From assembly GCF_023278185.1 (NCBI RefSeq), contig NZ_CP066356.1, forward strand, positions 124,001 through 188,000: a stretch of 64,000 nt of DNA. Direction: 5' to 3'. Positions 1 through 64,000 of the stretch are shown piece after piece; the stretch's first letter is position 1; every line of letters starts with the position of its first letter. The DNA is from Bradyrhizobium elkanii USDA 76 (lineage in GTDB: Bacteria > Pseudomonadota > Alphaproteobacteria > Rhizobiales > Xanthobacteraceae). The notes beneath the pieces were generated by a model that did no database searches, was not told where the DNA came from, and was given only the letters and a program-made list of their open reading frames with translations. The position numbers and the translations under genes are program-made.

Positions 1-124
1 TTCCCCCTGAAAGGGGGAAGGTCGGGATGGGGTCAGTCACAGGCGATGCTGCTCATGGCGAGAGCTGATCCCCACCCGCTTTGCTCTGGCGAGCAAAGCG
101 ACCTCCCCTTTTCAAGGGGAGGTT
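1..124. repeat. Long palindromic intergenic repeat, copy 1
   Basis: This stretch is nearly identical to 42468-42592. It starts with a C5/G5 hairpin (CCCCCTGAAAGGGGG). It also holds a TTTGCTC/GAGCAAA hairpin and ends with a CCTCCCC/GGGGAGG hairpin around TTTTCAA. The rest of the gap up to sppA at 289 shows no convincing gene. Confidence 0.85.
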
Positions 125-288
125 AGGGCGCGGCCGGGATCAAGCGCACGTGCACCCGGGCGAGTGCCTCGGATACGGGCCTTGTTTTCTTCATATTGCG
201 TCGCAATTGATGTATTTGGCTAAGCTGATAGTGACGCTGCGACTGCAAAACGCGCGGATTGCGCGCTGACCATTCCTGGAGAGATCGG

Positions 289-1266
289 ATGTCGCTGGAT
301 TCAGACGTGATCGTCGATCGCCGCCGCATCAGGCGCAAACTGACGTTCTGGCGCGTCGCCGCCGCGGTCATTGCGATCGCGGCCATCGTGGGCGTGGGCG
401 TGGTCGCCGCCGGCGGACGCGGCACCTTTTCGACATCGAACACGATCGCGCGGGTCAATATCGACGGACTGATCCGCAGCGACCAGGATCGCGTCGAGGC
501 GCTGGAGCGGCTCGGCAAGTCGAGCTATGCGGCTGTTGTCGTGCACGTCAATTCGCCCGGCGGCACCACGGCGGGCTCCGAGCAGCTTTACGACTCGCTG
601 ATGCAGCTGAAGGCGAAGAAGCCGCTTGTCGTCGTGGTCGAGGGGTTGGCCGCCTCGGGCGGCTACATCACGGCGATCGCCTCCGATCATATCGTCGCCC
701 AGCAGACCTCGCTGGTCGGCTCGATCGGCGTTCTCTTCCAGTATCCGAACGTTTCGGAATTGCTCAAGACTGTCGGCGTGAAAATGGAGGAGATCAAATC
801 TTCCCCGCTGAAGGCGGCGCCCAACGGCTTCGAGCCGACCAGCCCGGAGGCCCGCGCCGCGATCGACGGTCTCGTCAAGGACTCCTATGCATGGTTCCGT
901 GGATTGGTGCAGCAACGGCGCGGCATGGACGACGCCCTGCTGGAGAAGGTCGCCGACGGTCGCGTCTTCACCGGCCGGCAGGCGGTCGATCTCAAGCTGG
1001 TCGATCAGCTGGGAGACGAGAAGACCGCGATCGCCTGGCTGGTTGCGGAGAAGAAGGTCAAAAGCGACCTGCCGGTGCGCAATTACAAGCTTAATCCGCG
1101 GTTCGGCGACCTGACCTTTCTGCGCACGGCGGCGTCCGTGACGCTCGATGCGTTCGGTCTTGGCGCGATCGCGCGGCGGATCGAGCAGGGCGGCGTGGCC
1201 GAGGCGGTCGACCGGTTCGGGCTTGACGGCATGCTGGCGCTGTGGAGCCCGGCTGGAACCAACTGA
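289..1266 (+). CDS. sppA: Signal peptide peptidase SppA (S49 family serine protease)
   Basis: This is a membrane-anchored protease that degrades leftover signal peptides. It has 325 residues, the short SppA form with one protease domain. Residues about 22-42 form an N-terminal transmembrane anchor. The nucleophile is Ser123 in GLAASGGYI and the general base is Lys175 in SSPLK; the spacing of 52 residues equals that of Bacillus SppA (Ser147/Lys199). The SPGG loop lies at 89-92. I chose the ATG at 289 because GGAGAG lies just upstream and the in-frame ATG at 259 has no such site. A short hairpin follows the gene at 1296-1314, and ihfB follows on the same strand, an order seen in several alphaproteobacteria. 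Confidence 0.9.
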   Translation: MSLDSDVIVDRRRIRRKLTFWRVAAAVIAIAAIVGVGVVAAGGRGTFSTSNTIARVNIDGLIRSDQDRVEALERLGKSSYAAVVVHVNSPGGTTAGSEQLYDSLMQLKAKKPLVVVVEGLAASGGYITAIASDHIVAQQTSLVGSIGVLFQYPNVSELLKTVGVKMEEIKSSPLKAAPNGFEPTSPEARAAIDGLVKDSYAWFRGLVQQRRGMDDALLEKVADGRVFTGRQAVDLKLVDQLGDEKTAIAWLVAEKKVKSDLPVRNYKLNPRFGDLTFLRTAASVTLDAFGLGAIARRIEQGGVAEAVDRFGLDGMLALWSPAGTN

Positions 1267-1295
1267 TCGGCTGCCAAAGGCGTGCTCGTCAGGCT

Positions 1296-1314
1296 ATTCC
1301 CGCTTTGCGGGAAT
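1296..1314. other. Perfect hairpin between sppA and ihfB
   Basis: ATTCCCGC and GCGGGAAT form an 8-bp perfect stem around TTT. There is no T-run on either side, so it is not a textbook intrinsic terminator. It may still act in RNA processing or 3' end protection. Confidence 0.4.
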
Positions 1315-1440
1315 CGTCGCATGCCCCAATTGGGCTATTTGTCACGTGATTTCACGACGCTCTAAATCGATTTAGCGTCTTGACAGTGCACGGCATTTTC
1401 ACGGAAATGGGTTTCCGCAAGAGCCCGGATCCCACTTTCG

Positions 1441-1770
1441 ATGATCAAATCCGAACTTGTTCAGCGTATCGCCGAGCACAACCCGCACCTCTATCAGCGG
1501 GATGTCGAGAACATTGTGAATGCGATTCTCGATGAAATCGTCGCGGCGCTGGCTCGTGGCGACCGTGTCGAGCTGCGCGGTTTTGGCGCATTCTCGGTGA
1601 AGCACCGCCCGGCGCGCGCCGGCCGCAATCCACGCACCGGCGAGCATGTGCCGGTCGACCAGAAGAGCGTGCCGTTCTTCAAGACCGGCAAGGAAATGCG
1701 CGAGCGTCTCAACCGCGACGTGACCGAGGCGGGCGCCGCCAAGGTCGATGCGCCCAAGGCTGATGCTTAA
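1441..1770 (+). CDS. ihfB: Integration host factor subunit beta
   Basis: This DNA-bending nucleoid protein pairs with IHF-alpha. The 109-residue product starts [12 protein letters not shown] and carries the HU/IHF body. The beta-arm signature GRNPRTGE with the intercalating proline is at about residues 61-68. A basic, alanine-rich tail of about 15 residues extends past the usual end (ERLN), as in other rhizobial IhfB proteins. The alpha subunit gene is not in the window. The gene stands alone between sppA and the LapA-domain gene on the same strand, with 174 nt of upstream DNA that could hold its own promoter. Confidence 0.93.
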
Positions 1771-1853
1771 GGCCGACGCCTAAACGCCACGCCAGGCGTT
1801 GCCGTGTTGCGGGCGATGCGCCCGCATTTGCTCCATCGCTGCGAGAGATGGTC

Positions 1854-2240
1854 ATGCGAAAGTTCTTCACGGCAGTGGTCATCATTCCGCTCGGACTGAT
1901 CTTCATCATCTTTGCGGTCGCCAACCGTCACTGGGTGACGGTGTCGTTCGATCCCTTCAATTCGGTGACCCCCACGGTTGCGGTCACGCTGCCGCTGTTC
2001 GTCGTCATTATCGCCTCCGCGATCCTCGGCGTGATCGCGGGCGGCATCGGAACCTGGTTCAAGCAAGGGCGCTGGCGCCGCGCGGCCCGGCAGCACGAGG
2101 CTGACGCCCGTCACCTCCGCGCCGAGCTCGCCGACCTCCGGACCGCCGCCTCCCGGGACGAGGCGCAACGCCGTCCCGCCCCGGCCCTATCAGGCTTTTA
2201 CGGGGCCGCCGGGCGAGACAAGCAGGGCGCGACGTTGTAG
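1854..2240 (+). CDS. LapA-domain (DUF1049) inner-membrane protein
   Basis: The 128-residue protein has two hydrophobic segments, residues about 5-23 and 40-62, and then a basic cytoplasmic tail (KQGRWRRAARQHEADARHLR) likely to be helical. This is the LapA/YciS layout. In E. coli LapA works with LapB to control LPS synthesis through LpxC turnover; that role is only inferred here, and no lapB is nearby. The ATG at 1854 is preferred over the one at 1848 because the GAGAG motif at 1843-1847 is better spaced from it. Confidence is good for the family and low for the exact function. Confidence 0.75.
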   Translation: MRKFFTAVVIIPLGLIFIIFAVANRHWVTVSFDPFNSVTPTVAVTLPLFVVIIASAILGVIAGGIGTWFKQGRWRRAARQHEADARHLRAELADLRTAASRDEAQRRPAPALSGFYGAAGRDKQGATL

Positions 2241-2315
2241 AACCCGCCCCGTCGGACCGGGGTCCACCCCGGTTCCGGCCGCCCGAAAACCCGTTTTGAG
2301 ACCCGTTTCGAGACC

Positions 2316-3017
2316 ATGCCCCTGCTCGTCAAAATCTGCGGCCTGTCCACGCGCGAGACGCTCGACGTCGCGCTTGAGGGCGGTGCCGACATGGTGGGGT
2401 TCGTATTCTTTCCGCCGTCGCCGCGTCACATCAGCCTCGAGACCGCGCGCGAACTCGGCAGCCGCGCCAAGGGCCGCGCCGTCAAGGTCGCCCTGACCGT
2501 CGATGCCGACGACGCGACCCTGGAAAACATCGTCGAGACGCTGCGGCCGGATATCCTGCAATTGCACGGCAAGGAGACCACGGCGCGGCTGCGCGACATC
2601 AAGGCGAAGTTCGGCCTGCCGCTGATGAAGGCGCTGCCGGTCGAGACGGCAGCCGACCTCGCCTCGCTGCCGGGTTATGCCGGCGTCGCCGACCGCATCC
2701 TGTTCGATGCCCGCGCGCCGAAGGATGCCACGCGGCCGGGTGGCCTCGGCGCACCGTTCGATTGGCACGTGCTGGAAAATCTCGATCTCGCGCTGCCCTA
2801 CATGGTCTCCGGCGGGCTCAACGCCGACAATGTCGCTGAAGCTGTCCGCGTCACGCGCGCCGGCGGCGTCGATGTCTCGTCGGGTGTCGAGGGCACGCCC
2901 GGCGTCAAGGATCCCGAATTGATCCGCGCCTTCATCCGCGCCGCGCGCGCAACCCAGCCTTCTTCACCTCTCCCCGTTCACGGGGAGAGGTCGCCCGCGC
3001 AACGCGCGGGCGGGTGA
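2316..3017 (+). CDS. trpF: Phosphoribosylanthranilate isomerase
   Basis: TrpF performs the Amadori rearrangement of N-(5-phosphoribosyl)anthranilate in tryptophan synthesis. The N-terminus MPLLVKICGL carries the catalytic Cys8, and the general acid Asp131 is in ILFDARAPKD. The phosphate-binding SGGLNADN and DVSSGVEG loops are present. It is first in a trpF-trpB-trpA-accD-folC run. The last 19 or so residues (after AARATQ) are unlike TrpF and are encoded by an intergenic palindromic repeat, so the native stop seems to have been replaced by repeat sequence. The domain is complete before that point, so activity should be unaffected. Confidence 0.95.
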   Translation: MPLLVKICGLSTRETLDVALEGGADMVGFVFFPPSPRHISLETARELGSRAKGRAVKVALTVDADDATLENIVETLRPDILQLHGKETTARLRDIKAKFGLPLMKALPVETAADLASLPGYAGVADRILFDARAPKDATRPGGLGAPFDWHVLENLDLALPYMVSGGLNADNVAEAVRVTRAGGVDVSSGVEGTPGVKDPELIRAFIRAARATQPSSPLPVHGERSPAQRAGG

Positions 3018-3122
3018 GGGGGCTTGCAACGATGATCGAGCAACTGAAGAAATCCCTCACCCCAGCCCTCTCAGAGCGAGCTATGCTCGTCTCGGCCCCG
3101 CAAGAGCGGGGCGAGGGAGCGG
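2958..3122. repeat. Palindromic repeat overlapping the trpF 3' end
   Basis: Two inverted-repeat blocks fill the trpF-trpB gap. The first is CCTCTCCCC/GGGGAGAGG followed by CGCCCGCGC/GCGCGGGCG. The second runs from CCCTCACCC to GGGGCGAGGG. The first block overlaps the trpF coding end and supplies its stop codon. The ladder of hairpins could slow RNA decay or termination between trpF and trpB. Confidence 0.7.
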
Positions 3123-3161
3123 AAACAGCGCCGCAAGCCGGCAAGAAGAACTGATGGTTCG

Positions 3162-4375
<1,214 letters not shown>

Positions 4376-4379
<4 letters not shown>

Positions 4380-5212
4380 CCACCCGTATCGACGCACGTT
4401 TCGCCGAGCTGAAACAGCAGGGCCGCTCCGCTTTCGTCACCTTCGTGATGGCCGGCGATCCCGACGCCAAGACCTCGCTCGACATCCTCAAGGCGCTGCC
4501 GAAGGCCGGCGCCGACGTCATCGAGATCGGCATGCCCTTCACCGACCCGATGGCCGACGGCCCCTCGATCCAGGCCGCCGGTCTGCGCGCGCTCAAGGGC
4601 GGCATGACGCTGCGCAAGACGCTGGCGATGGTCCGCGACTTCCGCAAGGACGACAACGCGACGCCGATCGTGCTGATGGGCTACTACAATCCGATCTACA
4701 TCTACGGTGTCGACAGCTTCCTGGCCGATGCCAAGGCCGCCGGCGTCGACGGCCTGATCATCGTCGACCTGCCTCCGGAGGAAGATACCGAGCTCTGCAT
4801 CCCCGCGATGAAGGCCGGGCTGAACTTCATCCGGCTGGCGACGCCGACCACCGACGACAAGCGTCTGCCGGCGGTGCTCGCCAACACCTCGGGCTTTGTC
4901 TATTACGTCTCGATCACCGGCATCACCGGCGCTGCGACCGCCGATTCGAAGGTGGTCGCGGAAGCCGTGGCCCGGATCAAGCGGCACACCAAGCTGCCGG
5001 TCTGCGTCGGCTTCGGCATCCGCACCCCGGAGACGGCGCGCGCGATCGCCGAAAACGCCAACGGCGCGGTGGTCGGCACCGCGATCGTCGATGTGGTGCG
5101 CGCCAACCTCGATGCCGAGGGCCGTGCGACGCCGAAGACCGTGAGCGCGGTGGCGGACCTGGTGTCGGCGCTGGCGCAGGGGGTCCGGGGCGCCAAACAG
5201 GCCGCTGAATAA
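4376..5212 (+). CDS. trpA: Tryptophan synthase alpha chain
   Basis: TrpA cleaves indole-3-glycerol phosphate to indole and glyceraldehyde 3-phosphate and channels indole to TrpB. The 278-residue protein begins at a GTG that overlaps the trpB stop (GTGA). The catalytic glutamate lies in DVIEIGMPF and the aspartate in [10 protein letters not shown]. The phosphate loop is GFGIRTPE. The frame stays open far upstream inside trpB, but that extension is only trpB read in another frame. The 4-nt overlap fixes the start. Confidence 0.96.
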
Positions 5213-5316
5213 GCCACATTTTGCGGCAAAAAGGCCGCGTACGGCGGCTTGCCGGGTTTGCCCGGCCGGCCATATATCCAGCTGGTGCGGAACCGATCCG
5301 CATTTCGGAGCGAACC

Positions 5317-6258
5317 ATGAATTGGCTCACCAACGTCGTCCGGCCGAAGATCCGCAACATCCTGCGGCGCGAGACGCCGGAAAACCTCTGGATCAAGTGT
5401 CCGGATTCCGGGCAGCTCGTGTTCTACAAGGACGTCGAGGCCAACCAGTTCGTGATCCCCGGCTCGAACTACCACATGCGCATGGGCGCGGTGGCCCGGC
5501 TGAAGTCGATCTTCGACAACGAGACCTGGTTCGACGTCGCGCTGCCCGAGGTGACGGCGGATCCGCTGAAATTCCGCGACGAGCGCAAATATGTCGACCG
5601 CATCAAGGACGCCCGCACCAAGACCGGGCTGAACGACGCGATCAAGGTCGGCTACGGCAAGCTCGAGGGCGCCGGCGTCGTGGTCGCGGTGCAGGATTTC
5701 GATTTCATGGGCGGCTCGCTCGGCATGGCCGCCGGTGAAGCGATGGTGCGCGGGCTCGAGCTCGCGGTCGAGAAGAAGTCGCCCTTCATCGTGTTCGCCG
5801 CATCCGGCGGCGCGCGGATGCAGGAAGGCATCCTGTCGCTGATGCAGATGCCGCGCACCACCGTCGGCGTGCAGATGCTGCGCGAGGCGCGCCAGCCCTA
5901 CATCGTGGTGCTGACCAATCCGACCACCGGCGGCGTCACCGCATCCTATGCGATGCTCGGCGACATCCAGATCGCCGAGCCCGGCGCGCTGATCGGCTTT
6001 GCCGGCGCGCGCGTGATCGAGCAGACCATCCGCGAGAAGCTGCCGGACGGCTTTCAGCGCGCCGAATATCTGCGCGAGCACGGCATGGTCGACATGGTGG
6101 TGCACCGCCACGAGATGAAGGCTACGCTGGCGCGGCTGTGCCGCCTGCTGACCAAGGCGCCGGCGCTCGAATCCGCATCGAAGCCCACGGCCGCGGTCAC
6201 CGAGCCGGCCCAGATCGTCACGGCGCCGGAGACGGTGCCGGCCGCGCCGCACGCGTGA
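5317..6258 (+). CDS. accD: Acetyl-CoA carboxylase carboxyltransferase subunit beta
   Basis: AccD is half of the carboxyltransferase that makes malonyl-CoA for fatty acid synthesis. The 313-residue protein has the carboxyltransferase core: [21 protein letters not shown] and [17 protein letters not shown]. The N-terminal zinc ribbon is degenerate. E. coli AccD has four cysteines there, while here only one remains (WIKCPDSGQ) and the second pair is replaced by VIPGSNYHM. Rhizobial AccD proteins share this loss. The start is the ATG at 5317 (MNWLTNVV). The stop overlaps the folC GTG. Confidence 0.95.
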
Positions 6259-7598
6259 CCGCAAGCGCCGCCCCATCGCAACCCTCGTTTGAGGCGTTGA
6301 TCGCGCGGTTATCGGCGCTGCATCCCAAGCGCATCGATCTCAGCCTCGATCGCATGCGCGGCCTGATGGAGCGGCTCGATCATCCCGAGCGCAAGCTGCC
6401 GCCGGTGATCCATGTCGCCGGCACCAACGGCAAGGGCTCGACCATCGCCTATCTGCGCGCGATCCTGGAGGCGTCGGGCCTGCGCGTGCACGTCTTCACC
6501 TCGCCCTACCTGGTGCGGATCAACGAATGCTACCGGCTGGGCGCCGTCGGCGGCGGCAAGCTCGTCGGTGACGATGAGCTGCGCGAGACGTTCGAGCACT
6601 GCGAGCGCGTCAACGCCGATAGTCCCATCACCATCTTCGAGATGGAAACGGCGGTGGCGTTCTGCCTGTTCGCCAGGCATCCTGCCGATGTCGCATTGCT
6701 CGAGGTCGGGCTCGGCGGCCGGCTCGATTCGACCAATGTGGTCGAGGCGCCGCTCGCCTCGGTGATCGCGCCGGTCAGCATGGACCACATGGAATTCCTC
6801 GGCGACAATCTGACGGCGATCGCCGGTGAAAAGGCCGCGATCATCAAGCGCAAGGTGCCGGTGATCTCGGCCGAGCAGGCGCCGGATGCGATGGCTGTGA
6901 TCGAGGCGCAGGCGAACCGCATGCGCGCGCCGCTGCATGCGGCCGGCCAGCAATGGCATGTCGGCGTCGAGCGCGGCCGGCTGGTGTATCAGGACGAGCG
7001 CGGCTTGCTGGATCTCGCCGCGCCGAAACTGTTCGGCCGGCACCAGTTCGACAATGCGGGCCTCGCGATTGCGACGCTGCGCGCGATCGATAAGTTCAAA
7101 CTCAACATCGCGGCCTTTGAAGCCGGCATCGTCAATGCGGAATGGCCGGCGCGAATGCAGCGGCTGGTTTCCGGCGCGCTCGTCGGTTTGGGACCGCAGG
7201 GCTCCGAGGTCTGGCTCGACGGCGGACACAATGCCGAGGGCGGCCGCGTCGCGGCCGCGGCGCTCGGCGATCTTGAGGAGCGCGTGTCGCGGCCGCTGGT
7301 CGTGATAACAGGGATGATGGCCAACAAGGACGCCAACGCTTTCCTCGCCAATTTCGCCGGATTGACCCGCCACATCATCGCGGTCCCGGTGCCCGGCCGC
7401 GACAACGGCATGGCGCCGGACAGGCTGGCTGACGCCGCGCGGGCGCTCGGCATGCGGGTCGAGATTGCTGATGGCGTCGCCGCCGCCTTGCGGCGGCTTG
7501 CCGCGCTGGCCTATGAGGTGCCGCCCCGCATCCTGATCACTGGCTCGCTGTATTTGGCCGGTCCCGTGCTTGCGGCCAACGGCACGCCTCCTGCATGA
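6255..7598 (+). CDS. folC: Folylpolyglutamate synthase / dihydrofolate synthase
   Basis: FolC adds glutamate to dihydropteroate and folates. The 447-residue protein has the Mur-ligase-type P-loop [11 protein letters not shown] near residue 55. The SPYLVRINE motif and the [18 protein letters not shown] stretch follow, with a C-terminal ligase domain that includes [10 protein letters not shown]. The GTG start overlaps the accD stop (GTGA at 6255-6258), giving the common accD-folC coupling. A palindromic repeat directly follows the stop and probably marks the operon end. Confidence 0.94.
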
Positions 7599-7607
7599 TG
7601 TCGGTGT

Positions 7608-7733
7608 CGTAGCCCGGATGGAGCCAACGGGTCGCGCGAACGCGCGCCCGATGACAGGCTCCGCGAAATCCGGGGCCTTTCAATCCGTCGCGGAAGCCCT
7701 CCCGGATTATGCTTCGCTGCATCCGGGCTACGG
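7608..7733. repeat. REP-type palindrome (CGTAGCCCGGATG family), copy 1
   Basis: CGTAGCCCGGATG at the left end is inverted as CATCCGGGCTACG at the right end; inner arms are ATCCGGGGC-like. The same family occurs at 36523-36606 and as a half unit at 42629-42658. The right end runs into the GGGAGGA ribosome binding site of the next gene. Confidence 0.85.
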
Positions 7734-7747
7734 GAGGACAACACACC

Positions 7748-8488
7748 ATGCGTTTTGCTGCGATCGCCGACATCCACGGCAATCATCTCGCACTCGAAGC
7801 CGTGCTGTCGGACATCCGTGCGCAGGGCATTCGGGACATCGTCGACCTCGGCGACATGGTGAGCGGGCCGCTCGACGCCCGGCCGACGATCGATATGCTG
7901 ATGGCGCTCGATGCGGTCCATCTGCTCGGCAATCACGACCGCTATCTGATCGACCGTCCGCACGAGAAAATGGGCTCCTGGGAGCGGCTGACCTATACCC
8001 AGCTCGAACCGCGGCATCTCGACTGGCTGCGCACGCTGCCGGCGAATTCGGTCTATCGCGACGAGGTTTTCCTCTGTCATGCAACGCCCCAGGATGACGA
8101 GATCTACTGGCTCGAGACGGTGCTGCCGGGCGGCGAAGTCTGCATGTCCTCGCTGGAAGCGATCGAGGCGAGAGCCGCCGGCGTGCCGCAGTCCCTGATC
8201 CTCTGCGCACATACGCATACTGCGCGCGCCGTGCGGCTTCGCGACGGCCGGCTGATCGTCAATCCCGGCAGCGTCGGCTCGCCCGGCTATCGCGCCGGCA
8301 AGCCGCATCCGCATGTCGTGGAGGCCGGTTCGCCCGATGCGCGCTACGCGATCCTCGAACAGGTCGACGGTGGCTGGGACGTAACCTTCCGCCACATCCC
8401 GTACGACCATACGGCAATGGCGGCGCTGGCTCGGCGCAATGGCCAGGCCGAGCTGGCCTCGGCGCTGGCGACGGGATGGATCAGGTAA
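7748..8488 (+). CDS. Metallophosphoesterase family protein
   Basis: This 246-residue calcineurin-like phosphoesterase has all the metal motifs in order: ADIHGN (residues 6-11), LGDMVSG, GNHDRY, HATPQDDE and CAHTHTAR. It is probably a cytoplasmic dinuclear-metal phosphatase or phosphodiesterase close to the YfcE type; the substrate cannot be told. The ATG at 7748 follows GGGAGGA at good spacing, while an earlier in-frame ATG lies inside the repeat. It is a single-gene unit convergent with trxA. Confidence 0.85.
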   Translation: MRFAAIADIHGNHLALEAVLSDIRAQGIRDIVDLGDMVSGPLDARPTIDMLMALDAVHLLGNHDRYLIDRPHEKMGSWERLTYTQLEPRHLDWLRTLPANSVYRDEVFLCHATPQDDEIYWLETVLPGGEVCMSSLEAIEARAAGVPQSLILCAHTHTARAVRLRDGRLIVNPGSVGSPGYRAGKPHPHVVEAGSPDARYAILEQVDGGWDVTFRHIPYDHTAMAALARRNGQAELASALATGWIR

Positions 8489-8518
8489 AACAAAACGGCC
8501 GGCTTGTCGCCGGCCGTT
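8487..8518 (-). terminator. Intrinsic terminator of trxA
   Basis: On the minus strand a perfect 10-bp stem (AACGGCCGGC/GCCGGCCGTT, 5-nt loop) is followed directly by TTTTGTTTT. It lies 27 nt past the trxA stop and also separates it from the convergent phosphoesterase gene. Confidence 0.85.
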
Positions 8519-8544
8519 CCGCAAATCAGCTAATTCGAATCGGA

Positions 8545-8865
8545 TCAGACCGCAGCGGTGATCCACTGCTGCAGCTTGGCCTTCGGAGCGGCGCCGACCT
8601 GACGGGACGCCATCTCGCCGCCCTTGAAGATCATCAGGGTCGGGATCGACATCACGCCGTACTTCGACGCGGTCTTCGGGCTCTCGTCGACGTTGAGCTT
8701 CACGATCTTGACCTTGTCGCCCATCGCGCCGGAAATCTCATCGAGAGCGGGCGCGATCATGCGGCAGGGGCCGCACCACTCGGCCCAGAAGTCGACGACC
8801 ACCGGCCCGGTCGCCTTGAGCACTTCGGCTTCGAAATCGGCGTCAGAAACCTTGCCAACGGCCAT
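8545..8865 (-). CDS. trxA: Thioredoxin
   Basis: This is a general disulfide reductase of the cytoplasm. The 106-residue protein has the active site WCGPCR with Cys31 and Cys34. The DFWAEW strand precedes it and the cis-proline loop is SIPTLMIF. I chose the ATG at 8865 (MAVGKVSD), which has CGAGGT upstream; the longer frame starting at 8931 adds a non-thioredoxin leader. It sits downstream of addA with a terminator between them, so it likely has its own promoter despite the shared direction. Confidence 0.96.
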   Translation of the reverse strand: MAVGKVSDADFEAEVLKATGPVVVDFWAEWCGPCRMIAPALDEISGAMGDKVKIVKLNVDESPKTASKYGVMSIPTLMIFKGGEMASRQVGAAPKAKLQQWITAAV

Positions 8866-8886
8866 GTGAGTACCTCGTTCGGTTGA

Positions 8887-8916
8887 GACAAAAGGGCGCG
8901 GTTGAGAATCGCGCCC
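8887..8916 (-). terminator. Intrinsic terminator of addA
   Basis: On the minus strand GGGCGCG and CGCGCCC form a 7-bp GC stem with a 9-nt loop, followed by TTTTGTC. It lies about 65 nt past the addA stop and just before trxA. Confidence 0.7.
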
Positions 8917-8981
8917 GGGAGCATGGGTCAAACCTATGAACGCCCCCTTGCCGGGTCAAGCTTGCTCACGCCGACATGAAC

Positions 8982-11900
8982 TTATGCCAGGGCGGCGACC
9001 AGCGCGGAGGCAGAAATCTCCATGATTTCAGTCGTTTCGGTCCAGAGCAGGGCGGCCCGGACGGGCAGCCGGGGATAAAGCCTGGCGAGCACCGCGCGGT
9101 ACAGCGCGAGCTGCCGGACGTAGCCCCGCGGCGCCTCGGCGGCGGTCTTGGGCGGGGCATGGTTGGTCTTGAAATCGACGATCAGGACGTCGGTCGGCGT
9201 CACCACCAGGCGGTCGATCTGTCCGGAGACCAGCGCCTTCGGCTGGCCCGGCCGCTCCAGCCGCCCGACGATCGAGACTTCCGCGCGGCTGCCAGGCGCG
9301 AACACGGCGGCAAAGCGCGGATCGGCGATCAGGCCGAGCACCTGATCCGCGAGCGCGGCCTGCTCCTGTTCGGACCAGCCGTCGGCATTGCGCGCGAGGA
9401 AGCCGAGCGCGGCGGCGCGCCGCCGCTCCAGGGCGACGTCGGGCAGCGACTGCAGCAGCCGGTGCACCAGCGTGCCGCGTTGCAGGGCGCGGGCGCGCAG
9501 CAGCACCGATTCGCCGGTTCGGATCGGATGGCTGTCGCCGTCAGCCGGATCGGATGGACGCAGCATGCTCGCCGTTGATGCTTCCGGTGCGGCCGGAGCA
9601 CGCAGCCAGGACGGCAGCGCGATCGGCACCGCGGCCGCTGACGCGGTCGCGCCGGTGAGATCGGCGACGTCATCCGGCCGCGAATAGCGCATCACCTTGC
9701 CGGCCGGCGTCTCCAGCTCCTCGAGCCTGAGCCCGGAATTGGCGAGCCCCTTGGTGATCAGATCGTACCAGGACGATTTTCGCACCGTGTTCATGTTGCC
9801 GGGCATGCAGCCGCCGACGATCAGCCGGTCGGCGGCGCGGGTCATCGCGACATAGAGCAGGCGGCGATACTCGTCCTCGGTGTCGCCGAGCATCGCCTTG
9901 CGCGCCTCGGCGACATTGGGCGGGTCCTCGGCCTTCTTGCCGGCCCACACCACGACGCCGGGCGCGTTCGGCGCGGCATTGCCCTGCGGCAGATGGATCA
10001 GCCGCAGCCGCTGCGTGTCCGACGGCGAGGTCGTGGTGTCGACCAGGAACACCACCGAGGCCTCGAGGCCCTTGGCGCCGTGCACGGTCATGACGCGAAC
10101 CTCGTCGCGCGAAATCTCCATGTCGCGCTTCACCTCGGTATCGGCGGCGCGCAGCCAGGCGACGAAGCCCTGCAGCGAGGCCGGCGCCTTGCGCTCATAG
10201 CTCAGCGCAAGCTCGAGGAATTCGTCGAGCGCGTCGTTGGCCTCATGGCCGAGCCGGCGCAGGATGCGCGCCCGCCCGCCGTCGCCGCCGAGCAGCCAGG
10301 CGTAGAACGCGAACGGCGTCTCCTGGGTGAAGCGGCGTTCGCATTGTTCGAGACGGCGCAGCGCGGCCGCGAAGCGTTCGTCGGTCGGCGCCTGCGCGGC
10401 CAGTGCCTCGCGCAGCGAGCCGCGACGCTGGTACGCCAGCTTGAACAAATCGTCGTCGTCGAGGCCGAACAGCGGGCTCTTCAACGCCACCGCCAGCGCG
10501 AGATCGTCCTGCGGCAGCAACAGCGCATCGGCGAGGTTCATCAGGTCGATGATCGCGATGTGCTCGGTCAGCTTCAGCCGGTCGGCGCCGGCGACCGGGA
10601 TGCCGGCGTGCTTCAGCGCCTGGATCACCGCGTCGAAGGCGTTGCCGCGCCGCCGCACCAGGATCAGCATGTCGCCGTAGCTGAGCGGTCGCCGTCCGCC
10701 TTCGCTGCCGGTCATGGTGCCGCTGGCAACGAGGCGCTTGATCTCGGCCTGGATGCGCCTTGCCAGCTTCACCTCGGGGCTGGTCACCGAGACGCCGTCG
10801 AACGGCGCGCGCCAGCCCTCGATGTCCTGGCGATCGTCGGCAACCGCGAGATCCCAGAGCTCGATCAGGCTCGGGCCGGCGTCAGTCATCGCATTGTGGA
10901 TCGGGTAGCCGTTCTCGACCGCATGGATGCTGCGAAAGATGTCCTGCTCGCGGAACACGTGGTCGACCGAGTGCAGTATCACCGGTCCCGAGCGGAACGA
11001 ATAGGTGAACGACACCGGGTCGAACTTCAGCCCGGCTTCCTCGAACCGCCGCTTCAGCTCGCGCCGCCGCAGGTCGAATTCGCGCGGCGCCGCGCCCTGG
11101 AACGAGAAGATCGACTGCTTCTCGTCGCCGACCGCGAACACGGTGCGCACCAGGCCATCGCGCGCGCCGGCGCCGGAGGTGAATTCCGAGATGATGTGCG
11201 CGACGATGTCCCATTGTCGGGGGCTGGTATCCTGCGCCTCGTCGATCAGCACGTGATCGACGCCGCGGTCGAGCTTGTAATGCACCCAGCCCGACGAGAC
11301 GCGGTCGAGCATCGCCAGCGTCTTGTCGATCAAATCGTCATAGTCGAGCAGGCCGCGCTCCAGCTTCTCGCGCCGGTAATGCGCGGCGGCCGCGGTCGCA
11401 ATGTGGATCAGTGCCTCGGTGCGGTCGCGCGCGACCACGGCGCGGCGGCGTTCGATCAACGGACCGAGACGGTCGGTCTCCGCCTCGAACCGATGGCCTG
11501 CGACCGAATTCTTCTTGATGAAATTGTTGGTGACGACAGACGCGCGCGGCGCGCGGTCGTCGGTGAGAAAGACGCCGAGATATTCGTCGACCTGGGCTGC
11601 GCCGGTGAAGGTCAGCGCGGCTCGCAGTCGCTCGGCCTGCTTCTGATCCGCCTTGCTGCTGGTATCGAGGAGCGTAGCCATCTCCTTCCAGCTCGCGCGC
11701 GGCAGGTTCGGCCCGTCGATGATCTCGCGCTCGACATCCTCGATGCGAATATCGGAGGGGACGCCGAGCGCGGCCGACATCTGCGCGGCGGCGGCCGCGG
11801 CGTTGCCGGCGGCATCGGTCCAGGCCATGAAATGGTCGCGGCTGAGGCAGGCCTCGCGGACCACCTCCTTGAAAGTGACGTCGGCGGCATTTGCCATCGC

Positions 11901-12458
11901 CGTCCGCAGCGCGCGGCCGATCGGACTGTCGGGAATCCGCGACGCTTCGAGGAACACCGCGAGATTGGCGCGCTCCATCATCTCGTTCTGGTCGCGGTCG
12001 TCGAGCACGGCAAAGCGCGCCGGCACGTTGGCCTCGAACGGAAACTGCTGCAGCAGGCGGGTGCACAGCGCGTGGATCGTCTGCACCTTCAAGCCGCCCG
12101 GCGTCTCCAGCGCGCAGGCAAACAGCTTGCGCGCCTCGCGCCGCAACGTGGCGGAAGGGTGGGCGATACCGGCCTCGCGGATCGCGGCGTCGAGCCCGGC
12201 GTCGTCGAGCGTCACCCAATGGCCGAGCGTCGTGAACACGCGCTCGGCCATGTTCGCCGCGGCCGCCTTGGTGAAGGTGATGCAGAGGATCTTTTCCGGC
12301 GGCACGCCCGACAGCAGCAGGCGGATCACGCGCTGCACCAGCACATGGGTCTTGCCCGAGCCGGCATTGGCCGACACGAAGGTCGACGCTTTCGGATCGG
12401 ACGCACGCGCCTGCGCGTCGCGCACGGCGGGCGGGATGGGCCTGATAGCCTTCACCAT
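8982..12458 (-). CDS. addA: Double-strand break repair helicase-nuclease AddA
   Basis: AddA is the motor and nuclease subunit of the AddAB complex, which resects broken DNA ends for RecA loading (the RecBCD counterpart). The 1158-residue protein has a UvrD/Rep-type helicase: motif I ANAGSGKTHVL near residue 32, LIDEAQDTS (motif II), and MTVHGAKGLEASVVFL (motif V region). The C-terminal PD-(D/E)XK nuclease keeps LIVDFKTNH. The ATG at 12458 overlaps the addB stop by 7 nt (ATGGTGA), so the pair is translationally coupled. Confidence 0.95.
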   Translation of the reverse strand: MVKAIRPIPPAVRDAQARASDPKASTFVSANAGSGKTHVLVQRVIRLLLSGVPPEKILCITFTKAAAANMAERVFTTLGHWVTLDDAGLDAAIREAGIAHPSATLRREARKLFACALETPGGLKVQTIHALCTRLLQQFPFEANVPARFAVLDDRDQNEMMERANLAVFLEASRIPDSPIGRALRTAMANAADVTFKEVVREACLSRDHFMAWTDAAGNAAAAAAQMSAALGVPSDIRIEDVEREIIDGPNLPRASWKEMATLLDTSSKADQKQAERLRAALTFTGAAQVDEYLGVFLTDDRAPRASVVTNNFIKKNSVAGHRFEAETDRLGPLIERRRAVVARDRTEALIHIATAAAAHYRREKLERGLLDYDDLIDKTLAMLDRVSSGWVHYKLDRGVDHVLIDEAQDTSPRQWDIVAHIISEFTSGAGARDGLVRTVFAVGDEKQSIFSFQGAAPREFDLRRRELKRRFEEAGLKFDPVSFTYSFRSGPVILHSVDHVFREQDIFRSIHAVENGYPIHNAMTDAGPSLIELWDLAVADDRQDIEGWRAPFDGVSVTSPEVKLARRIQAEIKRLVASGTMTGSEGGRRPLSYGDMLILVRRRGNAFDAVIQALKHAGIPVAGADRLKLTEHIAIIDLMNLADALLLPQDDLALAVALKSPLFGLDDDDLFKLAYQRRGSLREALAAQAPTDERFAAALRRLEQCERRFTQETPFAFYAWLLGGDGGRARILRRLGHEANDALDEFLELALSYERKAPASLQGFVAWLRAADTEVKRDMEISRDEVRVMTVHGAKGLEASVVFLVDTTTSPSDTQRLRLIHLPQGNAAPNAPGVVVWAGKKAEDPPNVAEARKAMLGDTEDEYRRLLYVAMTRAADRLIVGGCMPGNMNTVRKSSWYDLITKGLANSGLRLEELETPAGKVMRYSRPDDVADLTGATASAAAVPIALPSWLRAPAAPEASTASMLRPSDPADGDSHPIRTGESVLLRARALQRGTLVHRLLQSLPDVALERRRAAALGFLARNADGWSEQEQAALADQVLGLIADPRFAAVFAPGSRAEVSIVGRLERPGQPKALVSGQIDRLVVTPTDVLIVDFKTNHAPPKTAAEAPRGYVRQLALYRAVLARLYPRLPVRAALLWTETTEIMEISASALVAALA

Positions 12459-15400
12459 TCCTCGATCCCCAGGCCGCCGGCGGCGGACCATTCCTTGATG
12501 CGCGCGAGGTCGTCATAGGCGCCGTAGCGGTTCGCCCACATCGAGAGGTTCAGCGAAGTGTAGGCCTGCTGCTCGTCGTCGAAGGCGCGGATCAAGGCCT
12601 CCAGCTTGCGCCGCGCGCTGTCGGCGGCCTCGTCGGGCGGCTGCGGCGTGTCGCTGGTCTTGATCTTCAGTTCCAGCGAACGCTGCTCGCCCGGCGGGTT
12701 GTTGCCGCTCAGCCTGACATAGACGAGGTCGCCGACCGAGGAGCCGGCCGGGATCTCAGCGAAGCCGCCCTCGCGCAGGATCGCGGCTTCCAGGGTGAGC
12801 TGCGGCGACAGGCCCATCCGCACCTGCTTGCCGGTCGGCGGCTGGCCGGTCTTGTAGTCGAGGATCGCAAAGCTGCCGTCGTCGCGCCGCTCGATGCGGT
12901 CGGCGCGCGCCGAGAGGGTGAAGGTCCTGGCATCGTCGAGCGGAATGCCGATCTCGCCGCGGATCTCGGCCTTGATGGCTTCGATCTGGCCGCGCCGGGC
13001 CTGCTCCCATTCGGCAAACCACGCCGCGATGCGCTGGAAGCGCGGCCACCACAGCGCCCGCGCCTCGGGCCGCTCCATCAGCGGCGCGAAATATTTGGCC
13101 CCGATCTCGCGCAGCGTGCGCAAGGTGTCGGGAGGCAGCGCATCGGCATAGACCTGCGTGAACTCGCCGAGCGCCTCGTGAATCGCCGAGCCGCGATCGG
13201 CCGCCGACAACGGCATGTCGACGGGGTCGAGCGGATCGAGCTTCAGGATATAGCGCGCATAGATGGTGTAGGGATCGCGCAGCCAGTCCTCGATCGCGGT
13301 GACCGACATTTTCAGCGGCCGTGCCTCGCGTGGCGGCCGCGGCTCCGGCTGCGGGATCGGCTCGACCTTGTCGGGCCGGTCGAGCTCGGCGGCATATTGC
13401 ACGTAAGTTTCGCCGGCCGATGTCGCGGCCTTCCAGCGCGCTTCGCCGGCAACGGCTTCGAGCCGGTGCAGGAAGCGCGAGGCGACCGCCGGCGCGCCGC
13501 CGACTTTTGCGGCGTGGGTGAGGATCACCTCGTCATGGCCGAGCAGCTGCGCAAAGTCGTGCGCGGACAGGCCGATGCGGCGCTCGGGAAGATCGAGCCC
13601 GAGCTCATGCCGCATCGGCCGGCTCAGCCAGGGATCGATCCGCGACGCCGGCGGCCAGACGCCCTCGACCAGGCCGCCAAGGATGACGCGATCGGATTCG
13701 GTGAGACGCGCTTCGAGCTGGCCGAAGATGTTGAGCTGCGCGCGCGCCGATTCCGGCCGCCGCACCATGCGGTCGGCGAACGCGGTCTGGAACACCTCGG
13801 GATAATCGGCGAGCGGCGTCATCAGCCCGCTCGGCTGCTGCTTGGCGAGCAGCTCGTCGAACGCGGACGCCAGCGACGCACCGGCGCGCTCCTCGAACAC
13901 GATAGCAACGCCGTTCCGGTCGCCGGACAGCGCGATCAGGACCTCGCGATGGCGCGCGGCGAGCTCGGCGAAATCATAGGGCTTTGACGACGTCATGCCT
14001 TCCAGCGGCGCCAGCGCCGCCTGCAATCTGGCGATCAGACCCTCGGCCTGGTTGAGCTCGTTGTCGCGCAGCCGGGCACGCGGCTCCATCGCGTGCAGCG
14101 ACGAGGTCTCGCCGCCGTGCAGCTTGACCAGCTCGGCGCGGAAACGCGCGAAGTCGCGCGCGAGGCCGCCGGTCCCGGCTTGCGGCCGCGTACCGCGCAA
14201 CAGCGCGATCTCCAGCACCTCGATCGCGCGTCGGAGCGCGCCATGGGGGCCGCCGAGCCGGAACAGTGGATGCTTGAGCAGCGCGAGCAATGTCGGCGGC
14301 TCCAGCCCCTTGGCTGCAGCCTCCGCGGTCAGGCGGGCGAACACCCCGGCTGGCGTTTCCATCAGCGCATCGCCGCCGGAATCGTCGAACTCGAGCTTCC
14401 AGCGCGTCAGCGACGCCATCACACGGCGCGCCAGCGCGCGATCCGGCGTCACCAGCGCGGCCGATTTGCCGAGATGACGCGCCTCGCGCATCGCGACCGC
14501 GATCGCCAGCGCCTCCATTTCCGGATTGGGGGCCTCGACCACGGTGAGGTTGGTCATCCCCGCGGAAATCCGCGCCACGATCTCCGGCCGCTCCAGCCGG
14601 TCATGCCATTGCGCGGTCGCGGTCGAGGGACGCATCGTCTCCGACACCAGCACCTCGCGGCCGAGCGGCGCCGGCTCGGCAAGGCTCTCGACATCGCGGC
14701 GCCTGATGCCGAAGCGGTCGAGCAACGCGTGCATCGCGTATTGCGGATGGTTCGACGAGGGCGGCGTTACGAACCTGCCGTCGTCGCCGCGCTTGCCGCC
14801 GATCGTGTCCCAGGAGTCCTCGTCGAGATCGGTGTCGAGCCCGGGCAGCACCACGGCGCCGTTCGGCAGCTTCGCCACCGCGTGCAGGAATTTCGCCGTC
14901 GCCGGCATCGAGCCGGTCGAACCGGCGGCGATCACCGGGCCCGTGGGATGCGCGGTCAGCCGCGCCGCTTCCGCCTCGATCAGGAGATCGCGGCGCGCGG
15001 CGGGCTCGATCCGGCCGATCTCCTTGAGGTAGCTGGGCCAGGCGTCGCGCGCGATGCGCAGGAAGTCGAGCGAGTGCTGCCAATATTTGTCGAGCTGGTC
15101 CGGCACCAGGCGGTCGAGCGCGCGCCAGTCGACGCCGCGCGTCACCATGTCGTCCATCAGCCGCGCCAGATCGCCGGCGAGTTGCAGCGTCGAGGCCGGC
15201 CCGCCGACCACCAGCGGCGCCGACACCGGCGTCTTGGCCCAGGCCGCGACCAGATGCGCGAGGGTCAGCCGGCGCTCGAGCTCGCCGAGCCGTGGCGGAA
15301 TCTCCAGCGGCGCGGCGCCGCCGACGTCCTCGCTTTGGTCGGCGAAGCTGAGTTCGTCCTCGTCGATGTCGCCAAGCGCGACGATGCGCGGCAGCACGGC

Positions 15401-15598
15401 AGCGTCAGACTCGAGCACATCGAGGAAGATTTCCCGCGCCAGCCGTCCGGCACGGCGGGTCGGCAGATACAGCGTGGCGTTGGCGAGCCTTGCCGGATCG
15501 CTCTGCGCCTCGAATCCCGCGACCAGCCGGCCATCGACCAGCGCCGAGATGACGGTGCGCAGGAACGGCGCAGAAACGGGAACACTGAAGACGCGCAT
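12452..15598 (-). CDS. addB: Double-strand break repair protein AddB, alphaproteobacterial type
   Basis: AddB is the second nuclease and Chi-recognition subunit of AddAB. The 1048-residue protein ends with a PD-(D/E)XK nuclease (FAILDYKTGQPPTGKQ) and a preceding RGSAIHEALGEF helix. The N-terminal helicase-like half has no usable P-loop. I find no cysteine in the whole protein, so it cannot hold the 4Fe-4S cluster of Bacillus AddB; the position before the nuclease reads DPYTIYARYIL where the iron-sulfur type has a cysteine. The ATG at 15598 (MRVFSVPVS) was taken over one 57 nt upstream. Confidence 0.93.
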   Translation of the reverse strand: MRVFSVPVSAPFLRTVISALVDGRLVAGFEAQSDPARLANATLYLPTRRAGRLAREIFLDVLESDAAVLPRIVALGDIDEDELSFADQSEDVGGAAPLEIPPRLGELERRLTLAHLVAAWAKTPVSAPLVVGGPASTLQLAGDLARLMDDMVTRGVDWRALDRLVPDQLDKYWQHSLDFLRIARDAWPSYLKEIGRIEPAARRDLLIEAEAARLTAHPTGPVIAAGSTGSMPATAKFLHAVAKLPNGAVVLPGLDTDLDEDSWDTIGGKRGDDGRFVTPPSSNHPQYAMHALLDRFGIRRRDVESLAEPAPLGREVLVSETMRPSTATAQWHDRLERPEIVARISAGMTNLTVVEAPNPEMEALAIAVAMREARHLGKSAALVTPDRALARRVMASLTRWKLEFDDSGGDALMETPAGVFARLTAEAAAKGLEPPTLLALLKHPLFRLGGPHGALRRAIEVLEIALLRGTRPQAGTGGLARDFARFRAELVKLHGGETSSLHAMEPRARLRDNELNQAEGLIARLQAALAPLEGMTSSKPYDFAELAARHREVLIALSGDRNGVAIVFEERAGASLASAFDELLAKQQPSGLMTPLADYPEVFQTAFADRMVRRPESARAQLNIFGQLEARLTESDRVILGGLVEGVWPPASRIDPWLSRPMRHELGLDLPERRIGLSAHDFAQLLGHDEVILTHAAKVGGAPAVASRFLHRLEAVAGEARWKAATSAGETYVQYAAELDRPDKVEPIPQPEPRPPREARPLKMSVTAIEDWLRDPYTIYARYILKLDPLDPVDMPLSAADRGSAIHEALGEFTQVYADALPPDTLRTLREIGAKYFAPLMERPEARALWWPRFQRIAAWFAEWEQARRGQIEAIKAEIRGEIGIPLDDARTFTLSARADRIERRDDGSFAILDYKTGQPPTGKQVRMGLSPQLTLEAAILREGGFAEIPAGSSVGDLVYVRLSGNNPPGEQRSLELKIKTSDTPQPPDEAADSARRKLEALIRAFDDEQQAYTSLNLSMWANRYGAYDDLARIKEWSAAGGLGIEEW

Positions 15599-15672
15599 GG
15601 GCTGCCTGATTCGAATCCGGCGCCAATATAGGGAGCGGCGGCCGTCGATAGCCACCCCTCTCGGTCAACTTC

Positions 15673-15768
15673 AGGGCTATCGCATATGAGCTCGGTCGCT
15701 CCACAAACTCGTCATGCCCGGCCATGACGGTTCGGACAAATCCATTTCCTCCCATATGCGATAGCCCT
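15673..15768. repeat. Inverted repeat pair AGGGCTATCGCATATG
   Basis: AGGGCTATCGCATATG at 15673-15688 is repeated perfectly in inverted orientation at 15753-15768 (16 bp). The interior contains a second motif, TCATGCCCGGCCATGA. A single arm recurs at 36495-36510. It lies between addB and the LysR cassette, at the likely junction of an inserted gene block. Confidence 0.8.
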
Positions 15769-15785
15769 GCGGTCAACGTCACCGC

Positions 15786-16706
15786 TCAATATCGCAATCG
15801 GCCGGCGCAGCGATCGACGGCATCCAGGAACCAGCGCAACGCCGGATCCCGGGCGGCGCGGCTTGGGTGGATCAGGTCGATCGCGAAGGCGGGGATGTCG
15901 ATCGGCGGCGCGACGACGGCAATGTCGGCCAGATGCGTGAAGCGCCGGGCGACGCGCTCGGCCATCGTGGCGATGAGATCGGTGCCGGCCACGGCGAACG
16001 GAACGGCCACCACATGCGCGAGCGTCACCGCCACCCGTCGCTTCAGTCCATGGCGTGCCAGCAGCGCGTCGATCACGCTCGGCAGGCCGTCGCCGCCGGC
16101 CGCCGAGAACAGCGCGTGCGGCAGGGTCGCGTAATCTTTCAGACTGAGGCGCTCCGATCGGTTCGTGCGCGCAGTATCGCGGACGCAGACAAAGCGTTCC
16201 TCGAACAGCCGGTGCCGGACGCAGCGCGGCGATTCCGGCAGGTGCCCGCCAATCAGCGCATCGAGCTCGCCGCGCTCCAGCTTCGCCAGCGCCACCGTCG
16301 CGTCGGTGAGCGGGCGCACGGCAAGGTCAATGCCGGGAGCTTCGATGCGCAGCAGCCGGGTCAGTTCCGGCACCACAACGAGATCGCCGTAGTCGGTCGC
16401 GGCGATGGTGATGCGCCGTCGCGCAATGGCCGGATCGAAGCCCTGGTCAGGCACCAGCGCGCTCCGGATTTGCCGCAGCGCTTCGCCGATCGGCCCGGCC
16501 AGCGCCAGCGCCTTTTCGGTCGGCTGCATGCCCGCGCCGGCACGCAGGAACAGTTCGTCGGCAAACAGCGCACGCAGTCTTCGCAATGCGCTGCTCATGG
16601 AAGGCTGGGCGAGCCCGATGCGCTCGGCCGCCCGGGTGACGTGGCGCTCCTCCATCAGCGCTTCGAATGCGACCAGCAGGTTGAGATCGATGGCGGCTAA
16701 ATTCAT
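15786..16706 (-). CDS. LysR-family transcriptional regulator
   Basis: The 306-residue protein has a typical N-terminal winged helix-turn-helix (MNLAAIDLNLLVAFEALMEE, then HVTRAAERIGLAQPSMSSALRRL) and a substrate-binding domain. It is divergent from the BASS-like transporter at 16779 with a 72-nt gap, the usual arrangement for a LysR protein that controls its neighbour. A T-N11-A-like site within ATGCTTATAAGAATAAT lies in that gap. The start at 16706 was chosen because family members begin close to this HTH. The inducer is unknown. Confidence 0.88.
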   Translation of the reverse strand: MNLAAIDLNLLVAFEALMEERHVTRAAERIGLAQPSMSSALRRLRALFADELFLRAGAGMQPTEKALALAGPIGEALRQIRSALVPDQGFDPAIARRRITIAATDYGDLVVVPELTRLLRIEAPGIDLAVRPLTDATVALAKLERGELDALIGGHLPESPRCVRHRLFEERFVCVRDTARTNRSERLSLKDYATLPHALFSAAGGDGLPSVIDALLARHGLKRRVAVTLAHVVAVPFAVAGTDLIATMAERVARRFTHLADIAVVAPPIDIPAFAIDLIHPSRAARDPALRWFLDAVDRCAGRLRY

Positions 16707-16778
16707 TGTAGCAATAATGCTTATAAGAATAATCGATTTCAACAATGATTTGCCCCGACCTATGTTTGTTGGCCGGAC

Positions 16779-17723
16779 ATGACGACGGGACCTACGAATT
16801 TGGCGAGATTTGCGAGGCTGGTGCCGCGCGGGCCGACACTGCTGATCATCGGCGTGCTGGCGGGATTGGCTTTTCCCGCCTTGGCGGATGGCGTGCGCCC
16901 GCTGATGGCGGCGGCGATCTTCGTTCTGGTGCTCGGCACCTTCCTCCAGGTCGACGGGACGGCGTTCCGGCGCGCGTTGCGGCGGCCGCTGGTCTGGCTG
17001 CTGTTGCCGGCGCTCGCCATGCTGGCGAGCCCGCTTGCCGTCGGCTTCGCCGCGCGCGGCGCCGGCTTTCGACCGGAGCTGATCGTCGCATTGGTGCTGT
17101 CGGTGTGTGCGCCGCCGTCGAGCGGCACGGCGGCCGTCGCGCGCGTGCTCGGCTTCGACGCGACCATTCCGCTTGCCGTGACGCTGCTGTCGATGGCGCT
17201 GGCGCCGGTCACCGTGCCGCTGATCGCCGCGGGATTTGCCGGTCTCGCGCTCGATCCGCTGGCGCTTGCGGCGCGGCTGGCCCTGCTGGTCGGCGCCGCC
17301 GGCGCGCTGGCGTTGCTGCTGCGCAATCAGGCCGCTGCACGATTGGTGCAGCACGCGCGCATCATCGACGCGCTCGTGCTCGCCTCGCTGCTGCTGTTCG
17401 CGATCGCCACCATGGCCGGGGTGCGCACCCAGATCGAAGCGCAACCGGCCGCCGCGTTCACCTGCGTCGGCCTTGCCTTCGCCTGCAATCTTGCCCTGCA
17501 ATTATGTGGCGCGCTGCTCACGCCGGGCAATCTGGCTGCACGGCTGACCAGCGGCCTCATTCTCGGCAACCGCAATGTCGGACTGGTCTGGTCGGCGATG
17601 GGCGCTGCGGTGTCGCCGATGACGGCGTTGTTCTTCGCCGCCACGCAGTTTCCGATCTATATGACGCCGCGGCTGATCGAGATGCTTGTTCGCCGCGAGC
17701 GCAAGGAGAATGCCTCACCATGA
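16779..17723 (+). CDS. Bile acid:sodium symporter-like (BASS) transporter
   Basis: This is a 314-residue, very hydrophobic protein with about nine to ten predicted membrane helices and a repeated architecture. APPSSGTAAVARVLGFDATIP and LGNRNVGLVWSAMG resemble the crossover-helix motifs of the BASS/SBF family. The family moves organic anions or metabolites, often with sodium; the substrate here is unknown. The ATG follows the LysR gap. Its stop overlaps the ATG of the DUF2891 gene (ATGA at 17720-17723), so the two proteins are made together. Confidence 0.7.
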   Translation: MTTGPTNLARFARLVPRGPTLLIIGVLAGLAFPALADGVRPLMAAAIFVLVLGTFLQVDGTAFRRALRRPLVWLLLPALAMLASPLAVGFAARGAGFRPELIVALVLSVCAPPSSGTAAVARVLGFDATIPLAVTLLSMALAPVTVPLIAAGFAGLALDPLALAARLALLVGAAGALALLLRNQAAARLVQHARIIDALVLASLLLFAIATMAGVRTQIEAQPAAAFTCVGLAFACNLALQLCGALLTPGNLAARLTSGLILGNRNVGLVWSAMGAAVSPMTALFFAATQFPIYMTPRLIEMLVRRERKENASP

Positions 17724-18733
17724 GTGCGACGATCCTGACCGAAGACCTCGCCGTCCGCTTCGCGCGCATCGCGCTCGGCCATGTCACGCGCGAATATCCG
17801 AGCAAGCCGGATCACGTGCTGGCGGGGCCGCAGGACGCGCGCACGCCGCGCGAACTGCATCCGGTGTTCTTCGGCAGCTACGACTGGCACTCCTGCGTCC
17901 ACAGCTACTGGATGCTTGCCCGGCTGCTGCGCCGCTATCCCTCATCCGAGGCGGCGGACGATATCCGCGCGCTGTTCGACGCGCAGGTCGTTGCGGAGAA
18001 GATCGCGGCCGAATGCAGCTATCTCGCCGCCCCGACCGCGCGCGGCTTCAAGCGGCCTTACGGCTGGGGCTGGCTGTTGAAGCTCGCGGCAGAGCTCTCG
18101 CTGCTCGAGAACACCAATTGGCGCGACCGGATCGCGCCGCTTGCCGGCATCTTCGCGCAGCGATACCGCGATTTCCTGCCGCTCGCCACCTATCCGGTGC
18201 GGGTCGGCACCCATTTCAACACCGCGTTCGGGCTGCGCATGGCAGCCGACTACGCCGCGGTGATACAGGACGATGCGCTCAGTGCGCTGTTGCGCGACAC
18301 GGCGCTGCGCTGGTACGGCGCCGATCAGGATTGCCCCGCCTGGGGTGAGCCGAGCGGCGACGACTTCCAGTCGTCCGCGCTGATCGAAGCGGAGTGCATG
18401 CGCCGGCTATTGGCACCGGGTGACTTCCTGCCCTGGTTCGACCGCTTCCTGCCGCGGCTCGAACTGCGCGAACCGGCAACCCTGTTCCGGCCTGCCACGG
18501 TCACCGATCGGTCGGACGGCAAGCTGGCGCATCTCGATGGGCTCAATCTCAGCCGCGCATGGTGCTGGCGGGCGCTGGCCGGCGCGTTGCCGGCGGCCGA
18601 TGCCCGTCGTCCGATCCTGCAGGATGCCGCGCGACGCCATCTCGACGCCGGCCTGCCGCATATCGCCAGCGACTATATGGGTGAACACTGGCTTGCGAGC
18701 TTCGCGGTGCTCGCGATCGACGCCGAGGGCTGA
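17720..18733 (+). CDS. DUF2891 family protein
   Basis: The 337-residue soluble protein has no signal peptide. It has conserved acidic, histidine and tryptophan clusters: FGSYDWHSCVHSYWML (residues about 51-66), RPYGWGWLLKL, THFNTAFGLRMAADY, WGEPSGDDFQSSALIEAE and GEHWLASFAVLA. They suggest an all-helical toroid enzyme that acts on a polar substrate. That is inference; the family has no established function that I know of. It is translationally coupled to the upstream transporter (ATGA overlap), so it may process what the transporter carries. Confidence 0.75.
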   Translation: MSATILTEDLAVRFARIALGHVTREYPSKPDHVLAGPQDARTPRELHPVFFGSYDWHSCVHSYWMLARLLRRYPSSEAADDIRALFDAQVVAEKIAAECSYLAAPTARGFKRPYGWGWLLKLAAELSLLENTNWRDRIAPLAGIFAQRYRDFLPLATYPVRVGTHFNTAFGLRMAADYAAVIQDDALSALLRDTALRWYGADQDCPAWGEPSGDDFQSSALIEAECMRRLLAPGDFLPWFDRFLPRLELREPATLFRPATVTDRSDGKLAHLDGLNLSRAWCWRALAGALPAADARRPILQDAARRHLDAGLPHIASDYMGEHWLASFAVLAIDAEG

Positions 18734-18745
18734 CGAAGGCGCCGC

Positions 18746-19492
18746 CTACGCGACGCTTTCCAGGTAAGCTTCTTCCGCAGCCTGGATCGCGTCGGGAGTC
18801 CCGACATGCATCCAGACGCCGTCGAGGCGCAGGCCGAACAGTCGCTCCTGCTCGTTGGCGCGGTCGAACATCTTGGTCAGCGAGAATTCGCCGGCCGGCG
18901 CGTCGGCGAACAGCGCAGGCGACATGATCGCGGCGCCGGCATAGACGAACGGCACCACCTGGTGTTCGCGCCGCTTGCGCAACGCGCCATCCGGCAACAT
19001 CGAATAGTCGCCGCGCCCGCCATAGCCGATGCTCGAGGCGGTCGGCGCCATCAGCAGCAGGATATCCATCCGCGCGGGATCGAAGGTTTCAGCGAGCCGC
19101 GCCAGATTGGAGCGCACACCGTCGATCCACATCGTGTCCGCGTTCAGATGATAGAACGGCGCATCGCCGAGCAGCGGCAGCGCCTTCACCACCGCGCCGC
19201 CGGTGCCGAGCACCTGGTCGCGCTCGTCGGAGATGATCACGCGCGGACGGCTGCGGGTCTTGACGTGCTCGATGATCTGGTCGGGCAGATAGTGCACGTT
19301 CACGACGGCTTCGCTGACGCCGGCGCCGGCGAGCTTGTCGAGCACATGGTCGAGCAGCGGCTGGCCGGCGACGCTGACCAGCGGCTTCGGCATCGTGTTG
19401 GTCAGGGGGCGCATGCGCACGCCGAGGCCCGCAGCGAGCACCATGGCCTTATGGGGAGTGACAGGCATCTTCCGGATATTCTCGGTCATCAT
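18746..19492 (-). CDS. murU: Nucleotidyltransferase, MurU-like (N-acetylmuramate-1-phosphate uridylyltransferase)
   Basis: MurU makes UDP-MurNAc from MurNAc-1-phosphate in the AmgK-MurU peptidoglycan recycling route. The 248-residue protein has the nucleotidyltransferase signature VLAAGLGVRMRPLTN...MPKPLV near residues 18-42 and the metal-site motif LNADTMW. It lies in the same direction downstream of the TsaE/kinase fusion, with a PilZ gene between them. The partner kinase nearby is the main reason for choosing MurU over other sugar nucleotidyltransferases. Start may be 19492 or the adjacent ATG at 19489. Confidence 0.82.
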   Translation of the reverse strand: MMTENIRKMPVTPHKAMVLAAGLGVRMRPLTNTMPKPLVSVAGQPLLDHVLDKLAGAGVSEAVVNVHYLPDQIIEHVKTRSRPRVIISDERDQVLGTGGAVVKALPLLGDAPFYHLNADTMWIDGVRSNLARLAETFDPARMDILLLMAPTASSIGYGGRGDYSMLPDGALRKRREHQVVPFVYAGAAIMSPALFADAPAGEFSLTKMFDRANEQERLFGLRLDGVWMHVGTPDAIQAAEEAYLESVA

Positions 19493-19593
19493 CTCTCATA
19501 CGCCGATCATATCACGGCGATTCGGCAAGCACATCAATCAGACGCCATAGTCATCGGACATGACGGCCGTAAGACGGCAATGACGACCCTGGC

Positions 19594-19914
19594 CTAGACG
19601 TCGGCAGCTTGCGTGCCGCGCCTGGCAGTTTTCTTCTTCTTGTCGCCTTGTTTGAGAAAGTTGACGCCGATCTGGTCGCCATTGACCCATGCCAGCTCGC
19701 AGCGGCGATAGGCCAATCCTGTGGACGACAGCAGCAGAAAGAACTCCTTCAGGTTCAGGCCCTCGACCGAGCCGTCGATGGTGAGCTTGGCGCCCGTCTC
19801 CGACACGTCTTCCATGGTGCAGTCGCGCCGCCAGGTGCCGTCGATGCCCATCATGTGCGCCGCTATGCCGCGCTCAAACGTGACACGATCGCCCTTGCGA
19901 CGTTCCGTCCCCAT
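19594..19914 (-). CDS. PilZ-domain protein
   Basis: The 106-residue single-domain protein has the PilZ cyclic-di-GMP pattern. An RRKGDR box at residues 4-9 resembles RxxxR, and VSETGAKLTIDG resembles the (D/N)xSxxG motif with VSETGA replacing the usual DxSxxG. The tail is lysine rich. The ATG at 19914 has GGAGCGGGA upstream; an earlier ATG at 19947 has none. It sits between the kinase fusion and murU. Many rhizobial genomes hold dozens of such small PilZ proteins. Whether this one binds c-di-GMP cannot be judged. Confidence 0.8.
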   Translation of the reverse strand: MGTERRKGDRVTFERGIAAHMMGIDGTWRRDCTMEDVSETGAKLTIDGSVEGLNLKEFFLLLSSTGLAYRRCELAWVNGDQIGVNFLKQGDKKKKTARRGTQAADV

Positions 19915-20001
19915 CGTGTGGTCCCGCTCCAGATCCGGCCGCGCCATGGATCAGGTGCGGGCTCCGCAACCTTAGGGGACCCGAGGCTAATAACCCGTAA
20001 A

Positions 20002-21525
20002 CTACGGTACTGGAGGAGGGATGTTGGCTGTGTACCAGATGCGGAAGCTGGTCAGCGCCGGATGCGCCAGCGACCGCTCGAGATAGGTCCAGATCCGCGG
20101 CTGGTGCTTGAGATATTGCGGCTTGCCGTCGCGGCGGTTGAGCCGCGCAAAGGTGCCGAGCAGGCGGGTGTTGCGCTGCGCCGACATGATCGCATAGAGC
20201 TCGGCGAAGCCGGCCGGATCGAAGCTTTCATCGGTCGCGCGCCGCGCCTTGATGTAGCGGGTCAAGAGCGACAGCTCGAGCTGCTCGGGCACATCGATCC
20301 GCGCGTCCTGCAGCAGCGACACCACGTCATAGGCCGCGGGGCCGAGCAGCGCGTCCTGGAAATCGATGACGCCGACGCGCAGGATGCCGGTGCGTTCGGC
20401 CAGCCAGATGATGTTCGGCGAATGGAAGTCGCGGATCACCCAGGTCCGCGGTGCGGCTGCGGGCTTCTCCAGCAGACCGCGCCACATCCCGAGAAATTCG
20501 GCGCGAAGCTCCTCGCTCGGCTGCACGCCGCGGTCGGGCAGATACCATTCCAGCATCAGCCCGATCTCGATCAGCCAGGCGTCGATGTCGAATACCGGGA
20601 TGTCGTAGCTCTCGTCTGACGTCAGCGGCAATTGCTCCGGCAGCACCTCGCGGTGCAGTGCCGCCAGCATGTCGACGGCGGCCTCGTAGCGCTCGGCGAT
20701 CGGCTGCGGCGGATCGCCCTCGATGATGCCTTCGGCGCCGAAATCCTCGGTGATGAGGAAGCCGGATCCGAGGTCGATGTGACGGATCGCGGGCGCGGAG
20801 AAACCATGCTTGCGCAGGCCGTTTCCGATCGCGACGAACGGCCTGACGTCTTCGGCGAGATGCACTGCTGCGCTGTAGGACTGGCCGCTGTAGATCGCCG
20901 GGCCGTCAGGACGGCGCGGCGAGTTCATCAGGATGACGGTGCCGTCGTCGTTGCGCAGCCGCGCATAGGAGCGTGTCGAGGCGTCGCCCGGCATGCGTTC
21001 GCGCCGGGCATTGAGAAAGCCCGCGCGATCGAGGAACTGGCGCAGCGCGTTGAGCCGCGCGACCTTCGCTGCGCCCTTGCCATGGCCGGTGATCTCGGCC
21101 GCGCGCGCCGCCGATCCGAGCGCCGGGCGGTGGCTGAACGCGATATCGATGCGGTCGGCGGGCATCGCGTCGGGCGCGCGTTCCGGCCATTCGATCAGCG
21201 CCACGATGTCGTCGGGCAGCGGCGACAGCCCGATCTCCTCGAGCTCGCTGGCGTCCTTGATGCGGTAGAGGTCGGCATGGACCAGCGGATACGACGGCAG
21301 CTCGTAGCTCTGCGCCAGCGTGAAGGTCGGGCTCGGCACCTCCAGCGCATCGTCGGCGGCGAGGTAACGGATCAGCGCGCGGGCGGCCGTGGTCTTGCCG
21401 GCGCCGAGGTCGCCGGACAGCGTGATGACGTCGCCGGCGCCGATCAGCAGCGCGAGGTCGGCCATCAGCTCCGCTGTCGCGGTCTCGTTCGCGAGCGCCA
21501 CCGAGAATGTCGAGGTCGCCGTCAT
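20002..21525 (-). CDS. tsaE: TsaE ATPase fused to an AmgK-like phosphotransferase
   Basis: This is a 507-residue two-domain protein. Residues 1-150 are TsaE, the ATPase of the t6A37 tRNA modification complex, with Walker A GDLGAGKTT (38-46), the FTLAQSYE stretch and the LIEWPER motif. Residues about 155-507 are an aminoglycoside-phosphotransferase-fold kinase with the catalytic loop RDFHSPN (Asp and Asn kept) and VIDFQDALLGP. Its best-fitting role is AmgK, which phosphorylates MurNAc and GlcNAc at C1 ahead of MurU. The ATG overlaps the stop of the DivL-like gene (ATGA). TsaB and TsaD are not in the window. Confidence 0.88.
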   Translation of the reverse strand: MTATSTFSVALANETATAELMADLALLIGAGDVITLSGDLGAGKTTAARALIRYLAADDALEVPSPTFTLAQSYELPSYPLVHADLYRIKDASELEEIGLSPLPDDIVALIEWPERAPDAMPADRIDIAFSHRPALGSAARAAEITGHGKGAAKVARLNALRQFLDRAGFLNARRERMPGDASTRSYARLRNDDGTVILMNSPRRPDGPAIYSGQSYSAAVHLAEDVRPFVAIGNGLRKHGFSAPAIRHIDLGSGFLITEDFGAEGIIEGDPPQPIAERYEAAVDMLAALHREVLPEQLPLTSDESYDIPVFDIDAWLIEIGLMLEWYLPDRGVQPSEELRAEFLGMWRGLLEKPAAAPRTWVIRDFHSPNIIWLAERTGILRVGVIDFQDALLGPAAYDVVSLLQDARIDVPEQLELSLLTRYIKARRATDESFDPAGFAELYAIMSAQRNTRLLGTFARLNRRDGKPQYLKHQPRIWTYLERSLAHPALTSFRIWYTANIPPPVP

Positions 21526-24032
21526 TCAGCAGCGTTGCGATGTGCGGTCTGGTCGATCGGGAAGTCGCAGGTCACGGTCGTGCCGCGGCCTACGGTCGAA
21601 TCGACCCGCACCCGTCCGCCATGCAGTTCGACGAAGGAGCGGACCAGCGACAGGCCAAGGCCCGCGCCGCGGTGCCGCGAGCCGTGCGAATGGCTCTCGA
21701 ACCAGTTGAACACCTTGTCGCGCATCTCGGCCGGAATGCCGGGACCGGCGTCGGTCACCGCAAACACCACGCTGTGCTCGGTGCGGTGCGCGCTGATCGT
21801 GACGGTGGCGTCATGCGGCGAGAAGCCGACCGCGTTGGCGAGCAGATTGTACAGTACCTGCACCACGCGCCGCTCGTCGCCGACGAAGGCGCCGATGTCG
21901 GGCTCGATATCGACCTTCAGCGTGATGCGGTCGGTCGCGAGGCGGTCCTGGATGCCTTCTGCGGCAGCCTCGATCGCCTGGCCGATATTGACCGGACCGA
22001 GCTCGAGCTTCATCGCGCCGGCGTCGATGGTGGCGAGATCGAGAATGTTGTTGGTCAGCGCCAGCAGCGCGTTGGTCGATTTGGTGACGTAGTCGAGATA
22101 TTCGGCCTGCTTCGGCGTCAGCGGCCCGGTCGAGGGATCGCTGAGGAAATGCGCGAAGCCGATGATGGTGGTGAGCGGTGCGCGCAGCTCGTAGGAGACG
22201 TGGTGGACGAAATCCACCTTCATCTGGTCGGCGGCTTCCAGCGCCTCGTTGCGCTCGCGCAGCGCCCGCTCGACATTTTCGGTGTCGGTGATGTCCTGGA
22301 AGGCGAGCAGGGTCTTGCCGTCGGGCAGCGGGATGGTCATGCAATTCAGCACGCTGCCGTCCTTGCGCTCGAGCTTGAGCGCGACCTGGGCGCGGTTCTC
22401 GATCGCGGTGATCTGCTCGCGCAGCGTGCGCCAGGTCAGGGCGTCGTCGAACAGCGGCCGGCACAGCGCTTCCACCGCCTCGATATGCGGCTCGCCCTGC
22501 AGCGCGTCGGCCGGCAGCTTCCACATCTTGGCGAAGGGCGGGTTGAACAGTTCCGCGCGTCCGTTGCTGCCGAACACTGCGACCGCCTCGCCGAGATTGT
22601 CCAGGGTCTCGCGCTGCACCCGCGTCAGGCGGTCGTAGCGGCGGGCGAGGTCGAGGCTCTCGGTGACGTTGTCGAACAGATAGGTGACGCCGCCCTCGAG
22701 GTTCGGCGTGGTGACCACGCTGATGGCGCGGCCGTCGGGCAGGAACCAGGTATAGGTCTCGGATTCGACCGCGCGATAGGCTTCGTGCAGCTTGGCCTTC
22801 CAGGCGCGGAAATCCGGCTGCTCGGGCAGCTTGCGGTTGGCGCGCAGCCGGTCCAGCACGCTGGAATCGTCGGGGTTGCCGTCGAGGAAGGCCTGGTCGA
22901 GGCCCCACAGCCGCCGATAGGACTCGTTGTAGAAGGTGAGCCGCCGGTCGGCATCGAACACCGCGACGCCCGAGGACAATTGGTCGAGGGTGCGCCGGTG
23001 CGCCTCGACCATCCGCGCGATCGCCGCGCGCAGCGCCGCGGCTTCGCTGGCGTCGATCGCGATGCCGGCGCTGCCGCCGCTTAGCTTGAGCGCCTGCACG
23101 TCGTAGATCCGCCGCTCGCCGCTGACCACGATCGGCAGTCGCGCGGCATAATTGGCATTGTCGTTCAGCGCGCGGGTCAATTCGGTGCGCTGGTCGCTTT
23201 CGAGCAGTTCGAGATTGCGCTGCAGCGCGTCCGACACGCTCCTGCCCTCGGTGGCGCGGACATAGGCCGCGTTGGCATAGCGCAGATTGCCCTCGAGGCT
23301 CTTGGCCCAGATCGGCCATGGCGCGGCGGCGGCGAAATCGCGCAGCAGCTCGGTTTCCTCCTGCAGCGTCTTGTAGCGCAGGTTGGACTCGGCGAGCTCG
23401 CGGCGCAGCCCGCCGAGCTCGCGGATCCGCACGATGGCCTGGCCGCCGATCGCGCGGCCCATCGCCTCGATGGCGCGGCCGGCCGAGGTCGAGAGGTTGA
23501 GCAGGAACGCCTCGCCCTTCTCGCGCAGCGCGTCGACGGCGTGGTCCATCTGCAGCGCCGGCTCGGGCGGCAGCCAGGTTCCGAAGGCGAGGACGCGTTG
23601 CGGCGAGCCTTCCTGCGACATCACCAGCGAGATGTCGCCCGAGATCTGCGGTCGGTTGTCGCCCGCGGCCCAGGAGATCAGGACCTGCGGCTCGACGAAC
23701 AGCAGCGCGCGCAGCCGGTCCGATTGCGCCTGCAGGTCCGTGATCTCGGACTGCAACTGCTCCTCGTTGCGGGTCGCGCGCACGCGGGTGCGCATCAAGA
23801 GGATCGCGGCGACGGCCGAGAAGCCGACCAGCGCAAGCGACGTCGCGAGGACCGCGACCTCCTGGTGATTGAAGCCGAAATGATCCGACATCGCCTGGGT
23901 CACCAGGCTCTCGGCGGCAAACGAGGTGCGGGCCGGCAGCAGCGCGGTGATGGCGAGCCCAATCATGCCGTCGCGCGCCAGTGAGGTGCATGACAGCAGG
24001 GTTCGACGCATTGCCGCGACTACGCCCGACAT
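21522..24032 (-). CDS. divL: DivL-like cell-cycle sensor kinase with tyrosine in the H-box
   Basis: The 836-residue protein has an N-terminal membrane helix (about 60-80), several PAS-like domains (about 230-590), a dimerisation domain and a HATPase domain (DAGPGIPAE, GAGLGLSLV). The H-box reads DFVHHVSYELRAPL: Tyr614 stands where histidine kinases have the phosphorylated histidine (normally S-H-E-L-R). That substitution is the hallmark of Caulobacter DivL, which controls CckA together with DivK. The operon with tsaE-amgK and murU also fits DivL. The ATG at 24032 follows a promoter region rich in GANTC sites. An open frame reaches 24338 but starts in noncoding sequence. Confidence 0.88.
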   Translation of the reverse strand: MSGVVAAMRRTLLSCTSLARDGMIGLAITALLPARTSFAAESLVTQAMSDHFGFNHQEVAVLATSLALVGFSAVAAILLMRTRVRATRNEEQLQSEITDLQAQSDRLRALLFVEPQVLISWAAGDNRPQISGDISLVMSQEGSPQRVLAFGTWLPPEPALQMDHAVDALREKGEAFLLNLSTSAGRAIEAMGRAIGGQAIVRIRELGGLRRELAESNLRYKTLQEETELLRDFAAAAPWPIWAKSLEGNLRYANAAYVRATEGRSVSDALQRNLELLESDQRTELTRALNDNANYAARLPIVVSGERRIYDVQALKLSGGSAGIAIDASEAAALRAAIARMVEAHRRTLDQLSSGVAVFDADRRLTFYNESYRRLWGLDQAFLDGNPDDSSVLDRLRANRKLPEQPDFRAWKAKLHEAYRAVESETYTWFLPDGRAISVVTTPNLEGGVTYLFDNVTESLDLARRYDRLTRVQRETLDNLGEAVAVFGSNGRAELFNPPFAKMWKLPADALQGEPHIEAVEALCRPLFDDALTWRTLREQITAIENRAQVALKLERKDGSVLNCMTIPLPDGKTLLAFQDITDTENVERALRERNEALEAADQMKVDFVHHVSYELRAPLTTIIGFAHFLSDPSTGPLTPKQAEYLDYVTKSTNALLALTNNILDLATIDAGAMKLELGPVNIGQAIEAAAEGIQDRLATDRITLKVDIEPDIGAFVGDERRVVQVLYNLLANAVGFSPHDATVTISAHRTEHSVVFAVTDAGPGIPAEMRDKVFNWFESHSHGSRHRGAGLGLSLVRSFVELHGGRVRVDSTVGRGTTVTCDFPIDQTAHRNAAE

Positions 24033-24348
24033 ATGTTGCCCCAGAACGCACAAACCCCGGGCATGATCCGGAAAAGAGGAGACCGGTGTTCCCTCACGGC
24101 AAACGTACAACGTTTGTCCGCCGATCATGCCCAAGCAGGACCAGTCAGCCCGACGAAGACCCCCCGTCGCGCTCGAATCAAAACAGAATAGTCCCAACGG
24201 GACTCGGCGAGTAAGAGTCCAGACCGTGAACGCAGAATCCCCTGTGAAAAAATGCCGCCGGGTGGCGGGGATTTTACGCGAATTGAGTCCGTAGTCGCGT
24301 GGAGAGCGCACCAAGCGTGTCCCGAGGCTCGTCCGCACACTTCGCGCG
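24033..24348. promoter_or_regulatory. divL upstream region with five GANTC sites
   Basis: This 316-bp gap between dut and divL has no gene. It holds GANTC sites at 24175, 24201, 24215, 24235 and 24285. GANTC is the target of the cell-cycle methyltransferase CcrM, and methylated sites recruit GcrA in alphaproteobacteria. A 17-bp palindrome (24100-24116) lies nearer to the gene, inside a GCATGATCCGG repeat (24059-24130). Confidence 0.6.
24059..24130. repeat. GCATGATCCGG/GATCATGC repeat, diverged copy
   Basis: GGGCATGATCCGGAAAAG on the left and GATCATGCCC on the right form the arms. Related copies are at 26242-26296 and 62328-62353. The core carries CAAACGTACAACGTTTG, a perfect 7-bp inverted repeat around 3 nt. 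Confidence 0.65.
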
Positions 24349-24807
24349 CTAGCGTCCGGTCGAGCCGAAGCCGCCGCTGCCGCGCCCGGTCGGCGACAGC
24401 ACGTCGACCGGAACCAGCTCGGCCCGTGTGACCGGCGCGATCACCATCTGCGCGATGCGCTCGCCGCGCCGGATCGAAAACACCTCGTGGCCGTGATTGA
24501 TCAGCAGCACGTTGATCTCGCCGCGATAGTCGGCGTCGATCGTGCCGGGCGAGTTCAGCACCGTGACGCCGTATTTGGCGGCAAGGCCGGAGCGCGGCCG
24601 CACCTGGGCCTCGTAGCCCGGCGGCAGCGCGATCGTCAGTCCGGTCGGAACCATCTCGTAGCGGCCCGGCAGCAGCAGCAGCGGCGCCGACCGCGGCACC
24701 GCCGCGAGCAGGTCGAGGCCGGCCGCGTCGGCGGTCTGATAGATCGGCAGCAAAAGATCCGCGCCGTGCGGCAATTGGTGGACTTCGACCCTGATGGTGG
24801 CGCTCAC
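24349..24807 (-). CDS. dut: dUTP diphosphatase
   Basis: This enzyme hydrolyses dUTP to dUMP and keeps uracil out of DNA. The 152-residue trimeric-type dUTPase has all five motifs: [21 protein letters not shown] with the catalytic Asp, [10 protein letters not shown], and the C-terminal [12 protein letters not shown] lid. Its ATG overlaps the coaBC stop (ATGA at 24804-24807), the usual coaBC-dut pairing in proteobacteria. Confidence 0.96.
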
Positions 24808-26228
24808 GATGCGGTTCCTACGGCTCTGGCGATGCGCGACACCAGCGCGGTCGCGACTTCCTCCTTGGTCATGACAGGCCAGGAGTCGACGGTGACGTCC
24901 TTGCCCTCGCGCGAGAGCAGGTGGACGGTGTTGCGGTCGCCGCCCATCACCCCGGTCGCCGGCGAGACGTCGTTGGCGACGATCCAGTCGCAGCCCTTGC
25001 GCGCGAACTTCGCCTTGGCGTTCTCGATCAGATGCTCGGTCTCGGCGGCGAAGCCGATCACCAGCGGCGGCCGCTGCTCCTTCAGCTTGGAAATTGTCGC
25101 AAGGATGTCCGGGTTCTCGACCAGCTGCAGCGGCGGCATGCCGGCCGCGGTCTTCTTCAGCTTCTGGCTGCCTTCATTGGCGACCCGCCAGTCGGCGACC
25201 GCGGCGGCAAAGATCGCGACGTCGACCGGCAGCGCCGCCTCGACCCGGTGCAGCATGTCGCGGGCGGACTCCACGTGCATGACCGAGATGCCCTGGGGGT
25301 CGTCGAGATCGACCGGGCCGGTCACCAGCACCACCTCGGCGCCGGCGGCGCGCGCGGCGGCGGCAATGGCAAAGCCCTGCTTGCCGGACGAGCGGTTGGC
25401 GATGTAGCGGACCGGATCGATCGCCTCATGGGTCGGGCCGGCGGTGATCAGCACCCGCTTGCCGGCCAGCGGCCGCGGCTGCGGCGGGCGCAGCATGCGG
25501 TCGGCGGCGGCGGCGATCTCGGTCGGCTCGGCCATCCGCCCGACGCCGGCCTCGCCGGCTTCCGCCATCTCCCCCGCATTGGGCCCGACGGTATGGACGC
25601 CGTCGCGGCGGAGCTGCAGCACATTGCGGCGGGTGGCCGGATTGTTCCACATCAGCGGATTCATCGCCGGCGCCAGCAGGATCGGCCGGTTGGCCGCCAG
25701 CAAGGTGGCGGTGGCGAGATCGTCGGCATGGCCCTGCGCCATCTTGGCCATCAGGTCGGCGGTCGCCGGCGCCACCACGATCAGATCGCAGTCCCGCGCC
25801 AGGCGGATATGGCCGGCGTCGAACTCGCTCTCGGCGTCGAACAGGTCGGTGTAGACGCGCTCATGCGACAGCGCGCTGGCGGCGAGCGGGGTGACGAATT
25901 GCTGGGCCGCCCTGGTCAGCACGCAGCGGACCTGGATGTGCCGCTCCTTGAGCCGCCGGATCAGATCCAGCGCCTTGTAGGCCGCAATCCCCCCGCCGAT
26001 GATCAGGGTGACGCGCGGCTCGCCGACCGCGCTCGCGGCCCGCGGAGCAGGGGCTGTCACTGTCGCGGAACCTGGGCCGGGCGCCTCGGCAGGCTCCGGT
26101 CCGCCGTCTGCGAGCTCCCGGAGGATCACCCGGACCTCCTCCTCGACGGAGCGGCCGTTCCTGGCGGAGCGCAGCCGCAGATAGGCCTTCAGCGTGTCGT
26201 CGAGTTTGCGGATGGTCAGGCTGGCCAT
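24804..26228 (-). CDS. coaBC: CoaBC (PPC synthetase/decarboxylase) with N-terminal ribbon-helix-helix domain
   Basis: CoaBC joins cysteine to phosphopantothenate and decarboxylates the product, two steps of coenzyme A synthesis. CoaC spans about 70-245, with His140 in DAGHIRLA and PAMN at 187-190. CoaB follows, with [16 protein letters not shown] and the FAAAVADWR stretch. Residues 1-40 ([11 protein letters not shown]..., [17 protein letters not shown]) look like a FitA/Arc-type ribbon-helix-helix DNA-binding domain, joined by a Pro/Ala-rich linker of about 30 residues. Ordinary CoaBC starts near residue 70. The frame is open throughout, and GAGGGC sits 14 nt upstream of the ATG at 26228. Confidence 0.93.
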
Positions 26229-26241
26229 GGCGTGCTGCCCT

Positions 26242-26296
26242 CAAAGCATGATCCGGAAAAGTGTGAAGCGCTTTTCCGGGAGCGATCATGCTCAAA
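26242..26296. repeat. GCATGATCCGG/GATCATGC palindrome
   Basis: AAAGCATGATCCGGAAAAG and its inverted partner CTTTTCCGG...GATCATGCT form a near-perfect hairpin. It lies 14 bp upstream of the coaBC start, between ubiB and coaBC, and could act as a terminator-like or RNA-stabilising hairpin. Confidence 0.8.
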
Positions 26297-26339
26297 TAAA
26301 GTGTGATAGCGATGCTATCACATGGTGCATGCATTGCAA

Positions 26340-27914
26340 TCAGTGCGCCCGGATGGCGAAAAAGATTGCGATGGAGGCGATCGCAATGACCCAGAGGCCG
26401 ACGGTCTGCACCCGCGCCTTGCGGGCCTCGGCGCGGGCCATTTCGTCGATCGAGTCCGACGACAGCATGTGGCCCTCCAGCGTCATGGTCTCCAGCTGCT
26501 CGAGCACCGTGACGGCGCGGTTGGCGATCGACGGCAGGTTGGCGAGGATGCGGCCGAGCTCGCCCGCGCCCGAGATCGCGCCCTGGATGCGGCCGGCCGG
26601 GCCGAGATTCTGCGTGATCCATTCGCGCACCACGGGATCGGCGATCTTCCAGATGTCGAGCTTCGGGTCGAAGCCGCGTGCCACGCCTTCCACCACCACC
26701 ATGGTCTTCTGCAGCAGGATCAGTTCGGGCCGCGTCTGCATGTCGAACAGGCCGGTGACCTCGAGCAGAAGCGTGAGCAGCTTCGCCATCGAGATTTCCT
26801 CGGCGGTGCGGTTGTGGATCGGCTCGCCGATCGCGCGGATCGCCTGCGCGAAATTCTCCACCGAATGGTGGCCCGGCACGTAGCCGGCCTCGAAATGCAC
26901 CTCGGCGACGCGGCGATAGTCGCGGGTGATGAAGCCGAGCAGGATCTCGGCCAGGAAGCGCCGCTCCTTCAGCCCGAGCCGTCCCATGATGCCGAAATCC
27001 ACGGCAACGAGCCGGCCGGCCTCATCGAGGAACAAATTGCCGGGATGCATGTCGGCATGGAAGAAGCCGTCGCGCAGCGCGTGGCGCAGGAAGCTCTGGA
27101 TCACCTTGCGGCCGAGATCGGGCAGGTCGACTTCGGCCTGCTTCAGCCGGACGTGATCGTTCAGCGCGATGCCGTCGATCCACTCCATCGTCAGCACGCT
27201 GTGCGCGGTGCGATCCCAATCCACCGCGGGGACGCGGAAGTCCGGATCGTCGCGTGTGTTCTCGGCCATCTCGGACAGCGCGGCCGCCTCGAGCCGCAGG
27301 TCCATCTCCATCGCGACCGAGCGCGACATCGTGTTGATGACCTCGATCAGCCTCAAGCGCCGCGCCTCGGCGGAATGCGCCTCGGCCTTGTGCGCGACAA
27401 AGAAGAAGTCGCTGAGGTCGCGGCGGAAGCGCGCGGCGACGTTGGGCCGGAGCACCTTGACCGCAACCGGATGCCGGACGCCGTCGCGCTCGATTTCGCC
27501 GCGATGCACCTGCGCGATCGAGGCCGCGGCAACCGCAGGGCCCAGATGCACGAAGGCCTGCGCCAGCGGCCGTTCCAGCGATTGCGTGATGACGGTTTCG
27601 GCAGCCTCCTGCGCGAACGGCGGCAGCCGGTCCTGCAGGCTTTCGAGATCGCGCGCCATCGCCACGCCGACCACGTCGGGGCGGGTGGCGAGGAATTGCC
27701 CGAGCTTGAGATAGGCCGGTCCGAGCCGCGTCAGTGCGCGCGACAACCGCGGACCTGATTTGGCCGAGCGGCGCTCGATCAGCCGCGCCAGCTTCAGCGC
27801 GAGCTGCCCGGGCGGCGGCACCAGCGCGGGATCGACGACGCCGAACACGCCCTCGCGCGCAAACACGAAACCGGCGCGGGCGAGGCGCGTGATGTGGGTC
27901 AGTGCAGAGATCAC
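26340..27914 (-). CDS. ubiB: Ubiquinone biosynthesis atypical kinase UbiB
   Basis: UbiB is an ABC1/ADCK-family ATPase needed for ubiquinone synthesis. The 524-residue protein has the invariant KxGQ motif ([12 protein letters not shown]), [19 protein letters not shown], and the catalytic loop MHPGNLF with VAVDFGIMG. Two hydrophobic helices at the C-terminus (about 485-522) anchor it in the membrane. The GTG at 27914 overlaps the ubiE stop (GTGA), which gives the usual length; an upstream ATG at 27965 lies inside ubiE. Confidence 0.94.
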
Positions 27915-28675
27915 AAACGCCAGCCCGAATGCAGCGCCACGATGCCGCCGGAGAGGCTCTGCCACTTCACGCGGGCAAAGCCGGCGGCGCCGATCATCTC
28001 GGCGAACGCGTTCGGCCGCGGGAATTTGCGGATCGACTCGACGAGATATTGATAGGACTCGGCGTCACCGGTGACGGCGCGGCCGAGCGGCGGGATCACC
28101 TTGAAGGAAAACAGATCGTAGATCTTGTCGAGGCCGGGCACATCGACGGTGGAGAATTCCAGGCACAGGAAGCGGCTGCCCGGCTTGAGCACGCGATAGG
28201 CCTCGCGCAGTGCGAGGTCGATCTGCGGCACGTTGCGGATGCCGAACGCAATGGTGTAGGCGTCGAACGCGCGGTCGGCGAAGCCCAGCGCTTCGGCGTT
28301 GCCCTCGACGAACGACACGCGGTCATCGAGGTGCTGCTTCGCGGCACGCTCGCGGCCGACGGCGAGCATGTCGGTATTGATGTCGCAGACCGTGGCATGA
28401 AAGCCCGCACCCGCGGTCTTGGCGGCCCGGAACGCGATGTCGCCGGTACCGCCGGCGACGTCGAGCAGCGCGAACGGCCGGTCGCCCTTCGGCGGATCGA
28501 GCGTCGTGATCATGACATCCTTCCAGGCCCGGTGCAGGCCTGCCGACATCAGATCGTTCATCAGGTCGTAGCGCGACGCGACGCTGTGAAACACGTCGTT
28601 CACCAGCGTCTGCTTCTCGCCCAGGGGCACGTCCCTGAAGCCGAAATGGGTGGTTTGATCCGGCCGATCCATCAC
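27911..28675 (-). CDS. ubiE: Ubiquinone/menaquinone C-methyltransferase UbiE
   Basis: UbiE is an SAM-dependent enzyme that methylates the 2-octaprenyl benzoquinol ring. The 254-residue protein has the [11 protein letters not shown] start, the [19 protein letters not shown] signature, the SAM loop [12 protein letters not shown], and FGIRNV late in the fold. It heads ubiE-ubiB, divergent from mutM. This mutM/ubiE-ubiB-coaBC-dut order is common in alphaproteobacteria. Confidence 0.96.
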
Positions 28676-28791
28676 TCAGAACTCTTACCCTTCTTGGTCG
28701 CGTTTTCTTCGCTCGAAAACGCCCCAGCCAGACCATAGCGCGGCGGCCGCAATGGCGCTATCACGTCACTTCCAAAAGGTGAATGCCTGCC

Positions 28792-29673
28792 ATGCCGGAA
28801 TTACCCGAAGTCGAGACCGTCCGCCGCGGCCTGCAACCGGCCATGGAGGGGTCCAGGATCCTCAAGGCCGAGGCCCGCCGCAAGGATTTGCGGTTTCCGT
28901 TTCAAAAAGACTTTATCGCCCGGCTGGAGGGCCGGACCATCACCGGGCTCGGCCGCCGTGCCAAATATCTGATGGCGGACCTGAACTCCGGCGACGTGCT
29001 GCTGATGCATCTGGGCATGTCGGGCTCGTTCCGCGTGCTCAAGCAGGACGGCGCGGCGACGCCGGGGCAATTCCACCACCCGCGCAGCGAGGATCGCGCG
29101 CATGATCACGTCGTGTTCCACATGTCGTCGGGCGCGGCCGTCGTCTTCAACGATCCGCGGCGCTTCGGCTACATGAAGATCATCGCGCGCAACGCGATCG
29201 AGGATGAGCCGCTGCTGAAAGGGCTCGGTCCCGAGCCGCTCGGCAACGAATTCGACGCGGCGATGCTGGCGCGCTCCTGCCACAACAAGAAGACCAGCCT
29301 GAAGGCCGCGCTGCTCGACCAGCGCGTGGTGGCGGGACTTGGCAACATCTATGTCTGCGAGGCGCTGTTTCGTTCGCATCTGTCGCCGCGGCGATTGGCC
29401 GCGACGCTTGCAACGAAGAAGGCTGAGCCGACCGACCACGCCCGGCGGCTGGTCGACGCGATCCATTCGGTGCTCAACCAGGCGATCAAGGCCGGCGGCT
29501 CCTCGATCAGCGACCATCGGTTGACCAATGGCGATCTGGGCTATTTCCAGCATTCGTTCCAGGTCTACGACCGCGAGGGCGAGACGTGCCGCACGTCGGG
29601 CTGCGAGGGCATCGTCAAGCGCTTCACCCAGAACGGCCGTTCGACGTTCTGGTGCCCGAAGTGTCAGAAGTAG
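28792..29673 (+). CDS. mutM: Formamidopyrimidine-DNA glycosylase
   Basis: This base-excision enzyme removes 8-oxoguanine and ring-opened purines. The 293-residue protein must start [10 protein letters not shown], because Pro2 is the catalytic nucleophile and Glu3 helps. That fixes the start at 28792 rather than the ATG at 28783, and AAAAGGTGA sits at the right distance. Motifs are HLGMSGSF with Lys at about 60, NDPRRFGYM, and a C-terminal zinc finger (CRTSGCEG...CPKC). It is divergent from ubiE. Confidence 0.97.
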
Positions 29674-29692
29674 CAAGAAGGCAAAAACAAAA

Positions 29693-31387
29693 ATGGAAGA
29701 GCGAATCGTGGGCGGCAATTGGCGCGATCGCGCCGCGACAAGTTTTCAATGCGAGAAGCAGCCGGCCACCAGCAGCCGCGGCATGGTGGTGAGCAATCAT
29801 CCGCTGGCATCGAGCGCGGGCGCCGAGATGCTGGCTGCCGGCGGCAATGCGATCGATGCGGCGATCGCCACGCTGTTCACGCTGACCGTGGTCGAGCCGA
29901 TGATGGTCGGCATCATCGGCGGTGGCATGGCGCATATTCGCCTCGCCGACGGCAGCCATCGCTTCATCGATGGCCAAAGCACGGTGCCGCAGGCGGTAAA
30001 GCCGGACACCTACACCTCGAAGCCCGGTTCGGCGCACGACGTGTTCGACACCGTCGGCAACGAGAATTTGAACGGGCCGAAGGCGGTCGCGGTGCCGGGC
30101 TCGCTGAAGGCCTGGTGCGAAACGCTGCGCCGCTTCGGCACCATGAGCCTTGCCGACGTGATGCAGCCGGCGATCAAGCACGCCGCGCGCGGCTATGCGG
30201 CGACGCCCTATTTGCACGAATGCATCACCGACGGCGCCGGGGAGATGCTGAAGGACAAGCCGATCTCGGCGATCTATCTGCCTGATGGCGCGCCGCTGAA
30301 GCCCGGCGAGCGCGTGGTGCAGGCGGAATATGCCGAGACGCTGAAATACATCGCCGATCATGGCGACAACGCGCTCTACCAGGGGCCGCTCGGCGACATC
30401 CTGGTCGACTACATGAAGAAGAACGGCGGCTTCATCGCACAAGCGGATCTCGCGACCTACAAGACCGTCGAGCGGCAGCCGATCCGCTGCGACTACCGCG
30501 GCTGGGAAATCCTCGGGCCTCCGCCGCCGGCGGCGTCGGGCGTGCACATCACGCAGATGCTCAACATCCTCGAAGGCTATGACATCGCGCGGCTCGGCTT
30601 CGGCACGGCCGAGACGATCCATTATCTCGCCGAGGTGCTGAAGATCGCCTTTGCCGACCGCGCGGCCGCGAGCGGCGATCCCGCCTATATCAACGTCCCG
30701 GTCGAGCGGCTGACCTCGAAGGCCTATGCCGAGGAGCGCCGCCGCGCGATCGATCCCGCTGCCGCGCAGGCCTGGAGCGCCGGCGTCACCCAGCTCGAAA
30801 GCGCGCACACCACGCACATGACCGCGGCGGACGCGATGGGCAATGTGGTCGCGACCACCCAGACCATCAACAATCTGTTCGGCGCCAAGATCCTGATCCC
30901 CGGCCTCGGCACCGTGCCGAACAACTACATGAATTTGTTCGATCCGCGGCCGGGGCACGCGCTGTCGCTGGCCGCCGGCAAGCGCGTTACCACCTCGATG
31001 TCGCCGATGATGGCGCTGCGCGACGGCAGGCTCACTTACGCGCTCGGCCTGCCCGGCGGCAAACGCATCTTCCCGAGCGCGATGCAGGCGCTGATCAATC
31101 TGATCGACCACGGCATGAGCCTGCAGGAGGCGGTCGAAGCGCCGCGGGTCTGGACCGAGGGCAATGCGCTGGAGGTCGAGCAGGCGGTGCCGGAGGCCGT
31201 GCGCGCCGCGCTGTCGGCCAAGGGCCACAGAGTGCAAGTGGTGCCGACGGTGGCCGGCGGCATGAACGCGATCCAGTTTCACGCTGACGGCACGATTTCG
31301 GGCGCAGCCTGCTGGCGCGCCGACGGCACCCCAATCGGCATTGCCGGCGGCCTCGCCCGCGCCGGGGTGCGGTTTGCGTTGAGGTGA
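29693..31387 (+). CDS. ggt: Gamma-glutamyltransferase family protein
   Basis: This is an Ntn hydrolase that cleaves gamma-glutamyl bonds (glutathione or related compounds). The 564-residue precursor should self-cleave before Thr373 in SAHTTHMTA, giving large and small chains. Substrate-loop motifs include GGNAIDAA and the GIIGGGM stretch. It has no signal peptide (MEERIVGGNWRDRAATSF), so unlike E. coli GGT it is predicted to be cytoplasmic. The ATG at 29693 has AAGAAGG upstream. It follows mutM by 19 nt. Substrate is not certain; some relatives are cephalosporin acylases or oxamate amidohydrolases. Confidence 0.85.
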   Translation: MEERIVGGNWRDRAATSFQCEKQPATSSRGMVVSNHPLASSAGAEMLAAGGNAIDAAIATLFTLTVVEPMMVGIIGGGMAHIRLADGSHRFIDGQSTVPQAVKPDTYTSKPGSAHDVFDTVGNENLNGPKAVAVPGSLKAWCETLRRFGTMSLADVMQPAIKHAARGYAATPYLHECITDGAGEMLKDKPISAIYLPDGAPLKPGERVVQAEYAETLKYIADHGDNALYQGPLGDILVDYMKKNGGFIAQADLATYKTVERQPIRCDYRGWEILGPPPPAASGVHITQMLNILEGYDIARLGFGTAETIHYLAEVLKIAFADRAAASGDPAYINVPVERLTSKAYAEERRRAIDPAAAQAWSAGVTQLESAHTTHMTAADAMGNVVATTQTINNLFGAKILIPGLGTVPNNYMNLFDPRPGHALSLAAGKRVTTSMSPMMALRDGRLTYALGLPGGKRIFPSAMQALINLIDHGMSLQEAVEAPRVWTEGNALEVEQAVPEAVRAALSAKGHRVQVVPTVAGGMNAIQFHADGTISGAACWRADGTPIGIAGGLARAGVRFALR

Positions 31388-31432
31388 GGCCGACTACGCT
31401 GTTTGACAGGTTGAACCGAGAACCATCCTCAA

Positions 31433-31569
31433 CGTCGTCCTGGCGAAAGCCAAGAGTGAACTCAGGGGACCCATTACCCCTAATCTCATTGCTGTGCGAC
31501 GCCGGGACCGCGATCGTGTTTCATCGCTGATGCGGTGGTTATGGGTCCTGGCTTTCGCCAGGACGACAT
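31433..31569. repeat. CGTCGTCCTGGCGAAAGCC palindrome
   Basis: CGTCGTCCTGGCGAAAGCC at the left is inverted as GGCTTTCGCCAGGACGACA at the right, about 137 bp overall. Same family as 31640-31750 and 36248-36371. Confidence 0.85.
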
Positions 31570-31639
31570 GTGGGAAGAGTGGTAGCTGAATCACAAATGA
31601 CTATGGAATGCTGGATCGTCCGCCAGAGCCTGTCCCCAT

Positions 31640-31750
31640 CGTCGTCCCGGCGAAGGCCGGGACCCCGTCATTGTTACGCGCTGCTGAAACGACGAGTCCC
31701 GCCTGCAACGCCTGCTGCGGCGTATGGGCCCGGCCTACGCCGGGACGACG
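31640..31750. repeat. CGTCGTCCCGGCGAAGGCC palindrome
   Basis: CGTCGTCCCGGCGAAGGCCG at the left and GGCCTACGCCGGGACGACG at the right are inverted arms with one mismatch. Second copy of the family in this gap. Confidence 0.85.
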
Positions 31751-31808
31751 AGATGGACAGAACCCGGTCTGCTCTGCGGGATCACCGCGCAAGCGGGGCG
31801 AGGTGACT

Positions 31809-33167
31809 CTACTTCCTGACGCAGATCACGCGGACCACGGCGGCCTTGGCGTCCGCCGACTCGCCCGACACGGTGACGCCATGCGCCTTCAGGAAGCTGC
31901 GCACCGCGTCGGCCGGCACCAGCGCGGCCTGCGCCGGCGGCGCCGCGTTCGCGGGGCCCGCCACGATCACGGGCTTCAGCGTCGCGATCCCGGCAAACCT
32001 GCCGCCGCTATCGGTCGCCGCTGCGCCGGAGAACCCGAGCGCCGGCGCCGGTGACAGCGCCTGATCGCCGCCGCCGATCTGTGCGACCGAAGCCTTCACG
32101 CTGCTCGCGGCCGCGCCGCCGCCCTGGTTCTGCGGATCGGCGATCCCGGTGATGTCGAGCGCGGTCTGCGTCGCCTGGCCTGCGATATTGAGCGGTTTCA
32201 GCCCGCGCGCGCCATAGATGCGCAGCAATGCGAGGTCGTGATCCCTGTCCTCGGCGACCCGATCGGCATTGCCGTAGCCCGGAATCGTCAGCGCGATGCA
32301 GTCGTCGGTCGCCACGCGGTCGGTCACGATGGCGCCGTCGTCGCTGACCACGACGCCGGTGGCATACTCGACGGTCTTGCGCGGCGGCGGACCGGCCTGC
32401 ACGGCGGACGGAAATGCATTGAAGGCACTCGACATCGCGATCACCACCGGCTCGATGGTGGTTTGCATCGCCTGGTCATAGAGGATGGTGAGGATGCGGA
32501 CCTCGTCGCCCTTCAAGGTGCCGCGCAGATAGAACTTCTTCAGCCCCTGCATGCCCGACAGCACGAAGAAATCCGGCTTCACCACGGTGTAGTCGATAGT
32601 GCGCCCGGCCGGCTCCTTCTTTTCCTGCTCGGCAAGCTTTGCGGTGGTCGGGCTGGCTTCCTTGCGGCGGGCCAGCAGCACCTGGACGGTGCCGGTCGGC
32701 GAGGTCCATTTGGCGCCGGCGGCATCGCTGGTGAGCTGCGGCACGAGCTTGGTCGGAATGCCGAGCCGCGCCCCGGTGGCCGGCTCGGTGACGATCCGCC
32801 AGCCGACACCTTCCTGCTTCCGCCGCGCCGTGTCGGCGAGCACGCCGCGCTCCTGCGGGTTCAGCACGCCGGTCGGCTTGCCGCCGCGCTTCTTCTGGAA
32901 TTCCTTGATCGCATTGACCATGCGCTCGCTGACGTCGCCGGTAATGGCGCCGTTATACTCGCCGACCCAGGCGAGGTCGGATTGCAGCGCCAGCCGTTCG
33001 GCCTGCGCCATCGCGCCAGCGGTATCCTCCGGCTTCTGCAAAGCGGGGCGTATCGGCACCGTCGCCACGGTTTTCGGCTTCGCCCCCGCCGTCGAGGGCG
33101 GCGTCATCTGGGCCTGCGCCACGCTCATGGAAGCGGCCATCAATGTTGCCGAAAGCACCGATCTCAT
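31809..33167 (-). CDS. Exported trypsin-like protein with degenerate catalytic triad
   Basis: The 452-residue protein has a signal peptide (about residues 1-20, ending SVAQAQ). A peptidoglycan-binding-like segment is at about 65-112 (YNGAITGDVSERMV, then EFQKKRGG), and a trypsin-like domain is at about 265-400. The strand TGVVVSDDGAIVT should be followed by a catalytic histidine, but the sequence reads DRVATDDC (Arg284). Asp311 (DHDLALLRI) and Ser380 (GFSGAA) remain. It may therefore be a non-catalytic sensor. The start could also be 33197; neither start has a strong ribosome binding site. Confidence 0.65.
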   Translation of the reverse strand: MRSVLSATLMAASMSVAQAQMTPPSTAGAKPKTVATVPIRPALQKPEDTAGAMAQAERLALQSDLAWVGEYNGAITGDVSERMVNAIKEFQKKRGGKPTGVLNPQERGVLADTARRKQEGVGWRIVTEPATGARLGIPTKLVPQLTSDAAGAKWTSPTGTVQVLLARRKEASPTTAKLAEQEKKEPAGRTIDYTVVKPDFFVLSGMQGLKKFYLRGTLKGDEVRILTILYDQAMQTTIEPVVIAMSSAFNAFPSAVQAGPPPRKTVEYATGVVVSDDGAIVTDRVATDDCIALTIPGYGNADRVAEDRDHDLALLRIYGARGLKPLNIAGQATQTALDITGIADPQNQGGGAAASSVKASVAQIGGGDQALSPAPALGFSGAAATDSGGRFAGIATLKPVIVAGPANAAPPAQAALVPADAVRSFLKAHGVTVSGESADAKAAVVRVICVRK

Positions 33168-33267
33168 GACAAATCCGGGGGAAATGACCGACACCATTGA
33201 CGTCCAGGCAATTAAGCACATCTGCTTGGTCGGCAACAACCGCGCTCCGGTTCAGGGAGCGCGTCAA

Positions 33268-33368
33268 CCCTCATCCTGAGGAGCGGCGAGAGCCGCGTCT
33301 CGAAGGATGAGGCCACCGACCGGGCCTCATGGTTCGAGACGCGCGTCGCGCTCCTCACCATGAGGGTC
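33268..33368. repeat. CATCCTGAGGAGC palindrome, copy 1
   Basis: TCATCCTGAGGAGCG...CGCGTCTCGAAGGATGAGG on the left pairs with inverted TTCGAGACGCGCG...GCGCTCCTCACCATGAGGG. Related to 59303-59402. Confidence 0.8.
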
Positions 33369-33389
33369 ACGGGTAGGATAGATGAGACA

Positions 33390-34190
33390 ATGCTGAGTGC
33401 CGACGAACTTGAACGTTATGCCCGCCACATCGTGCTGCGCGAGGTGGGCGGCCCCGGCCAGAATGCGCTGAAGCAGGCGTCGGTGCTGGTGATCGGCGCC
33501 GGCGGCCTCGGCGCGCCGGTTCTGATGTATCTGGCTGCCGCCGGCGTCGGCCGGCTCGGCGTGATCGATGACGATATCGTCTCGCTCTCCAATTTGCAGC
33601 GCCAGATCATCCATGCGACGTCTGATATCGGCAAGCGCAAGGTCGACAGCGCGGCGGCGCAGATCCATGCGCTCAATCCGCATGTCACGTTCGAGGCGCA
33701 TCCGATGCGGCTCACCGCCGACAATGCGATGGCGCTGATCGCGCGTTACGATCTCGTGCTCGACGGCTCCGACAATTTCGAGACCCGCTATCTCGTCGCC
33801 GATGCCTGCTTCCTCGCCAAGCGGCCGCTGATCACGGCGGCGCTGGGCCAGTTCGACGGTTCGCTGACCACGATCCGCGCGCACGAGAAGAATGCGGACG
33901 GCGTGTTCAACCCGACCTATCGCTGCCTGTTTCCGGAGGCGCCGCCGCCGGGCACGGTGCCGGCCTGCGCCGAGGCCGGCGTGATGGGCGCACTCGCCGG
34001 CGTGCTGGGATCGATGATGGCGCTGGAGGCGATCCGCGAGATCGTCGGCTTCGGCGAGGGCCTGGTTGGTCGCCTCCTGATGGTGGATGCGCGCGCGATG
34101 CGGTTCGAAACATTGCGCTACACGCGTGATCCGCAGAACCCGCTCAACGGTGATGCACCAGGGATCACCGATCTGAGCGGGCACCGGTAG
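33390..34190 (+). CDS. MoeB/ThiF family adenylyltransferase
   Basis: This E1-like enzyme adenylates the C-terminus of a small sulfur carrier (MoaD or ThiS). The 266-residue protein has the nucleotide loop VIGAGGLGAP, the NLQRQIIH motif with its Arg, and DGSDNFETRYL. The cysteine region is YRCLFPEAPPPGTVPACAEAGVMG. It lacks a C-terminal rhodanese domain. The zinc-binding CxxC pairs of E. coli MoeB are not obvious. Moeb and ThiF cannot be told apart, since no thi or moa genes lie nearby. The start at 33390 (MLSADELERY) matches the family; the earlier ATG at 33360 lies in a repeat. Confidence 0.88.
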   Translation: MLSADELERYARHIVLREVGGPGQNALKQASVLVIGAGGLGAPVLMYLAAAGVGRLGVIDDDIVSLSNLQRQIIHATSDIGKRKVDSAAAQIHALNPHVTFEAHPMRLTADNAMALIARYDLVLDGSDNFETRYLVADACFLAKRPLITAALGQFDGSLTTIRAHEKNADGVFNPTYRCLFPEAPPPGTVPACAEAGVMGALAGVLGSMMALEAIREIVGFGEGLVGRLLMVDARAMRFETLRYTRDPQNPLNGDAPGITDLSGHR

Positions 34191-34193
34191 GAT

Positions 34194-35195
34194 TCAGCTC
34201 GCGGGCTTCTCGCTGTCCATGTGCCGGAGGTGCTCCTCCGGATAGCGTCCGCCGGCGGCGGCGCCGGGCGGAAATGCTTCGGCGAGTGCAGCAAGATGCG
34301 CCGCGGTCAGCTTCACATCCAGCGCGCCGAGCGCTTCGGCGAGCCGCTCGCGTCGCCGCGCCCCGACCAGCGGCACGATGTCCTCACCCTGCGCTGCGAC
34401 CCAGGCAATCGCGACCTGCGCCGGGGAGGCGCCGATCTCGCCGGCGATGGCGCGCAGCCGATCGGCGAGCGCGAGGTTGGTGTCGATGTTGCCGGCCTGG
34501 AAGCGCGGGCTCAGCAGGCGGAAATCCTTTTCGCCTGCCTGGTTCTTCGACCAGTGCCCGCTGATCAGCCCGCGCGCCAGCACGCCATAGGCTGATATGC
34601 CGATCCCAAGCTCGCGGCAGGTCTTCAGGATGTCGGTCTCGATGCCGCGCGAGATCAGCGAATACTCGATCTGCAGGTCGGCGATCGGATGCACCTTGTG
34701 GGCGCGGCGGATGGTGTCGGAACCGACCTCCGATAGGCCGATATGCCTGATCCAGCCCGCCTTGATCATGTCGGCCATCGCGCCGACCGTGTCCTCGATC
34801 GGCACGTTGGGATCGAGCCGCGCCGGGCGATAGATGTCGATGTGATCGACGCCGAGCCGCTGCAACGAATAGGCGACGAAATTCTTCACGGCATTGGGCC
34901 GGCAATCATAGCCGAGGAAGCCGTAGTTGCGATCGCGCAGCGCGCCGAACTTGACGCTGATCACGAGATTGTCGCGGCTGCGGCTCTTCAAGGCCTCGCC
35001 GATCAGCATCTCGTTGTGGCCCATGCCGTAGAAGTCGCCGGTGTCGAGCAGCGTGACGCCGGCCTCGAGCGCAGCATGGATGGTGGCGATGCTCTCGCTG
35101 CGGTCGGTCGGGCCGTAGAAGTCCGACATGCCCATGCAGCCGAGGCCGATCAGCGAAACCGTGGGGCCGGTGGAACCGAGTTTGCGTGCGTCCAT
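34194..35195 (-). CDS. Aldo/keto reductase
   Basis: The 333-residue protein has the (beta/alpha)8 NADPH-reductase fold. Tetrad residues Asp and Tyr are in [11 protein letters not shown] and Lys in [10 protein letters not shown]. At the usual histidine (Q-H-R-V-D-P in close relatives) the sequence reads YRPARLDPN, so alanine replaces it. NADPH-binding residues are near [12 protein letters not shown]. Start at 35195 ([13 protein letters not shown]). It is divergent from a LysR gene (122-nt gap) that may regulate it. Substrate unknown. Confidence 0.88.
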
Positions 35196-35317
35196 GGTGG
35201 AGTTCCCAGGATGTTGCGGCGGATGATCCGCCGCCAAAACGACGCGGCTGATATGGGCCGATCCGGCTTCGGGGATAAGCTGGACAATCGGGAATGGCTT
35301 GTTCACTATATCGAACA

Positions 35318-36229
35318 ATGCAGGATTTCGACCTTCGCGACCTCGACGCCTTCGTGGCGGTGGCGCGCACGCGCAATTTCCGGCGTGCGGCGCTCGAGCA
35401 GCGCGTCTCGGTCTCCAGCCTCAGCCAGCGCCTGCGCGACATGGAAGAGCGGCTCGGCGTCCGCCTGATGAACCGCACCACCCGCAGCGTCGCGCTGACG
35501 GAAGCCGGCGAACTGCTGCTCGCCCGCGTCGCGCCGGCCATGGTCAACGTCGCCGATGCGATCACCGAGGTGCGCGGCCTGCGCGCCGAGCCGTCGGGGC
35601 GGTTGCGCATCAACGCGCCGCCGCCCGCGGTCGATCTCGTGCTGGCGCCGATGATCGCGCCGTTCCTCGCCAGATATCCGCGGGTCGACCTCGACGTCGT
35701 CGCGGAGAGTGCGTTCGTCGACGTCGTCGCGCAGGGCTTTGACGCCGGCGTGCGTTACGGCGAGCACCTGGCGCAGGACATGGTCGCGGTCCCGCTCGGC
35801 GCGCCGCAACGTTACGCGATCGTGGCGTCCAGCGCGTATGTCGCAAAGCACGGCCGGCCGATGCATCCGAAGGATCTGCTGGCGCACCCCTGCATCCGCA
35901 GCCGCTTCAGCAACGGCGTGATGTTCGATTGGGAGTTCGAGAAGAACGGCCGCGTGGTGAAGATTTCGCCGCCGGCCAAGCTGACCGCGACCCATCTCGG
36001 TCTCGCGCTGCGTGCAGTCCATGACGGCGTCGGCTACTGGGCGACGTTCGAGGGCTATGTCCGCTACGGCGTCAAATCCGGCGCGCTGGTCAGCGTGCTC
36101 GACGACTGGTGCCCGCCGTTCGACGGACCGTTCCTCTATTATCCGAGCCGGCGCCAGCCGCCGCCCGCGCTGGCCGCGTTCGTGTCGTTCGTCGCCGACT
36201 GGCGCAAGCAGGCACGGCGGAAGAAATAG
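35318..36229 (+). CDS. LysR-family transcriptional regulator
   Basis: The 303-residue protein has an N-terminal HTH ([20 protein letters not shown], then [23 protein letters not shown]) and a ligand-binding domain of the CrgA/AaeR-like group ([20 protein letters not shown]). Such proteins often control a divergent oxidoreductase gene, here the aldo/keto reductase. The ATG at 35318 starts 8 codons inside the longer frame and fits family alignment. Target and ligand are inferred only from position. Confidence 0.88.
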
Positions 36230-36247
36230 GACGGGTCGTCACCACAT

Positions 36248-36371
36248 CGTCGTCCCGGCGAAGGCCGGGACCCATACGCCGCGGCGGTTGTTGTCGAAGG
36301 GATTCGTCGTTCCGTCATCGCGCACAAATAAGGATTTGTGGTTATGGGTCCCGGCCTTCGCCGGGACGACA
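36248..36371. repeat. CGTCGTCCCGGCGAAGGCC palindrome, copy 3
   Basis: Perfect inverted arms CGTCGTCCCGGCGAAGGCCG and GGCCTTCGCCGGGACGAC, extended by GGGACCCAT/ATGGGTCCC. Confidence 0.88.
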
Positions 36372-36522
36372 TCGAATGTTGGTCTCAGAGCCCCGTAGCT
36401 CGAGGTACCAAGTTGCCTGGTCGAGCGCCGGCCGCACCGGCTCCTTTGCATGGGGTTGTTTTCGATATTTTGGCAGCTCGCCCCTACGACGGCGGGGCTA
36501 TCGCATATGACTACCCACGTCC

Positions 36523-36606
36523 CGTAGCCCGGATGGAGCGAAGCGCAATCCGGGGCGGTCCGTCCGCGGATACAGGCCCCGGATTTCGCTGCGCTCCATC
36601 CGGGCG
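36523..36606. repeat. REP-type palindrome (CGTAGCCCGGATG family), copy 2
   Basis: CGTAGCCCGGATGGAGC on the left and GCTCCATCCGGGCGACG on the right are inverted arms; the interior has AATCCGGGGC/GCCCCGGATT. It ends 9 bp from the dehydrogenase stop. Confidence 0.85.
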
Positions 36607-36614
36607 ACGAGCAC

Positions 36615-37619
36615 CTACAGCATGCTCGGCAGCACGCGGTCCGGCGGCTTGTGGGCGTCGAGGAAGGTTCGGATGTTGATGATCACCTTCTCGCCCATCT
36701 CGACGCGGCCCTCGATGGTGGCCGAGCCCATATGCGGCAGCAGCGTCACCTTGCCGGCCCTGGCGAGCCGCACCAGCTTCGGGTTCACCGCGGGCTCGTG
36801 CTCATAGACGTCGAGGGCTGCGCCGCCGATATCGCCGGCCTCGATCAGCTTGATCAGCATGTCCTCGTCGATCACCTCGCCGCGCGCGGTGTTGACGACA
36901 TAGGCCTCTTTGCGGATCAGCTTGAGCCGCCGCGCCGAAAGCAGATGATAGGTCGCAGGCGTGTGCGGGCAGTTCACCGAGATGATGTCCATCCGCGCCA
37001 GCATCTGGTCGAGGCTTTCCCAATAGGTCGCCCCGAGCTCTTCGGCGATCATGGGCGCCACCGGGCGGCGGTTGTGATAGTGGATCTGCAGGCCGAAGGC
37101 GCGGGCACGGCGCGCCACGGCCTGGCCGATGCGGCCCATGCCGACGATGCCGAGCCGCTTGCCGCCGATGCGATGGCCGAGCATCCAGGTCGGCGACCAG
37201 CCCGCCCAGTGCTGCTTGCCTTCGGTCAGGATCGAGGCGCCCTCGATCAGGCGCCGCGGCACCGCGAGGATCAGCGCCATGGTCATGTCGGCAGTGTCCT
37301 CGGTCAGCACCTTCGGCGTGTTGGTCACGGTGATGCCGCGGGCATGCGCCGCCGCCACGTCGATATTGTCGACGCCATTACCGAAATTGGCGATCATCTT
37401 CAGCTTGCAGTCGGGCTGATTGATCACGTCCTCGCGGATCATGTCGGTCACGGTCGGCACCAGCACGTCGGCGGTCCTCGCCGCCTCGGCGATCTGCTCC
37501 GGCGTCATCGGCGTGTCGTCGAGATTCAATCTGGCGTCGAACAGCTCGCGCATCCGGGTCTCGATCGAGTCCGGCAGCTTGCGGGTGACGACGACGAGAG
37601 GCTTTTTCTTCACCGACAT
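36615..37619 (-). CDS. D-isomer specific 2-hydroxyacid dehydrogenase (glyoxylate/hydroxypyruvate reductase type)
   Basis: The 334-residue NAD(P)-dependent enzyme has the Rossmann loop GIVGMGRIGQAVARRA. The catalytic set is complete: Arg in NTARGEVID, Glu in ALDVYEHEP and His in LLPHMGSAT. HNRRPVAP after the second beta strand points to NADP preference. Its closest named relatives are GyaR-type glyoxylate reductases, but the substrate is not settled by sequence. It is a single gene, divergent from the SH3 protein gene. Confidence 0.88.
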   Translation of the reverse strand: MSVKKKPLVVVTRKLPDSIETRMRELFDARLNLDDTPMTPEQIAEAARTADVLVPTVTDMIREDVINQPDCKLKMIANFGNGVDNIDVAAAHARGITVTNTPKVLTEDTADMTMALILAVPRRLIEGASILTEGKQHWAGWSPTWMLGHRIGGKRLGIVGMGRIGQAVARRARAFGLQIHYHNRRPVAPMIAEELGATYWESLDQMLARMDIISVNCPHTPATYHLLSARRLKLIRKEAYVVNTARGEVIDEDMLIKLIEAGDIGGAALDVYEHEPAVNPKLVRLARAGKVTLLPHMGSATIEGRVEMGEKVIINIRTFLDAHKPPDRVLPSML

Positions 37620-37962
37620 GTCCTGCTTTCATGGGGCGCGCGGCTTGCCAAAAAACAAACCGTTCAGGCCTCATTAACCCGGTTGTTCGACACTGCTGAT
37701 AGCCGCGCTGTCCCGGCGTTTCCTTCGCGTTTCCTAGGGTTCCCCGAGACTTGCCCCGGCTTTTCGCCAAGGCGAAACGACGGGAAATTCGGGTGTTCTG
37801 GCTCTCAGGCGTTCCGTCCTCTCTAGCAGAAGGCCGGGCCAAGACAAGAACCCCCCGGACTTGCGGTGCGGGGCGAACGGACGCCGGCGCAGGGGCCTTC
37901 GGGCGTGGTTTGGGTTGCGGTGCGCCGGATGCGGGTTGGGCATCCCGGCAGGAGACGAGTTG
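37620..37962. other. 343-bp divergent intergenic region
   Basis: It separates the dehydrogenase gene (minus) from the SH3-protein gene (plus) and so must hold both promoters. There is a TTAACC half-site at about 37674-37679 and GC-rich sequence near the SH3 gene. I see no gene or confident regulator site. Confidence 0.5.
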
Positions 37963-38493
37963 ATGGTGGCGTTCTGGCGTTTCAGTTCATTGGTGGCGCT
38001 GGTCGGAAGCATGCTGAGTGCGTCGGTCATGCCCGGACATTCCGCCAAGGATTTGAGCCCCACCACCAGTGGCCTGCCGATCCCGCGCTATGTCAGCCTG
38101 AAGTCGGATCATGTGAACGTCCGGGCCGGCCCGACCAAGGACAATGACGTCGCCTGGGTCTACACGCGGTCGGGGCTGCCGGTCGAAATCACCGCCGAGT
38201 TCGAGAACTGGCGCCGGGTGCGCGATTCCGAGGGCGCCGAAGGCTGGGTCTATCATTCCCTGCTGTCCGGCCGCCGCACCGCCGTCGTCACGATGAAGAA
38301 CAAGGACGATCTGGCCTCGCTGTACGATCGCCCCGACGCCACCAGCGCCGTCGCGGCGCGCCTGCAGGCCGGCGTCGTCGCGCAGGTGAAGAAATGCGCC
38401 AATAACTGGTGCCGGGTCACCGGCAGCGGGTTCGACGGCTGGATCGAGCAGCAGCGCCTCTGGGGCGTCTACGCCGACGAGAAGGTGGACTGA
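37963..38493 (+). CDS. Exported protein with two bacterial SH3 domains
   Basis: The 176-residue protein has a signal peptide (about residues 1-28, ending PGHSA). Two SH3-like repeats follow: residues about 42-105 (HVNVRAGPTKDNDVAWVY, then EGWVYHSLLSG) and about 113-170 (LYDRPDATSAVAARL, then FDGWIEQQRLWGVY). Two cysteines (KKCANNWCRV) could form a disulfide in the periplasm. Such domains bind cell-wall peptides or proteins; the role is unknown. ATG 37963 has GGAGACGAG upstream. Confidence 0.82.
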   Translation: MVAFWRFSSLVALVGSMLSASVMPGHSAKDLSPTTSGLPIPRYVSLKSDHVNVRAGPTKDNDVAWVYTRSGLPVEITAEFENWRRVRDSEGAEGWVYHSLLSGRRTAVVTMKNKDDLASLYDRPDATSAVAARLQAGVVAQVKKCANNWCRVTGSGFDGWIEQQRLWGVYADEKVD

Positions 38494-38510
38494 GCTTCCT
38501 GGTCCCCACA

Positions 38511-38538
38511 TGAAAATGGCCGGGACGAGCCCGGCCAT
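38511..38538 (-). terminator. Intrinsic terminator of irr
   Basis: On the minus strand ATGGCCGGG and CCCGGCCAT form a perfect 9-bp stem with a 5-nt loop, followed by TTTTCA. It is 28 nt past the irr stop. The stem matches the core of a dispersed repeat also found at 60340-60355. Confidence 0.8.
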
Positions 38539-38565
38539 CACAACTCATTTCGACGGTAAGACCGT

Positions 38566-39057
38566 TCAGCGCTTCTTGCGCAGCCGCACGACCATGTCGA
38601 CGCGGGAGATCTCGTACCCTTCGGGCACGTCGGGCATCTTCGACAGCACGAGGTTCGGGTCGGGAATGTCGACTAGCTCGTGGTTGTGCTCGAGATAGAA
38701 GTGGTGGTGCGTCGACACGTTGGTATCGAAATAGGTTTTCGTGCCGTCGACGCTGACCTGGCGCAGCAGGCCGGCATCGGTCAGCTGGTTCAGGGTGTTG
38801 TAGACGGTCGCCAGCGACACCGGAACCTTGGCCAGCGTGGCTTCCTCGTACAGCATTTCAGCGGTCAGGTGGCGAGCGCCCTTGCCGAACAGCAGCCAGC
38901 CCAGCGCCATGCGCTGGCGGGTCGGCCGCAGACCGGCAGACTGCAACATTTCGTTGACGTCATGCCACGGACAGCCGGTCAGGGCAGGGTGGTGCCCAGC
39001 GCCCCGGGCAGCCGGGTGCACGGCATCATCGTTCACAGCCGGTACTTCCTCGTTCAT
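38566..39057 (-). CDS. irr: Iron response regulator Irr (Fur family)
   Basis: Irr is the main iron-responsive regulator of rhizobia. It represses heme synthesis and activates uptake under iron limitation, and is degraded when heme binds. The 163-residue protein has the heme regulatory motif GCPW at 28-31 (Cys29) and the second heme site HHH at 117-119, both at the Bradyrhizobium positions. The Fur-type HTH is in RPTRQRMALGWLL to SLATVYNTLNQL. ATG 39057 gives the known length; the ATG at 39072 would add 5 residues. It is divergent from fabA. Confidence 0.96.
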   Translation of the reverse strand: MNEEVPAVNDDAVHPAARGAGHHPALTGCPWHDVNEMLQSAGLRPTRQRMALGWLLFGKGARHLTAEMLYEEATLAKVPVSLATVYNTLNQLTDAGLLRQVSVDGTKTYFDTNVSTHHHFYLEHNHELVDIPDPNLVLSKMPDVPEGYEISRVDMVVRLRKKR

Positions 39058-39385
39058 ATCCACTCTATGCACCCAACTCAGGCAATATTCCTCATAAATA
39101 TAAAAAGGATGCCTATCAGATGCAAGTTTTTCGCAACTAGAACGAATCCAGGCTGCGGTAGAAACCTAAGGAGAAGCGGTCATTTATCATCGGAATGCCG
39201 CTTTGCCGCCCAGTTAGCCGTATGTTAGAGAGCGCGCGGACCACATATGCGCTTTCGGCAGAGATAACAGGCCGTAGCGTACCCAGGTAGCGCCAAGATG
39301 CGGGACGGGTTATTCCGGTTCCCGTGGGTAGATCAAGGTCCGACCAAGCAAAGCGCTTCATCGGGACATCAGAGGTGGAAAGAGG
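39058..39385. other. 328-bp irr-fabA divergent intergenic region
   Basis: It is unusually AT-rich near irr (39085-39130) and holds the candidate irr promoter. The fabA side has GGAAAGAGG directly before the ATG. No gene is seen. Confidence 0.6.
39097..39125 (-). promoter_or_regulatory. Candidate sigma70-type promoter of irr
   Basis: On the minus strand TTGCAT, a 17-nt spacer and TATATT lie about 40 nt upstream of the irr start. Hexamers TGCATC and GGCATC recur within the -35 and spacer and resemble the direct-repeat sites described for Fur at the Bradyrhizobium irr promoter. Confidence 0.55.
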
Positions 39386-39907
39386 ATGCTGGATCGGCGC
39401 GGCGGTTACGAATACGAGGATTTGCTGGCTTGCGGGCGGGGCGAGCTTTTCGGTCCCGGCAACGCCCAGTTGCCGCTGCCGCCGATGCTCATGTTCGATC
39501 GCATCAGCGAGATTTCGGAGAATGGCGGCGAGTTCGGCAAGGGACTGGTGCGCGCCGAGCTCGAGGTGAAACCGGATCTCTGGTTCTTCGGCTGTCATTT
39601 CAAGAACGATCCGGTGATGCCGGGCTGCCTCGGCCTCGATGCCATGTGGCAAATGGTCGGCTTTTACCTTGGTTGGATCGGTGGCGAAGGTCGTGGCCGC
39701 GCGCTCGGCCTCGGCGAACTGAAGTTCTCCGGACAGGTGCTGCCGCACGCGCGCAAGGTTGTGTACAACATCGATATCAAGCGCGTGATGCGGTCAAAGC
39801 TCGTGCTTGGAATTGCCGACGGGTGGCTTTCCATGGACGACGAGATTATCTATCGCGCCAAGGACTTGAAGGTCGGGTTGTTCAAGCAGGGCACGGCGCC
39901 ATCTTGA
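39386..39907 (+). CDS. fabA: 3-hydroxydecanoyl-ACP dehydratase/isomerase
   Basis: FabA dehydrates 3-hydroxydecanoyl-ACP and isomerises the product to cis-3-decenoyl-ACP, the branch point for unsaturated fatty acids. The 173-residue hotdog-fold protein has the catalytic His71 ([14 protein letters not shown]) and Asp85 (CLGLDAMWQ). GGAAAGAGG precedes the ATG. It leads fabA-fabB-fabV, divergent from irr. This irr/fabAB arrangement is typical of rhizobia. Confidence 0.97.
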
Positions 39908-39950
39908 GCAGGATCATCATGCGGCAACATAAAGGCAGGGCGAGGCGAAC

Positions 39951-41174
39951 ATGAGGCGGGTTGTCATCACGGGGATGGGTATTGTCTCGTCCATCGGTAA
40001 CAACACCCAGGAAGTGCTTGCGAGCCTCTACGAGGCGAAGTCGGGCATTTCGCGCGCGGAGAAGGCTGCCGAACTTGGCTTCCGCTCGCAGGTGCACGGT
40101 GCGCCGACACTCAATCCTGCCGAGGTGATCGATCGCCGCGCGATGCGGTTCCTTGCCGAAGGTGCGGCCTGGAATCACGTTGCGATGGAACAGGCGATCC
40201 GCGACTCAGGCCTCGAGGAGAGCGAAGTCTCCAACATCCGCACCGGCATCATCATGGGATCCGGTGGACCGTCGACGCGCACGCTGGTGGAGGCCGCCGA
40301 CATCGCGCGCGCCAAGGGCCCGAAGCGCGTCGGTCCGTTCGCGGTGCCGAAGGGCATGTCCTCGACCGCGTCGGCGACGCTCGCGACCTGGTTCAAGATC
40401 AAGGGCGTGAACTATTCGATCTCGTCGGCCTGCGCGACGTCGAACCACTGCATCGGCAACGCCTATGAGACGATCCAGATCGGCAAGCAGGATGTCATCT
40501 TCGCCGGCGGCTGCGAGGAACTCGACTGGACGCTGTCGGTGCTGTTCGACGCCATGGGCGCAATGTCCTCGAAATACAACGACACGCCGGCCACCGCCTC
40601 GCGTCCCTACGACCTCAACCGCGACGGCTTCGTGATCGCCGGCGGCGCTGGTGTCGTGGTGCTGGAAGAGCTCGAGCATGCCAAGGCGCGCGGCGCCAGG
40701 GTCTATGCCGAGGTCGTCGGCTACGGCGCGACCTCCGACGGCTACGACATGGTGGCGCCGTCGGGCGAGGGCGCCGAGCGCTGCATGCGCATGGCGATGT
40801 CGACGGTGAACACGCCGGTCGATTACATTAATCCGCATGCCACGTCGACGCCCGCCGGCGACCCGCCGGAGATCGAGGCGATCCGCAAGGTGTTCGGTAC
40901 CGGCGACAAATGCCCGCCGATCTCGGCGACCAAGGCGCTGACCGGCCATTCGCTCGGCGCCACCGGCGTGCAGGAAGCGATCTATTCGCTGCTGATGCTG
41001 AACAACGGCTTCATCTGCGAGAGCGCGCATATCACCGAACTCGATCCGGTGTTTGCCGACATGCCGATCGTGCGCAAGCGCATTGACAACGCCAAGCTCA
41101 ACACCGTGCTGTCGAACTCGTTCGGCTTCGGCGGCACCAATGCCACGCTGGTGTTCAGGCGGCTTGACGCGTGA
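39951..41174 (+). CDS. fabB: Beta-ketoacyl-ACP synthase I
   Basis: FabB elongates cis-3-decenoyl-ACP, committing it to unsaturated fatty acids. The 407-residue thiolase-fold protein has the nucleophile Cys161 in [10 protein letters not shown], plus the two histidines in [11 protein letters not shown] and [23 protein letters not shown] and the fabA neighbour favour FabB over FabF. It starts 43 nt after fabA. Confidence 0.96.
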
Positions 41175-41252
41175 TTTCGCCCCTCCTCGCTTGCTGAGGG
41201 AGGTCCGCAGGCAGCGAATGGGAACATTGCAACGATCCGGAATGGGGTGGGA

Positions 41253-42425
41253 ATGATTATTGAACCGCGCGTGCGAGGCTTCATCTGCACGACGGCACAT
41301 CCCGTCGGCTGCGCCACGAATGTCCGCGAACAGATCGCCTATGTTCTGAAGCAGGGCCCGGTCGCCGACTGCCCGAAGCGCGTTGCCGTGCTCGGCTGTT
41401 CGACGGGGTATGGCCTCGCGAGCCGCATCGTCGCGACCTTCGCCGGCGGCGCCGACACCATCGGCGTGTCGCTCGAGCGCGAGCCGTCGGAAAAGAAAAG
41501 CGCCAGCGCCGGCTGGTACAACAACCGCGCCTTCGAGATCGAGGCCGAGAAGATCGGACGCTCGCCGCTCACGCTCGAGGGTGATGCCTTCTCCGACGAG
41601 ATGAAGAAAAACTTCATCGAGCGGGTGCGCGAGAAATTCGGACAGCTCGACCTGCTGGTCTACAGCATGGCGGCTCCGGTCCGGACCGATCCCGACACCG
41701 GCAAGACCTATCGTTCGGTGATCAAGCCGCTCGGCGCCCCGGTCGAGATCAAGACGCTCGACACCGAGACCGGCGAGGTGTTCCAGACGACGCTCGAGCC
41801 GGCGAGCGAGGAGCAAACAGCGGCCACCGTCGCGGTGATGGGCGGCGACGACTGGAAGCGCTGGATCGACCAGCTGGCGGATGCCGGCGTGCTGGCGCCG
41901 GGCTTCCGGACGCTCAACTACACCTATATCGGCAGCGAACTGACCTGGCCGATCTATTGGAACGGCACGCTCGGCCGCGCCAAGGTCGATCTCGACAGCA
42001 AGGCGGAAGCGATCCGGGGCCGGCTCGGCGCGGACGCCGCCCGCGTCGTCGCGCTGAAGGCCGTGGTCACCCAGGCGAGCTCGGCGATACCGGTGGTGCC
42101 GCTCTATGGCACGGTGCTGTTCAAGGTCATGAAGCAGCTCGGCCTCCATGAAGGCTGCATCGAGCAGATCGACCGCCTGTTCCGGACGAAGCTCGGTAAG
42201 GGCGTCGCGCTCGATGACGCGCAGCGCGTCAGAGTCGACGACTGGGAGCTTTCGCCCGAAGTGCAGACGGAAGTGTCGCGGCGCTGGCCGCTGCTTACCA
42301 CCGAGACGCTCGGCGAACTGGCCGATCTCGGCGAGTACAAGAGCCAATTCCTCCGCCTGTTCGGTTTCGGCATCGACGGCGTCGACTACACGCAGGACGT
42401 CGATCCCCGCATCGTGCCGGGTTAG
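41253..42425 (+). CDS. fabV: Trans-2-enoyl-ACP reductase FabV
   Basis: FabV catalyses the last, NADH-dependent reduction of each fatty-acid elongation cycle. The 390-residue protein starts MIIEPRVRGFICTTAHP, has LGCSTGYGLASRI for the cofactor, and has the YX8K active site with Tyr235 and Lys244, the exact positions known in Burkholderia FabV. It is thus not the shorter FabI (about 260 residues). FabV enzymes are known to resist triclosan. The ATG at 41253 follows GGGGTGGGA. It completes an irr/fabA-fabB-fabV locus. Confidence 0.95.
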   Translation: MIIEPRVRGFICTTAHPVGCATNVREQIAYVLKQGPVADCPKRVAVLGCSTGYGLASRIVATFAGGADTIGVSLEREPSEKKSASAGWYNNRAFEIEAEKIGRSPLTLEGDAFSDEMKKNFIERVREKFGQLDLLVYSMAAPVRTDPDTGKTYRSVIKPLGAPVEIKTLDTETGEVFQTTLEPASEEQTAATVAVMGGDDWKRWIDQLADAGVLAPGFRTLNYTYIGSELTWPIYWNGTLGRAKVDLDSKAEAIRGRLGADAARVVALKAVVTQASSAIPVVPLYGTVLFKVMKQLGLHEGCIEQIDRLFRTKLGKGVALDDAQRVRVDDWELSPEVQTEVSRRWPLLTTETLGELADLGEYKSQFLRLFGFGIDGVDYTQDVDPRIVPG

Positions 42426-42467
42426 GCCGTTCGGAAAACCGCGCGAGCGGTTACAGACCGGTCTTCC

Positions 42468-42592
42468 TTCCCCCTGAAAGGGGGAAGGTCGGGATGGGGG
42501 TCAGCCGCAGGCGATGCTGCAAGCGGAGAGAGTTGATCCCCACCCGCTTTGCTCTGGCGAGCAAAGCGACCTCCCCTTTTCAAGGGGAGGTT
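42468..42592. repeat. Long palindromic intergenic repeat, copy 2
   Basis: 125 bp, nearly identical to 1-124 in the same orientation. Differences cluster in the middle (CAGCCGCAGG versus CAGTCACAGG, and a short indel). It follows the fabV stop. Confidence 0.88.
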
Positions 42593-42628
42593 GGAGTTCC
42601 GAGCTAGGTCTTTCGAGATTGGTTACTT

Positions 42629-42658
42629 CGTAGCCCGGATGGAGCCAACGGGTCGCGC
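42629..42658. repeat. Half unit of the CGTAGCCCGGATG REP
   Basis: CGTAGCCCGGATGGAGCCAA followed by CGGGTCGCGC, as in the left arm at 7608-7640. The right arm is missing; the GST stop codon lies 3 bp on. Confidence 0.75.
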
Positions 42659-42661
42659 ACT

Positions 42662-43258
42662 TCACCCCGCCGCGATCTTCTCCGCGCGCTGGAACGCGGG
42701 CCGCGCCACGCAGCGGCCGATATAGGCCTCGAACGACGGCCGCGGCGGCACCATCTTGAAGACGCGCACCGCAAAGTTCAGTCCCGCGCCGATCGCGATG
42801 TCGGCGACGGAGAACTGATCGCCGAGGATCCACGGCGCCTTCTGCAGCTCGGCGTCGAGCACGTCGAACACCTGCGCGGCGCTGCCCCATGCTGCGGTGC
42901 TGGTCGGCACTTCGAGCTTGGTGAAGAGCTGGATTAGCGCCGGCTCGATGCAGCTCGGCGAGAAGAACAGCCACTGCAGATAGCGCGCCCGCTTCGGGTC
43001 CGTCGCTGCCGGTGCGAGTTTGGTCTCGGGATAGCGGTCGGCGATATAGGCGCAGATCGCGGCGGCCTCGGCGAGCTGCGCGTCGCCGTCGGTCAACGCC
43101 GGCACCTTGCCCATCGGGTTGATCTTGAGAAACTCCGGCGATTTCTGCGCGCCGGTGCTGATGTCGGTCAGCACCCGTTCGTATGGCAGACCGGATTCCT
43201 CCAGCAGCCAGATGGCGGAGAACGAGCGCGAGCGCGGCGACCAGTATAGCTTGATCAT
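42662..43258 (-). CDS. Glutathione S-transferase family protein
   Basis: The 198-residue protein has an N-terminal thioredoxin-like domain (MIKLYWSPRSRSFSAIWLLE, with PMGKVPAL and the cis-proline). An all-helical domain follows (SVADIAIGAGLNF near residue 150). Ser10 or Ser12 is the likely thiol-activating residue. Its start overlaps the end of the GNAT fragment gene (TCATGG region, 43255-43258), so GST was originally translated from the same mRNA. That mRNA is now cut by the IS insertion upstream, so GST expression may depend on the IS or an internal promoter. Substrate unknown. Confidence 0.85.
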   Translation of the reverse strand: MIKLYWSPRSRSFSAIWLLEESGLPYERVLTDISTGAQKSPEFLKINPMGKVPALTDGDAQLAEAAAICAYIADRYPETKLAPAATDPKRARYLQWLFFSPSCIEPALIQLFTKLEVPTSTAAWGSAAQVFDVLDAELQKAPWILGDQFSVADIAIGAGLNFAVRVFKMVPPRPSFEAYIGRCVARPAFQRAEKIAAG

Positions 43259-43499
43259 GGCTTAGTCTCCGATGTGCGGTTTGTTCTTGTCCACCGATAG
43301 TGCTTCATCATGAAGCGGGTGACCGGATTGGGCGCTTCCTTCTCGAACACAAAGCCTTCGCGCTCGTACCACCGCCAGGCCTTCTCGTTCTCGCGGACGC
43401 ATTTCAGCCAGATCTCGTCGGGCATCTGCCGGCGCGTGAAGCCAAGCAGCTGACGTCCGAGGCTCATGCCCTGATAGGCGGGGACCACCATCAGCTGAT
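43255..43499 (-). pseudogene. GNAT acetyltransferase, 3' part split by IS21-like element
   Basis: This is the C-terminal half of a GNAT N-acetyltransferase: MVVPAYQGMSLGRQLLGFTR with the acetyl-CoA loop, then CVRENEKAWRWYEREGF. The remaining N-terminal half is at 46147-46386. Joining codon 80 of that part (CTG) to the ATG at 43491 restores one 158-residue frame (...LLLDQL-MVVPAYQG...). An in-frame stop just inside the IS (about 43546) prevents read-through. The last codons overlap the GST start. Confidence 0.88.
43492..43499. repeat. Target site duplication, left copy (CAGCTGAT)
   Basis: CAGCTGAT here is identical to 46147-46154; the bases on either side differ, so the duplication is exactly 8 bp. 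It flanks the IS21-family element. Confidence 0.85.
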
Positions 43500-43631
43500 T
43501 ATAGCGCGACGATCTGGGTCGGAAGAGCGCGGCGATCAGGATGGCGAGTCAGTGTCGCGGCGCGATGATGATCGCCGCGATGATTGTCGCGCGCAAGAGT
43601 TTTGTTTGCTTTGATTGTCGCGGAGCGTCAA

Positions 43632-46094
<2,463 letters not shown>

Positions 46095-46146
46095 GTAGCC
46101 CTCTCATCATGGTCGACGCTCCACTTCCATCCTGTTCGCCGCGCGG

Positions 46147-46154
46147 CAGCTGAT
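46147..46154. repeat. Target site duplication, right copy (CAGCTGAT)
   Basis: Second copy of the 8-bp duplication flanking the IS; it is also codons 78-80 of the interrupted GNAT gene. Confidence 0.85.
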
Positions 46155-46386
46155 CGAGCAGCAAGCTCGGCAGGTGCAGCGCCAGCATGGCGGCGATGCT
46201 GCCGCGATCGTCGGCCACGAACAGGGTCCAGCCACCCGCGATCTCGCGCGGCAGGCGGGCGCGCAAATCGTTCAACAAACTGTCGCTGGCTTGCGAGAGC
46301 CCGGTCGAAACCCAGCTCGCCATCCAAGCGCGCGCGATTGCGTCATGTTCGTCGGAGCGTGCGGGGCGGATGGTCGGCAGCGTCAT
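46147..46386 (-). pseudogene. GNAT acetyltransferase, 5' part split by IS21-like element
   Basis: The ATG at 46386 (GGGAACA upstream) begins MTLPTIRPARSDEHDAIARA, a GNAT N-terminus. Eighty codons remain, to LPSLLLDQL, just before the acetyl-CoA-binding strand. The frame then runs 26 codons into the IS and stops at 46066. Without the acetyl-CoA loop (now at 43255-43499) the product should be inactive. Confidence 0.88.
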
Positions 46387-46509
46387 TGTTCCCTATCGCG
46401 TTCGACGCCGGCGGCGTGACGCTGTGGGCGTATAAAGGTGAAAGCCCGCGCTCGCCTCGCGGAGCTTCCAACTCTAGCGCAGTTGTTCGCGACCGGCGAG
46501 ACCGGCGGC

Positions 46510-47244
46510 TCACACGCCGAGCGTGCCGGCCTTCGCTGCCGCATAACGCTCGGCCACGGCCTTCCAGTTCACCGTATTCCACCACGCCTTCAGATAATCG
46601 GGCCGGCGGTTCTGGTAGGTCAGGTAATAAGCGTGCTCCCAGACGTCGTTGCCGAGCAGCGCGCGCTTGCCGTCCATGATTGGATTGTCCTGGTTCGGCC
46701 GCGTCTCGATCGCGAGCTTGCCATCCTTGGTGACGGTGACGAACACCCAGCCGGAGCCGAACACGCGCCCGCCGGCGGCGTTGAAATCGGTCTGGAATTT
46801 TTCCATGCCGCCGAGGTCGCTATCGATCGCGGCGAGCACGTCGCCGTCCGCCTTGCCGCCGTTCGGTCCCATGATCTGCCAGAACATGGTGTGGTTGGCG
46901 TGGCCGCCCATGTTGTTGCGCACGCCGGTGCGGATCGCCTCCGGCACGCTGCCGAGATTGGCGAGCACCTCGACGACCGGCTTCTCGGCGATCTGCGGAT
47001 TGTCCTTGGCGAAATTGTTGAGGTTGGTGACATAGGCCTGATGATGCCGGTCGTGATGGATTTCCATCGTCTTGGCGTCGATATGCGGCTCCAGCGCATT
47101 GGTGGGATAGGCCAGCGGATCGATCTTGAACGGTCCGGCTGGAGCCTGCGCCGTGGCCTGCGCGAACGCTGCGCGCGATGTGGCGGCGGCCGCGGCGATG
47201 CCGCCTGCTGCGATGATCAAATGGCGTCGGGACATCGAGGACAT
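46510..47244 (-). CDS. Exported Fe/Mn superoxide dismutase (manganese-type motifs)
   Basis: It converts superoxide to peroxide and oxygen. The 244-residue precursor starts with a twin-arginine-like signal (SRRHLIIAAGGIAAAAA, cleavage near AFAQA), so the enzyme should be periplasmic. The SOD body has metal ligands in HHDRHHQAYV, GGHANHTMFW and DVWEHAYYL. GGHANHT and PNQDNP are manganese-type features, though metal use cannot be proven. Start may be 47244 or the ATG at 47235. It lies next to the IS but has its own upstream gap. Confidence 0.93.
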   Translation of the reverse strand: MSSMSRRHLIIAAGGIAAAAATSRAAFAQATAQAPAGPFKIDPLAYPTNALEPHIDAKTMEIHHDRHHQAYVTNLNNFAKDNPQIAEKPVVEVLANLGSVPEAIRTGVRNNMGGHANHTMFWQIMGPNGGKADGDVLAAIDSDLGGMEKFQTDFNAAGGRVFGSGWVFVTVTKDGKLAIETRPNQDNPIMDGKRALLGNDVWEHAYYLTYQNRRPDYLKAWWNTVNWKAVAERYAAAKAGTLGV

Positions 47245-47382
47245 CGTGGTTCTCCGTGCTGGGAAAGCTTCCTGATGTTAGGCCCGAGTTGTGAACGGGT
47301 TCCAGCGAATCCGGTCACAATGCCGGGTCAAAACCGCGCATGCCGATCAGCGGAGATTGATTTGCACCCATCTCGACAAACC

Positions 47383-47410
47383 AAAAAGGGCGGCCACAGG
47401 GCCGCCCTTT
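47383..47410 (-). terminator. Intrinsic terminator of pnp
   Basis: On the minus strand AAAGGGCGGCC and GGCCGCCCTTT form an 11-bp perfect stem with a 4-nt loop, followed by TTGG. It lies 36 nt past the pnp stop. Confidence 0.85.
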
Positions 47411-47445
47411 CGTAACAGTCGATTTGCAACTCGATTGGCCTGGGC

Positions 47446-49608
<2,163 letters not shown>

Positions 49609-49922
49609 TTCGGTCTTCTTTCATGGTTTCACGAAAGCATGGCGCCCTGAAACACAAAGACCATGCCAAGACGGCGAGACACTGACGCGCGGTTGCGATC
49701 AGTATCCGGCGATCCTGCCATGGTCCCTGGATTTCGGATGGCGTCCATCCTTTCGGTCATCTGGGCATCTTGCCCGGTCCAGCGGCCGGATTGCTGCTGG
49801 ACGCTAGTTGGCATGGCACCATTGCCATGCTGCGCATGATCATCTTTCGACAATTCGAAAGTCCGAGTTCGCGGACGACCATGCGAAAACGCGCGCGAAC
49901 CCTCGCGCGCGTGCTTCTCAAA
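49609..49922. other. 314-bp rpsO-pnp intergenic region
   Basis: It holds the rpsO terminator (49886-49911) and the pnp leader. In enterobacteria this leader carries an RNase III hairpin used for autoregulation; I see several small GC hairpins but cannot assign one. No gene. Confidence 0.5.
49886..49911 (-). terminator. Hairpin terminator after rpsO
   Basis: On the minus strand CGCGCGCGA and TCGCGCGCG pair (9 bp, 4-nt loop), followed by TTTTCGC. The short T-run suggests partial termination, with read-through to pnp. Confidence 0.6.
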
Positions 49923-50192
49923 TCAACGACGGATGTTGTGCTTTTCGAGCAGCGCCTTGTAGCGCGCCTCGTCCTTGCGCTTGATGTAGTCAAGCAGGGA
50001 GCGACGCGTCGACACGAGCTTCAGGAGGCCGCGGCGGGAATGGTTGTCCTTCACATGGCTCTTGAAGTGCTCGGTGAGGTTATTGATGCGTTCCGACAGG
50101 ATCGCGACCTGAACCTCGGGCGAGCCGGTGTCGCCGGCTTTGTTGGCATTCGTCTTGATGACTTCCGCTTTGCGCTCTGCGGTAATCGACAT
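49923..50192 (-). CDS. rpsO: 30S ribosomal protein S15
   Basis: S15 binds the central domain of 16S rRNA early in 30S assembly. The 89-residue protein has the family signature [24 protein letters not shown], and the C-terminal [16 protein letters not shown]. Length and motifs are standard. It lies just upstream of pnp, downstream of truB by 2 nt. Confidence 0.98.
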
Positions 50193-50194
50193 CG

Positions 50195-51304
50195 TCAGTT
50201 ACTTTCATGGTTGCGAGCCGGACCGGCAGTCAGTCCGTTCAGGTTGAACACGCGCTTGGGGATGAGTTCGCCATTGCCAATTTCGGCAAGCGCGAGAAGC
50301 CGGCCTGCCACCGTGACATAGACTGTGCCGCTGGTATTGGGCGCATCCCGTCCGCGCAACAAAACGGCCTGGCCCCTGTGGAGCCTTGCCGCATCAGCCC
50401 GTGTGACGGCCAGTGCCGGGATGTCGTCCAGCGCGGTCTCAACGGGCAAAAGCGCGTCGGCGAGGCTGCCCTCGCCAGACGCGGCTCTATTGCATAAAGC
50501 CTCCAACTGTTCCAGCGGAATCATGTCCCGTTCGGTAAACGGACCGACAAGGGTCCGCCGCAGGGCGCAGATATGGCCGAAACAGCCCAGAATCCGGCCC
50601 ATATCGCGGGCCAGCGCCCGGACATAGGTTCCCTTGCCGCACTCGGCCTCGAACACGGACTGGCCGTTATCGCCATGTTCCGCAAGGGTTAATTCGTGGA
50701 TCTCGACCGGGCGGGGCTTCAGTTCCACGGTCTCGCCGTCGCGCGCCAGATCATAGGCGCGCTCGCCCTGCACCTTGATCGCCGAATATTGCGGCGGGAT
50801 CTGCTCGATCACTCCGGTGAAGCGCGGCAACAGTTCCCGGATCGAATCGGCGGTCGGCCGGCTCTCGCTGGTCCGGACCGGTCGCCCCTCGGTGTCGTCG
50901 GTGTCGCGCTCCTCGCCCCAGCACACCGTGAAGCGGTAGCGCTTGCGGCCGTCCATCACGAACGGCACGGTCTTGGTGGCCTCGCCCAGCGCGATCGGCA
51001 AGCCGCCGGAGGCGAGCGGATCGAGGGTGCCGGCGTGGCCGGCGCGCTTGGCCTGGAACAGGCGCTTGAGCACTGCGACCGCCTGCGTCGAGGTCATGCC
51101 GATCGGCTTGTCGAGCACCACCCAGCCGTGGACGTCGCGCTTGTCGCGGCGCGGCTGCTGGTTCTGCCTGCCCTGCTTCTGGCGCGGGTCGTTGTTGGTG
51201 CGGCGCGCATCGTCGCTGCGCTGGCCGGCAAAAGCATCCCGCTCAGCGTCGCGCGCGTCGGAATCCTTCGCGTCGATAACGCTGTTGGTCGTCATCACAG
51301 TCAT
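50195..51304 (-). CDS. truB: tRNA pseudouridine synthase B
   Basis: TruB makes pseudouridine 55 in the T-loop of tRNAs. The 369-residue protein has the [14 protein letters not shown] motif with the catalytic Asp, [10 protein letters not shown], the [19 protein letters not shown] block and [11 protein letters not shown]. The N-terminal 55 residues are an acidic and basic extension ([11 protein letters not shown]..., [14 protein letters not shown]) before the standard HGWVVLDKP start. The ATG at 51304 overlaps the rbfA stop (TGATG); ATG 51295 is an alternative. Confidence 0.95.
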
Positions 51305-51714
51305 CACTCGTCGTCCGAATCGGGTGCAAGGTCTCGCTGCACCGCAGGTGTCCGCAGTAGTTTCTCGATGCGCTCCGCCTCGTCGAACCGCTCGTCGACG
51401 CGGAAGCGAATGTCGGGTGCAAATTTCAGGTTGACGCGGTGCGCGATCTCGCCGCGAAGGAATTTCTTGTTGCGCTCGAGCGCGGATATCACCGTGTCGG
51501 TGTCGCGGCCGCCGAGCGGCATCACATAGATCGTCGCGAGCTTCAGGTCCGGCGACATACGCACCTCGGGAACGGTGATGATGTGGCCTTCCAGATCGGG
51601 ATCGTGGACGTCACCCTGCGACAGAATATCGGCAACCGCATGGCGAACCGTTTCACCGACGCGCAGCTGACGTTGTGAGCCGCCGGGGCTGGAACTCTTC
51701 TTTTGACGGGGCAT
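51304..51714 (-). CDS. rbfA: 30S ribosome-binding factor A
   Basis: RbfA helps late 30S maturation and cold adaptation. The 136-residue KH-fold protein has [30 protein letters not shown] and [18 protein letters not shown]. It has a basic N-terminus ([12 protein letters not shown]) and an acidic C-terminus. It sits between infB and truB, coupled to truB by a stop/start overlap. Confidence 0.95.
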
Positions 51715-51873
51715 GACCTTCTTCCAAAACCGTCACGCCCGCTGGCCGTGGCCGCGGGCATCAATGTCCTAGCTTTGCTTTCAATCAGACAATGCGCTGG
51801 CGGCCGGACCAAAGTCCGGCCACGCCGTCGCATTTTCAGTTAAATGGACCCGGGCTCTTCGTAAGATTTGGAC

Positions 51874-54582
51874 TTACAGAGAGCGCTGGATCGTCTCGAT
51901 GCGGTAACACTCGATCACGTCGCCGACACGCATGTCGCCGTAGTTCTCGAACGCCATGCCACACTCCTGGCCGGAGACCACTTCCTTCACTTCATCCTTG
52001 AAGCGCTTCAGCGTCGACAGCTTGCCTTCGTGCACCACCACGTTGTCGCGGATCAGGCGAACATTGGCGCCGCGTTCCACGGTGCCGTCGGTGACGCGGC
52101 AACCCGCGACCTTGCCGACCTTGGAAATGTTGAACACTTCCAGGATCTGCGCGTTGCCCAGCATGGTTTCGCGTAGCGTGGGCGCGAGCAGGCCGGACAT
52201 CGCCTTTTTGATGTCATCCACGAGGTCGTAGATGATGTTGTAGTAGCGGATCTCGATGCCGTTGCGCTTGGCCGCGGCCGCCGCTTCCTTGTTGGCGCGG
52301 ACCGAGAAGCCGATGATCGCGGCGTTGAAGCCTTCCGCCAGCGTGACGTCGGATTCCGAGATGCCGCCGACGCCGGCATGCAGGATGCGGGCGGCGACCT
52401 CGTCGGTGCCGAGCTTCTCCAGCGAGCCCAGGATCGCTTCCAGTGAGCCCTGCACGTCGGCCTTAACGATCAGCGGGAACTCCTTGCGGCCCGCGGTCTT
52501 GAGCTGCGACATCATCTGCTCGAGCGAGCCGCGCATGCCGGAAATCGAGGCAGCAGCGTTCTCGCGCTTCTGGTGCGCGCGGTAGCTCGTGACCTGGCGG
52601 GCGCGGGCTTCGTTCTCGACAACGGCGAGACGGTCGCCGGCTTCCGGCGGACCGTTGAAGCCGAGCACCTCGACCGGCACGGACGGACCGGCCTCTTCGA
52701 GATTCTCGCCCTGGTCGGAGATCAGCGCGCGGACGCGGCCCATCTCGGCGCCGGCGACGATAATGTCGCCGATGCGCAGCGTGCCGCGCTGCACCAGCAC
52801 GGTCGCGACCGGACCGCGGCCGCGATCGAGCTTGGCTTCGATCACGGTGCCTTCCGCCGGGCGCTGCGAATTGGTCTTCAGGTCGAGGATTTCGGCCTGC
52901 AGCGCGATCATCTCGAGCAGCCGGTCGAGATTGGTCTTGTTCTTGGCCGAGACCTCGACGTCGACGACGTCGCCGCCGAGCGATTCGACCTGCACCTCGT
53001 GTTGGAGCAATTCGGTGCGCACGCGCTCGGGCCGCGCATCCGGCTTGTCGATCTTGTTGATCGCCACGATCATCGGCACCTTGGCCGCCTTGGCGTGGTT
53101 GATCGCCTCGATCGTCTGCGGCATCACGCCGTCATCGGCCGCGACCACCAGCACGACGATGTCGGTGACCTTGGCGCCGCGGGCGCGCATCGCGGTGAAC
53201 GCGGCGTGGCCGGGCGTATCGATGAAGGTGATCTTGGTGCCGCTCTCGGGCGAGAGCACCTGATAGGCGCCGATATGCTGGGTGATGCCGCCGGCTTCGC
53301 CCGACACCACATTGGCGTGGCGCAGCGCGTCGAGCAGCGAGGTCTTGCCGTGGTCGACATGGCCCATGACGGTGACCACGGGCGAGCGCGGCTCGGTGTC
53401 GGTGGAATCGTCGACGACGTCGAACAGGCCTTCTTCCACGTCGGACGCGGCGACGCGCTTGACGGTGTGGCCGAGTTCCTCGGCGATCAGCTGTGCGGTG
53501 TCGGCATCGATCACGTCGGTGATCTTGTGCATCGCGCCCTGCTTCATCAGCATGCGGATGACATCGACCGCGCGCTCCGACATCCGGTTCGCGAGTTCCT
53601 GGATCGCGATCACTTCCGGAATGACGACTTCGCGGATCAGCTTTTCCTTCTGCTCGTTTGCGGCGTGACCCTTCAGGCGCTGGGTACGGCGGCGGAACGA
53701 GGCGATCGAGCGCTCGCGCACGTCGTCGGCGTTGAGCGCGGTGACGACGGTGAGGCGTCCGCGCTGCTTCTGCGGGCCGGGCTTGTGAGTGGTCTTCGGG
53801 GCCGCGACAGGACGCACGGCGCCGCCGGGGCGGCGCACCAGGCGCGGACCTTCGTCCTCGTCCGCCTCGGCGGCAACGGCCGGCGGCCGCCCCGGGGCCG
53901 CAGGCGTGCGCGCAGCAGGCGTCGTGGTCGTTGTCGGGCGGGCTGCGCTGGGCGCACGGGCGGCCGGGGCAGACGCGGGTGCGGCTCCGGCAGGCTTGGC
54001 GGGAGCAGCGGCAGGCGTCGCACCGGGCTTGGCCTCGCCTTCGCCAAAGCGGCGCTTGGCCTCGACCTCGGCCTTGCGCTTGGCCTCTTCCTCGTGGCGA
54101 TGGCGTTCCTCTTCCGCCTTGCGGCGGGCCTCGGCGGCCTCGCGCTCTGCCTTCTCGGCAGCCTCGCGGACGGCGCGGCGCTTGGCTTCCTCTTCGGCCT
54201 GGCGGCGCTCTTCGATGTCGCGCTGACGGGCGTCGGCCAGCGCGCTGGCACGCGCGGAACGCTCGTCCTCGGTCAGGGTCGGCAGCACCACGCCCGAGCG
54301 GGTGTTACGCTGTTGCTGGCCGGAAGGCGGGCCCGAGGGGCGGCCGAGCGGCGGCCTGGCGGCGGGCGCCGCCGGCTTTGCAACCACGGGTTCCGGCGCA
54401 TGCGCCTCGCCGGGACCATCGCCACCGACGCGGCGCTTGCCGCGCTTCTCGACCACGACCTGCTTGGTCCGGCCGTGGCTGAAGCTCTGGCGCACGGTGC
54501 CCGTCTCGACGCGCGGCTTCAGCGACAGCGTCTTGCTCGGGACACTCAAAGTCTTGTCGCCAGGGGTCTTGGTATCAACCAT
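51874..54582 (-). CDS. infB: Translation initiation factor IF-2
   Basis: IF-2 is the GTPase that places fMet-tRNA on the ribosome. The 902-residue protein has an N-terminal Ala/Pro/Glu/Lys-rich region with a charged helical stretch (about 100-190, [24 protein letters not shown]). The GTPase follows, with GHVDHGKT near residue 405, then DTPGHAAF and NKIDKP. Domains II-IV follow. The gap to rbfA (51715-51873) contains a GGCCGGAC/GTCCGGCC hairpin without a T-run. Confidence 0.97.
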
Positions 54583-54689
54583 TCAGCAGTCCTAATCTCG
54601 TTTCGCTGTGCGTTTGCCGCACAAATCCTTCAACGTGTCGTCGTTTGCTGAGCATGACCGGTCGGAAAGACGGCGTCCGCCTTCCCGGA

Positions 54690-55376
54690 TCACGCTCTGG
54701 AATTTCTGGCCGCTTCGGCGGTCTTGTCGTCGTCGGCCATCCGGTATCGGACCAGCATCTGGCAGCGCGACAGGAACGTCTTGCTCGCCGGGCCCGCGAG
54801 CAGCGCAGCATGTATCACATTTGACCGCCCAAGTGCCAAATCCAATTCTTCCGACGTCAAAACATTGACGACGGGGATTACCGGCGATTCACCACGTTTT
54901 TCGCCCCTTTGCCTGACGATCGCGTCCAATTTGCGGATTCCGTCCGCTGCGCCGTCGGAAGCGTGGATCAGGGCTGCAGTTTCGTTCCGGTTGAGTGCGT
55001 CCTCGACCTTGCCGAAGCCCGAAACGACCTGACCGGCCTTGGCGGCCATTGCCAGGGCCTCGGTGACGCTGCGCACCAGGAGGGTGTCGGTGTCGGTGGG
55101 GAGCGTCGGCGCGACGCGGACGTCGCGCTTGAATCCCCTGCTAAATTGGTGACGGCGGACCGCTTCCGCAACACTGCGCCGCGACGCGGAAACCCATAGT
55201 CCGCGGCCGGGCAGCTTGCGCTTCAGATCCGGGATCACCTCGCCCGTGGGCGCAATGACGAACCGGATCAGCTCGTCGATCGGACGCACCTCGCGGCTGA
55301 CCGCGCACATCCGCGTGGTCGCGGACTTCTGCGTCCGCGGCCCATCGTCGAGATCGGGGTCAGCCTGAGCCAGCAT
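54690..55376 (-). CDS. YlxR-family RNA-binding protein with L7Ae-like domain
   Basis: The 228-residue protein has an N-terminal YlxR/DUF448 domain: TRMCAVSREVRPIDELIRFV, then the signature GRGLWVSASR near 58-67. Residues about 95-200 resemble a ribosomal L7Ae-type fold (VVSGFGKVEDALN, AALIHASDGAADGIRKLD). In Bacillus YlxR binds RNase P RNA and is also tied to transcription; the role in alphaproteobacteria is less clear. Its place between nusA and infB is the classical one. Confidence 0.9.
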   Translation of the reverse strand: MLAQADPDLDDGPRTQKSATTRMCAVSREVRPIDELIRFVIAPTGEVIPDLKRKLPGRGLWVSASRRSVAEAVRRHQFSRGFKRDVRVAPTLPTDTDTLLVRSVTEALAMAAKAGQVVSGFGKVEDALNRNETAALIHASDGAADGIRKLDAIVRQRGEKRGESPVIPVVNVLTSEELDLALGRSNVIHAALLAGPASKTFLSRCQMLVRYRMADDDKTAEAARNSRA

Positions 55377-55450
55377 CCGTCGGGCATCTCCTTCGTGAAT
55401 TGGCGCGAGTTCTTATCGAAAAGCCGGTATCCACCTTTGCGGAACACGCG

Positions 55451-57067
55451 CTACGAAGCCGTCGTTTCTGCTTCGGCGGCCTCGGCCTCCTCGGCAGGCT
55501 TGGCGAGGTCGGCCTCGGTGATCCAGCCGGCCTTCAGACGGGCCTGCATGATCAGGGCCTCGGCCTCGTCGCGCGAGATTTCGATGCCGTCGAGGAACCC
55601 GGCATGCTTGGTCGGCTCGCCGCCTTCCTTGCGCTCGGTCCAGCCGACCAGGTCGTCGGTGGCGCAGCCGGCGAGATCCTCGACCGTCTTGACGTCGTTC
55701 TCGCCGAGTTTCACCAGCATCTTGCCGGTGATGCCGGGCACGTCCTTCATGGCGTCCTCGACGCCGAGTTCCTTGCGCTTGGCTTCCAGTTCCGCCTCGA
55801 GCTGTTCCAGATACTCGCGGGCGCGGGTCTGCAGCTCGTTGGCGGTCTCCTCGTCGAAACCCTCGATGCCGGCGAGTTCCTTGACGTCGACCAGCGCGAG
55901 TTCCTCGACCGAGGTGAAGCCTTCGGAGGCGAGCAGCTGGCCGACCACCTCGTCGACATTGAGCGCTTCCATGAACACGCGGGTCGAGTTCTCGAAGTCG
56001 GCCTGGCGGCGCTCCGACTCTTCCTGCTCGGTCAGGATGTCGATGTCCCAGCCGGTCAGCTGCGAGGCGAGGCGGACGTTCTGGCCGCGGCGGCCGATCG
56101 CCAGCGACAGCTGGTTGTTGGTGTCGGGAACCACGACCTCAATGCGCTCGCGGTCCTCGTCGATCACGACCTTGGCGACTTCAGCCGGCGCCAGCGCGTT
56201 GACGACGAAGGTCGCGATGTCGGGCGACCACGGGATGATGTCGATCTTCTCGCCCTGCAGCTCGTTCACCACGGCCTGCACGCGCGAGCCGCGCATGCCG
56301 ACACAGGCGCCGACCGGGTCGACCGAGGAATCGCGCGAGATCACGCCGATCTTGGCGCGCGAGCCCGGATCGCGGGCGACCGCCTTGATCTCGACGATGC
56401 CGTCGTAGATCTCCGGCACTTCCTGCGCGAACAGCTTCGCCATGAACTGCGGATGGGTGCGCGACAGGAAGATCTGCGGACCGCGCGTCTCGCGGCGGAC
56501 GTCGAAGATATAGGCGCGGACGCGGTCGCCGTTGCGGAACACTTCGCGCGGCAGCATCTCGTCGCGGCGCACGATCGCTTCGCCGCGGCCGAGGTCGACG
56601 ATCACGCTGCCATATTCGACGCGCTTGACGATGCCGTTGACGATGTCGCCGATGCGGTCCTTGAATTCCTGGTACTGCCGGTCGCGCTCGGCCTCGCGCA
56701 CCTTCTGCACGATCACCTGCTTGGCCGACTGCGCGGCGATGCGGCCATATTCCAGCGGCGGCAGCGTGTCGGCGATGGTGTCGCCGACCTGGGCGCCCGG
56801 ATTGGCGCGCTGCGCGTCGTGCAGCGAAATCTGGTTGGAGGAGTTCTCGACGACGTCGACCACCAGCATGTGGCGGGTCAGCCGCAGCTCGCCCTTCTTG
56901 GCGTCGATCTCGGCATGGACGTCGGTCTCGCTGCCGTAGCGGGCACGCGCGGCCTTGGCGATGGCGTCTTCCATCGCCGCGATCACGATGGAGCGGTCGA
57001 TCGACTTTTCGCGCGCAACTGCGTCTGCGATCTGCAGCAGTTCGAGTTTGTTGGCGCTGACTGCCAT
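55451..57067 (-). CDS. nusA: Transcription termination/antitermination factor NusA
   Basis: NusA controls RNA polymerase pausing, termination and antitermination. The 538-residue protein starts MAVSANKLELLQIADAVARE. It has an S1 domain at about 135-200 and KH domains with DPVGACVGMRGSRVQAVV and LAIGRRGQNVRLASQLTGWDI. Two helix-hairpin-helix AR repeats lie in the C-terminal part (DEVVGQLLASEGF; TVEDLAGCATDDLVGW). It follows rimP by 3 nt. Confidence 0.97.
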   Translation of the reverse strand: MAVSANKLELLQIADAVAREKSIDRSIVIAAMEDAIAKAARARYGSETDVHAEIDAKKGELRLTRHMLVVDVVENSSNQISLHDAQRANPGAQVGDTIADTLPPLEYGRIAAQSAKQVIVQKVREAERDRQYQEFKDRIGDIVNGIVKRVEYGSVIVDLGRGEAIVRRDEMLPREVFRNGDRVRAYIFDVRRETRGPQIFLSRTHPQFMAKLFAQEVPEIYDGIVEIKAVARDPGSRAKIGVISRDSSVDPVGACVGMRGSRVQAVVNELQGEKIDIIPWSPDIATFVVNALAPAEVAKVVIDEDRERIEVVVPDTNNQLSLAIGRRGQNVRLASQLTGWDIDILTEQEESERRQADFENSTRVFMEALNVDEVVGQLLASEGFTSVEELALVDVKELAGIEGFDEETANELQTRAREYLEQLEAELEAKRKELGVEDAMKDVPGITGKMLVKLGENDVKTVEDLAGCATDDLVGWTERKEGGEPTKHAGFLDGIEISRDEAEALIMQARLKAGWITEADLAKPAEEAEAAEAETTAS

Positions 57068-57070
57068 GGC

Positions 57071-57859
57071 TTAGTCTCCTTCGGATGGATCGATCTCGCC
57101 ACGGCGCGCGCGCTCGGCGGCCAGGCGGTGCTTTTTGGTGTTGGTCGGGGCCGGCTTCTTGCCGGGCTTGTGAGCAGGCTTGTCACCAGGCTTGGGTTTC
57201 GGCTTCTGACTCTTCGCCGGATCGCTCTTCTTGGCGTGGGCCGGTTGCGGCGGCGCGAGGCCGAGCTCGCGGCGCAGCTCGCGCTCGGCGGCCTTGCCGC
57301 GGCGCATCGATTCCTCGATCAATTCGTCGGTCAGCACCAGCCGCGCGTCCGAGATGTCCTCCATCACCAGGAGAACCTCGGCGTCCTCGTCGGGACGCGG
57401 ATCGTCGCGCCTGATGCGCACCGCGTCGCCCTCGACGCCGGCAAGCACGCCGCGGAACCGCTTGCGGCCCTGATGCGCCACCGCCATTTCGATCTTCACG
57501 AGATGCCCGGTATAGCGCTCGAAGTCGGAGCGGCGCACCAGCGGGCGGTCGATCCCGGGCGAAGAGATTTCCAGCCGGTAGGCGCGCTCGATCGGGTCGG
57601 CGACGTCGAGCACCGGCGACAGCGCGCGCGAGATCGCCTCGCAATCCTCGAGCTGCATCGAGCCGTCGGGCCGCTCCGCCATGATCTGCACGGTGCAGCC
57701 GGCATCGCCCGAGACCTTGATGCGCACCAGGCGATAGCCCATGCCCTGCAGCACCGGGACCGCCACCGCGGCGACGCGCGCCGCGACCCCGGGCTCGACG
57801 ACGAGACGCGGCTCGGCGAGCAGTTCGGTGTCCACGGACGTGGCGGTCGGTTCGGTCAT
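57071..57859 (-). CDS. rimP: Ribosome maturation factor RimP
   Basis: RimP helps early 30S assembly. The 262-residue protein has the RimP core ([45 protein letters not shown], then the LVKIEM Sm-like domain). A Lys/Pro-rich C-terminal tail ([19 protein letters not shown]) is typical of Bradyrhizobiaceae and may bind RNA. ATG 57859 ([10 protein letters not shown]) was chosen; the longer frame reads through the leader. It opens the rimP-nusA-ylxR-infB operon. Confidence 0.95.
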
Positions 57860-57983
57860 ATCCAGTGTCAAAGGCTGTCTAAGGTCTAAAGGCTGCCGAG
57901 GTCCGTTGTGTTGTTCAGGTGGCCTTAAGGGGCCGCTAACGCTACCCAAACCGGACCCGGCCTCGTTGGGTCCCGTCAGGTAA

Positions 57984-58015
57984 TAAAAAAGAGCGGGTCC
58001 CGGGGGGCCCACTCT
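57984..58015 (-). terminator. Intrinsic terminator in the rimP-nusA leader (candidate attenuator)
   Basis: On the minus strand AGAGTGGG and CCCGCTCT pair (with one G-U), extended by CC/GG around a C-A mismatch, followed by TTTTTATTA. It lies 125 nt upstream of the rimP start and downstream of a candidate promoter, so it would stop transcription inside the leader. Confidence 0.7.
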
Positions 58016-58051
58016 CCTACGCGATCGTATGAGATACCATAAGTTGCGCTG

Positions 58052-58080
58052 GATATAGCTCTTTTGCCTGGGCCCGGCAA
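58052..58080 (-). promoter_or_regulatory. Candidate promoter of the rimP-nusA-infB operon
   Basis: On the minus strand TTGCCG (58080-58075), a 17-nt spacer and TATATC (58057-58052). The predicted start near 58045 is about 30 nt before the leader hairpin. Confidence 0.5.
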
Positions 58081-58206
58081 GGGCCCCCGGGTCCGGCGGG
58101 AGGCGATTTTGCGGCTCCCCGGATGCCGGATCGATCTAACCCTCCGTTTACGAACGGGACCATAGATTGCCGAAAATCGGCAGAAGTCGCCGGTTGGACA
58201 AGGCTC

Positions 58207-59277
58207 ATGACGACAGCCCCCGCGCTGATTCCGGAACTCGACGACATCGTTCGCCGTGGCGACCCCAAGCGCCGCGCCGAGGCCGCGCGGCGGCTCGGCG
58301 AGCTGTTCCTGCAGGGCGCCGCGAGCTTTCGCCCCGACCATATCGACCTGTTCGACGGGGTGCTGACCAGCCTGGTGCCGCATGCCGAGCTTGCTGCGCG
58401 GATCGATCTCGCCGAACGGCTCGCGCCCCTCGCCAACGCGCCGCGCCATCTGGTCGGGCAGCTCGCCCGCGACGACGAGGTCGCGATCGCGGGGCCGCTG
58501 CTGCGCCGATCGCCGATGCTTGACGAAAAGGTGCTGGTCGAGATCGCCAATGCCAAGGGCCAGGGCCATCTGCTCGCGATGGCCGAGCGATCGAAGCTCT
58601 CGACTGCGCTGACCGACGTCCTCGTCCGACGCGGCGATCGCGATGTGATCCGATGCGCGGCCGGCAATGCGGGCGCCACGTTCTCGGATGCGTCCTTTGC
58701 GACGCTGGTGCGGCGCGCCGGCCAGGACGGCGTGCTGACGCTGCGCATCGGCCGCCGCGATGATCTTCCGCCCGAGCATCTGAAGGGCCTGCTCGCCGGC
58801 TCGATCGACGTGATCCGCCGCCGCCTGCATGCCGTCGCCAAACCGGAACGCCAGGCCGAGATCAAGCTGGCGATGAACGAGATCGAGGGCGTGATCGTGC
58901 AGGTCGAGGGCCGCGATTTCACGGCTGCGCAGCGCGCCATCCTGGCGCTGCATCGCGCCGGCGAATTGAACGAGGCCGCGGTGGCCGGCTTCGCAAAGGC
59001 CTTCAAATACGAGGAATGCGTGGCGGCGCTCGCCGCGATGGCCGGCGTGAAAATCGTCACGCTCGATCGCCTGATCTCCGGCGACCGTTACGATCCGATC
59101 CTGATCGCCAGCAAGACGATCGGCTTCGAATGGCCAACCGTGCGCGCCCTGATCCTGATGCGGCTCGGGCCGAACCGCGTGCCGTCTCCTGCCGATATCG
59201 AAGGTGCGCGGGTGAACTTCGTGCGCCTGATGCCGTCAACGGCGCAGCGCGTCGTGGAGTTCTGGAAGTCGCGCTAG
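58207..59277 (+). CDS. DUF2336 family protein
   Basis: The 356-residue protein is built of helical repeats (RRGDPKRRAEAARRLGELFLQ, then units around ARDDEVAIAGPLLR, VRRGDRDVIRCAAGN, and RHLVGQLARD). This is the HEAT-like pattern of DUF2336, a family common in alphaproteobacteria. There is no signal peptide and no enzyme motif. The function is unknown; HEAT-like repeats usually bind proteins. It is divergent from rimP and not part of that operon. Confidence 0.8.
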   Translation: MTTAPALIPELDDIVRRGDPKRRAEAARRLGELFLQGAASFRPDHIDLFDGVLTSLVPHAELAARIDLAERLAPLANAPRHLVGQLARDDEVAIAGPLLRRSPMLDEKVLVEIANAKGQGHLLAMAERSKLSTALTDVLVRRGDRDVIRCAAGNAGATFSDASFATLVRRAGQDGVLTLRIGRRDDLPPEHLKGLLAGSIDVIRRRLHAVAKPERQAEIKLAMNEIEGVIVQVEGRDFTAAQRAILALHRAGELNEAAVAGFAKAFKYEECVAALAAMAGVKIVTLDRLISGDRYDPILIASKTIGFEWPTVRALILMRLGPNRVPSPADIEGARVNFVRLMPSTAQRVVEFWKSR

Positions 59278-59302
59278 TTCAAGCGCAACTGCTCTTGGCT
59301 CC

Positions 59303-59402
59303 GTCATCCTGAGGAGCGCCGCAGGCGCGTCTCGAAGGATGCACGGCCACAGTTGGGCCGTCGACCCTTCGAGACGCGCGTTCCGCGCTCCTCAGGGTGA
59401 CG
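59303..59402. repeat. CATCCTGAGGAGC palindrome, copy 2
   Basis: GTCATCCTGAGGAGCGCCG...GCGTCTCGAAGGATG and inverted CCTTCGAGACGCGCG...GCGCTCCTCAGGGTGAC. Same family as 33268-33368. Confidence 0.85.
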
Positions 59403-59484
59403 GTACCATCAATTAACTCCCAATTTCAAATTGACCCGCTATGCTTTCCGCAAGGCGCGACACAGCGCCAACAGGGAGATCGCC

Positions 59485-60324
59485 ATGCTGACGGACGCCG
59501 ACATCCAATCGCACGCTGCGCGGATCCGCGACGACGGATACACCGTGATCGAGCGCGCCGCCTCGCCGGATTTGGTCGAGGGGTTGAAGGCGGCGGTGCT
59601 GAGAATCGAGCGCGAGCACAATCTCGCACCTGCCAGGACGTCGTTCGAGGGCTTCAAGACGCTGCGCATCAACAACCTCCTGACCTATGACGATCTGTTC
59701 TGGGAGGTGCCGCTGCATGACAACGTGCTGCCGGTGGTCGAACGCGTGCTGGACAGGGAATGCCTGCTCTCGTCGTTCTGCTCGTTGGTGCTCGGCCCGG
59801 GCCAGGAGGCGCAGCCGATCCACGAAGACACCCAGTTGATCCCGTTGCCGCGGCCGCACATTCCGATCACGATCAATGCGATCTGGGCGCTGTCCGATTT
59901 CCGCGAAGATAACGGCGCGACGCGGATCATCCCGCGCAGCCACAAATTCGATTCGTCGCCCGAATACGGCAAGGAGTACGACGCGGTCACCGCGACCATG
60001 CCGGCCGGCAGCGTGATGCTGTTCGACAGCGCGCTGTGGCATGGCGGCGGCGCCAACACCAGCGACGCCAGGCGCTTTGCCTTCTCCTGCGCCTATTGCT
60101 GGGGCTGGATGCGGCAACAGGAGAACCTGCAACTCGGTATTCCGCGCGAGACCGCGGCCCGCTTTCCGCGCCGTCTGCAGGAATTGTGCGGCTACAGCGT
60201 CTACAAGGGGCAGTTCGGCCACATCGACAATCACGATCCGATCGAGCTGCTCGGCCGCGAGCGTGGCAAGCGGATGGTGTGGGAGGCGACCGACGTCAGG
60301 AAGGCGCGGCTGGCGGGGAAGTAA
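59485..60324 (+). CDS. Phytanoyl-CoA dioxygenase family protein
   Basis: The 279-residue protein is an Fe(II)/2-oxoglutarate oxygenase of the PhyH group. The facial triad is seen as HED in QPIHEDTQL (His and Asp two apart) and the distal His in DSALWHGGGANTS, with Arg in DARRFAFS to bind 2-oxoglutarate. Substrate is unknown; relatives hydroxylate small molecules such as ectoine or lipids. The ATG at 59485 (MLTDADIQSHAARI) follows GGGAGATCGCC. It is a single gene between repeats. Confidence 0.85.
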   Translation: MLTDADIQSHAARIRDDGYTVIERAASPDLVEGLKAAVLRIEREHNLAPARTSFEGFKTLRINNLLTYDDLFWEVPLHDNVLPVVERVLDRECLLSSFCSLVLGPGQEAQPIHEDTQLIPLPRPHIPITINAIWALSDFREDNGATRIIPRSHKFDSSPEYGKEYDAVTATMPAGSVMLFDSALWHGGGANTSDARRFAFSCAYCWGWMRQQENLQLGIPRETAARFPRRLQELCGYSVYKGQFGHIDNHDPIELLGRERGKRMVWEATDVRKARLAGK

Positions 60325-60336
60325 TTCCCTTCGCTG

Positions 60337-60416
60337 TCATGGCCGGGCTCGTCCCGGCCATCCACGTCTTGCTAGCCGCACGACGTCAAGACGTGGACAA
60401 GCCCGGGCATGACGAG
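60337..60416. repeat. CATGGCCGGGCTCGTCCCGGCCAT repeat
   Basis: Inner hairpin TGGCCGGG/CCCGGCCA, with outer arms CCACGTCTTG and CAAGACGTGG. The hairpin core matches the irr terminator (38516-38538). Confidence 0.8.
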
Positions 60417-60419
60417 GTG

Positions 60420-61157
60420 CTAGAGCCTGCGAAACCTCAAATACGCCGCCTTGCGCCCCTCGCGCTCGGCTTTGGCGCCGTAGCGCGTCATCGTGTAGTT
60501 CGGCCACGGCTGTTGCCAGTCGATCGCGCGCTCGGCGAGCCAGGCGAAGTCGGGCGAGCGCATCAGATGCGCCAGCGTCCAGGCGCAGTAGTCGTCGATA
60601 TCGCTGACGAAGCGGAATTCGCCGCCCGGCGGCAGCAGCCGCATCATGGCAGTGACCGTTGCATCCTGCACGAAGCGCCGCTTCCAGTGCCGCCGCTTCG
60701 GCCACGGATCGGGATGAATCAGGTCGATGCGAGCAAGCGAGCGCGGTGGCGCCCAGGCCAGCAGCTCGGCCGCGTCGCCGGCGAACAGGCGGATGTTGCC
60801 GATGTTCAGCGCCTCGATCTGGGTCAGGATCTTCGCCATGCCGTTGACATAGGGCTCGCAGCCGATGAAGCCGGTGGTCGGAAAGGCCAGTGCCTCCGCG
60901 ATCAGATGCTCGCCGCCGCCGAAGCCGATCTCGAGCCTGACATTCTCGATGCCGTCATCGAACAACGCGGTCAGCGCCTCGGGCGCGGGCGCCGAGATGT
61001 CGACCGCCAGATGCGGCAGCAGAGTGTCGATCAGGTCGGCCTGATGCGGGCGCAGCTTGTGGCCCTTGCGCCGTCCGAAGAACGAGCCGCGCGCATGCGC
61101 CATCGTGCCGTCGTCGGGGGAATCGCGATCGCCGCGGTCGCCTGGAGCCGGTGTCAT
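60420..61157 (-). CDS. trmB: tRNA (guanine(46)-N7)-methyltransferase
   Basis: TrmB makes m7G46 in tRNA variable loops. The 245-residue protein has the SAM loop LEIGFGGGEHLIAEA, GCEPYVNGMAKIL, and the family hallmark HPDPWPKRRHWKRR. A basic N-terminus (HARGSFFGRRKGHKLRPHQ) precedes them. Its ATG overlaps the stop of the M20 peptidase gene (ATGA at 61154-61157), coupling the two. Confidence 0.96.
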   Translation of the reverse strand: MTPAPGDRGDRDSPDDGTMAHARGSFFGRRKGHKLRPHQADLIDTLLPHLAVDISAPAPEALTALFDDGIENVRLEIGFGGGEHLIAEALAFPTTGFIGCEPYVNGMAKILTQIEALNIGNIRLFAGDAAELLAWAPPRSLARIDLIHPDPWPKRRHWKRRFVQDATVTAMMRLLPPGGEFRFVSDIDDYCAWTLAHLMRSPDFAWLAERAIDWQQPWPNYTMTRYGAKAEREGRKAAYLRFRRL

Positions 61158-62278
61158 CGCAGCGTTTGATAGAGACGATGGAGCAGCCGCGCGCGCGGCT
61201 CGATCGACGAGATGTAGAGCTGCTCGTAATGGGTATGCGCGCCCTTGCCGTCGACGCCGAGGCCGTCGAGGGTCGCGGTGTGCGGCGCGGTGAAATTGCC
61301 GTCGGAGCCGCCGCCGGTGAACACATCCGCCAGTTCGAAGCCGAGTTCGGCGGCCAGTCCCCTGGCGTGCTCGTAGAGTGCGGCGCCGGCGTTGCTCTTC
61401 TCATACGGCGGACGGTTCAATTCGCCCGATATCTTCACGCTGACGCCCTCGGTGCGTGAGGTGATTCCGAGGATCTTCGGCACCAGCTCGTCGGCGTCGG
61501 CCATGGTCGGCACGCGCATGTCGACTTCCGCATAGGCCTCTTCGGCGATCACGTTCGGCTTGGTGCCGCCGCGGACGACGCCGACATTGACGGTGACGCC
61601 GCGCTTGAGATCGTTCATCGCCTCCAGCGCCTGGATCACATTGCCGAGTTCCCGGATCGCGCTGCGGCCGTCCTCGGGGCGCGTGCCGGCATGGGCCGGC
61701 GCGCCCTTGATGAACACGTCGAAGCGCGCAACCCCCTTGCGTCCGGTGACGATCTTGCCGCCGTCGCGCGCCGGCTCGGTCACCAGCACGTATTTGGCCT
61801 TGCGGCCCTCGGCCTCGATCAGCGCCCGCGAGGTCGGGCTGCCGATCTCCTCGTCCGATACGTAGAGTTGGGTGATGCCGAGCGGCGGGCGCGCGTCGTC
61901 GGCGCAGGCCTGCCTGAATGCATGATAGGCGAGATAGGCGCCGCCCTTCATGTCGTAGATGCCGGGGCCGAACGCGCTGTCGCCGTCGACCGTGAATGGT
62001 AACCGTTCGATGAATCCCATCGGATGAACTGTGTCGAGATGGCTCAGCACCAGGATGCCCGGCGCGTCCTGGCCCCAGGACGAGCGCGTCACCAGGTGAT
62101 CGCCGCAGCCGTCGCGTCCCGCGATGCGCTCCACCGTGGCCGGCAGGTCGCGATAGCCCGACGCGACGAGATCAGCCAGCTTGTTGACCTGATCGGGCCG
62201 CTCGGTCGGAGATTCGATCTCGACCCAGCGGCGGATGCCGTCGAGAATCACGGCGGTTTCGAACGGATTGCTGGACAT
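61154..62278 (-). CDS. M20 family metallopeptidase (carboxypeptidase G2-like)
   Basis: The 374-residue zinc peptidase has the first metal pair in LSHLDTVHPMG and GPGIYDMKGGAYLAYH. The general base lies in DEEIGSPTSR, and the dimerisation domain (KGAPAHAGTRPEDGRSAIREL) interrupts the catalytic domain. It probably removes C-terminal glutamate or hydrolyses a small amide; the substrate is not set. ATG 62278 (MSSNPFETAV) was chosen over 62353. In several relatives metK lies between the XRE gene and trmB; here this peptidase does. Confidence 0.85.
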   Translation of the reverse strand: MSSNPFETAVILDGIRRWVEIESPTERPDQVNKLADLVASGYRDLPATVERIAGRDGCGDHLVTRSSWGQDAPGILVLSHLDTVHPMGFIERLPFTVDGDSAFGPGIYDMKGGAYLAYHAFRQACADDARPPLGITQLYVSDEEIGSPTSRALIEAEGRKAKYVLVTEPARDGGKIVTGRKGVARFDVFIKGAPAHAGTRPEDGRSAIRELGNVIQALEAMNDLKRGVTVNVGVVRGGTKPNVIAEEAYAEVDMRVPTMADADELVPKILGITSRTEGVSVKISGELNRPPYEKSNAGAALYEHARGLAAELGFELADVFTGGGSDGNFTAPHTATLDGLGVDGKGAHTHYEQLYISSIEPRARLLHRLYQTLR

Positions 62279-62327
62279 GCTGTTGTCGTCGCCTGTGAAT
62301 TTCGCTTTGTCATTGCGCGCACGCGCC

Positions 62328-62353
62328 AAAGCATGATCCGAAATCATGCTCAA
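62328..62353. repeat. Short GCATGATCCGAAATCATGC palindrome
   Basis: AAGCATGATCCGAAATCATGCTC: GCATGAT and ATCATGC are perfect inverted arms around CCGAA. Related to 26242-26296. Confidence 0.75.
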
Positions 62354-62458
62354 ACGAGGCGCTCAAGCGCGATGATGCTCAAGCTGAACTCATCGCGTTA
62401 GCGTACGCCGGAATGGCATATTCCAGATTTGACGATCGCTCAAACGGATATGGCTGAA

Positions 62459-62875
62459 TCAGACCTGCTCGGCCGCCTCGCGCGCCGCGATCTGCTCGAC
62501 CAGTTCGACGATGCTGCGGCGGAGCTTGGCGTCCGCAATCCGCGTGAAGGCGCGGGTCAGGGCCAGGCCTTCGGCGGTCGCCAGAAAATCGGAGACATAG
62601 GTCGGTGAGGCGCCTTCGCTGAAGCCGTCGGCGGTCTTGACGCCGCTCGGGCCGCCGTCGAACAGGAAAGAGACCGGCACTTGCAGGATTTCGGAGATCT
62701 GCTGCAGCCGGCTGGCGCCGACGCGGTTGGTGCCCTTCTCGTATTTCTGCACCTGCTGGAACGTCAGGCCTAACGCCTCGCCCAGTTTCTCCTGGCTCAT
62801 GCCGAGCATGATGCGTCGCATTCGGACGCGGCTGCCGACATATTTGTCAACAGGATTGGGCGCTTTGGTGGACAT
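62459..62875 (-). CDS. XRE-family helix-turn-helix regulator
   Basis: The 138-residue protein has an N-terminal HTH_3 domain (RVRMRRIMLGMSQEKLGEAL, then LTFQQVQKYEKGTNRVGASRL) and a C-terminal part with helical IADAKLRRSIVELVEQIAAR. It belongs to a widely conserved alphaproteobacterial group located next to lnt. Targets are unknown here. ATG 62875 has GGAG upstream; the longer frame is noncoding. The 261-bp gap to lnt shows nothing distinct. Confidence 0.88.
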   Translation of the reverse strand: MSTKAPNPVDKYVGSRVRMRRIMLGMSQEKLGEALGLTFQQVQKYEKGTNRVGASRLQQISEILQVPVSFLFDGGPSGVKTADGFSEGASPTYVSDFLATAEGLALTRAFTRIADAKLRRSIVELVEQIAAREAAEQV

Positions 62876-63136
62876 CTCCAACTCTCCTAAGGGATTGCGC
62901 GCCCGTGGATGAGGCAAGTTGGAAGTGGAGTATGCCTCAGGCGCCGGTGCCGTCAAATCCTGCAAGGAGGATCGGGACGAAATGCGGACAATTTGCGCAA
63001 AGGGGCTGACTTGGCTTGTGATTTCGCGTGGACCCGTACAATGCGAAGTGCACGGTCGATCTGTCAACTGGTGGAATCATACTGAGGTAAATTTCGACGT
63101 TTTTTCGGGTTCGCGACAACCGGCGATATGCAGCCG

Positions 63137-64000
63137 TCAGGGTTTTCGCCTCACAAACCGTCGCCGCAACACGAACGCCAGGGCTGTGATCACAATCACA
63201 GCGGCGGGGATGTTCCCGACACGCGCATAGATCGTCGGCGCGATGGCCGCCGGCAGGCCGGCATCGAGCACGCCTTCGATGCCGAGCCCGAGTTGCGCGA
63301 CGATCCGGCCAACCGGGTCGATGATGGCCGAGATGCCCGTATTTGCGGCGCGGACCATCGGCAGGCCTTCCTCGATGGTGCGCAGCCGGGCTTGTTGCAG
63401 GTGCTGGTAAGGGCCGGTCGAGATTCCGAACCATCCGTCATTGGTGACATTGACGATCCAGCCGGGACGGTCGTCGCGGCTCACGACATTGCCGGGAAAG
63501 ATCGCCTCGTAGCAGATCAGCGGCAGGGCGCGCGGTGCATTCGGAATATCGAGCGTCCGGCGGATCGTGCCGGGAATGTAGCCGCCCTGCACCTTGGTGA
63601 GCTGCACGAAGCCGAGCTTCTCCATCCAGTCCTGGAACGGCAGATATTCTCCGAACGGGACAAGATGCAGCTTGTCGTAGACCGCAAGCACGCTGCCGTC
63701 GTGGTCGATGACGTAGACGGAATTATAGGCGCGCGTGACGCGGACGCCGGGCGGCAGATCGGGTGCGCGCACCGAACCGGTGATCAGCACGGTTCCCTTC
63801 GGCAGAAGGTCGGCGATCTGCGCCATCGCGTCGGCTTCCTTGGTCAGGAAGAACGGAAACGCGGATTCCGGCCAGATCAGAATGGTGGAGTCCTTCACGC
63901 CGGTGGCGTGCGGCCCGGAGGCGCGATCCGACAGGGTGAGATATTTCTGCATCACCGCCGCCTTGGCGGAGTAGTTGAACTTGGCGTCCTGCTGCAAATC
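63137..64000 (-). CDS. lnt: Apolipoprotein N-acyltransferase, C-terminal part (cut by window edge)
   Basis: Lnt adds the third acyl chain to lipoproteins at the inner membrane. Only about 288 C-terminal residues are in the window; the start lies beyond 64000. The nitrilase-like periplasmic domain has the catalytic Glu in LIWPESAFP, Lys in YDKLHLVPFGEYLP and Cys in LICYEAIFPG. A last membrane helix (NIPAAVIVITALAFVL) precedes a basic end (RRRFVRRKP). Confidence 0.96.
   Translation of the reverse strand, partial: DLQQDAKFNYSAKAAVMQKYLTLSDRASGPHATGVKDSTILIWPESAFPFFLTKEADAMAQIADLLPKGTVLITGSVRAPDLPPGVRVTRAYNSVYVIDHDGSVLAVYDKLHLVPFGEYLPFQDWMEKLGFVQLTKVQGGYIPGTIRRTLDIPNAPRALPLICYEAIFPGNVVSRDDRPGWIVNVTNDGWFGISTGPYQHLQQARLRTIEEGLPMVRAANTGISAIIDPVGRIVAQLGLGIEGVLDAGLPAAIAPTIYARVGNIPAAVIVITALAFVLRRRFVRRKP

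Follow-up and report, generated by a model that had tools for sequence, protein, structure and literature searches.

The gene at positions 21522 to 24032 of the window (the whole 64,000-nucleotide stretch of the Bradyrhizobium elkanii USDA 76 genome analyzed here) is very probably the Bradyrhizobium ortholog of divL, encoding a PAS-domain pseudokinase that would read phosphorylated DivK and tune the hybrid kinase CckA as in Caulobacter. The sequence, domains, orthology, gene neighbors, and candidate pathway partners were established directly on this genome. The gene and its product have the following features:

21522..24032, minus strand: predicted divL ortholog, an 836-aa pseudo-histidine kinase (open frame, domains, PDB match 4q20)
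22191..22193, read 22193-22191, minus strand: codon TAC of Tyr614, which takes the phospho-acceptor position and corresponds to Caulobacter Tyr550 (sequence, 4q20 alignment)
22173..22214, minus strand: H-box DFVHHVSYELRAPL, residues 607-620 (sequence)
22017..22220, minus strand: HisKA/DHp domain, residues 605-672 (Pfam PF00512, 55.9 bits)
21552..21881, minus strand: HATPase_c (CA) domain, residues 718-827 (Pfam PF02518, 96.8 bits)
22656..22988, minus strand: PAS_7 domain, residues 349-459, the better of two stretches (Pfam PF12860)
23793..23861, minus strand: hydrophobic segment that covers residues 58-80 and is a likely membrane anchor (read from the protein)

The gene is one open frame on the reverse complement, from the ATG at 24032 down to the TGA at 21522, encoding 836 aa plus the stop. 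The original prediction gave this span correctly and left the strand unstated; the open frame assigns it to the minus strand, and the plus strand of 21522-24032 was rejected as coding, no such protein being found there. The claim that Tyr614 occupies the canonical histidine position is borne out by the in-frame TAC codon and by the alignment with Tyr550 of 4q20, so that the H-box lacks the histidine that marks an active histidine kinase. Tyrosine is present at this site in 80/80 related loci (the best 80 of 270, mostly Bradyrhizobium), in which the match covers all or nearly all of the window protein, and it is encoded by TAC in 73 and TAT in 7 of them. Since all 80 loci have tyrosine and both of its codons are used, the residue reflects more than chance. 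The DivLs of several Bradyrhizobium species are 98% identical to the window protein.

The same site was read for all 52 HisKA matches in the 9.5-Mb genome (30 loci and 22 regions). Histidine is found in 51 of them and tyrosine in divL only; thus the swap is specific to divL. A paralog in place of DivL was rejected, as the 52 HisKA proteins include no second one with tyrosine.

The domain architecture is that expected of DivL, with PAS domains preceding DHp and CA both in the Pfam matches and in the AlphaFold model (mb921ac09ab0b, mean pLDDT 80.3, pTM 0.34, built on the 30-row alignment A1). The model begins with a long helix (56-113) that contains the hydrophobic residues 58-80, a likely membrane anchor, and continues through four PAS-like modules to DHp and CA. 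By our reading of the strand and helix patterns, these modules would span about 116-205, 241-327, 355-455, and 483-580. Residues 778-788, which we label as the putative ATP-lid region, have pLDDT below 50. In agreement with the expectation that many tools would call this protein an ordinary PAS histidine kinase, the best 25 of 90 NCBIfam hits include no DivL model; all of these 25 are to other kinase models and fall below cut-off.

The best PDB sequence match of the protein is Caulobacter DivL, 4q20 (6.1e-41, the next being 2e-30). By E-value, a fold search placed several non-DivL kinases above 4q20 (ranks 5 and 9); among the 50 best rows, 4q20 is the one most identical to the window protein (36%). 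The DHp-CA region is identical to 4q20 in 89/236 columns (38%), narrowly above the highest value among 12 kinases of the same genome, 85/247 for the DivJ/PleC-like L002. This small difference would suit an unrelated Bradyrhizobium kinase that has lost its histidine, and so would the trees, where the branch that separates the DivL rows from the true kinases is weakly supported (52 and 46). These trees were built without the tyrosine column and give starred support to a group of the window protein with the DivLs of its own order; this grouping, together with the top PDB match, agrees with the placement in the DivL clade on which the original prediction depended. Long matches across the class, the shared tyrosine, and the divL-tsaE-amgK-murU block found also in several distant loci further make an unrelated kinase exceedingly improbable. 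In Caulobacter, DivK is a target of DivJ and PleC. The DivJ/PleC/PdhS-type kinases of this genome (L002, L005, and L004) belong to the same HisKA/HATPase class as the window protein but retain the histidine, and the trees set them apart from the DivL rows, though weakly.

The ATPase motifs, reported as kept in the original prediction, are indeed retained for both N-box asparagines and for the F, G1, and G2 boxes, but the N-box lysine is not: this position is glycine here and arginine in Caulobacter DivL. With G1, G2, and the N-box asparagines in place, the window protein may still bind ATP. On the DivK-binding face, the substitutions R553A, T557N, Y562A, and H579E weaken DivK~P binding of Caulobacter DivL, and A601L acts allosterically, according to Childers 2014 (PMC4211667). 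The window protein keeps the Caulobacter residues at Arg617 (Arg553) and Thr621 (Thr557), although asparagine is commoner at the latter site (103/134 Tyr-type rows, a set that includes the window protein and 4q20 and omits L265). It differs at Phe626 (Tyr562) and Tyr645 (His579), where phenylalanine and tyrosine are found in 127/134 and 130/134 of these rows, respectively. The allosteric Ala601 is likewise alanine (Ala667), a site occupied by serine in 11/13 true kinases (12 of the same genome and HK853), and Asp595 of Caulobacter is replaced by asparagine.

Retention of most ATPase motifs, along with the acidic Glu615 next to Tyr614, would also suit an active tyrosine kinase with Tyr614 as the target of its own phosphorylation, reportedly the original reading of Caulobacter DivL by Wu et al. 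in 1999. Against it, the acidic neighbor is relaxed across the Tyr-type DivLs (glutamine in 40/134), the N-box lysine is glycine, and four class rows carry phenylalanine, which is non-phosphorylatable. Childers 2014 (PMC4211667) also describes Caulobacter DivL as lacking autokinase activity and binding nucleotides weakly, and overall we consider a tyrosine kinase very unlikely. A different acceptor might be His611, three residues before Tyr614: histidine is the majority residue there in the 30-row alignment A1 and occurs in 37/147 DivL rows (145 class rows, the window protein, and 4q20), none of which has histidine at the normal site. The site is variable across DivL, however, with asparagine commonest (96/147), which leaves next to no probability for a replacement acceptor at His611. 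Histidine at the His610 site is found in 5/147 rows, alanine and asparagine being the commonest residues at the two sites. The H-box thus contains no other conserved histidine, as the original prediction needed, and both His610 and His611 were rejected as substitute phospho-acceptors.

Candidates for the pathway partners are present in the genome. The DivK candidate is 73% identical to the Caulobacter DivK query and has Caulobacter DivK as its top PDB hit; it is followed by a 462-aa frame with a receiver domain, taken for PleD. The CckA candidate (L154) scores 1266.8 bits with NF046020 against a cut-off of 1000, and CckA 5idm is among the structures it matches in the PDB. A single PF10090 match in the genome (4.2e-38) is the ChpT candidate, the CtrA candidate is 86% identical to its query, and the CpdR candidate lies above the family cut-off. 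DivJ/PleC-like kinases are found as well, the NF050805 match being below cut-off. In Brilli 2010, where DivL orthologs are catalogued, the DivL kinase domain is described as going with the presence of DivK.

The neighborhood of divL comprises the following genes:

20002..21525, minus strand: fused tsaE-amgK, directly downstream, with a 4-nt overlap with divL (ATGA) (TIGR00150, NF045698)
18746..19492, minus strand: nucleotidyltransferase-like gene of the same block, which we label 'murU' from the ORF alone
24349..24807, minus strand: dut (dUTP diphosphatase), upstream of divL (NF001862, above cut-off)

In the fused frame, the TsaE model TIGR00150 scores above and the AmgK model NF045698 below the cut-off. 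Because the frames overlap by four nucleotides, divL and tsaE-amgK are possibly translationally coupled. Among the best 80 of 270 related loci, some of them cut by contig ends, tsaE is matched in 79/80, dut and amgK in 77/80 each, and the nucleotidyltransferase-like gene in 76/80. Not every DivL locus has this block: of 29 other loci of the class, only 8 have tsaE within 1500 nt of divL. The position of the window gene beside tsaE is therefore shared with many, not all, DivL loci and is a lead to DivL, not a definition of it.

According to the account of Caulobacter DivL in Childers 2014 (PMC4211667), the protein has no kinase or phosphatase activity, the face of its DHp domain binds DivK~P, and the PAS domains add phospho-specificity. 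By analogy, kinase inactivity, DivK~P binding, and an effect on CckA would extend to the window protein. The DHp-CA module, preceded by a likely membrane anchor and several PAS domains in series, would lack the usual phosphorylation site, Tyr614 standing in place of the histidine. This module would dimerize and bind phosphorylated DivK; the binding would act through the PAS region, reducing stimulation of CckA, and would lower CtrA~P through ChpT. The window protein resembles Caulobacter crescentus DivL (4q20; PMC4211667) in having PAS domains before DHp-CA, tyrosine for histidine, alanine at 601, and the arginine and threonine of the DivK face, with DivK and CckA encoded in both genomes; it differs in having phenylalanine for Tyr562 and tyrosine for His579, at about 38% DHp-CA identity. 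Two DivLs of the same rhizobial order are alike as far as their descriptions go: that of Sinorhizobium meliloti, which works with CckA and is judged essential (PMC11500502), and a homolog named in Agrobacterium (PMC3577659). In Hyphomonas neptunium, divL is reported as essential and divK as dispensable (PMC7200025); hence DivK is perhaps not the main DivL input everywhere.

The tyrosine swap in the window protein is correct and of an already known kind, since Childers 2014 (PMC4211667) documents tyrosine for histidine throughout the alphaproteobacterial DivLs, with alanine in Magnetospirillum. Judged by the titles listed, the Bradyrhizobium literature on DivL/CtrA and on CtrA, the cell cycle, and the bacteroid contains no study of this gene. 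Tyrosine is nevertheless not universal across the class. In a sample of 387 genomes, the first 147 of the best 150 rows were read (the window included, G053 giving two rows), and the acceptor site is Tyr in 134, His in 7, Phe in 4, Val in 1, and unreadable in 1; the kinase-only alignment gives Thr for L265, which has Tyr both in the multiple alignment and by the full-length query.

Five of the seven His rows belong to a single genus, g38 of family f36, so the seven are not independent. Across 24 genomes of this genus, histidine is found in 22/22 readable DivLs; of the other two genomes, one carries only a fragment that lacks the site and the other yields no DivL-like best match. The order gave one further genus, the sister genus g264, represented by one genome, and its DivL has histidine too. 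In g38 and g264, tsaE follows divL on the same strand in 22/23 loci, the exception being L321, a 3307-base locus where only divL was matched. No tsaE was found within 4 kb of the two scattered His rows, L174 and L284, which are thus putative DivL orthologs identified by the long match. Among the 21 genomes tested for partners, the six of g38 and that of g264 show DivK matches of 73-78% and a long match to the CckA model (1e-230 or better), the latter below cut-off as in 18/21. The DivK match is 81% in G078, which carries L174, and only 46% in G203, which carries L284; no DivK match at 1e-30 was found in G126, a genome with a Phe row. Glutamate follows the histidine in each of the g38, g264, and two scattered His-DivLs. 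In the class sample, this glutamate and the N-box lysine are present in all seven His rows, and also in 91/134 and 76/134 Tyr rows, respectively. Compared by the kinase core only, the g38 protein is slightly closer to HK853 (9.6e-44) than to DivL (1.2e-41).

The His rows fall among Tyr rows in the DivL trees, whose starred branches require the His label to change at least three times in one tree and at least twice in the other. L284 nests with two DivLs of its own genus that have tyrosine, and its histidine was likely regained. For f36, the RpoB tree covers 28 of 30 genomes (two lack an RpoB match, G067 is partial, and frames were picked by similarity) and places the family with the His-bearing G078 and the Tyr-bearing G001 and G067 in a seven-genome group supported at 99/99. 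This group sits deep inside Tyr lineages, the outgroup branches being long, which, given vertical descent, favors regain as a possible origin of the f36 histidine. The gene tree is compatible with either an old or a regained histidine: in the AU test, a tree with the f36 His-DivLs among the true kinases was not rejected (p 0.956) and scored 37 log units higher, the true-kinase outgroup rows filling only 36-38% of the columns.

Natural His-bearing DivLs are not reported in the literature covered, which takes in parts of PMC4211667, PMC2877005, PMC11500502, PMC9430884, PMC4426382, PMC3577659, and PMC7200025, supplements and subscription papers lying outside. In Caulobacter, the Y550H substitution is described as causing growth and shape defects, the protein becoming labelled when given DivK~P and ATP (Childers 2014, PMC4211667). 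We tentatively propose, as a possibility somewhat less probable than its opposite, that the pseudokinase state of DivL is reversible and that the His-DivLs may be working DivK kinases or phosphatases, a reader turned into an enzyme.

For Bradyrhizobium, a gene that general models would name only as a PAS sensor kinase can be assigned a probable role in the CtrA pathway, with a bearing on cell division. The window result brings no new principle, and the His-bearing DivLs matter more: their lineage is a natural counterpart of Caulobacter Y550H and would make the purpose of the tyrosine directly testable.

The phospho-acceptor position of the HisKA domain, at which the window DivL carries tyrosine (Tyr614), is occupied by histidine in the DivL orthologs of genus g38 of the alphaproteobacterial family f36 (L306-L327; 22 of 22 readable loci). 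Histidine also replaces tyrosine in L336, the ortholog from the sister genus g264. The tsaE gene adjoins divL in 22 of these 23 His-type loci. Beyond this family, two more DivL rows have histidine, L284 (genome G203) and L174 (genome G078), and in the DivL gene tree L284 nests with Tyr-bearing members of its own genus.

Among the rows of the class sample in which the site was read, phenylalanine was found in four DivL orthologs (L096, L107, L118, and L234) and valine in one (L197). The Phe-type loci L096 and L107 belong to the taxonomic order of the window. The DivL-like match L185 (genome G260) is interrupted by an internal stop; its residue at the site is unreadable, and it was excluded.

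Genome G053 contains two DivL-like genes, L182 and L209, each followed downstream by matches to tsaE, amgK, and the nucleotidyltransferase-like gene labeled here murU. The assembly has a completeness of 90% and a contamination of 5%, and may therefore be a mixture. In the window, TsaE and an AmgK-like kinase are encoded by a single open frame (20002-21525). The distant locus L302 has a murU match after tsaE and no amgK match.
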